This document shows, one piece after another, positions 1-64,000 of a stretch of 64,000 nt of DNA. Origin of the DNA: Candidatus Methanosuratincola subterraneus (GTDB lineage Archaea; Thermoproteota; Methanomethylicia; Methanomethylicales; Methanomethylicaceae); NCBI GenBank assembly GCA_004028775.1, contig RXGA01000001.1, positions 124,001-188,000 of the forward strand, read 5' to 3'. The translations under genes and the position numbers were made by a program. A model generated the notes under the pieces. The model was not told the DNA's origin and did no database searches. It saw only the letters and a list, made by a program, of their open reading frames with translations. Positions within the stretch are counted from its first letter, which is position 1; each line of letters opens with the position of its first letter.

Positions 1-2
1 AG

Positions 3-1004
3 ACCAGCTCGATAATAAGGATGGCCACCGAGGCGCAAAAGAAAGGTCTGAAGACCGCGGTGATTGTGAACGAGATTGGGGATGTTGACGTCGATGGAGA
101 GTTTGTAAAGAGCTCTGGGCTAAAAGCCAAGAGGATCTTGGGCGGGTGCATCTGCTGCAGCCTGGGCGCAGACTTGGTCTCCACGATAAAGATTGTCGTG
201 GAGGAATTCAAACCTGATGTGATCTTCGTCGAGCCCACAGGGGTGGCCCTCCCCTCGCAGGTTAAGCGGTTCTTTGTGCAGGCCTCTTACCTAGTCCCCG
301 GTCTAGAGTTCTCCCCGACTGTTGCGCTGGTTGATGGCGTCAGGTTCCGTTCCCTGCTCGCCGAGTTCAAGGATTTCCTGACGAAGCAGGCCCGTGATGC
401 AGAGATCCTTGCGTTGACAAAGATTGACAGGATCGACAAGAAATTCGATCTCCCCCTGATAGTCTCTGCACTCAGCGAGATGAGGCCAGGGACAAGAGTG
501 ATCGGCGTTTCGTCGGTGACGGGCGAAGGGATGCCTGATCTCTTAGCCGCCATACTCGGGGAGCGGGTCGAATTGGATTCTGAGGCGAATCCAGCACAAG
601 ACGATTCGGTGGCAGAATCAGGAGTCGGCAATGCTGACTTCTACGGGATCCTCAGATCAGACAAGGATCTAGATGACAAAGCGATCAGATCTTTCGTGTC
701 AGAAGTGATCGAGGCAATGGGGAGGAAATGCATAGAAAAAACAGGGAGGATCCTTGGTCACATCAAAGCTTTCGGTGAGTCGCAGGGCAAGGGATTCAAG
801 GCGAGCATGGTCGATCTCACGACAGGCGTCGAATTCTCCGGAGACATCCCGCAGTCTTGGAAGGAGCTTAAGTTCTCTCTCTTCATGGCACTCGAGGGGT
901 TCGGATCTGAGGATATGCGTTCTTACCTAAAGGAAACGATCAGGGAAACCAGCAAAAAATATGGGTTGTCTGTTGAAGACCTCCACCACCAACACCACAA
1001 CTAG
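3..1004 (+). CDS. CobW/P47K-type GTPase (metallochaperone family), 5' partial
   Basis: Member of the CobW/HypB/UreG class of P-loop GTPases that deliver metals or service metallocofactors. The reading frame is open to the window edge, so the Walker A loop and true start lie upstream; the first in-frame ATG (position 21) is probably internal. Visible family marks in order: VNEIGDVDVDG (switch I-like strand), GGCICCS (the CxCC metal site), VEPTG (Walker B region) and TKID (guanine specificity). The C-terminus is His-rich (LHHQHHN), consistent with metal binding. It ends 4 nt into the convergent UroD-like gene and stands beside RamA, MtaC and MtaB. A role in handling the corrinoid or zinc of the methyltransferase system is inference; the family assignment is firm. 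Confidence 0.85.
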   Translation, partial: TSSIIRMATEAQKKGLKTAVIVNEIGDVDVDGEFVKSSGLKAKRILGGCICCSLGADLVSTIKIVVEEFKPDVIFVEPTGVALPSQVKRFFVQASYLVPGLEFSPTVALVDGVRFRSLLAEFKDFLTKQARDAEILALTKIDRIDKKFDLPLIVSALSEMRPGTRVIGVSSVTGEGMPDLLAAILGERVELDSEANPAQDDSVAESGVGNADFYGILRSDKDLDDKAIRSFVSEVIEAMGRKCIEKTGRILGHIKAFGESQGKGFKASMVDLTTGVEFSGDIPQSWKELKFSLFMALEGFGSEDMRSYLKETIRETSKKYGLSVEDLHHQHHN

Positions 1005-2005
1005 CCCTTTTTCAGGAACGGTTCGAGCGCTGATAGCTTCTCCAGATTGTGGGAAGTCAGGATGAACGGCTCCCCTCCGTCTGTGCTGACTATCAAATTC
1101 TTGGGCGCGCCCGAAGCCAGCCTAACTGATATATCCCTGATCCTGCTCTCCTCCTCTTGGTCGGCAGGGACCTTGAAGTTCCCCATCACGGCCGCCTGGT
1201 TGGCCAATGCCTCAGAGACCCTCAGAAGATCTGAATCCCTTGAGATGTGGACAATGTAGCTCCTTGGGGGCAACTGTGTCAGGAATTTCAGGCTCCTGGC
1301 ATCCTCTTCGAATTGGATGATCGGCACGACGCCTTCTTTGATAATCCCTTCTAGCAACGTCTTCGTGGTTGGCCATACCACCTTGTCGAAGTAGTAGTCC
1401 CCCACGATCGCCGGGGTCGCATTCGTGAACGAGACCCAAACCCTGGGGACTTTGCATGACTTTGCAAATTCAGCCAGGAACTTTGGGTACTTCTTGGCTA
1501 TCGTCATCGCCGTGTTGTAGATTTTCTGTTGGTCCTTAGCCATGTCCCTCATGGTATCGTTGAAGCCCCTGTAGTACGATATGTAGCCTATCGGGGTTAT
1601 GGCCATCGCGCCGCAGTAGCTTGCAACCCCCCAGCCCCCTGTCTCTTCAACGAAACTGCTCACCAATCCGGGTGCCTCAGCAAGCCTTCTCTCCAGTTCA
1701 ACTACTAGGTCATTTTCCTTGTGGATCTTCAACGCATATTCAACGGGCCCATAGTCGCAGAGGTCGTCGTAGCCATCGATGTCCTTTATTATCCGGACCG
1801 GCTCTCTGAGCGAAGGCTTCGACGGGAGGTATACCCATCCCGAGTCAAAGACGGCTGGATGGAGCAGGAATCCATCAAATTTCTTCAAGACAGATTCGCT
1901 GTTTTTTACGACCTCAGAGAATTTTTCCCTCTTGGAAGTGATTACTGGAGCGACCGGCGTCCTTCCAGTGTTCTCCAGCTTTATTGTCTCCTCTATTATC
2001 CCCAT
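1001..2005 (-). CDS. UroD/MtaA-fold protein lacking the zinc ligands
   Basis: 334 residues, the usual length of uroporphyrinogen decarboxylase-fold methylcobamide:CoM methyltransferases (MtaA, MtbA). Fold marks include FDSGW near residue 54 and VMGNFKVP near 273, matching the GN(I/V)xP turn of the family. In MtaA the zinc that activates CoM is held by an HxC motif and a later Cys. Here the first site reads H253-I-S255 and the second position reads TDGG near 308-311, so two of three ligands are absent. A standard CoM methyltransferase is therefore unlikely. It follows an unknown gene by 14 nt on the same strand, divergent from ramA, suggesting an accessory or regulatory role in the corrinoid system (inference). 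No decarboxylase function is claimed. Confidence 0.75.
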   Translation of the reverse strand: MGIIEETIKLENTGRTPVAPVITSKREKFSEVVKNSESVLKKFDGFLLHPAVFDSGWVYLPSKPSLREPVRIIKDIDGYDDLCDYGPVEYALKIHKENDLVVELERRLAEAPGLVSSFVEETGGWGVASYCGAMAITPIGYISYYRGFNDTMRDMAKDQQKIYNTAMTIAKKYPKFLAEFAKSCKVPRVWVSFTNATPAIVGDYYFDKVVWPTTKTLLEGIIKEGVVPIIQFEEDARSLKFLTQLPPRSYIVHISRDSDLLRVSEALANQAAVMGNFKVPADQEEESRIRDISVRLASGAPKNLIVSTDGGEPFILTSHNLEKLSALEPFLKKG

Positions 2006-2019
2006 CTCAAGTTCACAAA

Positions 2020-2616
2020 TTATAATTTATGAATGTTGAACCCTATAAGGACTACCCCGAGGTTCTTGTTCGAGACATCGATCCCCTTCTTTCTCAACCA
2101 GTCCTTTAAGAGTAGATCAGTGTATGTTGAGGGCATGCCGAGGACAAGCCCGTGAATCCCTTCAGGGGCTTCTACCCCAACACTCATTGGGGGTATAAAG
2201 ACCTTTATCTCGCCCGACATCGCCTTCCTCACGCTGTTGGGAGGAAGCTTGTCCTTGAATATCACGAAACTGTCCCCGAGCAGCATCGCGTTCTCGTCCT
2301 TCTTGTATGATTCTAGGAGTGACTTGTCCCTAATCTCGACGCCCACGGTGTCGCCGAGATAAATCAGCTCTACGGGCTCGGGAGGGTAAGTGTAGTTCTC
2401 ATCAGTGATGGCTGCGAGCAGATGGTCCCTTTTCAATGCCTCCCTGACTCCCGCATTGTATTTCAGGAAAAACCCGCCCGTGTTGTTCTCCTCGCAAAGC
2501 TCCGAAGAGAGGATCTCGTTCTTCAGCTCTGTGGGTAGCAGAACCGCATCAACAATCCCTTTAACATTGATCAGCCTTTCCATGAGGCTGCCGACGACAT
2601 ATTCAAAAGACGACAT
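2020..2616 (-). CDS. Unrecognised protein next to corrinoid activation genes
   Basis: 198 residues, no family recognised. It is soluble, with no membrane segment or signal peptide, one cysteine (near residue 40) and mixed alpha/beta composition. It has a hydrophobic beta-rich middle (VELIYLGDTVGVEI) and a C-terminal stretch rich in Leu/Val/Gly (GLVLGMPSTYTDLLL). It is first of a two-gene leftward unit with the UroD-like gene and shares a short AT-rich intergenic region with divergent ramA. This placement suggests a part in methyltransferase activation or sensing, but nothing in the sequence proves it. Start: ATG at 2616 sits just after an AT-rich promoter; no strong ribosome binding site is visible. 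Confidence 0.65.
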   Translation of the reverse strand: MSSFEYVVGSLMERLINVKGIVDAVLLPTELKNEILSSELCEENNTGGFFLKYNAGVREALKRDHLLAAITDENYTYPPEPVELIYLGDTVGVEIRDKSLLESYKKDENAMLLGDSFVIFKDKLPPNSVRKAMSGEIKVFIPPMSVGVEAPEGIHGLVLGMPSTYTDLLLKDWLRKKGIDVSNKNLGVVLIGFNIHKL

Positions 2617-2639
2617 ATTTTTTACACGTTAAAATGGTA

Positions 2640-2690
2640 TAACATACATTTATATTTATTTATAACAATAATTACTATATAAATTGACTT
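2640..2690. promoter_or_regulatory. Divergent promoter region, unknown gene / ramA
   Basis: AT-rich stretch between divergent starts. A rightward TATA-like run (TTTATATTTATTTATAA, about 2648-2664) lies about 25 nt before the likely ramA transcript start. The complementary strand offers a TATA-like run for the leftward gene. Boxes assigned by eye. Confidence 0.5.
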
Positions 2691-2703
2691 GGAGGATGGG
2701 TTT

Positions 2704-4335
2704 TTGTACGGGCTGGCGATAGATATCGGAACGAGCGGAATACGGATCCAGGCGCTTGACCTGAATACCTCTGAGGTGGTTGCGACAGCCATAACCCTGA
2801 GGCACCCCTTGCCTGGGGCTAATGTGATCGATCACCTTCATTTTGCAGTCGAGGTCGGCGAAGATGTGGCGCATAAGCTCATAATCGACACGATTAACTC
2901 GCTCCTCAAGCTTCTTGAAATCGATCTCTCCAAGGTGGAGAGGGTGGCAGTCGACGGGAACCCGACCCAGCTTTCACTCTTCCAGAACATCGAGGTCCGC
3001 GATCTGGCCTACTGGGGCGAGCATGCGATGCACGATTACAATATAAAGCCGCCCGAAAGGAATGCCTGCGTGATCAAAGCCGGATCGGTGGGGCTCGACC
3101 TGAACCCGGAGGCTGATGTTTACGTGCCTCCAGGCGTGAAGCACGAGATCGGCGCCGACGCACTCGCCATGCTCGTCAAATCAGGGGTCTTGGAGAAGCG
3201 GGGGATATCCCTCGTGACCGACTTCGGGACTAATGCGGAGATAGCGCTCGTGATAGACGGCGAGGTTTTCACCTGCTCCGCCGCAGCCGGCCCTGCAATC
3301 GAGGGCCAGCGGATCGAGAAGGGGATGCTTGCTGCGCCGGGGGCGATCTGCGATGTTAACCCTGAATCCAATGGCTGGAGGATGACGATTCTAAACGAAC
3401 AGTTGCTGGCTGAGAAGGGCGATGCGGTCCTGCCCCACTCCGGGGAGGTTGTGGCAAGAGGACCGATGAGTGGCAAGGCTCATGGGATCACGGGGACAGG
3501 GGTGATCGCGGTGCTCGCCCTCGGTATCTCTTCGGGGCTCATCAAGCTCCCTAATATAGCAACCCAGGACAGGAAGCTCTACCTCCAGGATGGGGTTTAC
3601 TTTACAAGGCGCGACTTGGTCGAGGCAGGGAAGGCGATCGGGGCTTTCCGTGCCGGCCATATTTCGCTTTGCGAGGAGGCAGGGATCACTATGCAGGACA
3701 TAGACACTTCATACATGGCCGGCGCCTCCGGGTTCTATGTGGATGCGAACAAGTCAATGGATGTAGGTCAGATCCCTGCATGCTCGAGGAAAGTCTACCA
3801 GATAGGGAATACCTCGCTCGGCATGGCAAAAGACATCGTTTTGAAGCCTGATATGATCGATACGCTCCAAAGCATGGCAGACAGCATAAGGGGGCGGCAC
3901 ATAATGCTCGCCACTTCTAAGGTATTCGAGAAAGTTTACACCCTGGAGCTCTCATACTGGGATGAGGGCATGCCGATCACCATCTACAATGAGTATCTCA
4001 GGAGATATGGATACAACCCATTGCCCAAGAGGGTTCCAAACCCCGAGATAAAGAGGATCTACATGCGTGACATCCCTGAGCTCGGAAAGAAGGGGCTTAA
4101 AGTCCTTAGGGACATCGGGGTGACCCTCATCGGCGAATTCGATGGGTGCACAGGCTGCGAAAGCTGCGTCAAGGGCTGCCCGGAGAGCGCAATAAGGATC
4201 GAGCCAGCAGGCGACAGATACAGGATAGTCATCAAATCCGAGCTGTGCGACGGGATGGCCTGCCTCCGATGCCAGCAGGCTTGCCCTGATCAGGTCTTCA
4301 AATACTCGAGCCTGCTAAAAGGCAAAAGGGAATAG
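2704..4335 (+). CDS. ramA: RamA-like reductive activator of corrinoid methyltransferases
   Basis: ATP-dependent iron-sulfur protein that reduces inactive Co(II) corrinoid to Co(I) on methyltransferase corrinoid proteins. The N-terminal ASKHA-like activator domain opens with AIDIGTSGIRIQ and has a second nucleotide-binding region at SLVTDFGTNAEIAL. The C-terminus carries two [4Fe-4S] ferredoxin motifs, CTGCESCVKGCP and a variant C-x4-C-x2-C-x3-CP. At about 543 residues it matches RamA, whose iron-sulfur domain is also C-terminal. Start: a longer frame opens with TTG at 2689, but GGAGG at 2691-2695 sits 8 nt before a second in-frame TTG at 2704, immediately before the conserved YGLAIDIG, so 2704 is preferred. 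It faces mtaC-mtaB and would keep MtaC active. Confidence 0.9.
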   Translation: MYGLAIDIGTSGIRIQALDLNTSEVVATAITLRHPLPGANVIDHLHFAVEVGEDVAHKLIIDTINSLLKLLEIDLSKVERVAVDGNPTQLSLFQNIEVRDLAYWGEHAMHDYNIKPPERNACVIKAGSVGLDLNPEADVYVPPGVKHEIGADALAMLVKSGVLEKRGISLVTDFGTNAEIALVIDGEVFTCSAAAGPAIEGQRIEKGMLAAPGAICDVNPESNGWRMTILNEQLLAEKGDAVLPHSGEVVARGPMSGKAHGITGTGVIAVLALGISSGLIKLPNIATQDRKLYLQDGVYFTRRDLVEAGKAIGAFRAGHISLCEEAGITMQDIDTSYMAGASGFYVDANKSMDVGQIPACSRKVYQIGNTSLGMAKDIVLKPDMIDTLQSMADSIRGRHIMLATSKVFEKVYTLELSYWDEGMPITIYNEYLRRYGYNPLPKRVPNPEIKRIYMRDIPELGKKGLKVLRDIGVTLIGEFDGCTGCESCVKGCPESAIRIEPAGDRYRIVIKSELCDGMACLRCQQACPDQVFKYSSLLKGKRE

Positions 4336-4396
4336 ACATTCTTTCAGCTCTGATTTTTCTAAAAATTCCAATGAAATAAGCAATTAATAATTAAGA

Positions 4397-4431
4397 AATA
4401 AAATTAAAATAAAACAAAAAAAAAGAAAAAA
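4397..4431 (-). terminator. Oligo-T terminator of mtaBC
   Basis: The plus strand has a long A-rich run ending in about 20 near-continuous A residues, so the leftward mtaB-mtaC transcript ends in a T-tract just after the mtaC stop codon, the usual archaeal intrinsic terminator. A shorter T-run near 4351 may end ramA. Confidence 0.6.
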
Positions 4432-4441
4432 GGGAAGTTGC

Positions 4442-5269
4442 TTACATCCTGTCTGCGTACTCCGCAACAAACTCCCCGACGATCTTCGGGTATTCCTTGC
4501 GGATTTCCTTCCAGCTCTTGCCTGCCAGCGCTGCCTCTGCAAGCTTCGGTGCGTGGAACGCCTTGACTCCGTAGACTCCCATGTCGTAGGACTCCACAAA
4601 GTCCCTCTTCACTGCACCGCCGCCGCAGCCGAACACCGGGACCGAGATGCCCTGTTCCTGGAGTGCCTTCGCCACCCTCGGGAAGGCGGTCATGGTTGTG
4701 GTCATCAGTGCCGTGCCGGTCAGCATCACTGGCTTGTACTTCTTGACTGCCTCGATTACTTCCTTGTCCGGGACGTCCCTGCCAAGGTCAACCGCCTCGA
4801 ACCCGTTCGCCTTCAGGAACATCACGACGAGGTTCTTTCCAATGTCGTGCGGGTCACCCTCGGCGACGAATGAGACAACGGTGCCCTTCTTCTCCCTGGC
4901 CCTGCCAAGCTTCTGCTCAGCCACTGCCATAGCCGCAGTCATGGCATCTGCAGAGAGCATTATGTCGGGCAGGAAGTAGGCTCCCTTGGCGTATAGAGCG
5001 CTGACTGCATCCATTCCCTTGGCAAGCCCCTTCTCGATCACGTCGAGCGGAGAAGTCCTCTCGAGAGCCGTCTTCGCAGCCTGAACCGCTTTTTCTGTGT
5101 CTCCGAATATCACAGCCATTGCCAGCGTCCTGAATGGCTCTTCCTTTGGCAGTACTTTCTTGACGTCCGGGTCGTCTTCTGGCTTAATTGCCGGTCCTTC
5201 GATTATGACGTTGTACCTCTTGAACATCATGTCGAAGTCCGCTTTCTTAGCCCAATCTAAAAGTGCCAT
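4442..5269 (-). CDS. mtaC: Methanol corrinoid protein MtaC
   Basis: Corrinoid-binding shuttle that accepts the methyl group of methanol from MtaB and passes it to a CoM methyltransferase. 275 residues: an N-terminal helical cap (about 45-125), then a Rossmann-like B12 domain with the base-off signature EGDPHDIGKN, whose His141 should ligate cobalt. A Gly-rich strand (PVFGCGGGAV) follows for the cofactor tail. Start: the frame opens with a GTG overlapping the mtaB stop, but GAGGTG lies 7 nt before the ATG at 5269, which is preferred. It is translated just after mtaB. The closest family fit is MtaC, given its MtaB partner, although methylamine corrinoid proteins share the fold. Confidence 0.9.
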   Translation of the reverse strand: MALLDWAKKADFDMMFKRYNVIIEGPAIKPEDDPDVKKVLPKEEPFRTLAMAVIFGDTEKAVQAAKTALERTSPLDVIEKGLAKGMDAVSALYAKGAYFLPDIMLSADAMTAAMAVAEQKLGRAREKKGTVVSFVAEGDPHDIGKNLVVMFLKANGFEAVDLGRDVPDKEVIEAVKKYKPVMLTGTALMTTTMTAFPRVAKALQEQGISVPVFGCGGGAVKRDFVESYDMGVYGVKAFHAPKLAEAALAGKSWKEIRKEYPKIVGEFVAEYADRM

Positions 5270-5280
5270 TTTGCAACACC

Positions 5281-6669
5281 TCACAATCCATAGCTCTTCG
5301 GGTCAAATGTCGGTATCTTCCTTGGGTATTCTCTCATGCACTGGTCAACGAATATCTCTGCTTCCATCGGGAGGCTCTCGAGGATGCTTGTGTACTTCCT
5401 CAGCGTGTCGAGCTCGAACCTCGTCAGCTGAAGTAGCTTGGCCTCATATGCTTCCATCATGATCTTGGAAGCCTCGAGCGCAGCGGCCCTTGCCCTCAGG
5501 TAGATGTCCTTTCCATACTCAACTATTGCTTTTCCTACCCTGAATGCGTTAGGATATGCGAGCAGCGTGCCCTGCGGGTCTCTGTACATGTCTGTGAACG
5601 TGTACAGGTCCCTGAGCGTCTTTGCATTGCCCGTCTGGATCGCAGTGTTCATCAGCGCAGCCTCGTAGCCTGTGGCCTGCAGCCATACTGCTGGTGTAGG
5701 TCCGCCCATCTCCTCCCTGTGGAAGACCGACTCATTGCTCCAGCAGTCCACCACCTGGCAGGTTAGGTTGCCCATGACATCTGCATGCGCGCAGACTGCG
5801 TTCTTGCCTTCCTGGCAGATCGGGACGCCTGTTATCGCCTTTATTATGGTGTTCTCGTATCCGCAGTCCTTCAGCGGACCTGTCGCGCCGCATTCGACAG
5901 CGACTAGGCTCCTTGCTGCAGAGATCGCCCTGGCAAGCGCAGCAGCCGTGTGCGACATATCCTTGCCCAGCAAGCCTCCTGCTACGTACATGCAGGTGTT
6001 AGCTCCTGAGCAGTTGGTATCGCCCGCAGGTCTTGTGTCATACTTGCTGCAGATGTTTACTGCCCTTGTCCAGAAGTACTCCATGTCTACGCTGCCTAGG
6101 TATCCAATCCCAAATAGGATTGCCTTAATGTCTCCTCTCATCACACCGTAGTCAAGGACCGACTTTCCTCCCATGGTCTCTGCCGCTATGTCCGAAGCCC
6201 CTGCCTTGCAGCACTCCTCGATTGTCTCTGCGATCCTGTTGTCATACTCGGAGCCCCTTAGGCCTCCTTTCTCCTCAATCCTCAGGTCTCCGACTGTCTG
6301 CCTCAGGCACGCCCTGACGCCGTATTCGTCATAGTATTTCTTGAGAACCTCTGCCTGCGCAAGTGTGCACGCATAACCCCAGTCGGGATGGTATGTCTGC
6401 TGGAAGACATGCTCCTGCTCAAGCATAAATGCCGGTAGACCAATGTCGACCGCCCTTGCTGCTGCTTGTTCTGCAATAGAAGCCATTTCTTTCACTAGAG
6501 TATCCTTGCTGCGCTCCGTTCCTGCCTCGGGAGCGACCTTGACCTCTGGTACCACGTAGCCTGCGCCGAACTGCACGTTCCAGTGCTCTAGCACTGGGAA
6601 CTTGGCATGGCCAAAGACCATGTCGTCGGGATCCTTGTATGCCATTTTAGTATATCTTCTAACTCCCAT
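5281..6669 (-). CDS. mtaB: Methanol:corrinoid methyltransferase MtaB
   Basis: Zinc enzyme that activates methanol and methylates the Co(I) corrinoid of MtaC, the first step of methanol-based methanogenesis. 462 residues from the ATG at 6669. With this start the zinc ligands of Methanosarcina MtaB (Glu164, Cys220, Cys269) fall at exactly the same numbers: AAET with E164, DTNCSG with C220 and KDCG with C269. This supports 6669 over the in-frame GTG at 6681, and the N-terminus RRYTKMAY also matches MtaB. It is first gene of the mtaB-mtaC unit with its own AT-rich promoter. No Pyl (amber) codon interrupts the frame, unlike methylamine methyltransferases, so methanol is the expected substrate. Confidence 0.95.
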   Translation of the reverse strand: MGVRRYTKMAYKDPDDMVFGHAKFPVLEHWNVQFGAGYVVPEVKVAPEAGTERSKDTLVKEMASIAEQAAARAVDIGLPAFMLEQEHVFQQTYHPDWGYACTLAQAEVLKKYYDEYGVRACLRQTVGDLRIEEKGGLRGSEYDNRIAETIEECCKAGASDIAAETMGGKSVLDYGVMRGDIKAILFGIGYLGSVDMEYFWTRAVNICSKYDTRPAGDTNCSGANTCMYVAGGLLGKDMSHTAAALARAISAARSLVAVECGATGPLKDCGYENTIIKAITGVPICQEGKNAVCAHADVMGNLTCQVVDCWSNESVFHREEMGGPTPAVWLQATGYEAALMNTAIQTGNAKTLRDLYTFTDMYRDPQGTLLAYPNAFRVGKAIVEYGKDIYLRARAAALEASKIMMEAYEAKLLQLTRFELDTLRKYTSILESLPMEAEIFVDQCMREYPRKIPTFDPKSYGL

Positions 6670-6859
6670 ATTATTCCCCACTATATATTCAACAGAGATT
6701 GTTATTAAGCGCTGTTCTTATTTTTATTAGGTAGAGCATCATCGTTGCTTAATTTATTGAGCAAATAACTATGTTATATTAAGTTTAAAATATAAAAATC
6801 TCGTGTTTTTTGTTCAAAAATATTAAATTTAGTTGTACACTTTTTAATACAGTTGAAAA

Positions 6860-6890
6860 AATTTATGGATGGATAATCCATCCATAAATT
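6860..6890. repeat. 14-bp perfect inverted repeat in the mtaB / hydrogenase intergenic region
   Basis: The arms AATTTATGGATGGA and TCCATCCATAAATT are perfect reverse complements around a 3-nt spacer (TAA). It lies centrally in the 460-bp gene-free region between the divergent mtaBC and hydrogenase promoters, about 190 bp from mtaB and 240 bp from the hydrogenase operon start. It may be an operator for a dimeric regulator, or a hairpin. Neither flanking gene reads towards it, so a terminator is unlikely. The rest of 6670-7132 holds TATA-like boxes and no supported gene. Confidence 0.6.
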
Positions 6891-7043
6891 CGAACAAGGT
6901 GTGTTATGGTTTCCGTCCATTTCAGGCTTTACGTATTTTGAAATTTTACCAAGTTGCACCAGATCTGGTCAAAAAAATCCAGCTTTTCATAAAGCTCTAA
7001 TAAAAGAAATTTAATAAACACATAATATAATCTTGTAATGCTG

Positions 7044-7070
7044 TGTACACTTTAGGTGTATTTATATAGG
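7044..7070 (+). promoter_or_regulatory. Hydrogenase operon promoter with abutting dyad
   Basis: A TATA box (TTTATATAGG, 7061-7070) lies about 65 nt before the first operon gene, predicting a leader of about 40 nt. Directly upstream is the dyad TACAC-TTTAG-GTGTA (7046-7060). TGTACACTTT occurs here (7044-7053) and again at 6834-6843 in the same intergenic region, suggesting a repeated regulator site. Confidence 0.5.
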
Positions 7071-7132
7071 CGACCTTCCTAATGGTTATTGTAAATGTTA
7101 AATTCTGCCATGATTGATTTGGGGGGTCTGGT

Positions 7133-7498
7133 GTGCAAAAAGGTAGCCGTGGGCCGATGCCCTCAGAAAAAGTTTCTTTGCTTGTTGCCTTAGCCTTCAT
7201 GATTATAGGCATAGCTGGTTGTATCGCCGCCTCCATAGCCTTTAATTTCATTTTGTTGTTGGCTTTTGTAGAAATCACTTCAGTCTCAATGTTTTTCATC
7301 CTTCTCTTGAGTTTCATACCTGCCTATTTCCCGGATCGTATAAAGGCAGGCTCACTGTTCTATTGCGGCTTGGCAAAAGAACCTTATGTCAGCGATTCGA
7401 GCGTCTACAGGCCTAATGTACCGCTTCTGAATGTACCTTACGATACAAATTGGGATGAGTATTACGACAAATCAAAAATGAAGGTGGAGAAGGCATGA
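7133..7498 (+). CDS. Small two-helix membrane subunit of the hydrogenase operon
   Basis: 121 residues with two strongly hydrophobic segments (about residues 14-35 and 38-64), then a hydrophilic C-terminal half of about 55 residues. It is not recognisable as a known Hyc, Ech or Mbh subunit, although small membrane subunits are usual in these complexes. Start: GTG at 7133 after a G-run (GGGGGGT) 5 nt upstream; an ATG at 7157 is possible. The last 4 nt overlap the antiporter-like gene, so the two are translationally coupled. It probably anchors or bridges membrane subunits (inference). Confidence 0.75.
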   Translation: MQKGSRGPMPSEKVSLLVALAFMIIGIAGCIAASIAFNFILLLAFVEITSVSMFFILLLSFIPAYFPDRIKAGSLFYCGLAKEPYVSDSSVYRPNVPLLNVPYDTNWDEYYDKSKMKVEKA

Positions 7499-9051
7499 CG
7501 GCAGCAGGAGAGTCTGTTTTGACAATTGCCGTCCCTATATTGATCGTGCTGGGCGGCATAATTTCACCTCTCGTGTTCAGGAAAGGCAAAGCTCTGGCCG
7601 CATCCGCCAGCCTGTTCTTCTTGGTTGCGCTGGCATTGAACTCTTGGCTTTTGATTGGCGTCCAAGAGGGCGCGGCACTGTACTACCCGAACACCCAGGG
7701 CATAATTTTTAACGCGGCATCGGCATTCATTGTGGAAATTACGCTTGCCTTGGGTTTCCTTGGCGCTATATATAGCTACAGGTATTTCGAGGACGAAAAG
7801 ATCTTACCCCCCTTCTATGCGCTCTACTCTTTCTTCATTGCGACCCTTGTTATTATGGCAGTCTCCTTCAATATACTGATAATCTATGTAGCGTTTGAGG
7901 CGAGCACAATTGCGGGCGGCGTACTGATACTGTTCACAAAGCGGAGGAGCGCAACCAAGGCTGCAGTCAGGTTCTTCGTGCTGAGCGTCATCGGCGCGGT
8001 TACGATACTTGTCGGCATTCTTTATCAAAACTCGCTCACTGGCACCTTCATGCTGGAGCAGTCTGCATTCTCTGGAGTTGCTAACGGCGATCTGGTCCTG
8101 CTCTCTGCCCTGTATGCGATTGGCTTCAGCATCAAAGTCGGGATCTTTCCCTTTGGTCTGCTCTGGCTCCCTGCTGCTCACAGCGAAGCCCCCACCCCCG
8201 TGAGTGCAATACTCAGCGGGGTCATGGTTCAGATAGCCGCGTTCGCAGCCAGCAGGATAATTGGCGTGATATCCCCCGCGAGCTACGAGCTGGGTCTATC
8301 ACTGGTCGCGCTGGGCGCCCTGAGCGTTATCGTTGGCGCCGTCCTGGCTGCGGTAGAGGCAACCTATGGGAGCAAGTACTCGAGGTTCCATGTGAGCCCG
8401 GTCAATATAAGGGGTATAAAGAGGATCTGGGCTTTCTCGACCTCCTCCGAAGTCGGGGTCTTTTACATATTGATAGGGCTTGCATTGATGGCGCCTGCCC
8501 TGTCACCCCTATTCTTCGCAGGCATACTCCTGCACTTCCTGAACCACGGCCTCGCCAAGGCCCTCCTCTTCTTCGACAGCGGCTTCGTAATAGAGACCAG
8601 CCGGACCGCAGACCTCTCGCTCCTCAAAGGGCTGGGTGGCAAGGTGGGCGTCAACGGTCTTACATACCTCATTGGGGGCTTCTCCCTCTCTCTTATACCT
8701 GGCACTCTGGGGTACAACACCTTCCTGGAGTTTACCCGGGGGCACATCAGCATGGAGATTACTGCGGTTATACTTACGGCTGCGCTGTTCATCTTCTTCA
8801 CCACGCTGTACTCGCTCAGATCAATAGTTGCAGGAAAGCCGAAGGCTAAGGTTGAGTACATTGACAAAGTCCATAGCCACGCCATCCTCAGGATCCCTGG
8901 CGTACTGCTGGCAATCTGCATCGTCGCCTTGGGCATCATAGTGCTCTTGGGTGCGAATGGGATCGCGCTTGAGGGATACTACCACCAGTTCGAGGAGTGG
9001 TTCAGCGTGGCTGCTAAGACAATTTCAGAGCCGTGGGTAGGTGTTGCATGA
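7495..9051 (+). CDS. Antiporter-like membrane subunit (HycC/HyfB, NuoL/M/N family)
   Basis: Ion-translocating subunit of the kind shared by complex I, Mrp antiporters and group 4 hydrogenases. 518 residues, mostly hydrophobic, with about 14 predicted helices. Family marks are the motif LPAAHSEAPTPVSAILSG near residues 223-240, preceded by a helix with a conserved Lys (GFSIKVGIFPFGLLW), and a later HFLNHGLAKALLFF helix typical of HycC/HyfB. Charged residues inside helices match the proton path. Start codon overlaps the upstream gene by 4 nt. Its presence implies that the complex moves H+ or Na+ across the membrane. Only one large antiporter-like subunit is encoded here. Confidence 0.9.
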   Translation: MTAAGESVLTIAVPILIVLGGIISPLVFRKGKALAASASLFFLVALALNSWLLIGVQEGAALYYPNTQGIIFNAASAFIVEITLALGFLGAIYSYRYFEDEKILPPFYALYSFFIATLVIMAVSFNILIIYVAFEASTIAGGVLILFTKRRSATKAAVRFFVLSVIGAVTILVGILYQNSLTGTFMLEQSAFSGVANGDLVLLSALYAIGFSIKVGIFPFGLLWLPAAHSEAPTPVSAILSGVMVQIAAFAASRIIGVISPASYELGLSLVALGALSVIVGAVLAAVEATYGSKYSRFHVSPVNIRGIKRIWAFSTSSEVGVFYILIGLALMAPALSPLFFAGILLHFLNHGLAKALLFFDSGFVIETSRTADLSLLKGLGGKVGVNGLTYLIGGFSLSLIPGTLGYNTFLEFTRGHISMEITAVILTAALFIFFTTLYSLRSIVAGKPKAKVEYIDKVHSHAILRIPGVLLAICIVALGIIVLLGANGIALEGYYHQFEEWFSVAAKTISEPWVGVA

Positions 9052-9578
9052 TGTCATACATAGTGGCTCCACAAAAGAAGCTTAAGGAACCAATTCCCGT
9101 CCCGGGCACTAAAGAGAAGGTCACGGATCTCGTGATCATCCATGATCAGACCAAGTGCACGGGATGCGGGCAGTGCATGATCGGTTGCGCATACAAGCAC
9201 TTCAGGACGTTTGACAGGCGGTTCGGACTGCTCTACGTCTACGAGGACCCGATCAACAAGGGCCGGTATGTGAACGCAAACTGTTCGCATTGCGTCTTCC
9301 CAATGTGCCTCGCCTCATGCCCGAAGGAAGCCATTTACAAGGATGAGAAGGGGATAGTCCGAATATCGCCGTTGCTCTGCGTCGGGTGCGGGACATGCAA
9401 CCAAGCCTGCCCGATTGGGATACCGAGGCTTGACGAGGAGCGGAAAGTCTATGTCAAGTGCGACTTCTGCGATGGGGAATGGCCCATGTGCGTCCAGATG
9501 TGCAGCTCGAATGCGCTGAGGCTGCTTCCGAGGAAGGAGGCATTTGAATATGTCAAAAAATTGAGGGGTGGCAAATGA
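9048..9578 (+). CDS. Four-cluster ferredoxin subunit (HycB-like)
   Basis: Electron-transfer subunit of the HycB/DmsB type. Four [4Fe-4S] Cys groups are visible: CTGCGQCMIGC, CSHC-x4-C-x3-C, CVGCGTCNQAC and CDFC-x5-C-x3-C. In formate hydrogenlyase HycB wires the formate dehydrogenase to the hydrogenase; here the partner at that position appears to be the HdrB-like protein two genes on. Start: ATG at 9048 (or 9051), overlapping the antiporter stop and preceded by GGTAGGTG; the longer frame from 9033 is unlikely. About 176 residues, no membrane helix, so it should sit on the cytoplasmic side. It may take over the electron-wire job of HdrC. Confidence 0.9.
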   Translation: MMSYIVAPQKKLKEPIPVPGTKEKVTDLVIIHDQTKCTGCGQCMIGCAYKHFRTFDRRFGLLYVYEDPINKGRYVNANCSHCVFPMCLASCPKEAIYKDEKGIVRISPLLCVGCGTCNQACPIGIPRLDEERKVYVKCDFCDGEWPMCVQMCSSNALRLLPRKEAFEYVKKLRGGK

Positions 9579-9931
9579 TGTCTGGCGATTCTGATCGGAT
9601 AAAGAGCTGGGAGAAGTTGCTCGAGGCTGGGCTGAAGGCAACCGAGCACAATCAGGACGAAGAGGCAAAGATGTACCCCCTCAGGAAGCAATTCAGGCCT
9701 GCGGCGCCAAACATCGCAAAAGCCTCCTTGAAGAGGGACTTCGAAGTGGGCTTGGTCTATTATGTTGGGGATGATGTCGAGCAGGACCGGGCACTCTGCG
9801 GGCTGGAGAAGAAGCCTCCGACCGCCCATACCTTCAAGGAAGCTTTGGAGAGGAAGCGTAAGATCTTGGAGGAGTCAGGGATAATGAAAGAGCTCGGCTT
9901 CGACAAGAAGAAGGGCTACTTCAAATATTGA
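9575..9931 (+). CDS. Small unrecognised soluble protein between ferredoxin and HdrB genes
   Basis: 118 residues, charged, with only one cysteine (LCGLEKK), so it cannot be a canonical HdrC, which needs eight Cys for two clusters. Two amphipathic helical parts (about 8-30 and 85-112) flank a short beta-like centre (EVGLVYYVGDDVEQD). It overlaps the ferredoxin gene by 4 nt, and the next gene begins 12 nt after its stop behind an AGGTGG site, so it is part of the same translational chain. It may be an adaptor joining the HdrB-like protein to the hydrogenase (inference). No homolog is recognised. Confidence 0.65.
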   Translation: MMSGDSDRIKSWEKLLEAGLKATEHNQDEEAKMYPLRKQFRPAAPNIAKASLKRDFEVGLVYYVGDDVEQDRALCGLEKKPPTAHTFKEALERKRKILEESGIMKELGFDKKKGYFKY

Positions 9932-9942
9932 GGTGGAAACAA

Positions 9943-10842
9943 ATGGGAACAAAAGTGTCATCGGGTTCAACTGGAACTAAGTACGGCTATTTCTTGGGCT
10001 GCGTGATGCCCGCTAAAATGCCTTGGGCGGAAAAGGCAACCTTCTTGGTTTCGAAGCATCTCGGGCTCGATTTTGATTACATGAAGGAGAGCGTCTGCTG
10101 CGTGCGCCCTGGGGTATGGAAGGCGATTAACCCCGACTGGTGGCTGACGCTGACGAGCCAGAACCTGGCAACGGCTGAGAAGCAGAATATAGTTATAGTT
10201 GATTCGTGCAACGGTTGCTACATATCGCATTGGGAGTGCCTCCAGGAGCTCAAAGAAGATCCAGAGAAGCTTGAGATGGTCAACAGGAACCTGGAGAAGG
10301 CGGGGCTGCAGGTCACACTCAGCACGGATGTGAAGCACTTCCTCCAGGTGCTTTACGAGGATGTCGGGATCGGAAAGATAAAGGCAAACGTGGTCAAGCC
10401 GCTCAACATAAGGATAATGCGTCACATAGGCTGCCACGCGAGGAAGCACGACGAGCGGTTCCCAATGTACTTCGATGAGATAATGCGCGCAACGGGCGCC
10501 ACAATAGTCGACACGCCCTACGACAAGACCTGCTGCGGGCTTCTGTTGTATTTCGCAGATCCGAAGACCTCGATATTCGAAAGGATAGGCGTGAAGATGC
10601 AGACCGCAAAGGAATTGGACATAGATGCTTATGCGCTCATCTGCTCAGGGTGCTATGACCAATTCGAGAGGGCTGTGAAAGTCTACAAAGATGAGAAGGG
10701 CATTGCCTTTGAAACCCCGATCGTGCACTTCTCAGAGCTCCTCGCCCTCTCATTCGGGTACAAGCCGGAGGACTTTGGCATGATGTACTGCCGTCCCATA
10801 CCGCCGACTAAGCTCATACAGAAACTCAAGGAGGGGAAATAA
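9943..10842 (+). CDS. hdrB: HdrB-like CCG-domain heterodisulfide reductase subunit
   Basis: HdrB carries the two noncubane [4Fe-4S] clusters that split CoM-S-S-CoB. 299 residues from the ATG at 9943, preceded by AGGTGG; the frame opens 15 nt earlier at a TTG. Both CCG motifs are complete: Cys20, Cys52-Cys53, Cys89/Cys92 (spacings 31 and 35), and Cys164, Cys197-Cys198, Cys234/Cys237 (spacings 32 and 35). All ten ligand positions known from HdrB are therefore present. The odd feature is location: no hdrA or hdrC adjoins it, and it lies inside a group 4 hydrogenase operon between a HycB-type ferredoxin and the catalytic subunit. Another CCG-family oxidoreductase cannot be excluded, but the double intact motif favours true heterodisulfide chemistry. 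Confidence 0.88.
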   Translation: MGTKVSSGSTGTKYGYFLGCVMPAKMPWAEKATFLVSKHLGLDFDYMKESVCCVRPGVWKAINPDWWLTLTSQNLATAEKQNIVIVDSCNGCYISHWECLQELKEDPEKLEMVNRNLEKAGLQVTLSTDVKHFLQVLYEDVGIGKIKANVVKPLNIRIMRHIGCHARKHDERFPMYFDEIMRATGATIVDTPYDKTCCGLLLYFADPKTSIFERIGVKMQTAKELDIDAYALICSGCYDQFERAVKVYKDEKGIAFETPIVHFSELLALSFGYKPEDFGMMYCRPIPPTKLIQKLKEGK

Positions 10843-12552
10843 TTGAAATTCGAGACCGCTCCTGATGTTGCTGAGTACGTAAAGAAGGAGATATACCCTG
10901 ATGGCCTAGAATACGTTCCGCTCAGGGAGAACCGGGTGATTGTTAAGGTTGCCCCCGGCGATCTCACAAAGGTAGCGGAGCTCTTCGTGAAAAAATTCGA
11001 GGCGAGGCTCATTCATGCAACAGCAGTCGATCTGGAGCTGAAGGGCTTCGAGGTCCTGCACATTTATGACTTCTCCAAGTTTAAGGACAGGCTCGTTGTA
11101 ATCGTCAAGGCAATTGTCGACAAGGACAGCCCTGAATTCCCTTCGATTGCAAACATCACTTGGCAGGCGACTTGGGCAGAGAGGGAAATGAAAGAGCTGC
11201 TGGGGGTCAAGCCGTCCGGGATGCCCGACCCGCGGCACCAGTTCCTGCCCCACGAGTGGCCAAACCCTGTTGAGAGCGGATCGATCCCCGAGGGGTACAA
11301 ATTCGATGGCTCCACGACGGCCAAGGAGATGTACCTGCCGCTGAGGATGCCTATCGAGGAGGCCTACCAGACGCTAATACCGATCGGCCCGTACCACCCA
11401 GGCGTCATCGAGGGCCAGATCGTCTACGTAAAGGTCGAGGGGGAGCAGGTCGTCGCTGCAGACATAAAGACTGGGTTCCACCACCGCGGAATAATGAAGC
11501 TCATAGAGCGGAGGGGCTACAACAAGGGCGCGTTCCTTGCCGAGAGGGTATGCGGGATCTGCTCGGCAGCCCATGGGCTTGCTTATATCACATGCACAGA
11601 GAACCTCTATGAGTCAGAGGTCCCTGAGAGGGCGCTATACATAAGGACCCTGCTCGCGGAGCTCAACAGGATGCACAGCCACCTCCTCTGGGTCGGCGTG
11701 GTTGCGGATGTGATCGGGTGGAAAACTGGTTTCATGCTGACTTGGGGTCTCAGGGAGCGTGTAATGGACATAATTGAAGCCATTACAGGGAACAGGGTCA
11801 ACTATGGCATTTGGAGGATGGGCGGGGTCAGCAGGGATGTTCCGCAGGAGCTTGCCGAGAAGGCGAAGAGGACGGTCGACGCGCTGCGGGAAGAGTGCGC
11901 AAAGTTGCTGTTGCTAGTAGCAGATCACCCGGTCGTGAAGTCGAGGCTCATCGGAGTAGGCCCGCTCACGAGGGCGCAGGCTTACGACGGGGGCGCAGTC
12001 GGTCCTGTGGCAAGGGCTAGCGACTGGAAGATCGACGTCCGGATAGACAATCCGCCCCACGCAATCTACGACCCGAAGGTGATCTCTTGGGAGGTCATCA
12101 CAGATGACCACTGTGACACATTCGGGAGGACGCTAGTCAGGGTCAAGGAGCTGCTCGTCTCCTGCAGTATCGTTTCCCAGTGCTTGGAGTATTTGGCCAA
12201 GACAACTGGCGACATAAGGATCAAGCCAAAGACAGTCCCGCTGGGGGCTGAGGCTGTAGGACTCAACGAGGCGCCCAGAGGGGAGCTCGCTTACTACATC
12301 AGGGCATCCGACAAAGACTCGAGTTTGCCGCACACTGTGAGGATAAGGACGCCCAGCTACAGGAACAATGCAATTATCCCCTTGATGCTCGTCGGATCGA
12401 ACCTGGCGGACGTCCCGGTGGTGATGGGCAGCACTGACCAGTGCCTCGCATGCACCGACAGGTTAGAGGTAATTGACAATAGGGATGGTGGCAGGAAGAT
12501 CCTGACATGGGATCAGCTAGTAAACTTGAGCAGGAGGGCGAGCAGATGGTAG
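10843..12552 (+). CDS. Group 4 [NiFe] hydrogenase large subunit, NuoC-NuoD fusion (HycE-like)
   Basis: Catalytic subunit. Residues 1 to about 165 form the NuoC-like 30-kDa domain; about 175-569 form the NuoD-like catalytic domain, as in HycE, which has the same fusion and length (569). Nickel ligands are present: C237-G-I-C240 in ERVCGICSAAHG and C534-L-A-C537 in DQCLACTDR, so it is a hydrogenase rather than an Fpo/Nuo subunit that lost the metal site. The usual DPC is DQC here. A 29-residue tail follows Arg540, matching the C-terminal extension that a HycI-type protease removes after this Arg in HycE; no such protease is in the window. Start: TTG directly after the hdrB stop, with GAGGGG 8 nt upstream. 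Confidence 0.92.
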   Translation: MKFETAPDVAEYVKKEIYPDGLEYVPLRENRVIVKVAPGDLTKVAELFVKKFEARLIHATAVDLELKGFEVLHIYDFSKFKDRLVVIVKAIVDKDSPEFPSIANITWQATWAEREMKELLGVKPSGMPDPRHQFLPHEWPNPVESGSIPEGYKFDGSTTAKEMYLPLRMPIEEAYQTLIPIGPYHPGVIEGQIVYVKVEGEQVVAADIKTGFHHRGIMKLIERRGYNKGAFLAERVCGICSAAHGLAYITCTENLYESEVPERALYIRTLLAELNRMHSHLLWVGVVADVIGWKTGFMLTWGLRERVMDIIEAITGNRVNYGIWRMGGVSRDVPQELAEKAKRTVDALREECAKLLLLVADHPVVKSRLIGVGPLTRAQAYDGGAVGPVARASDWKIDVRIDNPPHAIYDPKVISWEVITDDHCDTFGRTLVRVKELLVSCSIVSQCLEYLAKTTGDIRIKPKTVPLGAEAVGLNEAPRGELAYYIRASDKDSSLPHTVRIRTPSYRNNAIIPLMLVGSNLADVPVVMGSTDQCLACTDRLEVIDNRDGGRKILTWDQLVNLSRRASRW

Positions 12553-13520
12553 ATTTGATCTTTACAGTGATCAGTTTGATTGTTATAGTGCCCTTGGCTC
12601 TATTCTTGGGAGTCATATACTCCTACTTGTTGAGGAAGCTCTCTGCAAGGTTCCAGTGGCGGGTAGGGCCGATGCTGAGGATGTACGGCGACCTGAAGCC
12701 TCTGCTTGGGACGACCAGGTTGCTGCAGCCGCTCTATGACATCCTGAAGCTGTACGGCAAGGAGACGATAGTCCCTGATGTTTCGAGAAGGCGACTCTTC
12801 GTCTACTCCCCGTTCCTGTCCCTGTTCTTTGCGGTTGCCGCAATATTCTTCATCCCGTTCCCTGGGATGCCGCTGCTCTCCGGGGTTCCATATAGCCTGA
12901 TAATCGCGTCATACTTGCTTATCGCATCGATACTCTTCACAATCCTCGGGCCCGTCGCGAGCGGATCGCCATGGGCAGCAATAGGCGCGAGGAGAGAGGT
13001 CGAGCTCTTCCTCGTTTCTGAGCTCGGATTCGTGCTGAGCCTCTTCGCAGTTGCCATTGCCAGGCAGTCGCTTGTCATATGGGAGATCTCATCAGGAGGT
13101 CAGTCATTGTACCTGGCGCTGCTCACAGTGACTGCGGGCGCTCTGATGTTTGTAGCCATGCTGGGGAAGCTGCACATAAAGCCCTTCGATATGCCCGAGG
13201 CAGAGGCGGAGATAGTTGCGGGGCCATACACCGAGTACTCGGGGAAGCTTTTGGGGACTTACTATTTGACCAAGGTATTCCTTCTCTACGGGCTTGTGGC
13301 GCTCTTCATCTCACTCTTCCTCCCGCCGATTGCCACCGACGTGCTCTGGCTTCCGCTGTATATCGTGGCGGCTGTGGTGCTGGTCTTCCTGCTCACTTCG
13401 GTCCAGGTCTTGAACCCGAGATACAGGATCAGGAACGCGATAAACTGGTATCTCAAAGTGGCGATCCCGCTGGGGGTGCTGAATTTCATTATCGCTCTGG
13501 CGATATGGTTGGTGGTGTGA
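12546..13520 (+). CDS. Membrane anchor subunit (HycD/EchB, NuoH family)
   Basis: 324 residues, eight or so hydrophobic helices. The NuoH-type subunit holds the hydrogenase arm to the membrane and begins the proton path at the quinone-like cavity. Family marks are the early loop RVGPMLRMYGDLKPL and the acidic loop PFDMPEAEAEIVAGPYTEYSG near 205-225, the best-conserved NuoH stretch. Start: an in-frame opening exists at 12507, but the ATG at 12546 is behind AGGAGGGCGAG and overlaps the preceding stop by 7 nt, so 12546 is chosen. It is followed with 1 nt spacing by the NuoI-like gene. Confidence 0.9.
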   Translation: MVDLIFTVISLIVIVPLALFLGVIYSYLLRKLSARFQWRVGPMLRMYGDLKPLLGTTRLLQPLYDILKLYGKETIVPDVSRRRLFVYSPFLSLFFAVAAIFFIPFPGMPLLSGVPYSLIIASYLLIASILFTILGPVASGSPWAAIGARREVELFLVSELGFVLSLFAVAIARQSLVIWEISSGGQSLYLALLTVTAGALMFVAMLGKLHIKPFDMPEAEAEIVAGPYTEYSGKLLGTYYLTKVFLLYGLVALFISLFLPPIATDVLWLPLYIVAAVVLVFLLTSVQVLNPRYRIRNAINWYLKVAIPLGVLNFIIALAIWLVV

Positions 13521-13521
13521 A

Positions 13522-14109
13522 ATGTCTACTGAAATTAAGATCCTCAAACAGGTTCTGTCGAAGTACAGCAAACCGATGACCCTGACTTACCCGTCTGGGG
13601 TAGCCCCTGACAGGCGGTATAGCCAGATACCTGAAGGGCTCCGTGGCATACCTGAGCGGGACAAAGACAAGTGCATCGGCTGCAGGGCCTGCTACTTCGT
13701 CTGCTCCGGGAGGGCTACCAGCATATACGACAAAGGCGAAAAGCGGACAGTTGAGATCTTCCTCTTCAGGTGCACCTTCTGTGCCCATTGCCAGGAGGCC
13801 TGCCCCGAGGAGGCGATAAAGATGACTAACAAGTTCGAGATAGCAGTCCCCAACCGGGAGGATCCTGCGGCGCGGGTCCTCACCGAGCTCGACCTCCTCA
13901 AGTGCAAGAACTGCGGCACCCCGTATGTGACAAGGAAGCTCGTGGACAGGACTTATGAGAGGTTGATGGAGAAGATCGACCCGATCGTTAAGGAGACCGT
14001 TTCGAACGACTACAAGAAACTTGACGGATACTGCCCTGACTGCAGGAGGGCTTATGGTGTCGATTTAGACACCCATACGAAGAAGTACGTCTGGCTGGAG
14101 GGAGTCTGA
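13522..14109 (+). CDS. Two-cluster ferredoxin subunit with zinc-ribbon tail (HycF, NuoI-like)
   Basis: 195 residues. Two [4Fe-4S] motifs, CIGCRACYFVC and CTFCAHCQEACP, form the NuoI-like wire between the small subunit and the outer ferredoxin. The C-terminal part adds a Cys pair set, CKNCGTPY and YCPDCRRAY, a likely zinc ribbon also found in HycF/HyfH. The first cluster motif ends C-SGRA rather than CP, a mild deviation. The ATG follows the NuoH stop by 1 nt with GGTGGTGTG before it. Confidence 0.88.
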   Translation: MSTEIKILKQVLSKYSKPMTLTYPSGVAPDRRYSQIPEGLRGIPERDKDKCIGCRACYFVCSGRATSIYDKGEKRTVEIFLFRCTFCAHCQEACPEEAIKMTNKFEIAVPNREDPAARVLTELDLLKCKNCGTPYVTRKLVDRTYERLMEKIDPIVKETVSNDYKKLDGYCPDCRRAYGVDLDTHTKKYVWLEGV

Positions 14110-14555
14110 TGGGGATAATGGACAAGGCTCGGATATACTCGCCCTGGCTCTACCACCTGCACTGCGGCGGCTGCAACGGATGCGACATAGAGACCTTGGC
14201 TGCGCTGGCCCCTCGGTTCGATGTCGAGCGCTTCGGGGTCCAGCTCGTGCCGTCCCCCAGGCATGCCGACATACTGCTGACGACGGGATGCGTACCGAAG
14301 CAGTTCATCCCGATGGTAAAGCGGATATACGAACAGGTCCCGGCGCCGAAGGTTGTGGTCGCGGTCGGAAGCTGTGCCTGCGGCGGCAGCCTCTTCTACG
14401 ATGACGCTCCAGAGAATTATGCAATACTCGGGCACCCTGACTTGCTGATACCTGTTGATGTATATGTGCCAGGGTGCGCCCCAAAGCCTGAAGCAATAAT
14501 TAATGGGGTGGTGCAGGGGATCCTGAAGCTTGCCGAAAAGCGCTCGAAGAAGTGA
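14109..14555 (+). CDS. Group 4 [NiFe] hydrogenase small subunit (HycG/EchC, NuoB-like)
   Basis: 148 residues. Carries the [4Fe-4S] cluster nearest the nickel site. Ligands: Cys22 and Cys25 in CGGCNGCD, the Cys of GSCACGG near 93-97, and the Cys of PGCAPKPE. There is no Tat signal and no second or third cluster domain, as expected for group 4 and unlike group 1. The start codon overlaps the previous stop (TGATG). It is the last gene of the hydrogenase operon; about 100 nt separate it from the RHH regulator. No maturation genes (hyp, protease) lie downstream. Confidence 0.92.
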   Translation: MGIMDKARIYSPWLYHLHCGGCNGCDIETLAALAPRFDVERFGVQLVPSPRHADILLTTGCVPKQFIPMVKRIYEQVPAPKVVVAVGSCACGGSLFYDDAPENYAILGHPDLLIPVDVYVPGCAPKPEAIINGVVQGILKLAEKRSKK

Positions 14556-14655
14556 TTTATGCTTCCCATTTTGGGCGGCGGCTTCGGCTTTAGAACCGTG
14601 CAACTTCCGCCAACAGTGTTTGCAAGGTCTTCCTTGATTTGGGAGGCAATGAATA

Positions 14656-15240
14656 ATGTTAAATTGGCAGAGGAACTACAGTCAAAAAGGCGAGCGACAA
14701 ATGGGCGAAGAAGGGCAGTCTGCCCCCAGGACATTCCGCCTTGATGCTGATGTCATGCGGGGGCTGGAGGAAGAGGCAAAAAAGCAAGGCGCAACTGTGA
14801 ATGGCCTGACCTGCAGGATTTTGAGGAAATATGTGAGGATAGGCGCAAAGGTCGAGCAGATGGGAGTGGTCACCCTCCCAAGGAACGACCTTATAGAGAT
14901 AATCAATGCGCTTGACGAAGAGTCTGTGGCTAAGATAGGGCGCAAAATGGGATCTGCAACCTCTAAAGAGATAATGCTCCTGCTCTTCGGAGAGCTGTCA
15001 GTCAGCGCATTCAAGCAATTCTTCCTAATGTTCCTCTGCGGCTATTCGAACTGGACTACCTGCTACGAGGTTGAAGACGAGGACTATCTGGAAATAAGGG
15101 CGTCCCACAATATGGGGGAAAAATGGTCCCTATTTGTTAAGAACTACGTTGAGGCTTCCCTAGAGTCCACGCTTGGCATGAAGCCCGAATTCAAGTACGT
15201 ATCAAACCTCAGCCTGGTCTTCAGGATAAAGAAACCATGA
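14656..15240 (+). CDS. Ribbon-helix-helix regulator with C-terminal sensor-like domain
   Basis: Predicted DNA-binding protein. The segment TFRLDADVMRGLEEEAKK, followed by a helix ending in ILRKYV, is a classic RHH (CopG/Arc-type) beta-helix-helix unit, so it should bind as a dimer to a dyad. The remaining about 140 residues form an alpha/beta domain ending in NMGEKWSLFVKNYVE, of unassigned ligand. Start: ATG at 14656 follows GGGAGG by 9 nt; ATG at 14701 (MGEEGQ) is an alternative and would also keep the whole RHH. Just downstream of the hydrogenase genes on the same strand, it is a candidate regulator of that operon or of mtaBC (inference). Confidence 0.75.
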   Translation: MLNWQRNYSQKGERQMGEEGQSAPRTFRLDADVMRGLEEEAKKQGATVNGLTCRILRKYVRIGAKVEQMGVVTLPRNDLIEIINALDEESVAKIGRKMGSATSKEIMLLLFGELSVSAFKQFFLMFLCGYSNWTTCYEVEDEDYLEIRASHNMGEKWSLFVKNYVEASLESTLGMKPEFKYVSNLSLVFRIKKP

Positions 15241-15254
15241 TTTTTAATTTTTTC
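15240..15254 (+). terminator. Oligo-T terminator after the RHH gene
   Basis: Two T-runs (TTTTT and TTTTTT) separated by AA directly follow the RHH stop codon, an archaeal-type intrinsic terminator. Confidence 0.6.
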
Positions 15255-15278
15255 AAGACCCCGCCTTTACGATAATCA

Positions 15279-15572
15279 TCACACCCCGAGGGATCTGAGG
15301 AGTTTTTCGACTTCCTGTAGGCTCATCTCAGCTTCTGCCACATCCTTCTTGCAGTCCTGCGGCTCAGCTCCTGGATCCGTCTTGGCTGGCTCGTCCGTCT
15401 GAACCCCGCCAAGCAGTATGTCGCCGCGGATCCTCCCCTTCATGCCCTTCAGTTCGATTGGGGTGTCGATCTCAATCCTGAGGTTCATCCTGCAGTTCCC
15501 GTCCTCAAGCTGCCTCTTCACCCACTTGAAGACAAGCTCCTCGAGGCGCTCCTTGAGTTCTTCGCTCATCAA
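15279..15572 (-). CDS. Small hypothetical protein
   Basis: 97 residues, no family recognised. Charged helix at the N-terminus (SEELKERLEELVFKWVKRQL), a central beta-like part with RMNLRIEIDTPIELKGMKGRIRG, and a charged C-terminal helix (AEMSLQEVEKLLRSLG). Two adjacent ATG codons open the frame. It shares a divergent promoter region with purM, where a TATA-like TATAAAAAGG lies at about 15602. Codon use resembles its neighbours, so it is probably real. Confidence 0.55.
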   Translation of the reverse strand: MMSEELKERLEELVFKWVKRQLEDGNCRMNLRIEIDTPIELKGMKGRIRGDILLGGVQTDEPAKTDPGAEPQDCKKDVAEAEMSLQEVEKLLRSLGV

Positions 15573-15670
15573 GTTTCACGTAAAAACATCCTACTTCAAA
15601 CTATAAAAAGGTGGGGTCGCTGAGAACGTTTATGAGTGTGGATTGCCCCCTTGATGGGTGATGATCTAGC

Positions 15671-16819
15671 TTGCCCGGATCGAAGTACTCTGAACTTGGA
15701 GTGGATGTCGACAAGAAGGGAATCTCATCGATAAAGGGAGTGACGGATGACCTCTTCCCAGACTCGTTCTGCAGCGTTGTACGAGACCCGGACGATCCCA
15801 AGTCGGGCCTGATTCTCCATGAGGACGGGGCTGGCAGCAAGCCAATAATATCTTACATCTATTCCAGAGAGACCGGCGATTACAGCTGGTTCTCTGGGCT
15901 CGCTCAGGACGTTCTGGCGATGAATCTCGACGATGTTGTTTGCGTTGGGGGGGTGCCCGTAGCATTCTCGGATTATGTCGCGCTGAACACGATCCGGCTC
16001 GAGAGGGAATCCCTGCTCTCATCGCTCGCCTCTGGGTTCTCAAGGACATTCGGAACCTTGGGTCGTCTGGGCTGCAGGGTTCTCTTCTGCGGCGGGGAGA
16101 CGGCCGACCTCCCGGACATAATAAGGACTCTGGACGTCTCCGGCACAGTCTTCGGGCGGGTTGAACTTGAGAATATGATAACTGGCAATGATATTTCTCC
16201 TGGCGACGTGATTGTGGGGATAGTGAGCGGCGGACGATGCAGTTACGAGGAGAGGGAGAACAGCGGGATCATGTGCAACGGGATCTCTCTTGCCAGGCAT
16301 TCTCTGCTCAGGAGCGACTACTTCAAGAAATACCCTGAGATCGGTCAAGAAGGCTCCAGGGGATACTACGGCAGATACTGGATCGACGACGATCTGCCCG
16401 ACCTCGGGATGACCGTGGGCGAGGCATTGCTCTCCCCTACGAGGATATTCCTCCCGATTGTGATCGATATGCTCAAGCGTGTGCCTGTCAAGGCGTTAGT
16501 CCATAACACCGGGGGCGGCCTTACAAAGTCCCTCAGGATCGGTAAGGATATACTCTACATCAAGGACAGCCTCCCAGATCCGGATCCTATTTTCAGGCTG
16601 ATCGGCAAGGAGAGCGGCGAGTCGCCAAGGGAGATGTGCCGCAACTACAACATGGGGATAGGGATGGAAGTCGTAGTAGGCAAGGGGCAAGAAGAAGAAG
16701 TGATACGATCTGCCGAGAAGTTCAAGGTGGGCGCCCATGTTATCGGCAGGTGCGAGAGATCGAACGGTAAGAACGCCGTCCTGATAAGGAGGGGTTCCGA
16801 AGAGTACCTCTTCCAGTGA
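15671..16819 (+). CDS. purM: Phosphoribosylformylglycinamidine cyclo-ligase (AIR synthase)
   Basis: Fifth step of purine synthesis: FGAM + ATP to AIR. 382 residues of the PurM/ThiL/SelD ATPase superfamily. Marks: an N-terminal region with DGAGSKPIISY (phosphate-binding lysine), the metal loop MNLDDVVCVGGVPVAFSDYVAL, FCGGETADLP, and the C-terminal HNTGGGLTKSLRIG. Start: TTG at 15671 with GGTGAT 8 nt upstream; no ATG is suitably placed. It stands apart from the main purine operon at 29-39 kb and from purC at 59 kb. Confidence 0.9.
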   Translation: MPGSKYSELGVDVDKKGISSIKGVTDDLFPDSFCSVVRDPDDPKSGLILHEDGAGSKPIISYIYSRETGDYSWFSGLAQDVLAMNLDDVVCVGGVPVAFSDYVALNTIRLERESLLSSLASGFSRTFGTLGRLGCRVLFCGGETADLPDIIRTLDVSGTVFGRVELENMITGNDISPGDVIVGIVSGGRCSYEERENSGIMCNGISLARHSLLRSDYFKKYPEIGQEGSRGYYGRYWIDDDLPDLGMTVGEALLSPTRIFLPIVIDMLKRVPVKALVHNTGGGLTKSLRIGKDILYIKDSLPDPDPIFRLIGKESGESPREMCRNYNMGIGMEVVVGKGQEEEVIRSAEKFKVGAHVIGRCERSNGKNAVLIRRGSEEYLFQ

Positions 16820-16833
16820 TCTGGCATAAACCC

Positions 16834-16841
16834 TTTTAAAT
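16834..16841 (+). promoter_or_regulatory. TATA box of the aminotransferase gene
   Basis: TTTTAAAT just after the purM stop predicts transcription from about 16863, a few bases before the ATG at 16869. The mRNA would be nearly leaderless, which helps decide the start of the next gene. Confidence 0.5.
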
Positions 16842-16868
16842 CCCATGGACTACCTCATGTTGATTAGA

Positions 16869-18017
16869 ATGTCGCTACACGACCGTCTAGAAGAGATACC
16901 CGCCTCGGGGATTAGGCGCCTTTTTGAACTCTCTAGCAAATACGCCGACGTCATCTCTCTTGGGATAGGAGAGCCTGATTTCGACACGCCTGCGCACATA
17001 AAAGAATATGCAAAGGAGGCCCTGGACAGGGGAATAACACACTACACGCCAAACAATGGGCTCAAGGAGCTTAGGGACGCGATATCTGAAAAGCTCAAAA
17101 AAGAGAACTCTATCTTTGCCGACCCTGACAAGGAGATAATCGTCACCACGGGGGGCAACCAGGCATTCCTCCTCATATGGGCATCATTCCTTAAGGAGGG
17201 GGACGAGGTATTGATCCCATCGCCCCACTTCGTGACATACAGCGCGACCGTCCGGTTGGCTGGCGGCGTTCCCGTCGAAGTCCCGCTGAAGATGGAAAAC
17301 GGATTTGTCTTGACTGTTGATGACCTGCAAAGGCATCTGACAGAGAGGACCCGCGCGATCGTGCTCAACTCTCCAAACAACCCCACGGGGGCGGTTCTCA
17401 CTGAGAAAGATGTGAGGGCAACCGTTGAGTTCGCTGAGGATCACGGCTTGGCGGTTGTGTCCGACGAGGTCTACGAGTCGCTGGTCTACGACGGCATCCG
17501 CCATGTAAGCCCTGCCTCTGTCGCATCCGAGCCTGGGAGGTTTATCACTGTGGGCAGCCTGTCGAAGACTTATGCGATGACTGGGTGGAGGATCGGGTAT
17601 GCTGCAGGCCCAGAGGATTTGATCGCGAGGATGGTGAAGTTCCAGATGTACCTGTCTGCATGCCCCACTTCTTTCGCACAATATGCAGCCGCCCGTGCCC
17701 TTTCAGATCCTAGGAGCCAGGCTGCAGTAAGCCAGATGCGATCGGAATACATGCGGAGGAGGGACTACATCTACCGCCGGCTGAAGCAAATCCCGGGTTT
17801 CAGCGTGGTGAAGCCGGGCGGTGCATTCTATATATTCCCCTTTGTTGGGGATGACCTGAAGATCTCCGAGAAGCTGCTTGTTGAGGCAAGGGTGGCGGCA
17901 GTCCCTGGGTCCACTTTCGGGGTTGCAGGCAGGGGGCACCTGAGGCTTGCTTACACCGTCCCGGTTGAGCGCCTGGGCGAGGCGATGGACAGGATAGAGA
18001 AGGCTTTGGATCGGTAG
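16869..18017 (+). CDS. Class I/II aminotransferase (aspartate aminotransferase-like)
   Basis: PLP enzyme of fold type I, 382 residues from the chosen start. Marks: ISLGIGEPDFDTP near the N-terminus, SPNNPTGAVL (substrate-binding loop), SDEVYESLVYDG (PLP ring Asp), the Schiff-base lysine in SLSKTYAMTGWRIGY, and the C-terminal Arg in HLRLAYT. This pattern fits archaeal aspartate or broad aromatic/aspartate aminotransferases. The exact substrate cannot be told. Upstream in-frame ATGs at 16845 and 16857 lie before the predicted transcript start, so the ATG at 16869 (MSLHDRLEE) is preferred. Confidence 0.88.
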   Translation: MSLHDRLEEIPASGIRRLFELSSKYADVISLGIGEPDFDTPAHIKEYAKEALDRGITHYTPNNGLKELRDAISEKLKKENSIFADPDKEIIVTTGGNQAFLLIWASFLKEGDEVLIPSPHFVTYSATVRLAGGVPVEVPLKMENGFVLTVDDLQRHLTERTRAIVLNSPNNPTGAVLTEKDVRATVEFAEDHGLAVVSDEVYESLVYDGIRHVSPASVASEPGRFITVGSLSKTYAMTGWRIGYAAGPEDLIARMVKFQMYLSACPTSFAQYAAARALSDPRSQAAVSQMRSEYMRRRDYIYRRLKQIPGFSVVKPGGAFYIFPFVGDDLKISEKLLVEARVAAVPGSTFGVAGRGHLRLAYTVPVERLGEAMDRIEKALDR

Positions 18018-18032
18018 CCTAGCCGAGGCAAC

Positions 18033-18058
18033 GTTTTTTTGCCGTCCCACTCTTTTTT
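18033..18058 (+). terminator. Two oligo-T tracts after the aminotransferase
   Basis: T-runs of about seven at 18033-18039 and 18052-18058 follow the stop codon, consistent with termination before the nitroreductase gene. Confidence 0.5.
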
Positions 18059-18061
18059 TAA

Positions 18062-18679
18062 TTGGTGAGCGGATTGGCTGATCTCTTGGAGGTATTGAGG
18101 CAGCGCAGCTCGGTGAGGCTCTTCAAAGAAACCCAAATTGATGAGTCTTCAAGGAAATTGATCTTGGAGGCTGCCATCAGGGCGCCGACTGCAGGCGGGG
18201 CAGAGGCTTGGCATTTTGTTGTAGTCGAGTCCGGTGAGGCGCGAATTCGCCTCCATAAGCTCCTGCTCGAGGCGCACCGGGAATATTTCACCAAGCTAAT
18301 GAAGAAGGCGTGGAGTGATGAGAAGTTCGAGTCTTGGGTGGCTGGATCCGGCAGCGAGTACTATCTCGCGCCCCTTTATGTGGCTGTTTTCGCTGACCTA
18401 AGGGAGAGGGTTTACAACGATCCTCGCATTGAGGAGATCTGGGCCCACCAGAGCTGTGCCGCAGCTATTGAGAACATGATGCTCGCAGCTTGTGGCCTGG
18501 GCATCGGATCTTGCTGGTTTGGGGTGCCGCTACTCCTTGAGGGAGAACTAAAAAGGCTGCTAGGAGTGAATGATCCAGAGCTTCGGCTCTCAGCCGTGGT
18601 GGGGCTCGGGTACCCTAAGTCCGAAGTGAGGCCTAGGCCGAGGAGAAAGGGGCTGGATGCGGTAATGAAAATAATTTGA
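18062..18679 (+). CDS. Nitroreductase-family FMN protein
   Basis: 205 residues. The opening LLEVLRQRSSVRLFKETQI matches the FMN phosphate-binding RxSxRxF element. APTAGGAEAWHFVVV (a variant of the APSaxNxQpw motif) and the late GLGIGSCWFGVP flavin loop also fit. Family members use NAD(P)H or other donors to reduce nitro-aromatics, quinones or flavins, and some modify cofactors, so substrate is unknown. Start TTG at 18062 or GTG at 18065; no clear ribosome binding site, so it may be leaderless. It converges with the AbrB-PhoU gene. Confidence 0.8.
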   Translation: MVSGLADLLEVLRQRSSVRLFKETQIDESSRKLILEAAIRAPTAGGAEAWHFVVVESGEARIRLHKLLLEAHREYFTKLMKKAWSDEKFESWVAGSGSEYYLAPLYVAVFADLRERVYNDPRIEEIWAHQSCAAAIENMMLAACGLGIGSCWFGVPLLLEGELKRLLGVNDPELRLSAVVGLGYPKSEVRPRPRRKGLDAVMKII

Positions 18680-18690
18680 ATGTCGGTTGG

Positions 18691-19734
18691 CTAATCCGCT
18701 TTTGCAGAGTCCCTGTCGATGTACATGTTGAATGTGAGCTCGGAGATCCCGACGCCATACTCAGAGATCCTCCTTATGCTGTCCATTGCTATTATCACCG
18801 ATGCAGCCGCCTTGGTCGGGAGCCCCCCTTCTATGAGCCGCCTCATGAAATCCTCCTCCTTCGCTGCCAATTTCCTGGCTTCGTGGATGACTCTGCTCGC
18901 CTCCTGTATGCTGCCGTTCTTAAACGAGTTCGCAGATCTAATGAAGATCTCGCCTGCCTCACTGAGGGATTGCATCATGGCGTCGGATATGCTCCTTTCG
19001 ATTTCAGGAGCCTCCAAGAGTTTCGACGCGATCCTTATCGTATGGTCAGAGACCCTTTCAACATTCCTGAATGCGATCCTGTAGTCCAGGGCAGCCTTTA
19101 TGTCGTTCAGGCCATAGTCCTTCAGCGCGCCCTGGTCCTCCATTATGTTTGAAAGCCATCTGCTGCCCATGAAATACAACTTATCCACGTCCTCGTCCCT
19201 TTCGATTATGTCTGTTAGCATGTTTCTCCGGAAATTCTGGTCGCCCCCCTTCTCTGCCTTTATGACGTCCGCGATCATGTCTCTTGCCATCGTGGCCATC
19301 CTCAAAAACAACCTGTCTAGGGGGAACTCGTACGGTCTGAGGAGGATTTGTATTGTCATCCTGTCCGAGGTCTCTTCAATAATCTCTGCGCCTGCCATCT
19401 TGAACTTGATCATTTTGCGGATTTTGTCCCTGGCATAAGGCTCGAAACTCACTTTCGAGAGGTCTAGCCTTATCACGTCGTAGTTGGCGATGTATGCAGC
19501 CAAAGTCTTCCTGATCAGATCTCCGGCATCGGGATCCCTTGCCTCGATGAGTATCTCCTTTGATCTCTTCTCTTCCTTCCCGCCTTCTACTGTTGAGATC
19601 TTTAGGCTTCCGTTTGGTAATGCGACAACATTGACCTCTGTCTTGGGCGAAATATTGTTCTTCTTGACCCATTCATGTGGGAGCGAGACGGTGAAAGTGG
19701 ACTTCCCAACCTTCTGCACTCTGCGCATTCCCAT
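18691..19734 (-). CDS. AbrB-PhoU phosphate uptake regulator
   Basis: N-terminal SpoVT/AbrB-type DNA-binding hairpin (RRVQKVGKSTFTVSLPHEWV) fused to two PhoU-like helical bundles over the remaining about 290 residues, including a typical PhoU segment (RNVERVSDHTIRIASKLL). This domain order is the usual archaeal phosphate-uptake regulator. It is divergent from pstSCAB across an AT-rich region, so it likely represses or tunes pst expression (inference). Start: TATAAAT about 25 nt upstream points to a leaderless transcript starting at the ATG at 19734; the frame also has an ATG at 19749, which lies before the predicted transcript start. Confidence 0.88.
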   Translation of the reverse strand: MGMRRVQKVGKSTFTVSLPHEWVKKNNISPKTEVNVVALPNGSLKISTVEGGKEEKRSKEILIEARDPDAGDLIRKTLAAYIANYDVIRLDLSKVSFEPYARDKIRKMIKFKMAGAEIIEETSDRMTIQILLRPYEFPLDRLFLRMATMARDMIADVIKAEKGGDQNFRRNMLTDIIERDEDVDKLYFMGSRWLSNIMEDQGALKDYGLNDIKAALDYRIAFRNVERVSDHTIRIASKLLEAPEIERSISDAMMQSLSEAGEIFIRSANSFKNGSIQEASRVIHEARKLAAKEEDFMRRLIEGGLPTKAAASVIIAMDSIRRISEYGVGISELTFNMYIDRDSAKAD

Positions 19735-19749
19735 GTTCCTTACTCCCAT

Positions 19750-20011
19750 ATCCCATTTATACTAATATATATTGAAAATTGTTATATATATTTTTGCCCA
19801 GCATATATATTATTGTATTTATGTTTAACAGCAATTTGATGAGGGGGCGGCGCGGCTCCCTTTCATGTGGTCTATGGGTTGCCAGAATCCTCAAAGATTT
19901 GTATATTTTATATTTACAAAAATATATTTTATTTCCTATATTCTGGAATAAATACAAAATATGCATATTCTATATATATCAAAACTAAAGTCATTACCGA
20001 AGGGGAAAAAT
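19750..20011. promoter_or_regulatory. Divergent promoter region of AbrB-PhoU and pst genes
   Basis: Strongly AT-rich with repeated ATATAT tracts. On the minus strand TATAAATGG (about 19757-19765) serves the regulator. On the plus strand CTATATATAT (about 19970-19979) predicts a short leader before pstS. A GC-rich island (about 19835-19885) interrupts it and contains no supported gene. Small frames on both strands here show no start signals. Confidence 0.5.
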
Positions 20012-21094
20012 ATGTTCTTAAGTGACAGTAAAGGCATCTCTAAAATCTTGGGGATAGGAATAGTCGCTGTGGTGCTGGTTGCGGCGGGCCTGATATACTA
20101 CACCCAGTCCATGGGGGCTGAGCAGCCGGCAACAATAACTGCTGGGGGAGCCTCATTTCCCTACCCTTTGATATCCAAGTGGGTCTCTGAATACAACAAG
20201 CTGCACCCCGCCGTGCAGATAACTTACCAGTCTGTCGGGAGCGGCGCGGGTCAGAACGGCCTGTTTGCCAAGACATTTGACTTTGCAGGATCAGATGCGC
20301 CATTAAAAGACTCGCAGATGGAACAAAATCCCGGGATACTGCACATCCCAGAGACGGGCGGGGGAATCGTAGTTGCATATAACATACCCAACATCGGATC
20401 TGGAATGAACCTCACTGCAGACGTCATAGCGAAAATATTCCAGGGGAACATTACCAAGTGGAATGCCCCTGAGATCGCAGCAATAAACCCGGCTCTTACA
20501 TTGCCTGACTTGAACATAGTGGTTATCAGGAGATCAGACTCGAGCGGCACGACGAACGGCTTCACGAGTTACCTCAAAAACGCGAGCTCAGTTTGGATCC
20601 TTGGTTCGGGCACGACTGTAAATTGGCCTGTCGGGATAGGCGCATCGGGCAACAGCGGAGTCGCGAGCACGCTGCAGCAGACGCCTGGGGGCGTTGGCTA
20701 TCTGGAATTCTTCTACGCGAAGAACAACTCGATCCCATTTGCCAAGGTAATGAACAGGAACGGGCAATTCGTTGAGCCCACTTTGACTTCAATATCCGGA
20801 GCTCTAGGAGCGGCGGCGCCATTGCTGTCGTCTGATGTGAGGGCTTCTGTGGTCAACATGCCCGGAGATGGCGTTTACCCAATATCTGTGTTCACGTACA
20901 TTCTGGTGTACAAGGATCTTTCCTACATGCCCGAAGCCAAAGCCAAGGCAGTGGCAAACTTCCTGTGGTGGATCATCCACGATGGGCAGTCCTACTCCGA
21001 ATCTTTGCTATACCCGAGACTGCCAAGCAGCGTTGTGACAGTAGCCGAGGCTAACCTCAAGCAACTCACTTACAACGGAAGGCCTTTGCTTTGA
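20012..21094 (+). CDS. pstS: Phosphate ABC transporter substrate-binding protein
   Basis: High-affinity phosphate-binding protein outside the membrane, held by an N-terminal hydrophobic anchor (about residues 11-30). The mature part begins with ITAGGASFPYPLISKW and YQSVGSGAG, the characteristic PstS phosphate loop, followed by FAGSDAPL and RRSDSSGTT. About 360 residues. There is no lipobox Cys, so it is probably a membrane-anchored rather than lipidated form. Start: ATG at 20012 behind AAGGGG; the longer frame from 19961 runs through the promoter. First gene of pstSCAB-phoU. Confidence 0.92.
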   Translation: MFLSDSKGISKILGIGIVAVVLVAAGLIYYTQSMGAEQPATITAGGASFPYPLISKWVSEYNKLHPAVQITYQSVGSGAGQNGLFAKTFDFAGSDAPLKDSQMEQNPGILHIPETGGGIVVAYNIPNIGSGMNLTADVIAKIFQGNITKWNAPEIAAINPALTLPDLNIVVIRRSDSSGTTNGFTSYLKNASSVWILGSGTTVNWPVGIGASGNSGVASTLQQTPGGVGYLEFFYAKNNSIPFAKVMNRNGQFVEPTLTSISGALGAAAPLLSSDVRASVVNMPGDGVYPISVFTYILVYKDLSYMPEAKAKAVANFLWWIIHDGQSYSESLLYPRLPSSVVTVAEANLKQLTYNGRPLL

Positions 21095-21107
21095 GCAGGC
21101 GGTAAAA

Positions 21108-22040
21108 TTGAACAAAAAATCCATTTTTTTTAAAGATTCGGCTTTTAAGTATTTGGTGGGCGGAAGCTCGCTCATAGTCGTTGCTTTTTTTGTAATGATA
21201 TTCGTGATGCTTGCGGTCAGATCTTATCCGTCTATGGCCAATGATCCTCTGATGATATTCGGAAGCACTTGGGATGTGAACTCTGGGTTGTACGGAGGGA
21301 TCCCTGCCATACTGGGGACATTGGCCTCATCCGCGATCGCCGTTGCTTTGGCGGTGCCGATAAGCCTTGGGATGTCCGTATTCTTCACAGAGTATGCGCC
21401 TAGGAGGGTCAGGGCGGCCCTTTCCATAGTGATCGACATGCTTGCAACCATCCCAAGCGTAATATTCGGGATATGGGGCTTATGGATAGTCGCACCTTTA
21501 GTCAAGACTTATGTGCAGGACCCTATAGTCGGATCTATAGGTTTCATACCCCTGTTCTCCGGTCCGGCATATGGGCTGAGCCTCTTCTTGGCCTCCCTTG
21601 TCCTTACCTTCATGATTGTCCCAATCATATCCTCCTTGACTATCTCGCTACTCTCTACGACCCCGGTCGAGCTAAGGGAAGCCATGATCTCGCTGGGTGC
21701 CACGAGGTGGGAAGTGGTGAGGCATGTCGCTTTGCCCTTCTCGAAGCTAGGGATATTTGCTTCGATCATACTTGCGCTTGGTCGGGCGCTAGGCGAGACG
21801 ATGGCGGTAACAATGGTGATAGGGAATAGTTTCATTTGGCCTTTCTCTTCCATCTCCCTCTTCTCGCCTGCTTCGACGATAACTAGCAAAATTGCGAGCG
21901 AGCTATACGAGGCAGTAGACGTATTGCATGTCTCTTCGCTCGTTGAGCTGGGGCTGATCCTTTTGGTCATTACGCTTTTGGTCAATTCTTCAGCCAGGCT
22001 TGTGATAACTCGCATTTCAAGGAGGAATGCGTCCGGATGA
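21108..22040 (+). CDS. pstC: Phosphate ABC transporter permease PstC
   Basis: 310 residues with six or so transmembrane helices and a typical ABC permease EAA loop (REAMISLGATRWEVVRHVALP) facing the ATPase PstB. Begins with TTG behind AGGCGGT. It ends inside the pstA start (4-nt overlap). Paired with PstA it forms the phosphate channel. Confidence 0.92.
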   Translation: MNKKSIFFKDSAFKYLVGGSSLIVVAFFVMIFVMLAVRSYPSMANDPLMIFGSTWDVNSGLYGGIPAILGTLASSAIAVALAVPISLGMSVFFTEYAPRRVRAALSIVIDMLATIPSVIFGIWGLWIVAPLVKTYVQDPIVGSIGFIPLFSGPAYGLSLFLASLVLTFMIVPIISSLTISLLSTTPVELREAMISLGATRWEVVRHVALPFSKLGIFASIILALGRALGETMAVTMVIGNSFIWPFSSISLFSPASTITSKIASELYEAVDVLHVSSLVELGLILLVITLLVNSSARLVITRISRRNASG

Positions 22041-22876
22041 TAGTTTCGAGGCGCACGAAAGAAAAACTGATCATTGCTGCCCTCGTCGCTCTTACTGGGG
22101 CGGCAGTGGTCCCCCTGTTCTGGATAATCGGGAGCATCGTCTGGAACGGGATCTCGGTGATGAGCCTTGAGTTCCTGACCTCCCTGCCTGCCCCATTCGG
22201 TTCCTCGGGGGGAGGCATAGGAAACGCTATACTTGGAACGCTCATCATCAACCTCTTTGCGAGCGGGTTGGGCATCCCTCTCGGAATCCTCACGGGGATA
22301 TATCTCGCTGAGTACGCTCATGATAGCAGGATGGGATCTGCAGTCAGGACGATTGTCGAGTCGCTCTCGGGGGTCCCCTCGTTAGTCATCGGACTCTTCG
22401 CCTTCACCTTGATAGTCCTTTCATTCCGGCACTACACTGGGGTCGCGGCAACCTTGGCCCTAGGCATAATGATGATACCTCTTGTGGCCAAGGCTACTGA
22501 AGAGTCTATGAGGGTGGTTTCCGACGACCTGAGGGAGGCTGGGATGGCGCTGGGCATCCCAAAGTACAACATAACCACAAGGATAGTCCTGAGCATGGCA
22601 AAGGGAGGGGTCATCTCAGGATCTTTGCTTGCCTTTGCCAGGATCAGCGGCGAGACCGCACCGCTGCTCTTCACCGCACTATTCAGCTTCTACTGGCCAA
22701 CTGGGATAGACCAGCCGATGGCGACTCTGCAGGTGCTTATCTACAATTACGCAATAAGCGGCTTCGCCGACTGGGTAGCGAAGGCATGGGGCGCTTCGCT
22801 CCTTCTCGTCCTTCTGGTAATAACCATAAACGTTGCAGTTAGATATCTTGGAAGAAAGAAATACGGAGGTGCCTGA
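22037..22876 (+). CDS. pstA: Phosphate ABC transporter permease PstA
   Basis: 279 residues, six predicted helices, EAA loop LREAGMALGIPKYNITTRIVL. The N-terminal FLTSLPAPFGSSGGGIGNAI segment is typical of PstA. Overlaps pstC by 4 nt and is followed by pstB after 3 nt, so the three are coupled. Confidence 0.92.
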   Translation: MIVSRRTKEKLIIAALVALTGAAVVPLFWIIGSIVWNGISVMSLEFLTSLPAPFGSSGGGIGNAILGTLIINLFASGLGIPLGILTGIYLAEYAHDSRMGSAVRTIVESLSGVPSLVIGLFAFTLIVLSFRHYTGVAATLALGIMMIPLVAKATEESMRVVSDDLREAGMALGIPKYNITTRIVLSMAKGGVISGSLLAFARISGETAPLLFTALFSFYWPTGIDQPMATLQVLIYNYAISGFADWVAKAWGASLLLVLLVITINVAVRYLGRKKYGGA

Positions 22877-22879
22877 TAA

Positions 22880-23632
22880 TTGGCAACAAAACTCGTAACC
22901 GAAAGACTGAGTGCCTGGTTCGGGAAGAAGCAGGTACTAAAAGACATCTCAATCGCATTCGAAGAGAGGCAGGTCACTGCGCTGGTCGGCCCCTCAGGTT
23001 GTGGCAAGTCCACCTTCATAAGGTGCCTGAACAGGATGCATGAACTGAATCCTGGCGCTCGAGTCGAGGGGAAGGCATTCCTGGATGGGATCGACATTTA
23101 TGGGATGGATCCTATGGATGTCAGGCGCAAGATTGGTATGGTCTTCCAGAAGCCAAACCCGTTCCCTAACATGTCGATATCTGACAACGTTGTTGCCGGA
23201 ATCAAGCTTTCAGGGGAGAAGAGCAAGGCGGATCTGGATGCGATAGTCGAGCGCACGCTGAAGTCCGTAGGGCTCTATGACGAGGTCAAGGATGATCTAA
23301 GGAGGTCGGGAGCGAGCCTCTCAGGGGGTCAGCAGCAGCGACTCTGCATCGCTAGGGCGCTCGCGATGGAGCCTGAGGTGATCCTGATGGATGAGCCCAC
23401 TTCTGCCCTCGATCCGGCCTCAACAAGCAGGATAGAGGATCTCATAAGGAAGCTGAAGTCAGAGATCACGGTGATCATAATAACGCATAATGTAGGCCAG
23501 GCCGCGAGGATATCCGATAAGACCGCTTTCCTTTACTTGGGAGAACTCATCGAGTACAACGATACCAAAGAGTTCTTCGAGTCGCCGAAGAGCCCGATAA
23601 CTGAAAGGTACATAACAGGGAGGTTTGGATGA
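22880..23632 (+). CDS. pstB: Phosphate ABC transporter ATPase PstB
   Basis: 250 residues, the family's usual length. Walker [12 protein letters not shown]-loop [13 protein letters not shown] (the PNPFP is diagnostic of PstB), signature [15 protein letters not shown], Walker [14 protein letters not shown] and H-loop ITHNV. TTG start with GGAGGTG before it. Energises PstCA. Overlaps phoU by 4 nt. Confidence 0.95.
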
Positions 23633-24291
23633 TGGAGGAACCAGACTATCTGAAGGAAATAAACAATGGAATATCTGAAATGTACAATTCCATAGTTGAG
23701 ATATATGAGATGGTGCTTTCAGTCCTAAAAGAGCCAACCGCAGGCAAGACAAAGGAGATCTGCGATAAGACCAAGTTGGTAATGGAGCAGGAGGAGGCAA
23801 TAATCGATCGCTGCGTCGAGGCGCTGATAAGGCACCAGCCTTTTGCAGGGGATCTCCGGGCGGTCACCTCCGCGATGCGCATCTCTTATGACCTGGCCAG
23901 AATATCGAGGTATTTGAGCAATATCGTCCAGGTGATAGATGACGTCCAGTCCGGGGTCGCATGCGCGCCTGATGTGAAGGGGCTGCTCGAGTCGGGCTGG
24001 GAGATGGTCCAGGAGAGCGTCAAGTCTTACCTATCCAGGGACCCTGTAAGGGCAGCCTCCGTGATAGACGAGGACGCCAAAATCGATTCCGGATACAGGA
24101 AAGTCCTCTCGAGGTACCGCGACTATGCTGGTGGTGGGGCTTGCGTGCTCTTGAACGGGCTGATAGCAAGGATAGTGGAGCGCATGGCAGACCATGCCTG
24201 CTACATCTCTGCAGAGACCGTGTACATGGTGACTGGGAGCCGGATAGGGGTCCGGGCACCCAAGTGCCCGCCCGACCTCTCCAGCCAATAG
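23629..24291 (+). CDS. phoU: PhoU-type phosphate regulator
   Basis: 220 residues, all-helical, two PhoU three-helix units (about 10-110 and 115-210) with the conserved [15 protein letters not shown] and [13 protein letters not shown] helices. PhoU proteins dampen Pst transport when phosphate is plentiful. Last gene of the pst operon. This is a plain PhoU, unlike the AbrB-fused regulator at the other end of the cluster, so two kinds of PhoU act on one system. Confidence 0.88.
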
Positions 24292-24299
24292 GCGTTGCT

Positions 24300-25673
24300 T
24301 CAAAGGAAGACCCAGAAGACCATCATTAGGAGATAGCACACAAAAACCGAGATCAGTACGAAGGGCAAGCTGTACCTGAAGAACTCCTTGGCGCTAACCT
24401 TGCACCCCTCCCGCTCGCAGAGGTTGAGCGCGACGAGCAGCGCAGGGGCGCCTGCGACCGTCAGGTTCGATCCCAATGTCCCGGACCAGAGTATTGCCCA
24501 CCAGTACGGCCAAGGGGAGACCCCTGCCTGGATGCTGAAATCTTTGACTAGGTACAGCAGCGCCAGTATGTATGCGTCATGCTCGATGAAGCCGACCACG
24601 GGGACGGTTAGCCAGTAGACAGAAGTGACCCCAAGGGCGGTGTTCGAGGCGAAGATCGGGGCGATTGCGTCCGCAGCCATCATTATCAGCCCCTGCCTGT
24701 TTATCCCGCCTATCAGTATGAAGAGCGATATGTAAAATAGGATCGACCGCCAGTCAAGCGAAGTGAGGACTTCTTCGAACGAGGGCCGGCTAAGCTTCCT
24801 CCCATAGGTTTCCATTACCAGCACCGTAACTGCTGCACCGATGGCGGCAATCGCGCCCAGCTCTAGGCCTATCAGCCACCTCAGCGAAAGGGCTACTATT
24901 GTGGCAACGAAACTGATCACGGTTATCGCTGCGAACCTCTTGTCCCTCACGCCCCCGCCGTTTTCAGGGTCTATTACGGCAAAAACCTCCGTTGCCATTG
25001 CCTTGCCCCTGAGCTGCCTCTTGAAGTTGATTCTGAAGAACCAAAGCACGGCTGCGAATGTGATCATCAGTATCGGGAATGAGGAAGGCCTCCCGGACTG
25101 CCATATGAACTCTAAAAATTCTATGCCTGAGACGCTGTGGAGCATCTGGGGCGGCAGATCGCCGATCAGGAGCGCAGATCCAGTGAAATTGGCGCAGAGA
25201 CCGATGAATATCAAAAAAGGTACAGGGTTTATCTTCAGCAGCCTGGTTATGTGCAAGGCAACTGGCGCCATAATCAGGATCACGAGCACATTGTCCACAA
25301 AAAGTGAGAGTATGCCCGATGCTGCCCCCACAATAATCAGGAACTTGCTCAGGTCCCCGCCGGACCAGGCAACCGCCCTATGTGCGATCGCCTCGGGTAT
25401 GCCGCTCTTGGCAAAGTATCCTGCAAGTATCCAGAAGCTGATCATGAGTATGATAACATTCCAATCGACTGCCATGAAAGCCTCCTTGTCGCTGAGGCAA
25501 CCTGTGATCACCATGCAGACCGCCCCAAAGATTGCCACAGCCGTCCTGTCGATCTTGCCCCAAACTATTGCCCCTATGGCTGCTATCAGGATGCTCAATG
25601 CAGTTAATTGGAGAGCCTCCACCTGAACCGCCTGCCTTTCAAAAGGTTTGCTGGCGCCCCAATTTAACAGCAT
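24300..25673 (-). CDS. Ion transporter superfamily permease (ArsB/NhaD/SLC13-like)
   Basis: About 457 residues with 11-12 hydrophobic helices. The repeated half-structure, the helical hairpins with Asn/Ser/Thr-Gly signatures (LFVDNVLVILIMAP, LCANFTGSALLIGDLP, SGTLGSNLTVAGAPA) and two pseudo-repeats fit the IT superfamily. This superfamily includes arsenite/antimonite, Na+/H+ and dicarboxylate carriers; the substrate cannot be decided. No arsR or arsA adjoins it. The frame extends to 25823, but that extension crosses an AT-rich promoter; ATG at 25673 or GTG at 25679 is the likely start. Convergent with phoU, 8 nt apart. Confidence 0.75.
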   Translation of the reverse strand: MLLNWGASKPFERQAVQVEALQLTALSILIAAIGAIVWGKIDRTAVAIFGAVCMVITGCLSDKEAFMAVDWNVIILMISFWILAGYFAKSGIPEAIAHRAVAWSGGDLSKFLIIVGAASGILSLFVDNVLVILIMAPVALHITRLLKINPVPFLIFIGLCANFTGSALLIGDLPPQMLHSVSGIEFLEFIWQSGRPSSFPILMITFAAVLWFFRINFKRQLRGKAMATEVFAVIDPENGGGVRDKRFAAITVISFVATIVALSLRWLIGLELGAIAAIGAAVTVLVMETYGRKLSRPSFEEVLTSLDWRSILFYISLFILIGGINRQGLIMMAADAIAPIFASNTALGVTSVYWLTVPVVGFIEHDAYILALLYLVKDFSIQAGVSPWPYWWAILWSGTLGSNLTVAGAPALLVALNLCEREGCKVSAKEFFRYSLPFVLISVFVCYLLMMVFWVFL

Positions 25674-25885
25674 CGGCACAAGGGGGGGATTATCGCCTTG
25701 GAAAGCATAGCACAGCCGTATTTTTCTAATTCCATAAATAGAATAAATACCTTGTAAAGAATAAAATATATGATATTTATTGAGTGGATTTGGCATATTC
25801 GTAATATAGCGGGATCCTTGCAATTTCGAGAATTTTCGCCAAAAAACAAAACTTAAGATTGGAACGCCTGGATGAAAGCAAACTC

Positions 25886-25895
25886 TTTTTATATT
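25886..25895 (+). promoter_or_regulatory. TATA box of the second aminotransferase
   Basis: TTTTTATATT predicts a transcript start near 25916, giving a leader of about 20 nt before the ATG at 25939. Confidence 0.5.
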
Positions 25896-25938
25896 CCGCA
25901 GTGCAATTATTACAATCTATATCCAAGAGTTGGTCGCG

Positions 25939-27141
25939 ATGTCTACAAAAGACCTTCTTTCGAGGGTGGCTAAAGAAGCAAAGGCCAGTGACATCAGGGA
26001 GATCCTGAAGGTAATAAAGTCAGGGGGCATTATCTCGTTTGCAGGAGGGATGCCCGACCCAGCGCTATTCCCAGTGGAGGAGATAAGGCAGATCACTGCC
26101 GATGTGCTGAAGGAGCGTGCCAGCGTCGCCCTCCAATATGAAACCACCGAGGGGTATTCGGGGCTCCGCGAAGCCCTGCTCAAGTTCATGAGATCCGAGG
26201 GGATGCGAGTCTCCTCGGTGGACGAGATACTGGTAACGACTGGATCCCAGCAGGCCTTGGACCTATTCGGCAGGGCCTTCTTGGACCCTGGAGATACCAT
26301 TATACTCGAGGAGCCAACTTACTTGGCTGCGATGAGCGCTTTCATGGTCCACTCACCGCACATAATGCTGGCGCCGATGGACTCAAATGGCCTCAATTCA
26401 GCAGCGCTCAGGAAGGCTCTAAAGGAGCGGAAGTCAGGCTCAAAGATAAAATTCTTGTATACCGTCCCGACCTGCCAAAACCCAAGCGGGCTGACCACAA
26501 CTGAAGAGAGGCGGAAAGAGCTGGTCGAGCTGGCTTACGAATACGACTTTGTAATAATAGAGGACGATCCCTACAGTTACCTCTCGGACGGAAAGAACCC
26601 GCCGTTCATAAAGGCGCTCGATGACGAGCGAGTCATCTACACGAGCACCTTCTCCAAGATACTTGCCCCGGGCCTCAGGCTTGGTTGGGTGGCTGCGCCG
26701 GAGGAGTTGACATCCAAGTTCGCTATTCTCAAGCAATCCTTGGACCTCTGCACAAACACCCTCTCACAGCACATAGCCTGCGAGTTCATGGTCAGGGGGC
26801 TCCTCCAGGGCTACATCGAAAAGCTCAAGCCCGCCTACAGGAGGAAGCGTGAAGCTATGCTCAAGGCCCTTGCTGAGAATATGCCCGAGGGCGCAGAATG
26901 GACACGCCCGACTGGGGGCATGTTCATCTGGGCAACCCTGCCTCCCGAGTACGATACCACGAAGATGCTGCCGCAGGCTGTTTCAAACGGTGTGGCCTAC
27001 GTTCCTGGCGGATCGTTCCACCCCAGCGGGGGCGGCAGGAACACGCTCCGCATAAACTACAGCTATCCCACAATAGAGCAGATCTGGGAAGGCGCAAGGA
27101 GGCTGGGAAATACCATCAAGTCCTACAGATCTGGGGCTTAG
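25939..27141 (+). CDS. Aminotransferase class I, LysN/2-aminoadipate-like
   Basis: About 400 residues. The opening SDIREILKVIKSGGIISFAGGMPDP is typical of the MocR/LysN/ARO8 branch of fold-type I aminotransferases. TVPTCQNPSG, EDDPYSYLS and STFSKILAPGLRLGW (PLP lysine) confirm it. Archaeal members act on 2-aminoadipate, branched-chain or aromatic substrates; which one is unknown. Start: ATG at 25939 (a TTG opens the frame at 25930). It stands alone, with an oligo-T terminator after it. Confidence 0.88.
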   Translation: MSTKDLLSRVAKEAKASDIREILKVIKSGGIISFAGGMPDPALFPVEEIRQITADVLKERASVALQYETTEGYSGLREALLKFMRSEGMRVSSVDEILVTTGSQQALDLFGRAFLDPGDTIILEEPTYLAAMSAFMVHSPHIMLAPMDSNGLNSAALRKALKERKSGSKIKFLYTVPTCQNPSGLTTTEERRKELVELAYEYDFVIIEDDPYSYLSDGKNPPFIKALDDERVIYTSTFSKILAPGLRLGWVAAPEELTSKFAILKQSLDLCTNTLSQHIACEFMVRGLLQGYIEKLKPAYRRKREAMLKALAENMPEGAEWTRPTGGMFIWATLPPEYDTTKMLPQAVSNGVAYVPGGSFHPSGGGRNTLRINYSYPTIEQIWEGARRLGNTIKSYRSGA

Positions 27142-27147
27142 CCTCTA

Positions 27148-27161
27148 TTTTTTGTAAAAAA
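27148..27161. terminator. Shared convergent terminator
   Basis: T6-GT-A6 between convergent genes gives a T-run to each strand, serving the aminotransferase rightwards and the SatP gene leftwards. Confidence 0.5.
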
Positions 27162-27171
27162 TTATTTCCCC

Positions 27172-27747
27172 TCACATGAGGGGTTTTCCCAAAGGTGCAG
27201 CGGTCCTCCCGTGCATGTCATTGATGACTATGGCAAGCGAGTTGTACCAAGCAAGGGCGGCAGTGATTAACCCGAGTGCCCCGCCTGCCTTGGAGACCAT
27301 GCCGATCCCTGTGATGTCTCCTATGCCGAGGACAAAGAAAGTGAGCGCCAGGAATAGGAATACCATGCAAGTGACCTTTGGTGCTTTGAGCGATGCTATC
27401 CACAGGTACAGCGTCAGGAATCCCCACATGATGAGGACCACTCCGGCTGCTGTTGGGCTGACCGTTATCATGCCGACTGAAGAAAGGATTGCAACTAGCG
27501 CGTAGTATATCCAGAATGCCCCGTATGAACTGAATGCCACAAACCCGAATGTGTTCCCCAATTTGGCCTCCCAGAGCCCAACGATTACCTGCATCAGGCC
27601 GCCGTATGCGATTGCGAGCGGGATGACGATTGATACCCAAGAAGAAGGTATGGCGCCAACGGTGAAAAGACATAGCACTGTCGTCGTCATGGCGAAGGCT
27701 GCTAGCCCCAGCGGTGCCGGGTTCAGTGTTTTTGGAGATGCAGACAT
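27172..27747 (-). CDS. SatP/YaaH (GPR1/FUN34) acetate or succinate transporter
   Basis: 191 residues from the ATG at 27747, preceded by AAAGGTGG; the longer frame adds an unlikely N-terminus. Six hydrophobic helices and the family signature NPAPLGLAAFAMTT at the N-terminus. These proteins move acetate and related small acids. In an archaeon lacking full autotrophy this would supply acetate for biomass (inference). Single gene. Confidence 0.9.
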   Translation of the reverse strand: MSASPKTLNPAPLGLAAFAMTTTVLCLFTVGAIPSSWVSIVIPLAIAYGGLMQVIVGLWEAKLGNTFGFVAFSSYGAFWIYYALVAILSSVGMITVSPTAAGVVLIMWGFLTLYLWIASLKAPKVTCMVFLFLALTFFVLGIGDITGIGMVSKAGGALGLITAALAWYNSLAIVINDMHGRTAAPLGKPLM

Positions 27748-27845
27748 TGTTTCCACCTTTTGTAGTGAGAGCAGTGATAGGCTGATTATATAATTTTCTG
27801 AGATCTCCATTGGCGTCCTTCAGGGTTAAAGTATGCCTCAGCGTG

Positions 27846-27856
27846 CTTATTTACCG
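27846..27856 (+). promoter_or_regulatory. TATA box of the PrsW-like gene
   Basis: GCTTATTTACC lies 25-26 nt before the ATG at 27877, predicting a leaderless mRNA. Confidence 0.5.
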
Positions 27857-27876
27857 GGCATGACAGATTATCAATC

Positions 27877-28650
27877 ATGCCTGAGATCTTTGACTTATCC
27901 ATCATACTTGTCGCATCTGCCATCCCGCCGCTTGTTTACTTGGTTTGGGTAAGGGGGTGGGAGATCTGCAACAGGGAAGAGCTGAAAGACCTGTACCGGG
28001 CTTTGGCGATCGGTGCCACTTACACCGTCTTCTTTGCAGTCATCGTCTCGACCGCCTTCAATTCATTCTTCTTTGGGCTCTTCAGGATGGTGATTCTTGT
28101 CCCTGTTGAGATGCAGGCAGACCTTGCCCTCTTCACTTCGGTGATTGTGGTTGCGCCATTGGTCGAGGAGTTCATCAAGGTGACCGGCTTCCGATTCATT
28201 TTGGGTAAGATAAGGGAGATCGAAGACGGGATGATTTATGGCATGGCAATAGGGTTCGGGTTTGCTCTCACGGAGAACGTGATCTACGGCTGGGATCAGG
28301 CCCTTGCAGGGGGCCTCGCTTCTGGGCTCGCACTCGTGGCGGTCCGATCAGCCCTTTCTTCTTTCCTGCATGCAACAGCCACCGCCATAGCCGGGCTCGG
28401 CGTCTCGAGATCGCTGTTGGCCAACAAGGGCAGCATGCGCCTCCTCGATCTCGCCCCTTACTTGGCTGGAGCCATTGGGATGCATGCCCTCTTCAACTTC
28501 CTCTCCTCCTCTTCGCTGCTATTCGGTTCCACTGCGGCGACCGGGCTGCTTACCCTGATGCTGGTGCCGCTGGTATACCTTGTGCTCATGAGGATAAGGA
28601 GATACGCCACCATCCTAGACAAGGAGGCTCCGTGCATTGTGGGGGAATGA
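27877..28650 (+). CDS. PrsW-family intramembrane protease
   Basis: 257 residues with 7-8 hydrophobic helices. PrsW (M82) motifs are present in separate helices: VVAPLVEEFIKV (EExxK), GFGFALTENVIYG (the second Glu motif), and His residues in SSFLHATATA and GMHALFNF. Bacterial PrsW cleaves membrane anti-sigma factors; archaea have no sigma factors, so the target must differ and is unknown. Leaderless start predicted. Followed by a 336-bp gene-free stretch. Confidence 0.82.
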   Translation: MPEIFDLSIILVASAIPPLVYLVWVRGWEICNREELKDLYRALAIGATYTVFFAVIVSTAFNSFFFGLFRMVILVPVEMQADLALFTSVIVVAPLVEEFIKVTGFRFILGKIREIEDGMIYGMAIGFGFALTENVIYGWDQALAGGLASGLALVAVRSALSSFLHATATAIAGLGVSRSLLANKGSMRLLDLAPYLAGAIGMHALFNFLSSSSLLFGSTAATGLLTLMLVPLVYLVLMRIRRYATILDKEAPCIVGE

Positions 28651-28659
28651 TTAAGTGGG

Positions 28660-28930
28660 GTTTCAACCTATGTAGGCACACACAGGTCTTGGGCTTCACC
28701 AGACTCGTCCGCCTCACGAGTTCATAGGCGGCTCTTCACTGCCCTCCGCCCCTGTCAGGAAGTACCCGCCCGCTCATTAGCCTCCCCCGTTGCCGAGGAA
28801 GCCTTCACGGGAAACTCCCTCCATCTTCAGTTCGGTGCGGCACTGTGCATGTACCCCTCATCTGAATCCGAGGTCTTTGGTCTTTTGCTATCACCTTACT
28901 GCCCATGCGCCTGCCAATAATTAATGTCCA
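28660..28930 (-). ncRNA. Candidate structured RNA (unidentified)
   Basis: Gene-free, GC-rich stretch between AT-rich borders. No frame on either strand is convincing. On the minus strand a TATA box (TTATATAA, about 28940-28947) predicts a transcript starting near 28917. The ends can pair: AGGCGCAUG (28912-28904) with UGUGUGCCU (28682-28674), nine pairs counting G-U. An H-type pseudoknot can form from ACTCGT/ACGAGT (28703-28708, 28716-28721) interleaved with CCGCCT/AGGCGG (28709-28714, 28726-28731). The signatures of RNase P RNA, SRP RNA, 5S rRNA and tRNA were looked for and not found. Strand is uncertain, because the same TATA-like site reads both ways and may instead serve the thioredoxin-like gene. 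Confidence 0.3.
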
Positions 28931-28986
28931 TCCTAAAATTATATAAGCCCATCTATTTCTAAACTGTTGATTACGGCGACGGAGGC

Positions 28987-29370
28987 TTGGGGATTGGATC
29001 TGGCTCAGCGCCAAAGGATCTCGACGACCATAGCTTTGAGGGGTTCATAAAGGGGGCGAGGTATGCAGCCGTGCTCTTCTGGAGCGGTTCCTGCATGCCA
29101 TGCAGGATGGTTTCGCTGATTTTCAACGAACTGCAGAGCCTGCGACCCGGGATTTCATTCGGTAAGGTGAACGTCGGGGCGAGTGGCGTGGGTGCGCGCT
29201 TGGGCGTGATGTCCGTGCCGACAATCCTCCTCTTCAGGGATGGCCGCAGAGTGGCCAGGGTTGTGGGCGTGAAGCCGATCCAAGTGCTTCTGGAGATCTT
29301 TGACAACTACTTCTCAGCCAGCCCCAAGGAGGACATCTACGCCGATTCTGGTCAAAGCGACCTTATGTGA
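28987..29370 (+). CDS. Thioredoxin-like protein
   Basis: 127 residues. Thioredoxin fold with the redox motif SCMPCRM in place of the usual WCGPC, the beta-strand AAVLFWSG before it, and the cis-proline in VMSVPTILLF. A CMPC active site preceded by Ser suggests a role in a specific disulfide or redox partner system rather than general thioredoxin. Start is unsure: TTG at 28987 is the first start codon but GGAGG lies only 1 nt before it. The 3' end overlaps convergent purQ by 19 nt. Confidence 0.75.
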   Translation: MGIGSGSAPKDLDDHSFEGFIKGARYAAVLFWSGSCMPCRMVSLIFNELQSLRPGISFGKVNVGASGVGARLGVMSVPTILLFRDGRRVARVVGVKPIQVLLEIFDNYFSASPKEDIYADSGQSDLM

Positions 29371-30149
29371 TCCACTATCCCTTCGAATATCTTCCTGCCG
29401 TCTCCGTAGCCTTGTGAGTTGCCGTACCCGATTGTTTGCCAGCCGAAGAATGCCCTCTCCGGGTGGGGCATCATGCCCATGACGTTCCCCGCCCTGTTGC
29501 ATATGGCGGCGATGTCGTAGACGGAACCGTTGGGGTTGAATGGATAGGTCCCTTCTGCGGGCTCTCCCGACGGCTTTGCATACCTGAAGACGACCCGGTT
29601 GCTGCGGATGAGATCCTGGACCGCCTTGTCTGATTCAGCGAGGAACCTGCCCTCCCCGTGGCCGATCGGCACCCTAAGGATCTCGCCTTTGCCAGCCCTT
29701 CGTGCGAATGGTGTGTGGCTCCCTTCCCCCCTTAGGAATACCCACCTGCACTCGTATCTTGCCGAGCTGTTGTTCGCCAGTACTGCCTTGGGGGTGGGCG
29801 AGAATGCGCCCTCGTCACCCGGTAGCATCCCTGCCTCGACCAAGACCTGGAAGCCGTTGCAGATGCCCATCACTAACCTGCCCTCCTCCACGAACCTCTC
29901 CAGGTCTCTCCTCATCTTCGTCAAGACCTTTTTTCCCCAGACTGCGCCCGCCCTGACGTAGTCGCCGTAAGAGAAACCCCCGGGGAATACGAGGAGCTGG
30001 TATTCCGAGAGCTTGCCCTTCTCAAGCCAGTCCATGTGCAGAATGTCTGATCTGAGGCCGAGGTCCTCAAGCGCTGCCTTGACCTCAGCGTCGCAGTTCG
30101 TGCCTCCGACCCTCAGAATGCATGCCTTGGCCTTCCTGAGATCCATCAT
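29352..30149 (-). CDS. purQ: FGAM synthase glutaminase subunit
   Basis: Class I glutamine amidotransferase that supplies ammonia to PurL in the fourth purine step. 265 residues. Marks: ILRVGGTNCDAE at the N-terminus, FPGGFSYGDYVRAGA (oxyanion region), nucleophile Cys in GICNGFQ, and the catalytic His-Glu in MMPHPERAF. Last gene of the leftward purine operon; its start overlaps the purL stop by 4 nt. Confidence 0.95.
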   Translation of the reverse strand: MMDLRKAKACILRVGGTNCDAEVKAALEDLGLRSDILHMDWLEKGKLSEYQLLVFPGGFSYGDYVRAGAVWGKKVLTKMRRDLERFVEEGRLVMGICNGFQVLVEAGMLPGDEGAFSPTPKAVLANNSSARYECRWVFLRGEGSHTPFARRAGKGEILRVPIGHGEGRFLAESDKAVQDLIRSNRVVFRYAKPSGEPAEGTYPFNPNGSVYDIAAICNRAGNVMGMMPHPERAFFGWQTIGYGNSQGYGDGRKIFEGIVDHIRSL

Positions 30150-32494
30150 CCACCCCTCCAGGCCCTCGCCAACTCTGCCCTCTCCAAGATATGTTCCTTC
30201 CCTCTCAGGCCCGTGATCCTGAGAGCGCCTTCCTTCTGCACCTCCCCGATGCGCCTTGCGGGGAGCCCCGTGAATGCCGCCTCGAAATCCCCCTCATGCC
30301 CTGCCTTGACCTCCACGAGGAACCTGCCTGCCGATTCGGAGAAGAGCGCATAATCGTCCCTTCCTGTCAGGATGATCCCTCTGCCGAGATCCAGAGACAT
30401 GCCCAACCCGGGATCAGACCCTATCACCATCTCAGCCGCCGCCACCCCGAGCCCGCCGTCCGAAAGGTCATGGCAAGCCGCCACGATGCCCGAGTCGATG
30501 GCTGCTGTCAGCGCCTCCATGATCCTCCTCGATACCGCAGGGTCTACCCTCGGCCATTCGCCTCCCTCGATCCCCTTTGATCTGAGGTAGGCTGACCCGC
30601 AAACCTCCTCCTTTGTCGTCCCAAGGAGGTAGACTGGGTCGCCTGCTGCCTTGAGATCCGACGTAACCGCCTTCCTGACGTCGGGTATAATCCCGACGCC
30701 GGTTATGAGCAAGGTCGGCCTCACTGGCCCCATAGGGCTCTCGTTGTATAGCGAGTCCTTTCCCGATATGAAAGGCGTGCCGAAAGCCTTTGCGAAATCA
30801 TAGCATGCCTCGCATGCCCTCAGCAGGGACCACATCCTGTCTTCCTTCTCCGGGTTCCCCCAGACGAAGTTGTCAAGTATCGCTACCCTCCTGCCCCCGA
30901 CCGCGATGTTGTTCCTGAGGGCTTCCTCGAGCGAGCACGCAGCCATCCAGTACGGGTCTGGGTAGAATGGGTTGATCCCGCAAGAGATGACTGCGCCCAT
31001 CCATGAGTCCTTGAGCGGCTTGATGACCGCAGCGTCGTTGTGGCTGCCTGATTGCCCTTGCACAGGCTTGACGACCGTGCACCCCCTCACCTCATGATCG
31101 TAAGTCCTGACTACCCCCTCCCTGCTCCTGACGTTCGGGTCCGCGAGGAGCCCGAGGATCTCTGATGGCAGATCATCCGGCTCCTCCAGCGAGAGCGGGC
31201 GGGAGATCGTCTCGACCTTTTTGGCCCTCCTCTTTAGCTTTGGGGGGTTGTACAGGAAGTCGAGCCCGAGGTCGCAGACTGTGACCCCCTTGTACGTCGC
31301 TCTGAGCCTCTTCGTATTGTTAAACTTGCCCAGTACACACCACTCCAGATCTTCACCATCAAAGATGCAGGCGACCCTGTCTAGGTTCTTGGGAGGGATG
31401 GAGAGGAGCATCCTCTCCTGGCTCTCAGATACCCAGATCTCCCATGGCGCCATGCCCGTCTCCTTGAGCTTCACCCCGTCCAGTTCCACCGTGAGGCCAA
31501 GCCCAGACCTGCTCGCCATCTCGCCAGTCGCGCAGGAGATGCCTCCCCCGCCGAGATCCGTGATGCCTGATGCCATGCATCCGTCCCTTATCCTGATTAC
31601 CGCCCTCCTCAGCCTCTCCTCAACCAAGGGGTTGGGTATCTGGACTGCCGACCTCAGCCCCTCGGAGTCCTCTGGCAGGTCAGTCGAGGCAAAAGTTACG
31701 CCGTGTATGCCATCCCTGCCCGTCCTGCCGCCTACAAGGACAGCCAAGTCTCCCTCCTTGGTCTGCCTGACGTACTTATCCTTGGGCAGGATCCCGAAGC
31801 AACCGCAGTAGACCACGACGTTGCCTGTGTAGTTCCTGTCGAAGAGCACGGCGCCGTTGACATTCGGTATCCCCATGTTGTTGCCGTAGCTCCCCACGCC
31901 GGCTACGACCCCCTTGTAGATGTATCGCGGGTGCTTGATACCCGGGGCGAGCTCGCTGTATTTGATGTCGAGCGGGCCAAAGCAGAGGACGTCCGAGACT
32001 GCAATAGGCTCCCCCCAGACGCCTAGGATGTCCCTGATCACGCCCCCCACGCCGGTCGCTGCCCCCCCGAAGGGCTCGATGGCTGATGGATGGTTGTGGG
32101 TCTCTACCTTCGCTGCAATCACATGCCCTTTGTCAAAGTCGATGAGCCCGGCGTTGTCTTCGAATACTGAGAAGCACCAGGGCTTGGCGAGATCTTTGGT
32201 GGCCTTTGCTATGTAAGTCTTCAGTAGGCTCTCCACAGTGCCTGAATCGGTCTCAACAGCCCCCCTGAACGTCTTGTGGATGCAGTGCTCCGACCAGGTC
32301 TGCCCGAAGGTCTGGAGCTCCACATCTGTAAGAGGCCTGCCAAACTCCTCCTTAATGGCCCTCATCTCATCAAGGCTGAGCGCGAGTCCCATGCCGCTGC
32401 TTATCTCGAGCAGGTCCGGGTCCTCAGCCTCGCGGAGGTCTACCGCGGCGACCGGAGGGTCCTCGCTTACCCTCCTAAGCAGTCCTTCCCTCAA
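30146..32494 (-). CDS. purL: FGAM synthase large subunit (small-type PurL)
   Basis: ATP-dependent amidation of FGAR, working with PurS and PurQ. 782 residues, two PurM-like halves. Marks: TFGQTWSEHCIHKTF (His near the active site), KVETHNHPSAIEPFGGAATGVGG and GISCATGEMASR. Slightly longer than many archaeal PurL because of a 34-residue N-terminal extension before GLALSLDEM. Start TTG at 32494 overlaps purS by 20 nt; no better start is seen. Confidence 0.95.
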   Translation of the reverse strand: MREGLLRRVSEDPPVAAVDLREAEDPDLLEISSGMGLALSLDEMRAIKEEFGRPLTDVELQTFGQTWSEHCIHKTFRGAVETDSGTVESLLKTYIAKATKDLAKPWCFSVFEDNAGLIDFDKGHVIAAKVETHNHPSAIEPFGGAATGVGGVIRDILGVWGEPIAVSDVLCFGPLDIKYSELAPGIKHPRYIYKGVVAGVGSYGNNMGIPNVNGAVLFDRNYTGNVVVYCGCFGILPKDKYVRQTKEGDLAVLVGGRTGRDGIHGVTFASTDLPEDSEGLRSAVQIPNPLVEERLRRAVIRIRDGCMASGITDLGGGGISCATGEMASRSGLGLTVELDGVKLKETGMAPWEIWVSESQERMLLSIPPKNLDRVACIFDGEDLEWCVLGKFNNTKRLRATYKGVTVCDLGLDFLYNPPKLKRRAKKVETISRPLSLEEPDDLPSEILGLLADPNVRSREGVVRTYDHEVRGCTVVKPVQGQSGSHNDAAVIKPLKDSWMGAVISCGINPFYPDPYWMAACSLEEALRNNIAVGGRRVAILDNFVWGNPEKEDRMWSLLRACEACYDFAKAFGTPFISGKDSLYNESPMGPVRPTLLITGVGIIPDVRKAVTSDLKAAGDPVYLLGTTKEEVCGSAYLRSKGIEGGEWPRVDPAVSRRIMEALTAAIDSGIVAACHDLSDGGLGVAAAEMVIGSDPGLGMSLDLGRGIILTGRDDYALFSESAGRFLVEVKAGHEGDFEAAFTGLPARRIGEVQKEGALRITGLRGKEHILERAELARAWRGG

Positions 32495-32738
32495 TAACCA
32501 AGACCTCCACCATGAAGTCGTCCTTAGTGGGGTTTGCCAAGAGCTTCCTGCACATCTCTTCAGCTAATGCCTTTGCCTCCGTTGGGTCGCGCGCATCGAC
32601 CTCTATGGTGTACGCCTTGCTTACCCTCACCGTCCCAACGCTGAACCCCAGATCCCTAAGTGACTTTGAAGCCACGTCGCCCTCCGGGTCGAAGTGCCCC
32701 CGCTTGAGGCTTACCTCTGCCTTGACCAGGAACCTCAA
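32475..32738 (-). CDS. purS: FGAM synthase PurS subunit
   Basis: 87 residues, the usual size. Begins FLVKAEVSLKRGHFDPEGD and contains DLGFSVGTVRVSKAYTIE, the PurS core. Bridges PurL and PurQ. TTG start overlaps the purE stop by 4 nt. Confidence 0.92.
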   Translation of the reverse strand: MRFLVKAEVSLKRGHFDPEGDVASKSLRDLGFSVGTVRVSKAYTIEVDARDPTEAKALAEEMCRKLLANPTKDDFMVEVLVIEGRTA

Positions 32739-33169
32739 GTTCTGGACCTCCTCGCCATCTCCAGCTTTTCGCTGAGCTCAGGGTGCTTGAGCGCAAGTAT
32801 CTCCACTGCGAGGAGCGCGGCGTTCTTCCAGTTGTCGACCCCGACCGTCGCGACAGGCACCCCAGGCGGCATCTGGACTATCGATAGCAGCGCATCGAGC
32901 CCCCCGAGCCTCACATCTCTGGGAACCCCTATAACAGGCCTCGTTGTCTTCGATGCGATCACTCCAGGCAGCGCTGCAGCTAGCCCGGCTACTGCGATGA
33001 ACACTTCCGAGTCTGACCCCTTGATGTACGCGTCCAGCCTCTCCGGGTCCCGGTGTGCGGAGATGACTTGGAAGTCTGCCTCCACGCCGAATTCGCTCAG
33101 CGCCTCCTTGACCTTAGATCCTATCTCTTCATCTGACTTTGAGCCAACAATTACAGATGCCTTTGGCAC
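32735..33169 (-). CDS. purE: AIR carboxylase / N5-CAIR mutase PurE
   Basis: 144 residues. Marks: VIVGSKSDEEI, ISAHRDPERLDAY, IAVAGLAAALPGVIASKT and PVIGVP. No purK is seen in the window, so either a class II enzyme that uses CO2 directly or a purK elsewhere is needed. In a methanogen living with high CO2 the former is reasonable (inference). Confidence 0.93.
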   Translation of the reverse strand: MPKASVIVGSKSDEEIGSKVKEALSEFGVEADFQVISAHRDPERLDAYIKGSDSEVFIAVAGLAAALPGVIASKTTRPVIGVPRDVRLGGLDALLSIVQMPPGVPVATVGVDNWKNAALLAVEILALKHPELSEKLEMARRSRT

Positions 33170-33222
33170 GGATTTTTCCCTCCAATCCCCTCTTTTTCTT
33201 TTCCTATGCCCTCATCCACTCT

Positions 33223-34593
33223 TCAATCCTTGTAAACGAACTTCGTCTCTGCCATATGGGCTATCTTCTCTGCGCCCTCCCTTGCCTGATCGAGGCTAGC
33301 TGCATAAGAGAACGCCAGCCCCATCCTCCTGCCTGGGTACGCCGTGGGCTTCCCGAAGATCCAGAGGTCGCCCTTCACCCCTCCCTGGAGCCCTTCGTGC
33401 AGGCCCTTCAGGTTGAACTCCTGGACCGTGGCACCCTCCTTTACGCCCTCAGGGGCCAGGACTACATGCGCAACCCCGAATACTCCGTGGCGCGAGAGCT
33501 CGACCATAGATGGGTCGACTGGGATCCCAAGCGTGGAGATCAGCTGGAGCGCGCCCTCGTCCATGTTGAGCATCCACCTGGTGACAAGTCCTGTGTCGTG
33601 CGGGCGGTTCGCGACCTCGTTGTTGTAGACATCGTCGCCGACGACGAACTGCTCCACGGCGTAGAGGCCGATCCCGCCCATGAAGTCAGCGATCTTCAGT
33701 GCCCCCTCCCTGCACTTCGAAGCCGCCTCAGCGGAGATCGTCGACGGGAGCCAGCTCTCGTGGTAGGTCGCTCCCGGCCTCCTGTGCTCTATGGGTGGAA
33801 GGCAGGTGCTCACTATCTTCCCTTCTGTGTTGAAGTGCCGCACAACGATCTGAGTGATCTCCGTCCCCTTTTCCTTGACCTCCGGGAGGTACTTCTCGAC
33901 GATAACCTCGTCCCCCACTCCCCGTGCGTGCTCGACAGAGTGCCTGTAGCTCTCCTCCAGCCCCTCCTCCGTCTTCACTATCGAGGTGCCGTGACCGCTC
34001 GAGGTCATAACCGGCTTGACTATCACTGGCAGCCCGAATCTCTCGGCAGCCTCCTTGACACCTGCCTCCGAGTCGGCATACGCCCATGGCGCCATCCTGA
34101 GCCCAAGCTTCTCGAACATGAGCTTCGTTGCGTGCCTGTCCATGCATACGAGCGGACCGTAGGGCGTTGACATGACCCTGTACCCCTCCTCCATTCCGAG
34201 CTTGTATGCCCTCTGCGTGTTGATCCGCTCGACCTCCAAATAGATCGCATGGGGCGACCGCGGGTCCGGGATGTACTTCCTGATCATCTTCTCGAGCTGT
34301 TCCCCGTCCATCATGTCGAAGACCTCGGTATAGTCTGCGGCATCTTGGGCAGGGAACCCGTGGTACTTGTCGAAGGCAACCGTTATTATCCCTCCCCTAG
34401 CCCCCCCGAAGTGCCTCCCTGCCGCTGTGACAGCCAGATCCCCGAGCTCCCCCCCGCCCACGGATACAAAAGTCGCTGGGGATAGTGGCGAGATTTTCTC
34501 GAGCGGGACGAGCCTCCCCTCAATTTCCTTCCTGAGCGAGTCTATCTCTTTTATGAGCCTTACCCTTTCCTTTTCACTCATTCTGAAGACCAT
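33223..34593 (-). CDS. purT: Formate-dependent GAR transformylase PurT
   Basis: ATP-grasp enzyme that makes formyl-GAR from GAR, ATP and formate without a folate cofactor. 456 residues. Marks: VSVGGGELGDLAVTAAGRHF near residue 45, ATP-grasp segments VIVKPVMTSSGHGTS and VNNEVANRPHDTGLVT, and the C-terminal FGKPTAYPGRRMG, which favours PurT over PurK. The N-terminal about 40 residues are extra. Start ATG at 34593 has GAGGTG 6 nt before it; the frame opens 9 nt earlier with GTG. Confidence 0.88.
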   Translation of the reverse strand: MVFRMSEKERVRLIKEIDSLRKEIEGRLVPLEKISPLSPATFVSVGGGELGDLAVTAAGRHFGGARGGIITVAFDKYHGFPAQDAADYTEVFDMMDGEQLEKMIRKYIPDPRSPHAIYLEVERINTQRAYKLGMEEGYRVMSTPYGPLVCMDRHATKLMFEKLGLRMAPWAYADSEAGVKEAAERFGLPVIVKPVMTSSGHGTSIVKTEEGLEESYRHSVEHARGVGDEVIVEKYLPEVKEKGTEITQIVVRHFNTEGKIVSTCLPPIEHRRPGATYHESWLPSTISAEAASKCREGALKIADFMGGIGLYAVEQFVVGDDVYNNEVANRPHDTGLVTRWMLNMDEGALQLISTLGIPVDPSMVELSRHGVFGVAHVVLAPEGVKEGATVQEFNLKGLHEGLQGGVKGDLWIFGKPTAYPGRRMGLAFSYAASLDQAREGAEKIAHMAETKFVYKD

Positions 34594-34624
34594 CTCTCCC
34601 ACCTCGCAATCGATTATTGCCTGA

Positions 34625-36109
34625 TCACCCTACTTCCATCAATCCCTTCCCGGGTATCCAGATCATCCTCTTCCCGAGGAGCCCCCTCCTCTCCCTGTAC
34701 TGGTAAATCTCCCTTGCCATGCTCCCGAGCTGGATCCTCCTCAGTACTGACTTCTCAGTCCCGATGTCGCTCCGGTGGAAAAGCTTCCACCCGTCGGCGA
34801 GCCTAACGCCCCTGCAGAGCTCCTCTGCTTTTGCGCTGGCCTCAGGGAGGGTGTCCCCTGTCCCTATGCACTCGACGACCCTTGACCCTCCGGTCATCAC
34901 GCCGTTGCCAGTATCCTCTGCGGAGGCCCAGAGGACCCTCCCCGCATTGGTCGGCGCTGTGAGCGAGACCGGGTGCCCCTTCGCGAGGTCCCTCCGGTCT
35001 GGGTAGCCCTCCGGGCAGACTGCCTTGACTGCCACGGCCTGATCCTCGAAATCGACCTTCACCTTGTTCAGGTCCTCGCAGATTATTGCCTCGCAGATGT
35101 CAACGAGGTCGGTCTTGAGCATTGTGAGGACATTCGCGGCCTCGGGGTCGCCGAGCCTTGAGTACATCTCTATCACGGTCGGCCCCCAGACCGAAGTCAG
35201 CATCATCTGCCCGGCCGAGATACCGTGGTACTTCTTCCCGGTCTCCTTCTGTATCGCGTCGATCATCATCTTGACTATCTCGGCAGAGCGCCTGTACTCT
35301 TCCTCGGTGATCACCGCCCTCTCGTCCTCGACGCCGTACCTCAGGTTCATACAGCATGAGATCGAACCCATCCCGCCCGTCTCGGGGCCAAGGTCCCCGT
35401 CGAACGCGTGCTTGTTGTCCTGCACCGCAGGCATCGGCACGACAGTCCTGCCGTCAGTGAAGCACTGCACGGTGTACTCGGGGCCCCAAACCCTCTCCTC
35501 GATCAGGAGCTTGTACTCAATGTCGTCGTACCCCTTCATGTATTCGTTGACGATGGATTCTGCGTGCTCCTTCTTGACTTTCCTTTTGTCGTCCTGGAGG
35601 TACACTTGGAAGTCCTCTATGACCTTGACGCCCTTCCCGCCTGCCTGCCTGGCGGGCTTCAGGGCGATGCTCTCCGCGTACTCCTCAATGTACGGGACAG
35701 CCTCCTCAAAGGTCTTGAACTTCTTGTACCATAGCCTGCCTGGGATCTTGTACTTCCACTGCAGGTCGCGCATGCTCGCCTTGGAGAGCTCGAGCTCCGC
35801 AACCTCCTTGCTTGCCCCTATGCAGGGTATGCCCTTGGCCTCCAGCTCGTCCGGGATACCGTGGAAGTTCGGCTCCTCTGGGCCCACGAAGACGAAGTCT
35901 GGGCTGCACCTGAGGGCCGCGCCCACCACTGCGGACGGGTCGTTTGTGTCGCCCCTGAAGTACTCTCCCCCTCCAGATGAGACGATCTTCCTGATTCCCG
36001 GGTTGATCAGCTCCGAGATGCAGTATAACTTCGGGCAGTGCGCGCTCTTCGCGAGCGACTCGGCGATCGCGTGCTCCCTGCCACCTCCGCCGACAAGAAG
36101 TATCTTCAT
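34625..36109 (-). CDS. purD: Phosphoribosylamine-glycine ligase PurD
   Basis: Second purine step. 494 residues, longer than bacterial PurD (about 430). Marks: LLVGGGGREHAIAESL at the N-terminus, VGPEEPN, ALKPARQAGGKGVKVI (ATP-grasp) and GDLGPETGGMGSISC. The insert KDDKRKVKKEHAESI-like region (about 175-195) is lysine-rich. Start ATG at 36109 with GGTGGAG just before, abutting the upstream stop. Confidence 0.92.
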   Translation of the reverse strand: MKILLVGGGGREHAIAESLAKSAHCPKLYCISELINPGIRKIVSSGGGEYFRGDTNDPSAVVGAALRCSPDFVFVGPEEPNFHGIPDELEAKGIPCIGASKEVAELELSKASMRDLQWKYKIPGRLWYKKFKTFEEAVPYIEEYAESIALKPARQAGGKGVKVIEDFQVYLQDDKRKVKKEHAESIVNEYMKGYDDIEYKLLIEERVWGPEYTVQCFTDGRTVVPMPAVQDNKHAFDGDLGPETGGMGSISCCMNLRYGVEDERAVITEEEYRRSAEIVKMMIDAIQKETGKKYHGISAGQMMLTSVWGPTVIEMYSRLGDPEAANVLTMLKTDLVDICEAIICEDLNKVKVDFEDQAVAVKAVCPEGYPDRRDLAKGHPVSLTAPTNAGRVLWASAEDTGNGVMTGGSRVVECIGTGDTLPEASAKAEELCRGVRLADGWKLFHRSDIGTEKSVLRRIQLGSMAREIYQYRERRGLLGKRMIWIPGKGLMEVG

Positions 36110-37423
36110 TCACTCCACCTCCGGGTAGGCGCCGTTGAAGCATCCTGTGCAGAACTCGCTGCACTTCAGGCCTGTGGCCTCGACAAGGCCGTCTAGGCTT
36201 AGGTACTTGAAAGAGTCTGCACCTATTACCTCTGCGATCTTGTCCTCCTTGAGGTGCCTCCCTATCAGCTCGTCCTCACCGGGGACCTCGACCCCGAACG
36301 GGCAATGCGACACGATGTGGGGGCTCCCTATCCTGACGTGGATCTCCTTTGCGCCCTTCTCCTTCATCAGGTAGACTATGTTCGCCAGAGTATTTCCCCT
36401 CACTACGCTGTCGTCGATCAGGACGACCCTCTTACCCCTCACTGCCTCGCTTATGACATTCAGCTTGAGCTGGACGCCCTTGAGCCTCTCGACTTGGTTA
36501 GGCTTCATCGCGCTCCTGACCCTTCTCCCTGTGAGCTCGAACCCCTTCTCCACCGGTATTCCTGTCTCATTCGAGTATGACATCGCGAAAGGTATCGCGG
36601 TCTCTGGGACGCCTATCACCACGTCAGCGTCTGCGCACCCCTCCTGGGCAAGCCTCCTGCCTATCTCGCGCCTCACCCTGTATACGGGGACATCGTTTAT
36701 GTAAGAGTCTGGCCTCGCCAGGTACACGTACTCGAATATGCAGTAGGCCTTCTTGGGGGAGCTCTGGACCCTCTCGGTCCGCGCCGACATCGGCGTGAAT
36801 ACCATGGCATCCCCCGGATCAATGTTCTCGGCTGGGCTTATGGGGACCCTCTCACCGATGATGTCCATGACGCAGCTCTCGGACGCAACGATCCCGCCGT
36901 CGAATCCCATCTTCCCAAGGACGAGGGGCTTTACGCCCAAGCTCCCCCTGCCTGCGATCACTTCGCCCTTCCCGTTGGCTGCTATGTAGGAGAAGCCGCC
37001 CTTGCACCTGCTGAAGTAGTCTCTGATCGCCTCGAGATCCTCTGATCCCCTCTCGAGCTCTTCGTATGCCCTCCTGAGGTTTGCCTCGTATGCGAGCTGG
37101 GCGTCCCACTTGTAGCCCTCAATGGCTGTGACTTTCCCGTCGATGCTTGCGGAAACCTTGTTGGAAACGGTAACCGGTAGGGGCTCCGCCTCCTCTGCAG
37201 GGTACGGGGAGACCCCGCCTATGAGGATGTTCCCCTTGCCGCTCACTGAGGCAAAAGCCTGCTCCACCAGCCCCTTGCCCGTGATCTTCTGCCGGCTCTC
37301 GTTGAAGATCTCCATCCCTGCGGTCTCTTGGCCCCTGTGCTGAAGTGCCATCAGGCCAAAGATCCCGAAGTTGTATGCGTTCCATCTCCTGTCGAACAGG
37401 TATATCCCGATTATTCCTGCCAT
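36110..37423 (-). CDS. PurF paralog with inactivated glutaminase domain
   Basis: 437 residues, amidophosphoribosyltransferase fold. The frame is intact with GGAGG before its ATG, but the sequence starts MAGIIGIY, with Ala where the Ntn nucleophile Cys must be; an in-frame stop just upstream excludes an earlier start with Cys. The glutamine-site motifs HxRY(S/G)T and FNGN are also gone (GGVSPYPAEEAEP and SASIDGKVTAIEG instead). LMALQHRGQETAGM survives. The phosphoribosyltransferase half is intact (VVLIDDSVVRGNT), and so are Cys positions matching the structural [4Fe-4S] cluster of Bacillus-type PurF (SEFCTGC at the end). It may use free ammonia, or pair with the adjacent full-length PurF (inference). 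Confidence 0.88.
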   Translation of the reverse strand: MAGIIGIYLFDRRWNAYNFGIFGLMALQHRGQETAGMEIFNESRQKITGKGLVEQAFASVSGKGNILIGGVSPYPAEEAEPLPVTVSNKVSASIDGKVTAIEGYKWDAQLAYEANLRRAYEELERGSEDLEAIRDYFSRCKGGFSYIAANGKGEVIAGRGSLGVKPLVLGKMGFDGGIVASESCVMDIIGERVPISPAENIDPGDAMVFTPMSARTERVQSSPKKAYCIFEYVYLARPDSYINDVPVYRVRREIGRRLAQEGCADADVVIGVPETAIPFAMSYSNETGIPVEKGFELTGRRVRSAMKPNQVERLKGVQLKLNVISEAVRGKRVVLIDDSVVRGNTLANIVYLMKEKGAKEIHVRIGSPHIVSHCPFGVEVPGEDELIGRHLKEDKIAEVIGADSFKYLSLDGLVEATGLKCSEFCTGCFNGAYPEVE

Positions 37424-37436
37424 TCATATTCCTCCA

Positions 37437-38900
37437 TCATGCCTCAAGCTCGTAAACCCTTCTGCCATCCTGATTTACCCTTGACTTCACTCCGTCGGCT
37501 ATCTTCTGGGCGAGCTCAGTTGGGTACTTCCCGGTCACGCAGGCCATGCACAGGTCTTCGCCTCTCATCCCCGTCGCCCTCACAAAGTCTTCAAGCGGCT
37601 GGTAGCAGACCGCGTCTGCCCCTATCTGCCTGGCTATTTCCGCTTCGTCGTGCCTGAATCCTATCAGCTCGTTGAATGTGGCCATGTCGATCCCGTAGAA
37701 GCATGGGTGAGTGATCCTCGGGAAGGTTACGAACATATAGACCTCCTCAGCGCCCCTCTCCCTGAGCTTGCTGATGATCGTCTTGGTAGTGTCGCCCCTG
37801 ACTATGCTGTCCTCCACTACGATCACCTTCTTGCCCCTGAGCCCGCCGTCGGCGACGTTTATCTTCCTGTCTATCGTGACCCTCCTGTCCTCAGACTCGA
37901 GTATGAACGCCCTGTGAGTGACGAACCTGTGCCTCCTCAGCGTCCTCTCCCACCTGATCCCGGTCTCCTCGTGGAGCCCGTAAGCAGCGTCCTCTGCTGT
38001 TTCCGGGATGCTGACTATAACGTCTGCCCTCCTCACGTACTCCTGGTACCTCCTCCCGAGGTTCCTGCCGAACTCCTCCCTCGTCTTGTAGACGGGCCTG
38101 CCGCCGATTATCGAGTCGGGCCTGCTGAAGTAGGAGAGCTCAAAGCCGCAGAGCGCGCGCCTGGGGCACTTTGCAATCCTTCTCCTTTCCATACCGTCCC
38201 CGTTGAAGACTATGGCCTCACCGGGCTCGACCTCCCCCTCTAGGCTGAAAGAGTTGATGTCCAGCCCGACCGTCTCGGAGGAGACCGCAGTGACGCTCCC
38301 GTCCCCGCTCCTGCCGATGCATAGCGGTCTGATCCCGAGCGGGTCCCTGAACGCGAACAGCTCCCCGTTGGATCTTAGGCCCACGACGGAGTATGCCCCC
38401 TCGATTTCCTCCATGCATGCGCCTATTGCCTCAATCATCCCGCCATTTGCCTTCGTTGCAAGGTAGCGGCACAGCAGCTCCGTGTCCGACGTTGCCCTCA
38501 TCTTCGGAATCTTGCCTGCCAAAATCCCCCTCAGCCAGCCAATGTTGACAAGGTTGCCGTTGAATGCGATGCCCATCTTGGACCGCCCTTGCGAGACCAC
38601 CATGGGCTGTGCGTCTTTGAGGTGCGAGTAGACATCCCTCTTGCCGGAGGTCCCGTACCTGACATGGGCAATCCCCCGCTTCCCAGGGAGCAGCATCTGC
38701 CACCTAAGGATCTCCTCCCTCTCGATCCTGGGGACAAGCCCTAGGTCCACGTACCTCTTGAGCCCTTCCGAGTACGTTAGGAACCCGTAGGACTCGTGCC
38801 CCCTGTGGTTCTGGGCGACAAGCCCCCAGTAGAGGGGAACAAAAGCCTCGCTGCTGCCTGTGCTCACGACACTGAAGACGCCGCACTTTTCCTTGAGCAT
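37437..38900 (-). CDS. purF: Amidophosphoribosyltransferase PurF
   Basis: First committed purine step: PRPP + glutamine to phosphoribosylamine. 487 residues. Nucleophile Cys6 in MLKEKCGVF must be exposed by removal of a five-residue propeptide. Glutaminase motifs intact: NHRGHESYG, HVRYGTSG, AFNGNLVN, ATSDTELL. PRPP loop VIVVEDSIVRGDT intact. Cys positions for a [4Fe-4S] cluster (ALCGFE, HPCFYG, DLCMAC) are present. First gene of the operon; the paralog follows after 13 nt. Confidence 0.95.
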   Translation of the reverse strand: MLKEKCGVFSVVSTGSSEAFVPLYWGLVAQNHRGHESYGFLTYSEGLKRYVDLGLVPRIEREEILRWQMLLPGKRGIAHVRYGTSGKRDVYSHLKDAQPMVVSQGRSKMGIAFNGNLVNIGWLRGILAGKIPKMRATSDTELLCRYLATKANGGMIEAIGACMEEIEGAYSVVGLRSNGELFAFRDPLGIRPLCIGRSGDGSVTAVSSETVGLDINSFSLEGEVEPGEAIVFNGDGMERRRIAKCPRRALCGFELSYFSRPDSIIGGRPVYKTREEFGRNLGRRYQEYVRRADVIVSIPETAEDAAYGLHEETGIRWERTLRRHRFVTHRAFILESEDRRVTIDRKINVADGGLRGKKVIVVEDSIVRGDTTKTIISKLRERGAEEVYMFVTFPRITHPCFYGIDMATFNELIGFRHDEAEIARQIGADAVCYQPLEDFVRATGMRGEDLCMACVTGKYPTELAQKIADGVKSRVNQDGRRVYELEA

Positions 38901-38960
38901 GGATACCCCTTATCAATGTATGCGTATATTTGATTGCGCCTTTTTAAGTTTTTTTTAAAT

Positions 38961-38974
38961 GTTTATATAAATAA
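38961..38974 (-). promoter_or_regulatory. Promoter of the purine operon
   Basis: On the minus strand TTTATTTATATAAAC forms a strong TATA box, predicting a transcript start near 38940 and a leader of about 40 nt with AAGGGG near the purF ATG. All eight purine genes to 29352 are tightly spaced or overlapping, so this probably drives them all. Confidence 0.6.
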
Positions 38975-39012
38975 AATCGGGTAGCCATTTGCCCAGCCGC
39001 CCCTCCCGCAGC

Positions 39013-39028
39013 GGCGCAGTGTTGCGCC
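39013..39028. repeat. Short perfect hairpin between the pur and hem promoters
   Basis: GGCGCA-GTGT-TGCGCC, 6-bp perfect stem with 4-nt loop, in a GC-rich patch between the AT-rich divergent promoters. Possibly a regulator site; function unknown. Confidence 0.4.
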
Positions 39029-39054
39029 CCAAACACCGCAGAAACATGGTTTTC

Positions 39055-39088
39055 TGTTTCATATGAAACAAAATGAATATATTAAAAC
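39055..39088 (+). promoter_or_regulatory. hem/cfb operon promoter with 16-bp palindromic operator
   Basis: TGTTTCATATGAAACA (39055-39070) is a perfect 16-bp palindrome. It is followed directly by AAATGAATATATTAAAA, with the TATA box at about 39076-39086, and the hemA ATG 36 nt after the palindrome, so the mRNA is nearly leaderless. The site overlaps the BRE position, where a bound protein would block TFB. Almost the same sequence, at the same place, occurs before the importer genes at 50341. Confidence 0.65.
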
Positions 39089-39106
39089 AACCTTCAGGGA
39101 AAATCG

Positions 39107-40303
39107 ATGCCGCAGATACTGTGCCTATCGATCAGCCACAAAAAGGCCCCAGTCCGAGTACTTGAGAGTTTCGCCATAAAAGATATCGTCTCTTTCCTTG
39201 CGCGCCTTAAGGAGCTTGGGGCAGAGGAATGCGCAGTGATCCAGACCTGCCACAGGGTTGAGATCTATTCTGTGGGCTCCTGCATAGGGCACAGCGAGCT
39301 CAAGGAGTTTCTGGTCTCCAACTCGGGCAGCTGCTGTCCAATTGACATTTATGAGGAGTTTTACGAAGGCGAGGAGGCGGTAAGGCATCTCTTTTACCTG
39401 GCTTCCGGCCTCGAGTCCGTGATTCTTGGGGAGAACGAGGTGCTGCACCAAGTGGAAGAGGCATTCAGGCTAGCCAGTGGCTCAGGATGCGCTGGCAAGG
39501 TCCTAGGGATCATATTCAGGGGGGCTATCAACGCTGGTAGGATGGTGAGGCGCAAGACATCGATCTCAAAAGGCTCGGTGTCTTTGGGCAACGTGGTCTT
39601 GAAGGCTATACTTTTGGAGCTCGGCACATTGGAGGGCAAGAAGATCGTCATAATAGGCGCTGGCAAGATCGGTTGCCTCATAGCGAAGTCCCTGCCGCGA
39701 AAGGGCCCGATCACCGTGTTCATAGCAAACCGGACATACTCGCGCGCAGAGAAGCTGGCGGTCTCGGTCGGCGGGAGGGCAGTCCGTTTTGAGAGCCTCA
39801 GGGAGACAATTGCAGGGGCAGACGCTGTTGTGTGCGCCACTTCCTCTCCTCATCTTGTGCTTCGGCCAAGTGATCTAGATCAGCTCGACTCGAGAAAGCG
39901 GATCCTGATCATCGATGTTTCGAACCCTCGGGGCGTGGACGAGCGAATAAGGGATTTGGGCTGTGCGAAGCTGATAGACTTGGACGAGCTCATACGGATA
40001 GCAAGGGAGAATATGAAGAACAGGGAGGAGGCGATGATAAAGGCAAAGGAATTGATCGAGCCTTCTCTAGCGCTAGTAATGCATAGGCTGCAGGCTGGGG
40101 AACAGAAGAAAAAGTTTGAAGAGGTAATGCGGTGGGCTGAGGAGAGGCGGAGGAAAGCATTGGAGCTCGCCCTGAAGAAGGGAAGGTTCTCCGAGGAACA
40201 GACCAAGGTCATAAGCGACTTCTCGTACATACTTATGCGCGACCTCATCGTGCCGCTATTCGGCGAGAGCGATTTGCAGGAGGGGCCAACTGGTGGATGC
40301 TAG
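39107..40303 (+). CDS. hemA: Glutamyl-tRNA reductase HemA
   Basis: Reduces glutamyl-tRNA to glutamate-1-semialdehyde, the entry to C5 tetrapyrrole synthesis. 398 residues. Catalytic Cys in VIQTCHRVEIYSVG (usual TCNR reads TCHR), ESVILGENEVLHQV, then the Rossmann NADPH domain (IIGAGKIGCLIAKSL) and a C-terminal dimerisation helix. ATG close to the predicted transcript start. First gene of the longest operon in the window; it overlaps hemB by 11 nt. Confidence 0.95.
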   Translation: MPQILCLSISHKKAPVRVLESFAIKDIVSFLARLKELGAEECAVIQTCHRVEIYSVGSCIGHSELKEFLVSNSGSCCPIDIYEEFYEGEEAVRHLFYLASGLESVILGENEVLHQVEEAFRLASGSGCAGKVLGIIFRGAINAGRMVRRKTSISKGSVSLGNVVLKAILLELGTLEGKKIVIIGAGKIGCLIAKSLPRKGPITVFIANRTYSRAEKLAVSVGGRAVRFESLRETIAGADAVVCATSSPHLVLRPSDLDQLDSRKRILIIDVSNPRGVDERIRDLGCAKLIDLDELIRIARENMKNREEAMIKAKELIEPSLALVMHRLQAGEQKKKFEEVMRWAEERRRKALELALKKGRFSEEQTKVISDFSYILMRDLIVPLFGESDLQEGPTGGC

Positions 40304-41264
40304 AATTACTTCAAGGCTGAGGAAGAGCTACGTTCTAAGGGATCTCGCATGCGAGTCTGATCTCAATCCCAGCAAGTTCATAATGCCTGTATTCGTGAAG
40401 GAGAGCGGAGAGATCGAGAGATCTCGCTGGGGCGGGATGGAGAAGGTCCCTCTCAAGGCCCTTGTGAGTTATCTCGAACCGTTGGCGGATGCGGGAATCC
40501 GATCTGTTCTGATGTTCGGCCTGCCGTGCTCGAAGGATCCGTCTGGATCTTCAGCCTACGCCGCAGAGGGTGTGGTTCAGCAGGCAATAAGGGCGGCAAA
40601 GGGCTCTTTCCCAGAGATCGCCGTCCTGACTGATGTATGCCTCTGCCAGTACACTGACCATGGTCATTGCGGCATCCTCGAGGGGGAATCGATAAGCAGG
40701 GAAAAGACCCTAAGCGCGCTATCAAAGATAGCTGTCAGCCATGCAGAAGCTGGAGCAGATGTCGTCGCTCCCTCGGCCATGGCTGACGGGCAGGTCGCGT
40801 CCATAAGGGCTGCGCTGGACGCCTCTGGCTACGATTCGGTCGCAATCATGTCATACTCGGCGAAGTACTGCTCCTCCCTCTATGCGCCATTCAGGGATGT
40901 CGCTTCCTCGGCGCCTTCTTTTGGAGACAGGTCGGCTTACCAGATGGACATACGGAACAGGCGTGAGGCAATAGCCGAAGCATTAGAGGACATAAGGGAG
41001 GGGGCGGATATCGTCATGGTAAAGCCTGCCATAACAAACCTAGACGTAATCAGGGATTTGCGGAAAAGGTTGCTTTGCCCGATAGCCGCATACCAGGTGA
41101 GCGGGGAGTACGCGATGATCAAGGTCTACTCCGACGCAGCAGGCGTATCTGAAGCCCGCGTTGTTCTCGAGATGCTCCGCTCAATAAGGAGGGCGGGTGC
41201 CGACATGATCATCACCTACTTCGCCCCCCAAACGATTGCCTATCTTAGGGAGGTCTGGGATTGA
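40293..41264 (+). CDS. hemB: Delta-aminolevulinate dehydratase HemB
   Basis: Condenses two ALA to porphobilinogen. 323 residues. Active-site lysines in APSAMADGQV...SYSAKYCSS and MVKPAITNLD regions. DVCLCQYTDHGHCG carries the three Cys of the zinc-dependent type. Start GTG at 40293 with GGAGGGG 7 nt before. Overlaps hemL by 4 nt. Confidence 0.95.
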   Translation: MDARITSRLRKSYVLRDLACESDLNPSKFIMPVFVKESGEIERSRWGGMEKVPLKALVSYLEPLADAGIRSVLMFGLPCSKDPSGSSAYAAEGVVQQAIRAAKGSFPEIAVLTDVCLCQYTDHGHCGILEGESISREKTLSALSKIAVSHAEAGADVVAPSAMADGQVASIRAALDASGYDSVAIMSYSAKYCSSLYAPFRDVASSAPSFGDRSAYQMDIRNRREAIAEALEDIREGADIVMVKPAITNLDVIRDLRKRLLCPIAAYQVSGEYAMIKVYSDAAGVSEARVVLEMLRSIRRAGADMIITYFAPQTIAYLREVWD

Positions 41265-42523
41265 AGTCCGAGACTCTATTCAGGCGAGCTACCTCGGTCA
41301 TGCCTGGCGGCGTGGACAGCCCAGTCAGGCGCTTTGCGCCCTTCCCATTCTTTACGTCCAGGGCCAAGGGCTCAAGGATCTTCACAGAGGACGGGAAGTC
41401 GCTTATTGACTACTGCCTTGCTTACGGTCCATTGATATTCGGGCATGCGCCCGGATTCTTGGCTGAAGCGGTCGCCAGGCAGGTGCAAGAGGGCAGCGTC
41501 TACGGCACCCCCCACCATGCAGAGGTGGAGCTTGCAGAGGAAGTGGTCCGTTCCGTCCCTTCGATCTCGATGGTTCGGTTCGTCAACTCCGGGGGGGAGG
41601 CTGCCATGAGCGCAATAAGGCTCGCCAGGGCATTCACAAAGAGGAGTAGGATCATAAAGTTCGACGGATGTTACCACGGCGCGGTCGATCCTTTGCTCGT
41701 GGATGGCATAGGCCCCGAAAGGCGCGCCCTCTCTGAAGGGATCACCGAGGCGGTTGTGGGAGAGACTGCAGTGATCCCCTTCAACGACATAAGCTCGCTT
41801 GACATGATCAACGAAGATGTCGCAGGGGTGATAGTGGAACCGGTGATGGGAAACGTTGGGCTTGTGATCCCTGAGGAGGGTTTCCTTAGGGAGCTAAGGA
41901 AGGCATGCACTGCTGCCGGCGCGGTCCTGATATTCGATGAAGTGATAACCGGATTCCGGCTAGCGAAAGGTGGAGCACAGCAGCTCTTTGGCGTTTTTCC
42001 CGACCTGACTACACTCGGGAAGGTGCTGGGCGGGGGTTTCCCTGTTGGGGCTTTCGGAGGGAGGAAGGAGATAATGGAGCTGGTCGCCCCCCAGGGGAAA
42101 GTTTACAATGCCGGGACTTTCAACGGGAACCCTGTCACAATGGTCGCCGGGCTAAGCGTTCTGAGGATGCTTGATGGCAACGTTTATTCCAGCTTGTCCA
42201 AAAAGACTGATGGGCTATGCTCAGGCATCGGGGACATCCTGGAAGACGAAGGGTTCGACTTCCGGATCAACAAGCTGGGATCAATATTCACCGTCTTCCT
42301 GACGGACCAGCCGGTTAAGGACAAGGCGAGTGCAAAGCGTGCAAGATCAGGCCTGTTCAGCCAGCTCCACAGCGCACTGCTGGAGAACGGAGTTTACTTC
42401 CCCCCTTCGCAGTTCGAGTGCTGCTTCCTGTCGGCGGCACACTCTGTTGACGACATCTCAGCGACACTCGATGCGCTGTCCAAGTCTGTTAAAGCAATCA
42501 AGTCTGGAGGGACCTTGCCATGA
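41261..42523 (+). CDS. hemL: Glutamate-1-semialdehyde 2,1-aminomutase HemL
   Basis: PLP enzyme making ALA. 420 residues. Marks: PGGVDSPVRRFAPFP, RFVNSGGEAAMSAIRLAR, GCYHGAVDPLLV, IFDEVITGFRLAKGGAQ, and the PLP lysine in LTTLGKVLGGGFPVGAFGG. Begins with TTG overlapping the hemB stop. Confidence 0.95.
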   Translation: MKSETLFRRATSVMPGGVDSPVRRFAPFPFFTSRAKGSRIFTEDGKSLIDYCLAYGPLIFGHAPGFLAEAVARQVQEGSVYGTPHHAEVELAEEVVRSVPSISMVRFVNSGGEAAMSAIRLARAFTKRSRIIKFDGCYHGAVDPLLVDGIGPERRALSEGITEAVVGETAVIPFNDISSLDMINEDVAGVIVEPVMGNVGLVIPEEGFLRELRKACTAAGAVLIFDEVITGFRLAKGGAQQLFGVFPDLTTLGKVLGGGFPVGAFGGRKEIMELVAPQGKVYNAGTFNGNPVTMVAGLSVLRMLDGNVYSSLSKKTDGLCSGIGDILEDEGFDFRINKLGSIFTVFLTDQPVKDKASAKRARSGLFSQLHSALLENGVYFPPSQFECCFLSAAHSVDDISATLDALSKSVKAIKSGGTLP

Positions 42524-43431
42524 CCGTAAGGGTTGGGACGCGCGGGTCCAAGCTCGCAATATTGCAGGCAGAATATGTCTTGGGCAGGCTCAGGGAGATC
42601 TGCGATGAAGATTTGTCGATAGTCAAGATAAGGACGTCTGGCGACATTGGCGGTCCTTCGAGACTGCAAAAACTCGGAACTGGGATATTCGAGAAAGAGG
42701 TCGACGAGGCACTACTGAGGGGCGAGGTTGACTTGGCGGTTCACAGCATGAAGGATGTGCCGACCTCGATACATGATGGCTTGGTCGTTGCAGCGATCCC
42801 CCAGAGGCTGTCTCCGAACGATGTATTCGCCTCTCATGATTACGAAAGCATCGCATCCCTGCCTGAGGGAGGGATCGTGGGGACCAGCAGCCCGAGGAGA
42901 GCCGCGCAGATAAAGTCCTTAAGGCGAGACCTGCAAGTCGCTAGCCTCAGGGGAAATGTCGACACGCGAATCAGGCGCCTTAAGGAGGGTGCGTTCCAGG
43001 GGATAATTGTCGCGGAGGCTGCCCTAGCCAGGATGGGGATAATGGACGTAAAGATGGAACGCCTCCCGACCGATCTGATCCCCACAAGCCCAGGGCAGGG
43101 GGCTCTGGCTGTCATTGCCAGGAAAGGTGATTCGAGGATGCTTGAACTTGTATCCAAAATAAACTCCGAAGATTCTATGGAAGAAGTTGTAGCAGAGAGG
43201 GCATTTTTGAGGAGGCTTGGCTGCGGCTGCTCTTCTCCTGTTGGTTGCACAGCCACTGTTTCAGGGCCCAGGTTGATCATCTCGTGCGGCCTTTACTCGA
43301 TCGACGGCGCTTGGTCGAGGACGTTCAAATTTGATTTCCCTAGGGGGGACCCTGAGCTGTGTGGCATTGATGCTGCCGATAGGGTGCTGAGCGACTGCGA
43401 TGTAGCCCGCTTCTGGAGGGGAGGGCGATGA
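42520..43431 (+). CDS. hemC: Porphobilinogen deaminase HemC
   Basis: Builds hydroxymethylbilane. 303 residues. Marks: VRVGTRGSKLAILQAEYV, DLAVHSMKDVPT, GTSSPRRAAQIK, LRGNVDTRIRRL, and the dipyrromethane-binding Cys in RRLGCGCSSPVG. Overlaps both neighbours by 4 nt. Confidence 0.95.
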   Translation: MTVRVGTRGSKLAILQAEYVLGRLREICDEDLSIVKIRTSGDIGGPSRLQKLGTGIFEKEVDEALLRGEVDLAVHSMKDVPTSIHDGLVVAAIPQRLSPNDVFASHDYESIASLPEGGIVGTSSPRRAAQIKSLRRDLQVASLRGNVDTRIRRLKEGAFQGIIVAEAALARMGIMDVKMERLPTDLIPTSPGQGALAVIARKGDSRMLELVSKINSEDSMEEVVAERAFLRRLGCGCSSPVGCTATVSGPRLIISCGLYSIDGAWSRTFKFDFPRGDPELCGIDAADRVLSDCDVARFWRGGR

Positions 43432-44138
43432 AGGGAAAAGTCTACCTTGTCGGGGCTGGCGTGCTTGGGGTGGAGAACCTAACGATTCGCGCACACCGCC
43501 TCATCTCCGAGGCAGATGTGATCCTCTATGATCGGCTGGTGGACTCGTCCCTCCTTAAGCTTGCCAAGCCTGGCGCCGAGATCGTTTACGCAGGGAAGGA
43601 GCCAGGCGATGGTCCGCAGAAACAAAAGGAATTGACTGAGATGATGGTGTGCTATGCTAGGTCAGGAAAGATTGTGGTCAGGCTAAAGAGCGGCGACCCG
43701 TTCGTATTCGGAAGGGGTGGCGAGGAGCTGATCTCTCTTCGTGAGGCTGGCATAGATGCTGAGGTCGTGCCGGGCCTGACGTCGGCAGTGGCCCTGCCTA
43801 CTCTGGCATGCATCCCTTTGACTATGCGGGACATCTCCTCCTCTGTGCTGATCTTGACAGGCCACCTTGCGAAGCCCGAAGAGGAGGCTTATTTCAAGGC
43901 TCATGCGCGCTTCCCTGGGACAGTCGTCCTCCTGATGTCGATGTCAAGCCTCTCTAGGATCTCCAGGTATTTGGTTGAGGGCGGGATGAGCCCAGAGAGG
44001 CCTGTTGCAATAATAACCAGCTCGGGCGGGCTGCGGAAGGAATTCTACAGGCTAGGGGAGCTTATCGGACGGGAAGACAGGCCCGATGGCCCCGGGGTTG
44101 TGGTAATAGGCGAGGTTGTGGAGGCATTCATGCATTGA
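43428..44138 (+). CDS. Uroporphyrinogen-III C-methyltransferase (SUMT)
   Basis: Makes precorrin-2 from uroporphyrinogen III with two SAM. 236 residues of the tetrapyrrole methylase fold. Typical later motifs are present: VRLKSGDPFVFGRGGEE, EVVPGLTSAVALPTLACIPLTMR and VLLMSMSSL. The first loop, usually GxGPGDxxLLT, reads GAGVLGVENLT here and has lost the PGD, an unusual change at a SAM-contact loop. Product feeds both siroheme-type and F430 branches. Coupled to hemC and hemD by 4-nt overlaps. Confidence 0.9.
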   Translation: MKGKVYLVGAGVLGVENLTIRAHRLISEADVILYDRLVDSSLLKLAKPGAEIVYAGKEPGDGPQKQKELTEMMVCYARSGKIVVRLKSGDPFVFGRGGEELISLREAGIDAEVVPGLTSAVALPTLACIPLTMRDISSSVLILTGHLAKPEEEAYFKAHARFPGTVVLLMSMSSLSRISRYLVEGGMSPERPVAIITSSGGLRKEFYRLGELIGREDRPDGPGVVVIGEVVEAFMH

Positions 44139-44890
44139 CCAAAAAGAGGATTCTGATAACCTCCATTTCGCACTTCGATCCCTCCCCATTAAGGGATCTG
44201 GGATACGATCCTGTCAGGGCCAGCACAGTTAGGATAGCCCCCGATCCCGACGCTGTCAGGGCGCTGAGGGGTCGGATCATCGAGGGGAGTTATGACTCTG
44301 CAGCTTTCATGAGTCCGAGGGCTATCGATCTCATTTCCCCCGACGCAATGCTAGTGAAGTCGCTCTCTGCAATGCGGGTATACGCGGTTGGCCCTTCAAC
44401 GGCGGGTTCCTTGGAATCGCGCGGCATAAGAGTATCAGGGGTTCCTAGGGAATACACGAGCGCATCCCTCGCCGATCTGATTGCAGCAGAGAATTCAAAG
44501 GTCCCGTTCAGGAAAATGGTAGTGCCAAGAAGCGCACTTGCAGACTCTTGGTTTTCTGAAAAGCTAAATAGCCAAGGCATCAGCTCTGAAGAGTTGAGGA
44601 TTTACACAGCGCAGCCTGATGTCGAAGGCATAAACCTTTTCCTGCATACGCTCGAGAAAGGGGTCGAGGCAGCAGTCTTCACCAGCAGGTCATCTATTCT
44701 GATGCTGGTCGATTACCTCCGCTCCTGCGGCAGAGAGCTTGAGGCGATAGGTGCCCTGAAGAGGGTCAAGGTAATTGCGATTGGTCCTGAGACTGCGAGG
44801 GGTCTCAAGTCAGCAGGGATCGATGCCGCGGTGCTGGGGATCCACTCGATCAATGGGCTTGTTTCATACCTTAAAGGTGATCAGACATGA
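44135..44890 (+). CDS. hemD: Uroporphyrinogen-III synthase HemD
   Basis: Closes and inverts ring D of hydroxymethylbilane. 251 residues, two alpha/beta lobes. Weakly conserved family; supporting parts are AAFMSPRAIDLI, YAVGPSTAGSLESRGI, VFTSRSSILMLVDYL and VIAIGPETARGLKSAGID near the C-terminus. Its place between SUMT and cfbA makes the call firm. Confidence 0.85.
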   Translation: MTKKRILITSISHFDPSPLRDLGYDPVRASTVRIAPDPDAVRALRGRIIEGSYDSAAFMSPRAIDLISPDAMLVKSLSAMRVYAVGPSTAGSLESRGIRVSGVPREYTSASLADLIAAENSKVPFRKMVVPRSALADSWFSEKLNSQGISSEELRIYTAQPDVEGINLFLHTLEKGVEAAVFTSRSSILMLVDYLRSCGRELEAIGALKRVKVIAIGPETARGLKSAGIDAAVLGIHSINGLVSYLKGDQT

Positions 44891-45291
44891 ATCCGAAAAG
44901 AACAGGTGTAATCTTGGTAGGGCATGGAAGCAGAGAGCCGTACAACAAGGAAGCGGTCAGGTATTTTGCAGAGCGGCTTATGGGGGAATACGGGTTCGTT
45001 GGCTATGCATTCATGGAGATGTGCGATCCGTCGATCCCAGAAGCCCTTGAAGCAGCTGCAAAGTCCGGAGTCGAAGAGCTGATTGTGCAGCCCGTCTTCC
45101 TGACTCGGGGGGTGCATATCGACCAAGACATCCCTGCACTCTTGGGGATACCAAAAGGCTCAAGGATCGGGAAGATCGTGGTTTCTGGCAGGGAGATCTT
45201 GGTCAAATACGGCGCCCCGCTGGGCAAGGACGAGCGGATACTGGGTATACTCAAAGACAGGATAGCTGAGGCTGCGGGGGTGGAGCATTGA
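44887..45291 (+). CDS. cfbA: Sirohydrochlorin nickel/cobalt chelatase CfbA (CbiX-S)
   Basis: Short chelatase, 134 residues, active as a dimer, that inserts nickel into sirohydrochlorin for F430 and can insert cobalt for B12. Metal-site His in LVGHGSREPYN and in FLTRGVHIDQDIP. In this operon, followed by cfbE-D-C-B, nickel is the expected metal. Overlaps of 4 nt on both sides. Confidence 0.93.
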   Translation: MNPKRTGVILVGHGSREPYNKEAVRYFAERLMGEYGFVGYAFMEMCDPSIPEALEAAAKSGVEELIVQPVFLTRGVHIDQDIPALLGIPKGSRIGKIVVSGREILVKYGAPLGKDERILGILKDRIAEAAGVEH

Positions 45292-46571
45292 AGGTAATGG
45301 TCGTGGATGCCACCCATGGGGGGATCACCCTCTCAGAGGAGTTTAGGGGAAGGGGTGATGAGGTCACTTTAGTGGACGTCCACAGGACCATGTCCAAGGA
45401 GGATCTGGAGCGGTGCTCAAGGAATTTCAGGGTTGAGAGGGCGCTCCCTGACCCGTCGCAGTTCGACCTAATTGTCAAGCCTGTCCACTTCCCTTCAGAG
45501 CCATTCCGTGGGGTAGAGGATAGGCTGATCACCCACCACCAGGCTGTGAGGATGCTCGCCTCGGACCTGATAAAATTCCCTGTGGCTGAAATCACCGGGA
45601 GCTTCGGGAAGACGACCTCCGTGCTATGCGCCATTTCAATGCTGAGAGAGCGATTCTCGGTACTAAGCATCACGAGCAAGGGCATATGCTTCGACAGCGA
45701 CGCAGGCAGAGAGATTCTCGCCGGCAACACAAGCGCAACGCCAGCAAACATAATCAGGGCGCTGAGGCTTGCGCCCGAAAGGCCAGACTTGGCGATCTTC
45801 GAAGTCTCCTTAGGCGGGACCGGGCTCGCAGATCTTGGCATAATCAAAAATGTTTATGATGATTATCCAATCGCAAAAGGGACATCTTCCGCCTCAAGAG
45901 CAAAGATTTCGATGGTTTTGGACAGGAAGGATGGGTCCACAGTATTGGTGAATGCTGACGACAGCAAGCTTTCTGGTCTGACTGGGGTCCAACGATTTTC
46001 TCCTAAAGGCTCTGCTTCGGAAGTGCGGGCAGAGGGTGCGAGAGTGGGTGCTTCTGGGATGGGATTCACGGCGGTTTTTGAGGGATTCGGGACCATGGTT
46101 GGGCCCGTAAGCGGCGCCAGGCGGGTCATAAGCGCCCCAGGCCCAGTAGGCAGGCAGCACCTCGAGAATATGCTTGTGGCAGTCGCAATCGCTTCATACT
46201 TCAACTGGGATGAAAGTGATGTAATGTTTGGTGCCGAGCCCTTTGAGAAGAAGATGGTCTTGGAGTGCCCCGATCCTCCCCGTGTGCTGAACAGGAGCCC
46301 GTCTGTAGGCGCAAAGTCTATCGAGGCATCTATCAGGGATTATTTGGAGATATACCCGCCCATCAGGCTGATAATCGGCGGGAAGCTGAAGACTACTTGC
46401 GGCTCGCTTGACGCAGAAGAGGTCGCAAGGGTAATACGATCTAGCCCGTTCAGGGAAGTTTTTCTCTTCGGCGAATTTGGCGACGCTCTCTCGAAATTCA
46501 TTGACGCGGAGCGCCTCGAGGGGGCGAGTCATGCGGGGGATGTGCCTTCATTGATTCTGGAGCGTGCTTAA
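45288..46571 (+). CDS. cfbE: Coenzyme F430 synthetase CfbE (Mur ligase-like)
   Basis: ATP-dependent ligase that closes the last carbocyclic ring, turning 15,17-seco-F430-17-acid into F430. 427 residues, Mur ligase-like: P-loop ITGSFGKTTSVL near residue 105, a central domain (SLGGTGLADLGII), and a C-terminal Rossmann lobe (LIIGGKLKTTCGS). Overlaps cfbA by 4 nt. Confidence 0.92.
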   Translation: MKVMVVDATHGGITLSEEFRGRGDEVTLVDVHRTMSKEDLERCSRNFRVERALPDPSQFDLIVKPVHFPSEPFRGVEDRLITHHQAVRMLASDLIKFPVAEITGSFGKTTSVLCAISMLRERFSVLSITSKGICFDSDAGREILAGNTSATPANIIRALRLAPERPDLAIFEVSLGGTGLADLGIIKNVYDDYPIAKGTSSASRAKISMVLDRKDGSTVLVNADDSKLSGLTGVQRFSPKGSASEVRAEGARVGASGMGFTAVFEGFGTMVGPVSGARRVISAPGPVGRQHLENMLVAVAIASYFNWDESDVMFGAEPFEKKMVLECPDPPRVLNRSPSVGAKSIEASIRDYLEIYPPIRLIIGGKLKTTCGSLDAEEVARVIRSSPFREVFLFGEFGDALSKFIDAERLEGASHAGDVPSLILERA

Positions 46572-46572
46572 G

Positions 46573-47655
46573 ATGTCCGTTATAATGCACCCGAGGCCGA
46601 GCCCGATAGCCGCTGCCATGTACACGCTGCGGGATCTTGATGTGGACGTGATAGTCTTACATGGCCCTTCGGGGTGCTGTTTCAGGCCAGCCAGGCTGCT
46701 CGAGAGGGATGGGGTGAAGGTCGTCACAAGCGCGCTTCTCGAGGACGATTTCGTCTTCGGCAGCGAGGGGAAGCTGTCTAGGGTGCTGAAGCGCGTCGAC
46801 GAGCTTTTCAAGCCAAGGCTCATAGGCCTTGTTGGCAGCTGCGCCAGCATGATAATAGGTGAGGATCTCAAGAAGGCAGCAAGAGAAGCCGGGCTCCTTG
46901 ACAAGACGATCTGCTGCGACGTGCACAGCGGTTCTGGAGACAACACTGTGGGTGCAATAGTGGTCCTCAGGGAGGCGATGTCAATGGGGCTGATTCCCCG
47001 TGAGGAGTTCGAGCGGCAGAAGCGGATGCTCGAGATGGCTACCCAGCTTGAGCAGGCTAGGGGCACAGCCAGGGGGGAATACATCGATACCTGCGTTGGG
47101 GATTCTCCTAAAGAAGTGGCCCGTGCCATTTTGGGCGTCCTGGCGTCAGGGGGGAAAGTGGCATGCGTACTCAACGCCAAGAAGGAGACTGCCTTCCTGT
47201 ATGCTGATGTGACGCTCGCCATTTGCGAGGCGTCACGAAGGCTAGGGGGCAAGGTGCAGGTCTTGGCAAACCTAGATCCATCTGTGGGGCTGCCCAGGGT
47301 CAGGTTGTACTCGAGGCAGATCTTGGGCAGTTTTTCGGATGCCGGGGTGGCAGTTGACGCGATAACTGGGGGGATCGATGAGTACCCTGCCTCAGGCGAG
47401 AAGGCTAAGCAGATTATCCTCAATTCCCCGCCAGACCTGGCAGTGATATCCGGCATACCTCATGCTGTGGCGGTGGAGAGGGCGGTCAGGACAGTTGCGG
47501 TGAGCGTAGGGTCCAGGGCTGTATCCAACCTGAAGTCATTGGGCTATGACTATGTAGTAGGCGAGCGCGACGCCCACCAGGTATCCCTTGGTCGGAACAA
47601 GCAGATACGGAGATCCCTGCTCGGTCAGGCGATCAGGGAGGGCATACGCGCATGA
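46573..47655 (+). CDS. cfbD: F430 primitive nitrogenase-like subunit CfbD
   Basis: NifD-like partner of CfbC in the six-electron reduction and lactam formation on Ni-sirohydrochlorin a,c-diamide. About 360 residues, much shorter than NifD. Cys for the bridging [4Fe-4S] cluster in GPSGCCFRPARLL and in LVGSCASMII. Start ATG at 46573; a GTG opens the frame at 46564, overlapping cfbE, but GGAG spacing favours the ATG. Confidence 0.92.
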   Translation: MSVIMHPRPSPIAAAMYTLRDLDVDVIVLHGPSGCCFRPARLLERDGVKVVTSALLEDDFVFGSEGKLSRVLKRVDELFKPRLIGLVGSCASMIIGEDLKKAAREAGLLDKTICCDVHSGSGDNTVGAIVVLREAMSMGLIPREEFERQKRMLEMATQLEQARGTARGEYIDTCVGDSPKEVARAILGVLASGGKVACVLNAKKETAFLYADVTLAICEASRRLGGKVQVLANLDPSVGLPRVRLYSRQILGSFSDAGVAVDAITGGIDEYPASGEKAKQIILNSPPDLAVISGIPHAVAVERAVRTVAVSVGSRAVSNLKSLGYDYVVGERDAHQVSLGRNKQIRRSLLGQAIREGIRA

Positions 47656-48437
47656 GGGCACTTGCACTCTACGGGAAGGGCGGCATCGGCAAATCCACGC
47701 TGGCATCAAACATTGCTGCAGCCTTGGGGGGCAGAGGGGTAAAAACCCTATTGGTCGGCTGCGACCCTAAGGCAGACTCTACCATAAACCTTCTCGGCAG
47801 GCGCATCCAGCCTCTGCTCGAGGTAATGAGGGAAGAGAAGAGGCCGCCGCCAGAGCGTTTCACCATGGTCGGCTTCAATGGAGTGTCCTGCGTTGAGATA
47901 GGCGGCCCGGAGCCCGGGGTTGGGTGCGCTGGGCGAGGCCTAATCATCGGGATCAGGTATTTGATCGAAGCGTTGGATCTGGAAGAATTCGACCTTGTGA
48001 TTTTCGACGTGCCTGCCGACATAGTTTGCGGGGGGCTCGCCGTGGTAGTCAAGGAAGGTTATGCCGAGAGCGCTCTAGTAGTGACTTCCGACGAGTTCAT
48101 GTCGCTCTATGCCGCAAACAATCTCTGCAGGGGCTTCACTTCCATAGGCGCTAAGGTCGGCGGTCTTCTGTACAACAGGGCTTCGGAGAGGGGGAGGGCA
48201 TATGTTGAGGCCTTCTCGGAAAAGGTCGGCTTGCCGATTCTGGGATCGGTGCCGCTTTCCGATGAGATAAAGAATGCTGACAGGGCGAGAAGGACGATGA
48301 TCGAGACAGACCCGTCTTCAGCCGCCTCTGCAGCCATGATCTCACTCGCGGACTCGGTTTACAAGAGCCGATTCTCCGTAATCCCCAAGTGGATACCTGC
48401 CGAGGATCTGGAGGCTATCTTCGTTGGAGATGCCTAG
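47652..48437 (+). CDS. cfbC: F430 reductase component CfbC (NifH-like)
   Basis: ATPase that feeds electrons to CfbD. 261 residues. Walker A LYGKGGIGKSTLASN, switch region VGCDPKADST, cluster Cys in GVGCAGRG and in VPADIVCGGLA. Overlaps cfbD by 4 nt. It is the NifH-like protein of the F430 pathway; no nifDK is nearby. Confidence 0.95.
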   Translation: MRALALYGKGGIGKSTLASNIAAALGGRGVKTLLVGCDPKADSTINLLGRRIQPLLEVMREEKRPPPERFTMVGFNGVSCVEIGGPEPGVGCAGRGLIIGIRYLIEALDLEEFDLVIFDVPADIVCGGLAVVVKEGYAESALVVTSDEFMSLYAANNLCRGFTSIGAKVGGLLYNRASERGRAYVEAFSEKVGLPILGSVPLSDEIKNADRARRTMIETDPSSAASAAMISLADSVYKSRFSVIPKWIPAEDLEAIFVGDA

Positions 48438-49791
48438 GATCGTCCTCTCCGCAGGGGGTAGCGACTCAGGAAAGACTATCGTGACGGCCGCCCTTCTCAG
48501 GATCCTGGGCGCTAAAGGCTACCGTGTCCAGCCGTTCAAGATAGGCCCCGACTACATAGATCCGATGTACCACAGGCTTGCGTCGGGCAGGCCCTGCAGG
48601 AACCTTGACTCGTGGATAATGGACGAGATGACTGTGGTCTCGTCCTTCGCTTCAGGCTCGATCGGATCGGACTTGGCGGTAATAGAGGGCGTCAGAGGCC
48701 TCTACGAGGGGGAATCGCCTGTTGGGGACGAGGGGAGCACTGCACATGTTGCGAAAATCCTGAAGTCCCCTGTGGTCATTGTCCTCAACTGCCATAGCCT
48801 CACTAGGAGCGCAGCAGCTCAGCTCATTGGGCTAAGGGCGATGGACAACCAAGTCCAAATTGCTGGAGTGATCCTCAACAAGGTGAGCGATGCCCGGCAC
48901 GAGGAGAAGCTGAGGCGTGCGATATCGCATTACGCAGGGATACCCATACTTGGATCCCTTTCCAGATCCCCTCGCCTTGAAATAAAGAAGCGACATCTGG
49001 GGTTGACGACCTCCCATGAGTTCCCTGAGGCGCTAGAGGTGATAAAAAGCGCCGCAGAGCAGTTGGAAGAGGGCCTTGATCTGGAGAGGATCCTCGAGAT
49101 CGCCAAGCAGGCCCCGCCAATAGATTACATGCCTGAAGCACGTCCCTTCGAAGGCGAGCGCGTCAGGATTGGGGTCTTCATGGACGGGCCTTTCTCTTTC
49201 TATTATCACGAGAACCTTTCTGCACTCAGGGAGATGGGCGCGGAGATCGCAGTCGTTGACAGCCTATCTGACCGTGGGTTAGGCGATGATCTCTCGGGGG
49301 TGCTCATAGGCGGTGGATATCCTGAGATATTCTCCAAAGAGCTCGAAGCGAATTACCAGATGCGGCGTTCGCTCAAGGAGAGGATTATGGACGGGCTCCC
49401 TGCGATAGGCGAGTGTGGCGGGCTGATGTACCTCTGTAGATCGATCGAGCGCAATGGTGAAAAGAGGCAGATGGTGGGCGTCTTCGATGGCGATGTAGTG
49501 ATGCACGAGAAACCCAAAGCGCTGAGCTATGTTGCACTGGAAGCATCCCGCTCGAGCGTAATAGCCGACCAGGGGGCGGCATTGAGAGGTCATGAGTTCC
49601 ATTACTCGTCCATTGAGGGCCTGTCGAGCGAGCTTTCGTTCAGGGTTCTCAGGGGCAAGGGTATACGGGATTTCATGGATGGCGCCGTATGCCATAATGC
49701 GATAGGGATGTACACGCATCTCCACTATCTGGCTTGCCCGGGCGTGCCCGCGAAGTTCCTGAAAGAATGCAGGGCATACTCGCGCCGTTGA
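48430..49791 (+). CDS. cfbB: Ni-sirohydrochlorin a,c-diamide synthase CfbB
   Basis: CobB/CbiA-type amidotransferase converting the a and c acetate side chains of Ni-sirohydrochlorin to amides. About 453 residues. N-terminal ATP domain with AGGSDSGKTIVTAALL and KIGPDYIDPMYH; C-terminal glutaminase with nucleophile Cys in IGECGGLMYL and His in GHEFHYSS. Start ATG at 48430 (TTG two codons earlier at 48424). Overlaps cfbC by 8 nt. Last gene of the operon. Confidence 0.93.
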   Translation: MPRIVLSAGGSDSGKTIVTAALLRILGAKGYRVQPFKIGPDYIDPMYHRLASGRPCRNLDSWIMDEMTVVSSFASGSIGSDLAVIEGVRGLYEGESPVGDEGSTAHVAKILKSPVVIVLNCHSLTRSAAAQLIGLRAMDNQVQIAGVILNKVSDARHEEKLRRAISHYAGIPILGSLSRSPRLEIKKRHLGLTTSHEFPEALEVIKSAAEQLEEGLDLERILEIAKQAPPIDYMPEARPFEGERVRIGVFMDGPFSFYYHENLSALREMGAEIAVVDSLSDRGLGDDLSGVLIGGGYPEIFSKELEANYQMRRSLKERIMDGLPAIGECGGLMYLCRSIERNGEKRQMVGVFDGDVVMHEKPKALSYVALEASRSSVIADQGAALRGHEFHYSSIEGLSSELSFRVLRGKGIRDFMDGAVCHNAIGMYTHLHYLACPGVPAKFLKECRAYSRR

Positions 49792-49794
49792 GGC

Positions 49795-50241
49795 TCAGAA
49801 ATCCCCTTCCCGCAAGGCTTTCTGGAGCAATTTCTTGACTTTCTTTGAAAGTGAAGGATCCCTGCCCCCTGTGGTGATCCCCAGCTTGAACTTGCCGTAA
49901 TCTATCACGGCAGGGAAGATCAGGCTGCATTCCTCCGGCGAAGTCACCGAATTGACAAGCTTCCCCTTCTTCCTTGCCAGGTCAGAGATCTTCGAATTGA
50001 TCGCTGGGTCGTTGGTTGCCGCCACTACAAGGTCAAAGTTGTCGATGTTTTCAGCGGCGTACTCTAGCCCATCCCCGATCACGACCTTCAGCTTCTCCCT
50101 ATTGAGAAGCTTGGGATCTTCTTTTGTCACGACTGTGACTTCCGCACCGCCTTCGATGAGCTTGAAGATCTTCCTCCTGCCAATTTTGCCTGATCCAACA
50201 ACGAGCGCCCTAAGGCCTTCTGTTATGACATAGAAGAGCAT
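49795..50241 (-). CDS. Precorrin-2 dehydrogenase (SirC / CysG N-domain type)
   Basis: NAD-dependent oxidation of precorrin-2 to sirohydrochlorin, the one step not covered by the rightward operon. 148 residues: Rossmann motif LVVGSGKIGRRKIFKLIEGG, LVVAATNDPAINSKI, and the ending LGITTGGRDPSLSKKVKKLL, which holds the catalytic Asp-Pro region. It is convergent with cfbB, 3 nt apart, so the whole pathway lies within 11 kb though on two strands. Confidence 0.9.
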   Translation of the reverse strand: MLFYVITEGLRALVVGSGKIGRRKIFKLIEGGAEVTVVTKEDPKLLNREKLKVVIGDGLEYAAENIDNFDLVVAATNDPAINSKISDLARKKGKLVNSVTSPEECSLIFPAVIDYGKFKLGITTGGRDPSLSKKVKKLLQKALREGDF

Positions 50242-50340
50242 CCCTTTCTTGGGCAGTTCAGATTCCTCCGATAACTATCCTGGCTTCGACACAATTTAAG
50301 CGTGAGCTACCGTGCCACGCAAGGGCTTAATCTGTAATGG

Positions 50341-50369
50341 TGTTTCTTATGAAACAAAATTTATTTAAG
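50341..50369 (+). promoter_or_regulatory. ABC importer promoter with the hem-type operator
   Basis: TGTTTCTTATGAAACA (50341-50356) differs from the palindrome before hemA at one central base. It is followed by AAATTTATTTAAG with the TATA box at about 50360-50369. The ATG at 50391 is 34 nt after the dyad (36 nt before hemA), so operator, TATA and start codon superimpose in the two promoters. Confidence 0.65.
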
Positions 50370-50390
50370 GTGTTACTATTTTATGAAAAA

Positions 50391-52040
50391 ATGATACCAG
50401 GAGTAGATGATGAGATGAAAAAGAACTTGCTTGTAGGCTCTATTGGGATTGCAATTTTAATTCTGGCTGGGCTGGGATTTGCAGCTTATGGCGGTTATTT
50501 CTCGACCGGCAGCCCAGCTTCAAACAACACCCAAAGTGTAACAAAGGCGCTCACAATCGGGACTACAAACATCGTGAAGACCGACAACTTCGTAAAAGAC
50601 TACTACATGGGCATCTTCGCGGCCTGCTTCATCCTCGACCCCTTGGCAGCGGTCGACCAGGGAGGCAGCATCGTTCCTTACTTGGTCAATTGGTCAACAG
50701 CAGACTCCAAGGACTGGACGATGACGCTAATAAGAAACGCCACCTGGCACGATGGAGTGCCGGTAACCGCCGAGGATGTGGCGTTCACAATAACTTACTT
50801 GAAAGCGAAAGACCCAAACTATGCAACCCACTTCCAGTTCGTGGTCTCGGCAGAGCCTTTGGACAACAGGACTGTCGTGGTTAAGCTAAGCAGGGAATGG
50901 ACCTCTTTCACAACAGGGCTTGCAGCGACTAGGCTTATTCCGAAGCACGTCTGGGCCAATGTCACCGATCCAGCGACCTACGCCGGCAGCGACAGGAATA
51001 TCGGGTGCGGTCCCTTCACCTACGGTGGCTTCGATTCTGCTTCAGGGGCAATGACTTTCAATGCAAACAAAAACTACTGGAGGGGGGCACCTGTTGTTGA
51101 CAAAGTGACCCTCAGGTTCTATACCAGCACTGATGCCATGCTTATGGCCCTTAAGAAGGGCGATATAGCTGCGACTTATGCATATGCTTCCGGGATCGAT
51201 CCAGTTTACGTCCCGCCCCTCCTTGAGGAGAAGAACGTTTCATTTATTATAATGCCAAACTTCGGCGTGGACAACAGCCTCTGGTTCAACTGCATGCGGT
51301 ATCCATACAACATGAGCGAATTCAGGGAAGCTATATCATATGCGCTGGACTATAATGGCTACGTCACGTTCATCGCTGCCGGATATGCTAAGGTGCCAAC
51401 GAAAGGTTGGATACCCGACAGCTGGGATTACTGCGTCGAGAAGCCCCTGCTCGCGAAGAACGCCTCCCGCGCAGCATCAATGCTCGACTCGCTTGGTTTT
51501 GTAGACCGCGACTCTGATGGCTGGAGGGACTTCCCCAATGGCACTGCTTTCACTATGAAGATACTGGCAAGGTCAGACATAGCCCTGTCGATGCGGCTTG
51601 CTGAGCTGGTGAAGAGGGATCTCGAGAACATACGTATAAGGGTCCAGATAATCCCCGCTGACGTCAGCACCTTCCAGACGATCACTCAGAAAACTAAGGA
51701 CTTCGACTCCGCCATATCTAGGACTACCTTCTGGGGTATGATCATGTATGCTGGGGCAGGCACGCTTTACTTCGACAACAGGAATATGGGCTGGGCCAAC
51801 GTTGATGACCCTGAGTACCACGCAGTGGTCGATGAGATACTCCGAACCGCTAACCAGAGTCGCACCAAAGAGCTCTACAGGAGGCTGCAAGACCTTTATG
51901 CCACTAACATGTACGCAATCCCCCTCTACTGGGGCAAGATAATCCAGCCATACCGGTCTGACATGGTCGGCGGTCTTGTCTTCGACACAATGTACGGCAT
52001 CCTCGGCAAAGATACTTGGTTTTCGGTAATTGTAAAGTAG
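50391..52040 (+). CDS. Peptide/nickel-family ABC substrate-binding protein
   Basis: Family 5 solute-binding protein (DppA/NikA type). About 550 residues: N-terminal hydrophobic anchor (LLVGSIGIAILILAGLGFAA), then the family core with DWTMTLIRNATWHDGVPVTAEDVAFT and YYMGIFAACFILDPL. Start: the frame opens at 50337 inside the operator; the predicted transcript start falls on the ATG at 50391 (ATG at 50415 also possible). The operator shared with the F430 operon and the position next to it suggest nickel, free or chelated, as cargo, but oligopeptides cannot be excluded. Confidence 0.85.
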   Translation: MIPGVDDEMKKNLLVGSIGIAILILAGLGFAAYGGYFSTGSPASNNTQSVTKALTIGTTNIVKTDNFVKDYYMGIFAACFILDPLAAVDQGGSIVPYLVNWSTADSKDWTMTLIRNATWHDGVPVTAEDVAFTITYLKAKDPNYATHFQFVVSAEPLDNRTVVVKLSREWTSFTTGLAATRLIPKHVWANVTDPATYAGSDRNIGCGPFTYGGFDSASGAMTFNANKNYWRGAPVVDKVTLRFYTSTDAMLMALKKGDIAATYAYASGIDPVYVPPLLEEKNVSFIIMPNFGVDNSLWFNCMRYPYNMSEFREAISYALDYNGYVTFIAAGYAKVPTKGWIPDSWDYCVEKPLLAKNASRAASMLDSLGFVDRDSDGWRDFPNGTAFTMKILARSDIALSMRLAELVKRDLENIRIRVQIIPADVSTFQTITQKTKDFDSAISRTTFWGMIMYAGAGTLYFDNRNMGWANVDDPEYHAVVDEILRTANQSRTKELYRRLQDLYATNMYAIPLYWGKIIQPYRSDMVGGLVFDTMYGILGKDTWFSVIVK

Positions 52041-52061
52041 GGCTATGCGTGCCAAAGGAAA

Positions 52062-53036
52062 GTGTCTGGCTTGAGGTTCCCTCTTTTTTTATTCAGAAAG
52101 TTCTTGAGGTATTTGGTTCTCGTCTTCGCTATCATTACGGTCAACTTTCTTATCCCTCGCCTGATGCCGGGCGATCCGATGATCTTCATATTCGGAGAGG
52201 AGGTCTACGGTGCCGCAATCAGGAACCCTGAACTCTTTGAGGCTCTTACTGCAAAGTATGGGTTGAATCTTCCCCTGGTCGATCAGTTCTGGATTTACCT
52301 GATGAGCCTGTTCAGGGCAGACTTCGGCTATTCATTCAGCTATGGTCGACAAATCTCTGAGATAATTGCCGAAAGGCTCCCTCTTACTTTAATTATGACC
52401 GTGCCATCCACAGTGCTTTCCCTTGTTGCAGGGACTGCCATCGGTCTCACCCTCGGCTGGGAATCAGACAGGCTGCCAAAACGGTTAGTCTCCGCTGCTT
52501 GCGTGGCAGTACACTCTTTTCCCACATACTGGTTGGCAATGTTGATGCTGCTGTTCTTCTCGCTATGGCTTGGATGGGCGCCGATCGGCGGCGCTCCCCC
52601 TGCTGGAGCATCCTTTGTCGCCATCGTCCAGCATCTGTCCCTGCCTCTCCTGGTTCTCGCGATATTCAACACGGCATATGTGTCGATAATTGTGCGCGGG
52701 CTGACGATCGAGATCTCTGAGGAGCCGTTTGTCATAGCTGCCCTCTCTAAGGGTCTTGGCAAACTCAATTTCAGCCTGCGCCACCTTCTTAAGCCATCCC
52801 TCCCTCCCCTCCTTTCGCTTTTCGCGATCGAGATGGGTTTCGCGTTCTCCGGCGCACTTCTAGTGGAGATTGCATTCAGCTGGCCCGGCATGGGCTATAC
52901 GATGTGGCAGGCCGTGATCGAAAGGGATTACCCTCTGCTACAGGCTTCATTCACAATGGTGGCATTGGTAGTTGTCAGCGCGAATGCCTTGGCTGATGCT
53001 CTTTCTTATGCACTGGATCCGAGGTCAAGATCATGA
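52062..53036 (+). CDS. ABC importer permease 1 (DppB/NikB type)
   Basis: 324 residues, six hydrophobic helices. Typical opening RYLVLVFAIITVNFLIPRLMPGDP, LPLTLIMTVPSTVLSLVAG, and the late GALLVEIAFSWPGMG (family signature). GTG start at 52062. Overlaps permease 2 by 4 nt. Confidence 0.9.
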   Translation: MSGLRFPLFLFRKFLRYLVLVFAIITVNFLIPRLMPGDPMIFIFGEEVYGAAIRNPELFEALTAKYGLNLPLVDQFWIYLMSLFRADFGYSFSYGRQISEIIAERLPLTLIMTVPSTVLSLVAGTAIGLTLGWESDRLPKRLVSAACVAVHSFPTYWLAMLMLLFFSLWLGWAPIGGAPPAGASFVAIVQHLSLPLLVLAIFNTAYVSIIVRGLTIEISEEPFVIAALSKGLGKLNFSLRHLLKPSLPPLLSLFAIEMGFAFSGALLVEIAFSWPGMGYTMWQAVIERDYPLLQASFTMVALVVVSANALADALSYALDPRSRS

Positions 53037-53872
53037 AAAGGTTTGGTTACTCTCCAACTGGGGTTGAGTGGGCCGGCATTGCCCTCATATTGGCGGTATT
53101 TGCAATGACATTGATGTCCTTCTTGCCAGGGGGGTGCTTCGGGATGCCTTCAAGCATTCCTTACCTGCCCCCCTCATCCTCAAACTTCCTTGGAACAAAC
53201 GATATAGGCGATGATGTTTTGGCGATCCTGCTCCAGGGGAGCAGGGTCTCGCTTTCGATAGGGTTGCTTGGCGCTACGGTCTCAACGCTGTTTGGCACCG
53301 TTATAGGCGTATTTGCAGGTTTTATGGGCGGGACCGTGGATGAGGCGCTTGGCTCGATAACTGATTTCTTCCTTGTTGTTCCTGCACTCCCACTGATGAT
53401 TCTACTTGCGGCTTATCTTGGTCCATCATTCATGAATGTCGTGATGGTTATTGGTCTGCTCTGGTGGCCGACAACCGCGAGGATGGTAAGGGCGCGCGCA
53501 CGCCAGATCAGGGGTAGCCCTTTTATCGAGGGGCTGATGGGCGTAGGGGCAAGGAAGCCCTATATCATGTTCAGGCACGTGTTACCCAATGTCTGGGGCA
53601 TTGTGCTAGCCAGGTTTGTGCTTGCGGTTTCCAGCTCGATCCTCTTGGAGGCTGGGCTGAGCTTCATCGGGCTCGGGGATCCGCAAAACCCAAGCTGGGG
53701 TATGATGCTCCATTTCGCCATGACTCGGGGAGCCCTCCTGCACGGGGCTTGGTGGACATTCGTGCCGCCAGGCATCTGCATATCTTTTTCCTCACTTGGC
53801 TTCATCCTGATCGGCATGGGGATGGAGTCCAGGTACAGGTCAAGCACAAAGTCGATAGGTGATGTGTCATGA
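53033..53872 (+). CDS. ABC importer permease 2 (DppC/NikC type)
   Basis: 279 residues. Marks: FLGTNDIGDDVLAILLQGSRVSLSIGLLGA near residue 55, ARMVRARARQIRGSPFIEG (EAA loop region) and LEAGLSFIGLGDPQNPSWG, the classic NikC/DppC C-terminal motif. Overlaps both neighbours by 4 nt. Confidence 0.9.
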   Translation: MKRFGYSPTGVEWAGIALILAVFAMTLMSFLPGGCFGMPSSIPYLPPSSSNFLGTNDIGDDVLAILLQGSRVSLSIGLLGATVSTLFGTVIGVFAGFMGGTVDEALGSITDFFLVVPALPLMILLAAYLGPSFMNVVMVIGLLWWPTTARMVRARARQIRGSPFIEGLMGVGARKPYIMFRHVLPNVWGIVLARFVLAVSSSILLEAGLSFIGLGDPQNPSWGMMLHFAMTRGALLHGAWWTFVPPGICISFSSLGFILIGMGMESRYRSSTKSIGDVS

Positions 53873-54834
53873 AGCAACTCAGCCCGAAATCATATGAAAC
53901 GCCTTCCCAGAGACTCCTAGACTCTGCTCCTCTGCTCGGCTGCAGGGATGTGGTGAAGATCTTCAAATCATACCTAAAGGGAGGCTTCACTGCGCTGGCG
54001 GGCGCATCAATCTCGATCAGGAGAGGGGAACTGCTTGCGTTGATTGGGGAGTCAGGCAGCGGAAAGACCACCTTGGCAAAGATATTGGCAGGCCTGATTC
54101 AACCCACAAGCGGAGAGGTCTTTTTTGGGGATAAGCCGTTAGCCAAGATGGGCAGCAAGGATCTCCTCCACTTCAGGAGAAAAGTCCAGTTCGTGCCGCA
54201 GTACCCCGATCTGGCCCTGGATCCGACATGGTACATTTATGATAGCATAGCGGAGCCGCTGAGGATACACAAGGAAGCGAGAACGCGGGAAGAAGAATTG
54301 GAAAAGGTCCGGTCTGTCTCGTCTAGAGTTGGTCTAGGTTTGGATCAACTTAGGCGCAAGCCGAGGGATCTGAGCGGCGGCGAGCTGCAGAGGGCAGTTC
54401 TTGCTAAAGCTATGGTGCTCAGCCCTGATGTCGTGATAGCAGATGAGCCGACCTCTATGCTCGACCCTTCGACTCAGGCAAAGATTGTCCACCAGCTCCT
54501 TGAAGCCAAGAAGGAAAATGGGTTTGCCGTGCTTTTTGTTACCCATGACTTGAGCCTAGCCGAGGCGATCTCAAATCGAGTTTGCGTAATGCTGGGCGGG
54601 AGTATAGTGGAATCAGGGGCCGCCTCAGATGTATTTTCATCGCCCCTGCACCCGTATACCTTATCTCTCCTCTCGGGATCTGCCTCGGGACTCGAGATGA
54701 ATAGGGGCACTGGGTGCCCATTTTACAGCCAATGCGATGCACGCATGGGGGCATGTTCAAAATCGTCTCCCCCTGAGTTCATGACTGGCAAGGCAAGATC
54801 GGTGAGGTGCTGGCTCTTTGGGCAAGATTATTGA
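53869..54834 (+). CDS. ABC importer ATPase 1 (DppF/NikE type)
   Basis: 321 residues. Walker A GESGSGKTTLAK, signature LSGGELQRAVLAKAM, Walker B VVIADEPTSMLDP, H-loop VTHDLSLAE. C-terminal Cys-rich oligopeptide-transporter tail (GCPFYSQCDARMGACS), which in related ATPases holds a [4Fe-4S] cluster. Its last 17 nt overlap ATPase 2. Confidence 0.9.
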   Translation: MKQLSPKSYETPSQRLLDSAPLLGCRDVVKIFKSYLKGGFTALAGASISIRRGELLALIGESGSGKTTLAKILAGLIQPTSGEVFFGDKPLAKMGSKDLLHFRRKVQFVPQYPDLALDPTWYIYDSIAEPLRIHKEARTREEELEKVRSVSSRVGLGLDQLRRKPRDLSGGELQRAVLAKAMVLSPDVVIADEPTSMLDPSTQAKIVHQLLEAKKENGFAVLFVTHDLSLAEAISNRVCVMLGGSIVESGAASDVFSSPLHPYTLSLLSGSASGLEMNRGTGCPFYSQCDARMGACSKSSPPEFMTGKARSVRCWLFGQDY

Positions 54835-55753
54835 GATTAGGGACCTCTGCGTGGATTTCGAGATGCAACAGATGCGGGTTAGTGCACTCAATGGCGTCAA
54901 CCTTGAGCTCCAGAGAGGTGAAGTGCTGGGTGTGCTCGGGGAGTCAGGCAGCGGAAAGACGGTGCTGCTCAACTCAGTGTTCAGGCTCCTTCCTGAAAAT
55001 GCAAGGTCAAGTGGGGAGATCTTGTATTGCGGCAACGACATTCTTTCCATGGATCGGAAGAGGGCAATGCAGTTGATAGGAAGGCATTTCTCGCTCATAC
55101 CGCAGGGCTTCGGTTCGCTCAATCCCTTCCTAAAATGCTGGCTCCAGATCTCTGAAAGGCCGATGGAGCACTTCAATATGGGAAAGGAAGAAGGATACGG
55201 CACGGCGGTTAGGCTGCTTGGGGATATGGGCATAGAATCCCCTGAGAAAGCTGCCCGCAGCTACAGGCACCAGCTTAGCGGCGGCATGCTGCAGCGGGCT
55301 CTTGTCGCAATGGGCATCTCGGGGAAATCAGAGGCAGTGTTCGTTGACGAGCCGACAAAAGGTCTTGATGAAAGGAAGAAGCGTCTGGTGATCGATCTGC
55401 TCCAATTGGCAAAGCAAAGGACAGGCGCAATGATGATCGTATCGCATGACCTATGCTTCTTAAAAGAGGTGTCGGATAGGGTCTGCGTAATGTACTGTGG
55501 AGAGGTAGTTGAAATATCAAAAACTCGGGATTTCTTCGCCTCTCCTAAGCATCCATACTCCTGGGCGCTGCTCGAGTCTTTACCATCGAGGGGCCTAAAG
55601 CCGATTGAGGGGGAGAATCCGAGCATGGTTTCCCCGCCCCCCGGGTGCAGGTTCAACCCTCGCTGCAGTCACAGATCTGTGAGATGCTTGGATGAGAGAC
55701 CGCCTCTGGCGGAAATTGATGGTTTCAAGGTAAGGTGCTTCAAATATGTCTGA
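54818..55753 (+). CDS. ABC importer ATPase 2 (DppD/NikD type)
   Basis: 311 residues. Walker A GESGSGKTVLLNSV, Q-loop LIPQGFGSLNPF, signature variant LSGGMLQRALVAMG, Walker B AVFVDEPTKGLDE, H-loop VSHDL. C-terminal tail GCRFNPRCSHRSVRC gives the Cys set of the family. TTG start. Forms the ATPase pair with the preceding protein. Confidence 0.9.
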   Translation: MGKIIEIRDLCVDFEMQQMRVSALNGVNLELQRGEVLGVLGESGSGKTVLLNSVFRLLPENARSSGEILYCGNDILSMDRKRAMQLIGRHFSLIPQGFGSLNPFLKCWLQISERPMEHFNMGKEEGYGTAVRLLGDMGIESPEKAARSYRHQLSGGMLQRALVAMGISGKSEAVFVDEPTKGLDERKKRLVIDLLQLAKQRTGAMMIVSHDLCFLKEVSDRVCVMYCGEVVEISKTRDFFASPKHPYSWALLESLPSRGLKPIEGENPSMVSPPPGCRFNPRCSHRSVRCLDERPPLAEIDGFKVRCFKYV

Positions 55754-56573
55754 AATTGGAATAAAGGAAAGTGAAAATAAGATCTACGGCTACGACGAAG
55801 AGCTTTGGTACCTCGTTTTGCGCAGCCAGAACAAGACCGGAGAGAGGGACATTGGTGCGATAGATCGTTACTTGCGCACGCATAGCCCTGGCAAAGAGAT
55901 CTTGGATCTGGGGTGCGGAACAGGCAGGATCTCAAACATGTTGGCTGGAATGGGATACTCGGTGACAGGCATGGACCTTTCTAGCCGATGCATAGGCGAG
56001 GCAAAGAGGCTTGCTCAAGAACTTGGCGTATCCAAAAATGTGACCTACATTGTTGGCGACTATAGGGAGCTTGGCCCCGTCTCTGGAAAGAAATTCGATG
56101 CTGCCCTCTGCATACTTGCCCCTGCGTGGAAGTCTATTGATGAGGCAACTTCGGTCTTTGGGAATCTAGCCCTTCACATGAGGGATGGCGCAATACTTTT
56201 GCTGAGGGAGACTGTCAAGGAGCGTTTCTTGGCTTCTCTGAGCGCGGCTCCATCTGTTCAGAGCTGGTTCAGGGTCGCGGGCGACATTTTGTGCCTCCAT
56301 GCATGGCATTATTACTGCATGGAATCGAGAGTAACGACCACCAAGGAGTTCTACAGGCGCCGGGGCAAAGATTTTGAGTATATTGCCCGGGTAGAACAGG
56401 AGTATGTTCTCCGCTCAATCGCGGATTATTCAGCAGCTCTCGAGCGCGCAGGATGGGATGTCGTGGAAATCGCCAATGAATCTGTTGACCTTCTCGAGCC
56501 TGAGAAGTACAATGACCCGTGGTGGCTTTTCAGTGCATTGATCGTCGCCAAGTTGGGGGGCAGGCGTGCTTAG
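55746..56573 (+). CDS. Class I SAM-dependent methyltransferase
   Basis: 275 residues. Motif I ILDLGCGTGRISNMLAGMG, motif II VTGMDLSS, then IVGDYRELG; a C-terminal half with WHYYCMESRVTTTKEFYRR. It overlaps the importer ATPase by 8 nt and ends the importer operon, so its product is probably made with the importer. Possible roles are modification of a metallophore or of a tetrapyrrole, or detoxification of an imported compound. None is proven; the substrate is unknown. Confidence 0.8.
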   Translation: MSEIGIKESENKIYGYDEELWYLVLRSQNKTGERDIGAIDRYLRTHSPGKEILDLGCGTGRISNMLAGMGYSVTGMDLSSRCIGEAKRLAQELGVSKNVTYIVGDYRELGPVSGKKFDAALCILAPAWKSIDEATSVFGNLALHMRDGAILLLRETVKERFLASLSAAPSVQSWFRVAGDILCLHAWHYYCMESRVTTTKEFYRRRGKDFEYIARVEQEYVLRSIADYSAALERAGWDVVEIANESVDLLEPEKYNDPWWLFSALIVAKLGGRRA

Positions 56574-56688
56574 TTGGAAGCCCGCCTCAAAATAGCGCCT
56601 TTTCCGCCAATACAGCGGCTAGCAATTCGAACTGTTGAACAATAAGCTTAAATTCAAAAATCAATTCACACACTAATGGTAATGCAAT

Positions 56689-57696
56689 TTGGAAAAAAAG
56701 GTGATCCACAGGCGTGAGGCTCAGCTGCTACTGAGGGCTATTAAGGAGGGCAGGATCTCTTTCTTCAAGCCTCTCGTCTCGTTTTCTGGAGGGGTGCACT
56801 ACCCTGAAGTCCAGGAAATTACAGGTGCTGATCCGCATGAGTCTGCAGAGCTTCTGGAAAGTCTAGAACGCGAGGGCATCTTGGCATCTGAGGAAGCAGA
56901 GAACTTGATCGTATGCCCTGTTTGCGGCTCGCACCAGTTCTTCATCCAGATAAGGTGCCGAACATGCGGATCGATGAAGATCTCAAAAGCGCCCATGCTT
57001 GAGCACTTGAAGTGCGGAATGATAGAGACTGAGGATGTCTTCAGGCAGGGGGACCGTCTTGTCTGTCCGAAGTGCCGCAAGCCGCTGACTGCAATAGGCG
57101 TCGACTACCGGAAGCATGGTTATTTCTACCACTGCAGCTCGTGCGGCCGGTTTGACCCAAGCCCCGAGAAGCGTTACATATGCCAAAATGGGCACAGCTC
57201 AGGGGATTCTGATCTGCAGCTCAAGCGCGTGCCTGGGTACAGGCTTAGCCCTGGGGGCCTGGCGATCCTAGAGAAAGAGCTGATCGATCTAGGCAGGGTA
57301 GCCCAGCGGCTCCAGTCCCTAGGCTTCTACGCCGAGGCGCCTGCAAGGATCCGGGGCAAGAGCGGGGTAGTTCACGAGTTCGATCTCGTCGTGTGGGGGA
57401 GCAAAGATTCGGCAGTCCCCTCCGCGGCAGTCAGCATTTACGCCTCTGACAGGCCTCTCGATTCGATGATAGTCCTCGCTACCATGGCAAAATCGATCGA
57501 TGTGGCCTCCGGGGCTACTTTGATCGCTGCCATCCCTTCGCTTGACCAGCCAGCAAGAAACCTGGCGGAGGGCTACGGAATGCAAGTGGTCGAGGCGGGA
57601 TCAGCCTCCGATCTTATCGAGGAGATCAGGACCAGGCTCGAAGGCGTGCTGCAGAAGCCGGAAGTCGTCAGGTCGACCCCTCCTGAGACATACTGA
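56689..57696 (+). CDS. Zinc-ribbon protein, TackOD1-like, paired with a glycosyltransferase
   Basis: 335 residues. An N-terminal wHTH-like part (about 1-70) precedes three Cys pair groups: CPVCGSHQF, CRTCGSM, CPKCRKPL and CSSCGRFD, forming zinc ribbons about 75-160. The C-terminal domain has GKSGVVHEFDLVVWGSK, reminiscent of a PD-(D/E)xK endonuclease-like core, and no membrane helix. The overall plan resembles the TACK-specific output domain TackOD1, named from memory. TTG start, the only one in frame; a TATA-like CTTAAATT lies at about 56647. Stands 20 nt before a GT2 gene, so it may control polysaccharide synthesis (inference). Confidence 0.65.
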   Translation: MEKKVIHRREAQLLLRAIKEGRISFFKPLVSFSGGVHYPEVQEITGADPHESAELLESLEREGILASEEAENLIVCPVCGSHQFFIQIRCRTCGSMKISKAPMLEHLKCGMIETEDVFRQGDRLVCPKCRKPLTAIGVDYRKHGYFYHCSSCGRFDPSPEKRYICQNGHSSGDSDLQLKRVPGYRLSPGGLAILEKELIDLGRVAQRLQSLGFYAEAPARIRGKSGVVHEFDLVVWGSKDSAVPSAAVSIYASDRPLDSMIVLATMAKSIDVASGATLIAAIPSLDQPARNLAEGYGMQVVEAGSASDLIEEIRTRLEGVLQKPEVVRSTPPETY

Positions 57697-57716
57697 CCCC
57701 CGGGAGGCGCCAGTAA

Positions 57717-59174
57717 ATGTCGTACAAGGAGAAAGAGCATTTTTGGGAGATTGCCCTGATCCTTCTCCTTGTATTCGCGACAACAGGGCTCATATTGATC
57801 TTCACCCCCGGCCTACTCGCCTTGATCACCTTCGGATCAGCGGCCCTTCTTGTCGCATACTTCCTGATCCTTATGAGGGTGCCACCCACCAAGGGAAGGT
57901 CGAAGGTCCCGCCCCTCCTGATCTTGGCAATCCTGATCCTTCCCTTATTTTTCGCGGCCGTGGCATTCCTAGAGACATACAGCATCACGCGGTCTATTGC
58001 CTCATCAGTTGTTGCCCTGGGGCTGGTCTTCACATTCTGGAGCAACTTCCTTGCGGTCCCACTGGCAGTCTACCACAAAAGGATAGAGAGGGAAGAGCCG
58101 CCCCTCGAATCATATCCGCTAGTAAGCATCATAGTGCCTGCGTACAATGAGGAGAGGGTCATTGCGAGGACCCTGGAATCCCTGGTTGAGGCTGACTACC
58201 CGAACAAGGAGATAATCATCGTTGACGACGGATCCACCGACAACACGCTCGCAATAGCCTCTTCCTACGAGAAGTTTGGGATCCGGGTCTACCACAAGGA
58301 GAATGGCGGGAAGCACTCCGCTCTAAATTACGGAATCAGGCTCTCGAAAGGCGAAATAATCGTCACAGTCGATGCAGACAGCATTGTCGGTAGGGATGCA
58401 ATAAAAGGTCTGGTTAAGAAGTTCAGGAGCGAGGAGGTCTCAGCAGTCTGCGGCAACATAAAAGTGCTGAACAGGATGAACTGGGTTACTAAATGCCAGG
58501 CGCTGGAGTACATCGCAAGCATAAACATCTTCAGGAGGGCATTCGACCTCTTCGGAGCGGTTGCAGTGGTGCCTGGGGCTCTTGGCGCGTTCAGGAGGTC
58601 TGTTCTGGAAGCGGGAGGGCTTTACGACCCAGACACGATCGTTGAGGATTTCGACACCACGGTCAAGACGCTCAAGGCTGGCAGGATCGTGCAGGCATCG
58701 TCCGAGGCGCTTGCCTATACCGAGGCCCCAACCAGCCTCCGCGACCTCTATAGGCAGAGGATGAGGTGGTACCGGGGCAACTTCCAGACGATCTGGAAGC
58801 ACAGGGATGCTTTCACAAACCCGCGGTTCGGTTTCCTCTACCAGATCACCTTCCCATTCATCTTTTTGACAATGGTGATGCTCCCTTTTGCAGGAATTGC
58901 TGTCTGGGCGTCGGCATTCGCCTCCTTGATCCAGGGTGAGTATCTCCAAATTTTGGCCATGTTCCTGATCTTTGTGTTCCTTCAGTTCTTGCTTAGCCTA
59001 TTGGCGGTTGAGATAGATGGGGAGGACCGGCGGCTCGTCCTTTTTTCGCCATTCTTTGTCTTCGGCTACAAGCAGTTGATAGATTTTTTCCTCATCAAGG
59101 CCCTATTCGACGTGCTGCTCAAGAGGAGGGTTTCATGGACGCGCGTCAGGAGGATAGGGGAGGCTGGCGCTTGA
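57717..59174 (+). CDS. Membrane family 2 glycosyltransferase (processive type)
   Basis: 485 residues. Two to four helices in the first 115 residues, GT2 core with SIIVPAYNEERVIARTLESL, IIIVDDGSTDNT, VDADS (metal Asp), VEDFDT and QRMRWYRGN (the QxxRW of processive enzymes), then three C-terminal helices. Related to poly-N-acetylglucosamine and cellulose synthase-like enzymes that make and export a chain. ATG with GGGAGG upstream. Sugar and product unknown. Confidence 0.88.
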   Translation: MSYKEKEHFWEIALILLLVFATTGLILIFTPGLLALITFGSAALLVAYFLILMRVPPTKGRSKVPPLLILAILILPLFFAAVAFLETYSITRSIASSVVALGLVFTFWSNFLAVPLAVYHKRIEREEPPLESYPLVSIIVPAYNEERVIARTLESLVEADYPNKEIIIVDDGSTDNTLAIASSYEKFGIRVYHKENGGKHSALNYGIRLSKGEIIVTVDADSIVGRDAIKGLVKKFRSEEVSAVCGNIKVLNRMNWVTKCQALEYIASINIFRRAFDLFGAVAVVPGALGAFRRSVLEAGGLYDPDTIVEDFDTTVKTLKAGRIVQASSEALAYTEAPTSLRDLYRQRMRWYRGNFQTIWKHRDAFTNPRFGFLYQITFPFIFLTMVMLPFAGIAVWASAFASLIQGEYLQILAMFLIFVFLQFLLSLLAVEIDGEDRRLVLFSPFFVFGYKQLIDFFLIKALFDVLLKRRVSWTRVRRIGEAGA

Positions 59175-59242
59175 AAACAGAACCTCCTGGAATTGCGCGA
59201 GTCGGCAGAATAAATAAAAAGAAAGAGGCTCTTAGGTCCGGC

Positions 59243-60184
59243 TCATCTGGAAAAGATCTCGTCAACGCTCGCAAGTTGCAGATCATCTATCGTCGACTCC
59301 CCAGAGATTACGGAGTAGGCGCCGATGCACCTCTTGGAGATCTCCCTCACGACTTCTTGGGGCAGCTCTGGTGGGTTCCCCTCTCCCGAGAAGCCCATCC
59401 TCCTTAGGCATTCCCTCAGGAACTCCTTGTCCAAGCAGTGCTTCTCTTGGGGCTCCCCCGGTCTATAGTATTTTATTGCCCACATCCTGGCTGAGTCGTG
59501 GGTTGGCGGCTCATCTATCTGGATAAGCTCCCCCTTGACCGAGCCGAACTCTATTTTGAAATCCGGTATTATTATCCCCCTCTTCTTGCCTTCAGCCTCG
59601 TAGAACTCGAATAGCCTCAGTGTGGCTTCCTCGAGCTCACCCCATGTATCCCTGTCGACTAGCCCCCTCCTTATCGCCTCATCTTTTGAGATCTCTTCGT
59701 CGTGGCCCACGTCCGCCTTTGTAGTCGGGGTTATGACTGCCTCAGGCAGCTCATCCGCAAGCCTCAGCCCGTCAGGGAACTTCATCCCATACATCTCCCT
59801 GCGCCCATCCCTGTACGCCCTCCATAGGGATCCGTACAAGTACTTCCTCACGACCCACTCGACATCGATCCGCTTGGCCTTCTTTACGCGTATCGTACGG
59901 CTATCCTCCACGCTTACCAGGTGGTTTGGGAAGACCTTCCTGCTCCTCTCCATCCAGTAGACAGACAGCTTGAGCAGCGACTCGCCCTTGTGGGGTATCA
60001 GCGTGGGCATTACCACGTCGAATGCTGAGATCCTGTCAGTGTGGTAGATGAGCAACTCGTCCCCGAGGTCATAAACATCCCTCACCTTCCCCCTCCTGGG
60101 GGTCCCTATCCTCAGATCAGAATGCCTCACTACCTCTACTTTTTTGCCCGTGAGCGGGTCATTCACAATCTCCAATGCAGGCAC
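59243..60184 (-). CDS. purC: SAICAR synthetase PurC
   Basis: ATP-dependent coupling of CAIR with aspartate. 313 residues. Marks: GTPRRGKVRDVYDLGDELLIYHTDRISAFDVVMP at the N-terminus in pieces, EWVVRKYLYGSLWRAY, and GELIQIDEPPTHDSARMW. GTG start at 60184. Separate from the main purine operon. Confidence 0.93.
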   Translation of the reverse strand: MPALEIVNDPLTGKKVEVVRHSDLRIGTPRRGKVRDVYDLGDELLIYHTDRISAFDVVMPTLIPHKGESLLKLSVYWMERSRKVFPNHLVSVEDSRTIRVKKAKRIDVEWVVRKYLYGSLWRAYRDGRREMYGMKFPDGLRLADELPEAVITPTTKADVGHDEEISKDEAIRRGLVDRDTWGELEEATLRLFEFYEAEGKKRGIIIPDFKIEFGSVKGELIQIDEPPTHDSARMWAIKYYRPGEPQEKHCLDKEFLRECLRRMGFSGEGNPPELPQEVVREISKRCIGAYSVISGESTIDDLQLASVDEIFSR

Positions 60185-60305
60185 CGTGGACTATTGGTTT
60201 TTTTGTGGTTATATCCTTTCCTTCGTTTTACTTCACTTGCCTTCCTGCCCAAACTCCATGCCAACAAAAATCCGGCGCAATGTCGCTTAATATATCGCAT
60301 AAGAT

Positions 60306-60318
60306 ACATTTAAATATC
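60306..60318 (+). promoter_or_regulatory. TATA box of the PadR-ABC exporter operon
   Basis: CATTTAAATATC lies about 26 nt before the ATG at 60340, predicting a leaderless mRNA; this rules out the longer frame that opens at 60175 within purC. Confidence 0.55.
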
Positions 60319-60339
60319 AGTCCGCCTGATTGCGGTGTT

Positions 60340-60924
60340 ATGCCAGATCCACTCGGCTGCGGGCCAGATGAAGCACAAGCGTCATTCACGCCGCAGTCTG
60401 CCCCAAGGGGCCTGCTCTTCATGTACATATTGCACCGGCTAGGCACCAAGCCTTCCCACGGCTATGAGATCCTTCACGACATCGAGGCGAAGACGGGCGG
60501 GGCGTGGCGCCCAAGACCCGGCGCCTTATACCCCATGCTGAAGAAGATGGTCGCTGCCGGATACATCGAGTGCCTTGATGCCGGGGAAGAGACCAACCAG
60601 AAGGTCTATTCGCTGACGCCCAAAGGGAGGCTGGTGCTCGAAAAGACAAAGGAGAAGATCCGCGCCTCCGGGCACCGGGTCGAGTCCCTGAGGGGGATCT
60701 TCCTTGAGATGATGGGGGAGCACGAAGCCCTTGGTTTCCTGGTGGACGCCCTGAAGGGGCATTTCGATATGATAAGGGCTGCCTGTGCGCTGAAATCACA
60801 AGAGCAGCCGAAGGCTGAGACTCAGTACAGGCTAAGGGAGTACTCCTTGCTCCTCGAGAAGGAGCTCAGGTGGGTCAACTCTGCGCTGAGGGATCTGGAA
60901 GCTGGTAATGTTCAATCTGACTAA
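60340..60924 (+). CDS. PadR-family transcriptional regulator
   Basis: About 194 residues. N-terminal winged helix: FMYILHRLGTKPSHGYEILHDI and PGALYPMLKKMVAAGYIEC, the PadR recognition part, then a C-terminal helical dimerisation domain. PadR proteins repress drug exporter genes and release on binding a ligand. It is followed directly by an ABC exporter pair, so it probably regulates its own operon. Confidence 0.9.
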   Translation: MPDPLGCGPDEAQASFTPQSAPRGLLFMYILHRLGTKPSHGYEILHDIEAKTGGAWRPRPGALYPMLKKMVAAGYIECLDAGEETNQKVYSLTPKGRLVLEKTKEKIRASGHRVESLRGIFLEMMGEHEALGFLVDALKGHFDMIRAACALKSQEQPKAETQYRLREYSLLLEKELRWVNSALRDLEAGNVQSD

Positions 60925-60937
60925 TGTGGTGATGGAA

Positions 60938-61972
60938 ATGAATGGAGAGATGGATGCGAATGGCGGAAGAAGGACAATAATGCAGATCCGCGACCTAAAG
61001 AAGGTATTCAATGGTACGGTCGTGGCGGTGGATGGGGTGACATTCGATGTCTACGAGGGGGAGATATTCGGTTTCTTGGGCCCGAACGGGGCCGGTAAGA
61101 CAACGACAATCAGCATGCTCACTACGCTGCTGAGGCCGACCTCAGGGACCGCCACCGTCTGCGGCTTCGACATACTGAAGGAGCCGAACGAGGTCAGGAA
61201 GAGGATCGGCGTCGTGCCGCAGGAGTACACAGCGGACGAGGATCTCACCGGATACGAGAACATAATGTTCTGCGCAGACCTCTACGGCATCCCCAGAAGG
61301 ATATCTAGGGAGAGGGCTGATGAGCTGCTGAGGCTCGTGGAGCTCGAGGTCGCGAAGGACCGGAAGGTGGAGACTTACTCTGGAGGGATGCGCAGGAGGC
61401 TGGAGCTCGCCTGCGGCCTGATAAACCACCCGAGGGTCTTGTTCTTGGACGAGCCTACCCTCGGCCTTGACGTCCAGACCCGTGCAGCAGTCTGGCAATA
61501 CATTAGGAAGCTCAAGGAGGAGTATGGCATGACACTGTTCCTGACGACCCATTACTTGGAGGAAGCCGACGCTCTATGCGACAGGATAGCGATAATCGAC
61601 CACGGAAAGATCGTCAAGATAGGGAGCCCCAAGGAACTGAAGGACAGCCTGGGCGGCGATGTCATTGAGCTCGGCGTCCAGGAGTCAGACGATGACCTTA
61701 CCCCGCTAATTTCCTCGGTGCAGCACGTCAAGGAAGTGAAGCGGGTGTCGCCGTCTGAGTACCGGATAAAGTCTGAGTTGGGGGAGGTGACCGCACCGAT
61801 GGTAATCGATGCGCTCAGGTCGAAGGGCTACCGCGTGAACAAGATCTCCCTGACAAGGCCGACGCTCGACCAGGTCTACCTTGAGCTCACCGGCAAGTCG
61901 ATCCGCGAGGAGAACGGCGACCGGACTCAGGCCATGCGCCAGAGGATGATTATGAGGAGGGCGAGGAGTTGA
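60938..61972 (+). CDS. ABC exporter ATPase (DrrA-like)
   Basis: About 345 residues. Walker A GPNGAGKTTTISML, YSGGMRRRLELACGL (signature), VLFLDEPTLGLDVQTR (Walker B) and TTHYLEEAD. The C-terminal about 90 residues are the domain usual in DrrA/CcmA-type exporters. The frame opens at 60908 within padR; ATG at 60932 or 60938 is likelier. Overlaps the permease by 4 nt. Confidence 0.9.
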   Translation: MNGEMDANGGRRTIMQIRDLKKVFNGTVVAVDGVTFDVYEGEIFGFLGPNGAGKTTTISMLTTLLRPTSGTATVCGFDILKEPNEVRKRIGVVPQEYTADEDLTGYENIMFCADLYGIPRRISRERADELLRLVELEVAKDRKVETYSGGMRRRLELACGLINHPRVLFLDEPTLGLDVQTRAAVWQYIRKLKEEYGMTLFLTTHYLEEADALCDRIAIIDHGKIVKIGSPKELKDSLGGDVIELGVQESDDDLTPLISSVQHVKEVKRVSPSEYRIKSELGEVTAPMVIDALRSKGYRVNKISLTRPTLDQVYLELTGKSIREENGDRTQAMRQRMIMRRARS

Positions 61973-62919
61973 GCGACTTGACCACCGCAGAAGCGAATAA
62001 GAATCTGGTGCAGCCGGCAGGGGGAATTCCCGCGCCTGGGGACAAGTCCAACTCAACGATAATCAGCAGCAGCCCGTACCACGGGCTCTGGGCGCTCACG
62101 AACAGGGAGCTGAAGAAGTGGTACAAGAACCCCGTGATCCTGCTCCTTTCGCTGATCCAGCCAGTGCTCTGGCTCGGCCTCTTCGGAAAGGCCATGAACT
62201 TCGGCGCGATCTTCACTGACGGCGCATTCAGCATACCTGGCCTGAATATACCGAAGGAGATAATTAACCAGCTCGGGACAATGCTCATGCTGAACGTCTT
62301 CGGCACGACCGATTACTTCTCCTTCTTGGCTGTCGGCATGCTTTCCTTCATAGTGCTCTTCACTGCCATGTTCAGCGGGATGTCGATAGTGTGGGATCGG
62401 CGCCTCGGCACACTGAATAAGGTCATGAGCACCCCTGTCGCAAGGGGGTCAATTGTGATGTCCAAGATCCTTTCCAGCGTCATCAGGTCGCTAGTGCAGG
62501 CATCAATAATACTGGTGCTGGCAGTCCTGCTGGGGATGAACATCTCCAACATTACCGCGATAGGCGTTCTTGGGACATTTGCTTCGCTAGCCCTCCTTTC
62601 GTTCGGCTTCTCTGCAATCTTCCTCATGCTTGCCTTGAGATCAACAAACCAGAACACCCAGATGGCTGTAGTAAACTTGCTGAACCTGCCGCTCCTATTC
62701 GGGAGCAATGCGCTCTTCCCAGCAAGCTTCATGCCCGAATGGCTACAGGCATTCGTCAAGATCAACCCGATAAGCTATGCCACCGACATTGGCAGGCAGA
62801 TGCTTCTGGGGGCTGGGGGCATGGGCACGCTCGCATTCGACTTTGCCTACCTTACCGCCTTCGCTGCAGCATTCTCGATAGTGGGAATCATGCTCTCCTG
62901 GAGGCTCCTCACCAAGTGA
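61969..62919 (+). CDS. ABC-2 type exporter permease (DrrB-like)
   Basis: 316 residues, six hydrophobic helices, N-terminal segment LTNRELKKWYKNPVILLLSLIQPVLWLGLFG and FLAVGMLSFIVLFTAMFSGMSIVWDRRLGTLNKVMSTPV, typical ABC-2 features. TTG start at 61969. Exports an unknown compound or lipid with the preceding ATPase. Confidence 0.9.
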   Translation: MSDLTTAEANKNLVQPAGGIPAPGDKSNSTIISSSPYHGLWALTNRELKKWYKNPVILLLSLIQPVLWLGLFGKAMNFGAIFTDGAFSIPGLNIPKEIINQLGTMLMLNVFGTTDYFSFLAVGMLSFIVLFTAMFSGMSIVWDRRLGTLNKVMSTPVARGSIVMSKILSSVIRSLVQASIILVLAVLLGMNISNITAIGVLGTFASLALLSFGFSAIFLMLALRSTNQNTQMAVVNLLNLPLLFGSNALFPASFMPEWLQAFVKINPISYATDIGRQMLLGAGGMGTLAFDFAYLTAFAAAFSIVGIMLSWRLLTK

Positions 62920-62961
62920 CCGCGCCTTAGCGCCTCCGGCTGATCCGTCAATATTTCCTTT

Positions 62962-63789
62962 TCATTTTTTAGAAAACGCCTTCTGGAGCTCTGCCACGCT
63001 AGGGATTACTGCGTCTGGCCTTATGCGGCTCTTCTCCAGGTCTTCCATCCTTGTGGAACCTGAAAGGACGAGCACCCCTGTGATGCCAGCCCGCCGCGCA
63101 GCCGCAATGTCTATCTTGAGTGTATCCCCGACCATTGCGACTTCGGAGCCCCCCAGGCCCATCGCCTTCAGGGCTATCTTCATTATCCTCTTGGACGGCT
63201 TGCCTATGACCAGAGGCCTAAGCCCGGTCGCGGTCGCCACCGCCTCAACTATAGATCCCGCCCCGGGGACGTACCCCCCATCGATCGGCAGCCTCGGATC
63301 AGTGTTTGTCGCTATGAACCTTGCCCCGTTCTGGATGGCATGGCAGGCCGCTGCCAGTTTCTCGTACGTCAAGTGCATATCCAGCCCGCACACGACGTAC
63401 CGGGCTCCCCTTGCCTCGCCCGCGCTGAGCACCTTAAACCCCTCCCTCTCGAGGGCCTGGATCAGCCCCTGCTCGCCTAACACAAAGCATTCTCCGGTCC
63501 CGAAGCGCTTCAAGTACATCGCTGTGGCCACAGAGGAGGTCAGGACTTCGCCTTCCCCTGCTTCGATCCCCATCCCTTTGAGCTTTTGGGCGTACTCCTG
63601 GGGAGTCCTTGTCGAGTTGTTGGTCAGGAAGAGGACCTTCTTCCCCTCTTTCCTTAGCATGCCAATTGTCTCGCTAGCGCCTGGTATGGGGCGGTCGCCT
63701 AAGTATATGCACCCGTCCAGATCGAAAATGAACCCCTTCTTGTCCCTGAGCATTTCCGAGAGCATGATCATCTGTTCTCGCCACCACAT
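62962..63789 (-). CDS. HAD-superfamily phosphatase, NagD/PGP-like
   Basis: 275 residues. HAD motifs: FIFDLDGCIYLGD (nucleophile DxD), LFLTNNSTRTPQEY (motif II), GKPSKRIM (lysine) and MVGDTLKIDIAAARRAG (motif IV). The C2 cap between motifs marks class IIA (NagD, 4-nitrophenylphosphatase, phosphoglycolate phosphatase). Substrate unknown. ATG at 63789 with GGGAGG 7 nt before. Confidence 0.88.
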   Translation of the reverse strand: MWWREQMIMLSEMLRDKKGFIFDLDGCIYLGDRPIPGASETIGMLRKEGKKVLFLTNNSTRTPQEYAQKLKGMGIEAGEGEVLTSSVATAMYLKRFGTGECFVLGEQGLIQALEREGFKVLSAGEARGARYVVCGLDMHLTYEKLAAACHAIQNGARFIATNTDPRLPIDGGYVPGAGSIVEAVATATGLRPLVIGKPSKRIMKIALKAMGLGGSEVAMVGDTLKIDIAAARRAGITGVLVLSGSTRMEDLEKSRIRPDAVIPSVAELQKAFSKK

Positions 63790-63860
63790 ATTTATCCCTC
63801 CCCGTGGATTGATTATTAATAGTTTAAATATTTTTAATAATATTTATTATCAGATTACCA

Positions 63861-63873
63861 AAAATTTAATAAG
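63861..63873 (+). promoter_or_regulatory. TATA box of the truncated last gene
   Basis: AAAATTTAATAAG about 25 nt before a predicted transcript start near 63893; GGTGA at about 63895 serves as ribosome binding site for the ATG at 63904. Confidence 0.5.
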
Positions 63874-63903
63874 CAACAGTTGGGAGTGTTGATCGGTGAC
63901 TTT

Positions 63904-64000
63904 ATGAATTCTCGGCAGGCCATCTTCCTGTTGGCAGTATTTGGGGCATTGGCAGTCGCTCTGGTTTCCCTTTATGTCCTTGGCGGTCAGCAGTCCCAAA
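63904..64000 (+). CDS. Start of an exported or membrane-anchored protein, 3' partial
   Basis: Only 32 residues are in the window: Met-Asn-Ser-Arg, then a hydrophobic segment (AIFLLAVFGALAVALVSLYV), then GGQQSQ. This is a signal peptide or N-terminal anchor of a secreted or surface protein. No function can be named. Confidence 0.65.
   Translation, partial: MNSRQAIFLLAVFGALAVALVSLYVLGGQQSQ

Follow-up and report, generated by a model that had tools for sequence, protein, structure and literature searches.

A gene cluster of Candidatus Methanosuratincola subterraneus, in which group 4 [NiFe] hydrogenase genes, an antiporter subunit gene included, occur together with a gene for the heterodisulfide reductase subunit HdrB, raises the question of whether these genes encode a single complex, and whether such a complex could couple H2 oxidation to CoM-S-S-CoB reduction and ion export. 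The host is a McrA-bearing methanogen of the Methanomethylicia with a genome of 1.51 Mb (96.7% complete). A cultured close relative grows on H2 and methanol, reducing the methanol with H2 (PMC12244365), and a survey describes the lineage as being without HdrA and possibly using HdrD or HdrBC (PMC12054007). An earlier note on this DNA knew of no described complex with such a composition. This has to be corrected: the operon as found is the already known Ehd complex, which was described in Methanomethylicia/Verstraetearchaeota with a proposed ion-exporting H2:heterodisulfide role (PMC9723716, which cites Borrel et al. 2019), and Drh, a related system of Methanocella, was named in 2015 (Lyu and Lu, via PMC6046458).

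The present analysis addresses the anatomy of Ehd, its conservation among relatives and its place in the metabolism of the host. The window, i.e., the whole stretch of DNA analysed, comprises 64,000 nucleotides (C1:124001-188000).

Composition of the operon

Nine open reading frames on the + strand (7157-14555), each overlapping or abutting the next, encode in this order a small membrane subunit, HycC-like and HycB-like proteins, a 118-residue protein, HdrB, HycE, HycD, HycF and HycG (Table 1). Pfam and NCBIfam matches back all named subunit types, in agreement with the nine-gene membrane hydrogenase operon with HdrB that had been read earlier from the letters; only the first gene, previously begun at 7133, most likely starts at the ATG at 7157 favoured by the alignment. 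No formate dehydrogenase H subunit was found among the nine genes. Genes for MtaB and MtaC adjoin the operon directly upstream.

Table 1. Features of the Ehd operon and the adjoining genes (positions in the window)
Feature	Position	Strand	Evidence or remark
MtaC corrinoid protein	4442..5284	-	NF040669, 1e-123
MtaB, methanol:corrinoid methyltransferase, divergent from operon	5281..6681	-	NF040651, 1e-213
Small membrane subunit, ~113 aa, 2 predicted TM helices, invariant Glu39	7157..7498	+	Alignment; weakly NuoK/ND4L-like
HycC/NuoL/M-like antiporter subunit, 518 aa	7495..9051	+	Proton_antipo_M (1e-26)
HycB-like ferredoxin, four [4Fe-4S] sites	9051..9578	+	16 invariant Cys
118-aa putative adaptor: NuoC-tail motif, then cluster-less HdrC C-terminal domain	9575..9931	+	TIGR03290, profile
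HdrB, both CCG domains complete	9943..10842	+	TIGR03288; alternative TTG start upstream at 9928 possible
HycE-like large subunit: NuoC domain without PLRK tail, fused to [NiFe] catalytic domain	10843..12552	+	
HycD/NuoH-like membrane subunit	12546..13520	+	NADHdh; second in-frame ATG at 12507
HycF/NuoI-like two-cluster ferredoxin subunit	13522..14109	+	HycF/HyfH-like match
HycG/NuoB-like small subunit (proximal cluster)	14109..14555	+	Oxidored_q6

According to Pfam and NCBIfam, HycE is a fusion of the 49 kDa and 30 kDa subunit types. Its L1 (RVCGIC) and L2 (DQCLAC) motifs contain the four ligand cysteines, and the NiFe cysteine pairs reported in the earlier note are indeed intact. The group 4 L2 pattern [DE][PL]C..C is not matched, as the second residue is Q, with the ligand cysteines being kept; the Ehd sequences of Methanomethylicales have DQC in place of the usual DPC, which is seen in relatives. 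In the membrane part, HycC has the conserved residues E135, K214, K309, H351, and K355, and HycC and HycD both keep charged residues that characterise the ion paths of NuoL/M and NuoH. Assignment of the small membrane subunit as NuoK was not adopted, since the match (E 0.4) is only suggestive.

HdrB matched TIGR03288 at 4e-60, with a score of 203.5 bits that lies under the curated equivalog cut-off of 345 bits, and in the tree its clade is divergent and has a long stem. Both of its CCG motifs are complete, as claimed before: the ten ligand cysteines (C20, 52, 53, 89, 92, 164, 197, 198, 234, 237) do not vary among 17 aligned sequences, nor among 19 further copies of HdrB. Of the solved structures, true HdrB chains of methanogens are the closest to it, and it is 100% identical to HdrB of Ca. 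Methanosuratincola petrocarbonis V4. Likewise, sixteen cysteines of the HycB-like protein are invariant in the alignment, which accords with the four clusters assigned to it earlier.

Identity of the 118-residue protein

The 118-residue protein had been listed as unknown; it is now identified through profile matches as the C-terminal domain of HdrC without clusters. A single-sequence search matched residues 59-103 to TIGR03290 (HdrC), and a profile of 19 family members retrieved solved HdrC chains (8rvu, 1.9e-11; 5odc, 2.7e-8), the matches being confined to the C-terminal domain of these chains. No conserved cysteine occurs in the 19 sequences, and the two [4Fe-4S] ferredoxin motifs of HdrC are absent; the protein thus corresponds to HdrC minus its ferredoxin part, and the HdrC subunit of Ehd is represented by this cluster-less domain only. 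The AlphaFold model from a ten-sequence alignment was poor (mean pLDDT 46).

Ahead of the HdrC domain, residues 34-40 read YPLRKQF, a motif of the NuoC tail. The corresponding tail in E. coli HycE reads DWP..YPLRKD, and the FpoC of the Methanosuratincola genome itself has a like motif. None of the HycE sequences of Ehd or Ehe type that were examined has it, and in most of these systems a PLRK-like motif stands at the start of the adaptor. Moreover, eight loci of other Thermoproteota (L138, L139, L140, L141, L142, L148, L149, L150) encode a fusion with the HdrC domain behind NuoC (PF00329), next to HdrB and a NuoC-less large subunit; PF00329 was confirmed in all four fusions tested and the HdrC model matched three of them (5e-6 to 8e-3). 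Reading frames of 220-265 aa that were retrieved by the adaptor profile and considered as intact HdrC turned out to be such cluster-less NuoC-HdrC fusions. Intact HdrC is present in the Ehg-type loci L081, L082, and L151, and also in L152.

The simplest reading of these data is that a NuoC-HdrC protein was split, its NuoC body having joined HycE and its tail plus HdrC domain having become the 118-aa gene. On the basis of the fusion found elsewhere and of the PLRK motif that is present in the adaptor and absent from HycE, which constitute indirect but specific evidence, HdrB appears to dock on the hydrogenase via this adaptor. The literature search, which did not cover Borrel et al. 2019, found no report of the adaptor or fusion anatomy, and the available part of PMC9723716 neither states which reading frame is the HdrC of Ehd nor mentions the adaptor and NuoC tail; this anatomy may be the new part of the present description.

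Conservation among relatives

Two checks that the earlier note had proposed concern gene order in relatives and trees of the large subunit and HdrB. Eleven Methanomethylicales genomes, the Methanosuratincola genome included, have complete clusters with the same nine-gene order (L009, L010, L013, L014, L016/L083, L017, L018, L071, L080, L084), a conservation that is far beyond chance. The HycE and HdrB trees gave the same clades, as expected with inheritance as a unit; their deep branching is weak, and there are several long rows. Conserved operon, matching trees and domain fusion together support the membership of HdrB in the hydrogenase complex, as had been suggested.

Throughout the order, McrA was found in 23 of 23 genomes and the HdrB of Ehd in 18. 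Ehd is absent from G011 and from four genomes of genus g6, which belong to the same family and bear McrA; these genomes keep only Fpo-like and Mbh-like large subunits, and their HdrD-like proteins remain. The losses are provisional, as the genomes are drafts, though all five agree. With 5 of 23 McrA-bearing relatives being without it, Ehd is not obligatory.

Metabolic context of the host

Neither HdrA, for which matches spanned only a ferredoxin segment, nor an HdrE-type cytochrome, nor a second canonical HdrB was found in the genome, and its group 3 hydrogenase is Shy/sulfhydrogenase-like rather than Mvh. The lack of HdrA and HdrE makes HdrABC bifurcation or an HdrDE route unlikely, in line with the earlier note, which had dispensed with both. 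Two HdrD-like proteins are encoded, one at C1:273k and one at C2:197k with a GlcD-like flavoprotein, and for both, TfrB/LdhH/GlpC-type models give better matches than HdrB does. The genome also encodes Fpo-like and Mbh-like complexes. In view of the missing HdrA, HdrE, second HdrB and Mvh, the adjacent MtaBC genes, and the growth of the relative on H2 plus methanol, direct electron transfer from H2 to CoM-S-S-CoB through Ehd would be the most economical reading.

Proposed mechanism and alternatives

Composition, intact metal and ion-path residues, adaptor identity, domain fusion and co-inheritance are read from sequence; from these we infer the electron path, direction, substrate and ion export of Ehd. 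The [NiFe] site of HycE would cleave H2. From there, electrons would travel through HycG and HycF, reach the four cubanes in the HycB-like subunit and then arrive at the pair of noncubane clusters in HdrB, and HdrB would reduce the CoM-S-S-CoB that Mcr forms. This path from NiFe to HdrB is modelled on the architecture of formate hydrogenlyase (7z0s). The adaptor would hold HdrB, its detached NuoC tail sitting on the hydrogenase and its HdrC domain carrying HdrB, and the HycB-like ferredoxin would replace the wiring role of the clusters lost from HdrC. Together, HycC, HycD and the small subunit would make up an intact module for ion translocation. The exergonic reaction would probably drive it, as heterodisulfide reduction by H2 yields enough energy for ion transport. 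The operon thus probably encodes a membrane-bound, ion-translocating H2:heterodisulfide oxidoreductase of a methyl-reducing methanogen. H2-dependent CoM-S-S-CoB reduction by Ehd is likely; the literature search found no assay of this activity for the complex.

The polarity of ion transport calls for more caution. Ion exit from the cell accompanies electron flow to the NiFe or quinone site in Mbh, Ech, and complex I. With Ehd oxidising H2, electrons would flow away from NiFe, so outward pumping would need the opposite polarity, which, to our knowledge, is the reverse of that of every characterised group 4 hydrogenase. Outward ion pumping by Ehd is hypothetical, and a complex I-like model, in which the split NuoC-tail/HdrC adaptor holds HdrB at the NuoC position and H2 oxidation exports ions with reversed polarity, is put forward as a tentative and somewhat doubtful one. 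The polarity of known group 4 enzymes speaks for another reading, in which Ehd is a physical H2:heterodisulfide oxidoreductase that is uncoupled or imports ions, and other complexes of the genome, e.g., the Fpo-like or Mbh-like ones, conserve the energy. Such uncoupling is made conceivable by the Ehd clusters of G010 and G024 (L070, L072), which are without HycC and have a small subunit with extra hydrophobic segments, and by soluble-looking relatives without HycC and HycD (L140-L142, L149, L150); the Drh of Methanocellales is likewise without an antiporter, according to PMC9723716. It is nevertheless rather unlikely for Ehd, as the charged residues of HycC and HycD are kept, all other complete Ehd clusters retain HycC, and neither HdrA nor Mvh was found in the genome to feed reduced ferredoxin to other complexes.

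Whether HdrB acts on CoM-S-S-CoB at all is a separate matter. It might act on another disulfide, or run from thiol to H2, with one of the HdrD-like proteins serving as the main CoM-S-S-CoB reductase; these proteins are present here and in McrA-bearing relatives without Ehd, in Ehe-type relatives the module occurs without McrA, and an alternative disulfide was suggested for Culexarchaeia (PMC9723716). The full ligand set of HdrB, its proximity to true methanogen HdrB chains and the better matches of the HdrD-like proteins to other models render this explanation improbable. Least credible of all is that HdrB is a mere genomic neighbour, soluble with another partner: HdrB is soluble within HdrABC and the adaptor offers no cluster for wiring, but the conserved order, the matching trees, the NuoC-HdrC fusion, and the failure to find HdrA or a second HdrB in the genome argue strongly against it. 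Points that sit awkwardly with the favoured ion-translocating oxidoreductase are the HycC-less loci L070 and L072, the McrA-bearing relatives without Ehd, the two HdrD-like proteins and the poor fold prediction for the adaptor.

Ehd is the leading candidate for energy conservation in methyl-reducing methanogens without HdrA or cytochromes. The adaptor identity and the NuoC fusion turn the occurrence of HdrB beside a hydrogenase into a specific docking model, and the combination of NuoC tail and HdrC C-terminal domain provides a marker by which other Thermoproteota can be searched for such complexes. A natural comparison is available in the McrA-bearing genus that has lost Ehd throughout.

Comparison with known systems

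The operon shares with the published Ehd the [NiFe] hydrogenase genes, HdrBC, the antiporter, the lineage and the proposed role, and no difference was found from the description in PMC9723716, which also covers Ehe, Ehg, and Drh. Families f4-f6, which have the same parts in a different order and no McrA, match the Ehe of Culexarchaeia by gene content as described there; Ehe (L075-L079, assigned by gene content only) has the same modules plus a separate HdrC-domain protein, the order HycB-118-HdrB-HycG-sm-HycC-HycE-HycD-HycF, extra modules nearby and no McrA. Drh (disulfide-reducing hydrogenase), compared by description, is likewise a hydrogenase linked to HdrB and a proposed H2:disulfide enzyme (PMC6046458), and differs from Ehd in having no antiporter subunit (PMC9723716). 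HdrABC-MvhAGD (5odc, 8rvu) has the HdrB ligands and the HdrC C-terminal domain in common with Ehd, which is without HdrA, Mvh, flavin and the HdrC ferredoxin domain. Finally, six subunits are homologous to E. coli formate hydrogenlyase (HycBCDEFG, 7z0s), with HycE being 33% identical over 482 aa; in Ehd, HycE is without the PLRK tail, a small membrane subunit is added, and HdrB with its putative adaptor takes the place of FdhF.

Relatives and distribution of the Ehd complex

Five loci in other Thermoproteota (L140, L141, L142, L149, and L150) encode HycB, HdrB, HycE, and a NuoC-HdrC fusion, in which the HdrC domain of the Ehd adaptor stands behind a NuoC domain; in L140, the locus tested, a HycG-HycF fusion is also found. 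No match to the membrane subunits HycD or HycC adjoined any of these five clusters, and they are apparently soluble relatives.

The Ehd clusters L070 (genome G010) and L072 (G024) lack the HycC antiporter gene, and their small subunit is longer (148-150 residues), with additional hydrophobic segments. The whole complex has been lost in McrA-bearing Methanomethylicales, namely G011 and the genus g6 genomes G025-G028. Divergent McrA-like matches (E-values of 1e-19 to 1e-21) were detected on contigs G017:C112 and G011:C3, as a second copy besides normal McrA, and on G015:C212 and G020:C23, as the sole McrA match.

Coordinates of features in the window and at a related locus
Sequence	Positions	Feature
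Window	1001-6681	Methanol methyltransferase genes adjoining the Ehd operon: MtaB, MtaC (confirmed); RamA-like activator, MtaA-like gene (recognised by eye)
Window	10843-12552	HycE
L138	12604-14377	Flavin disulfide-oxidoreductase-like and GcvH-like genes adjoining the NuoC-HdrC fusion cluster (by eye)

The L2 motif of HycE in the window reads DQC..C, as in Methanomethylicales Ehd sequences, and DPC..C is found in relatives.
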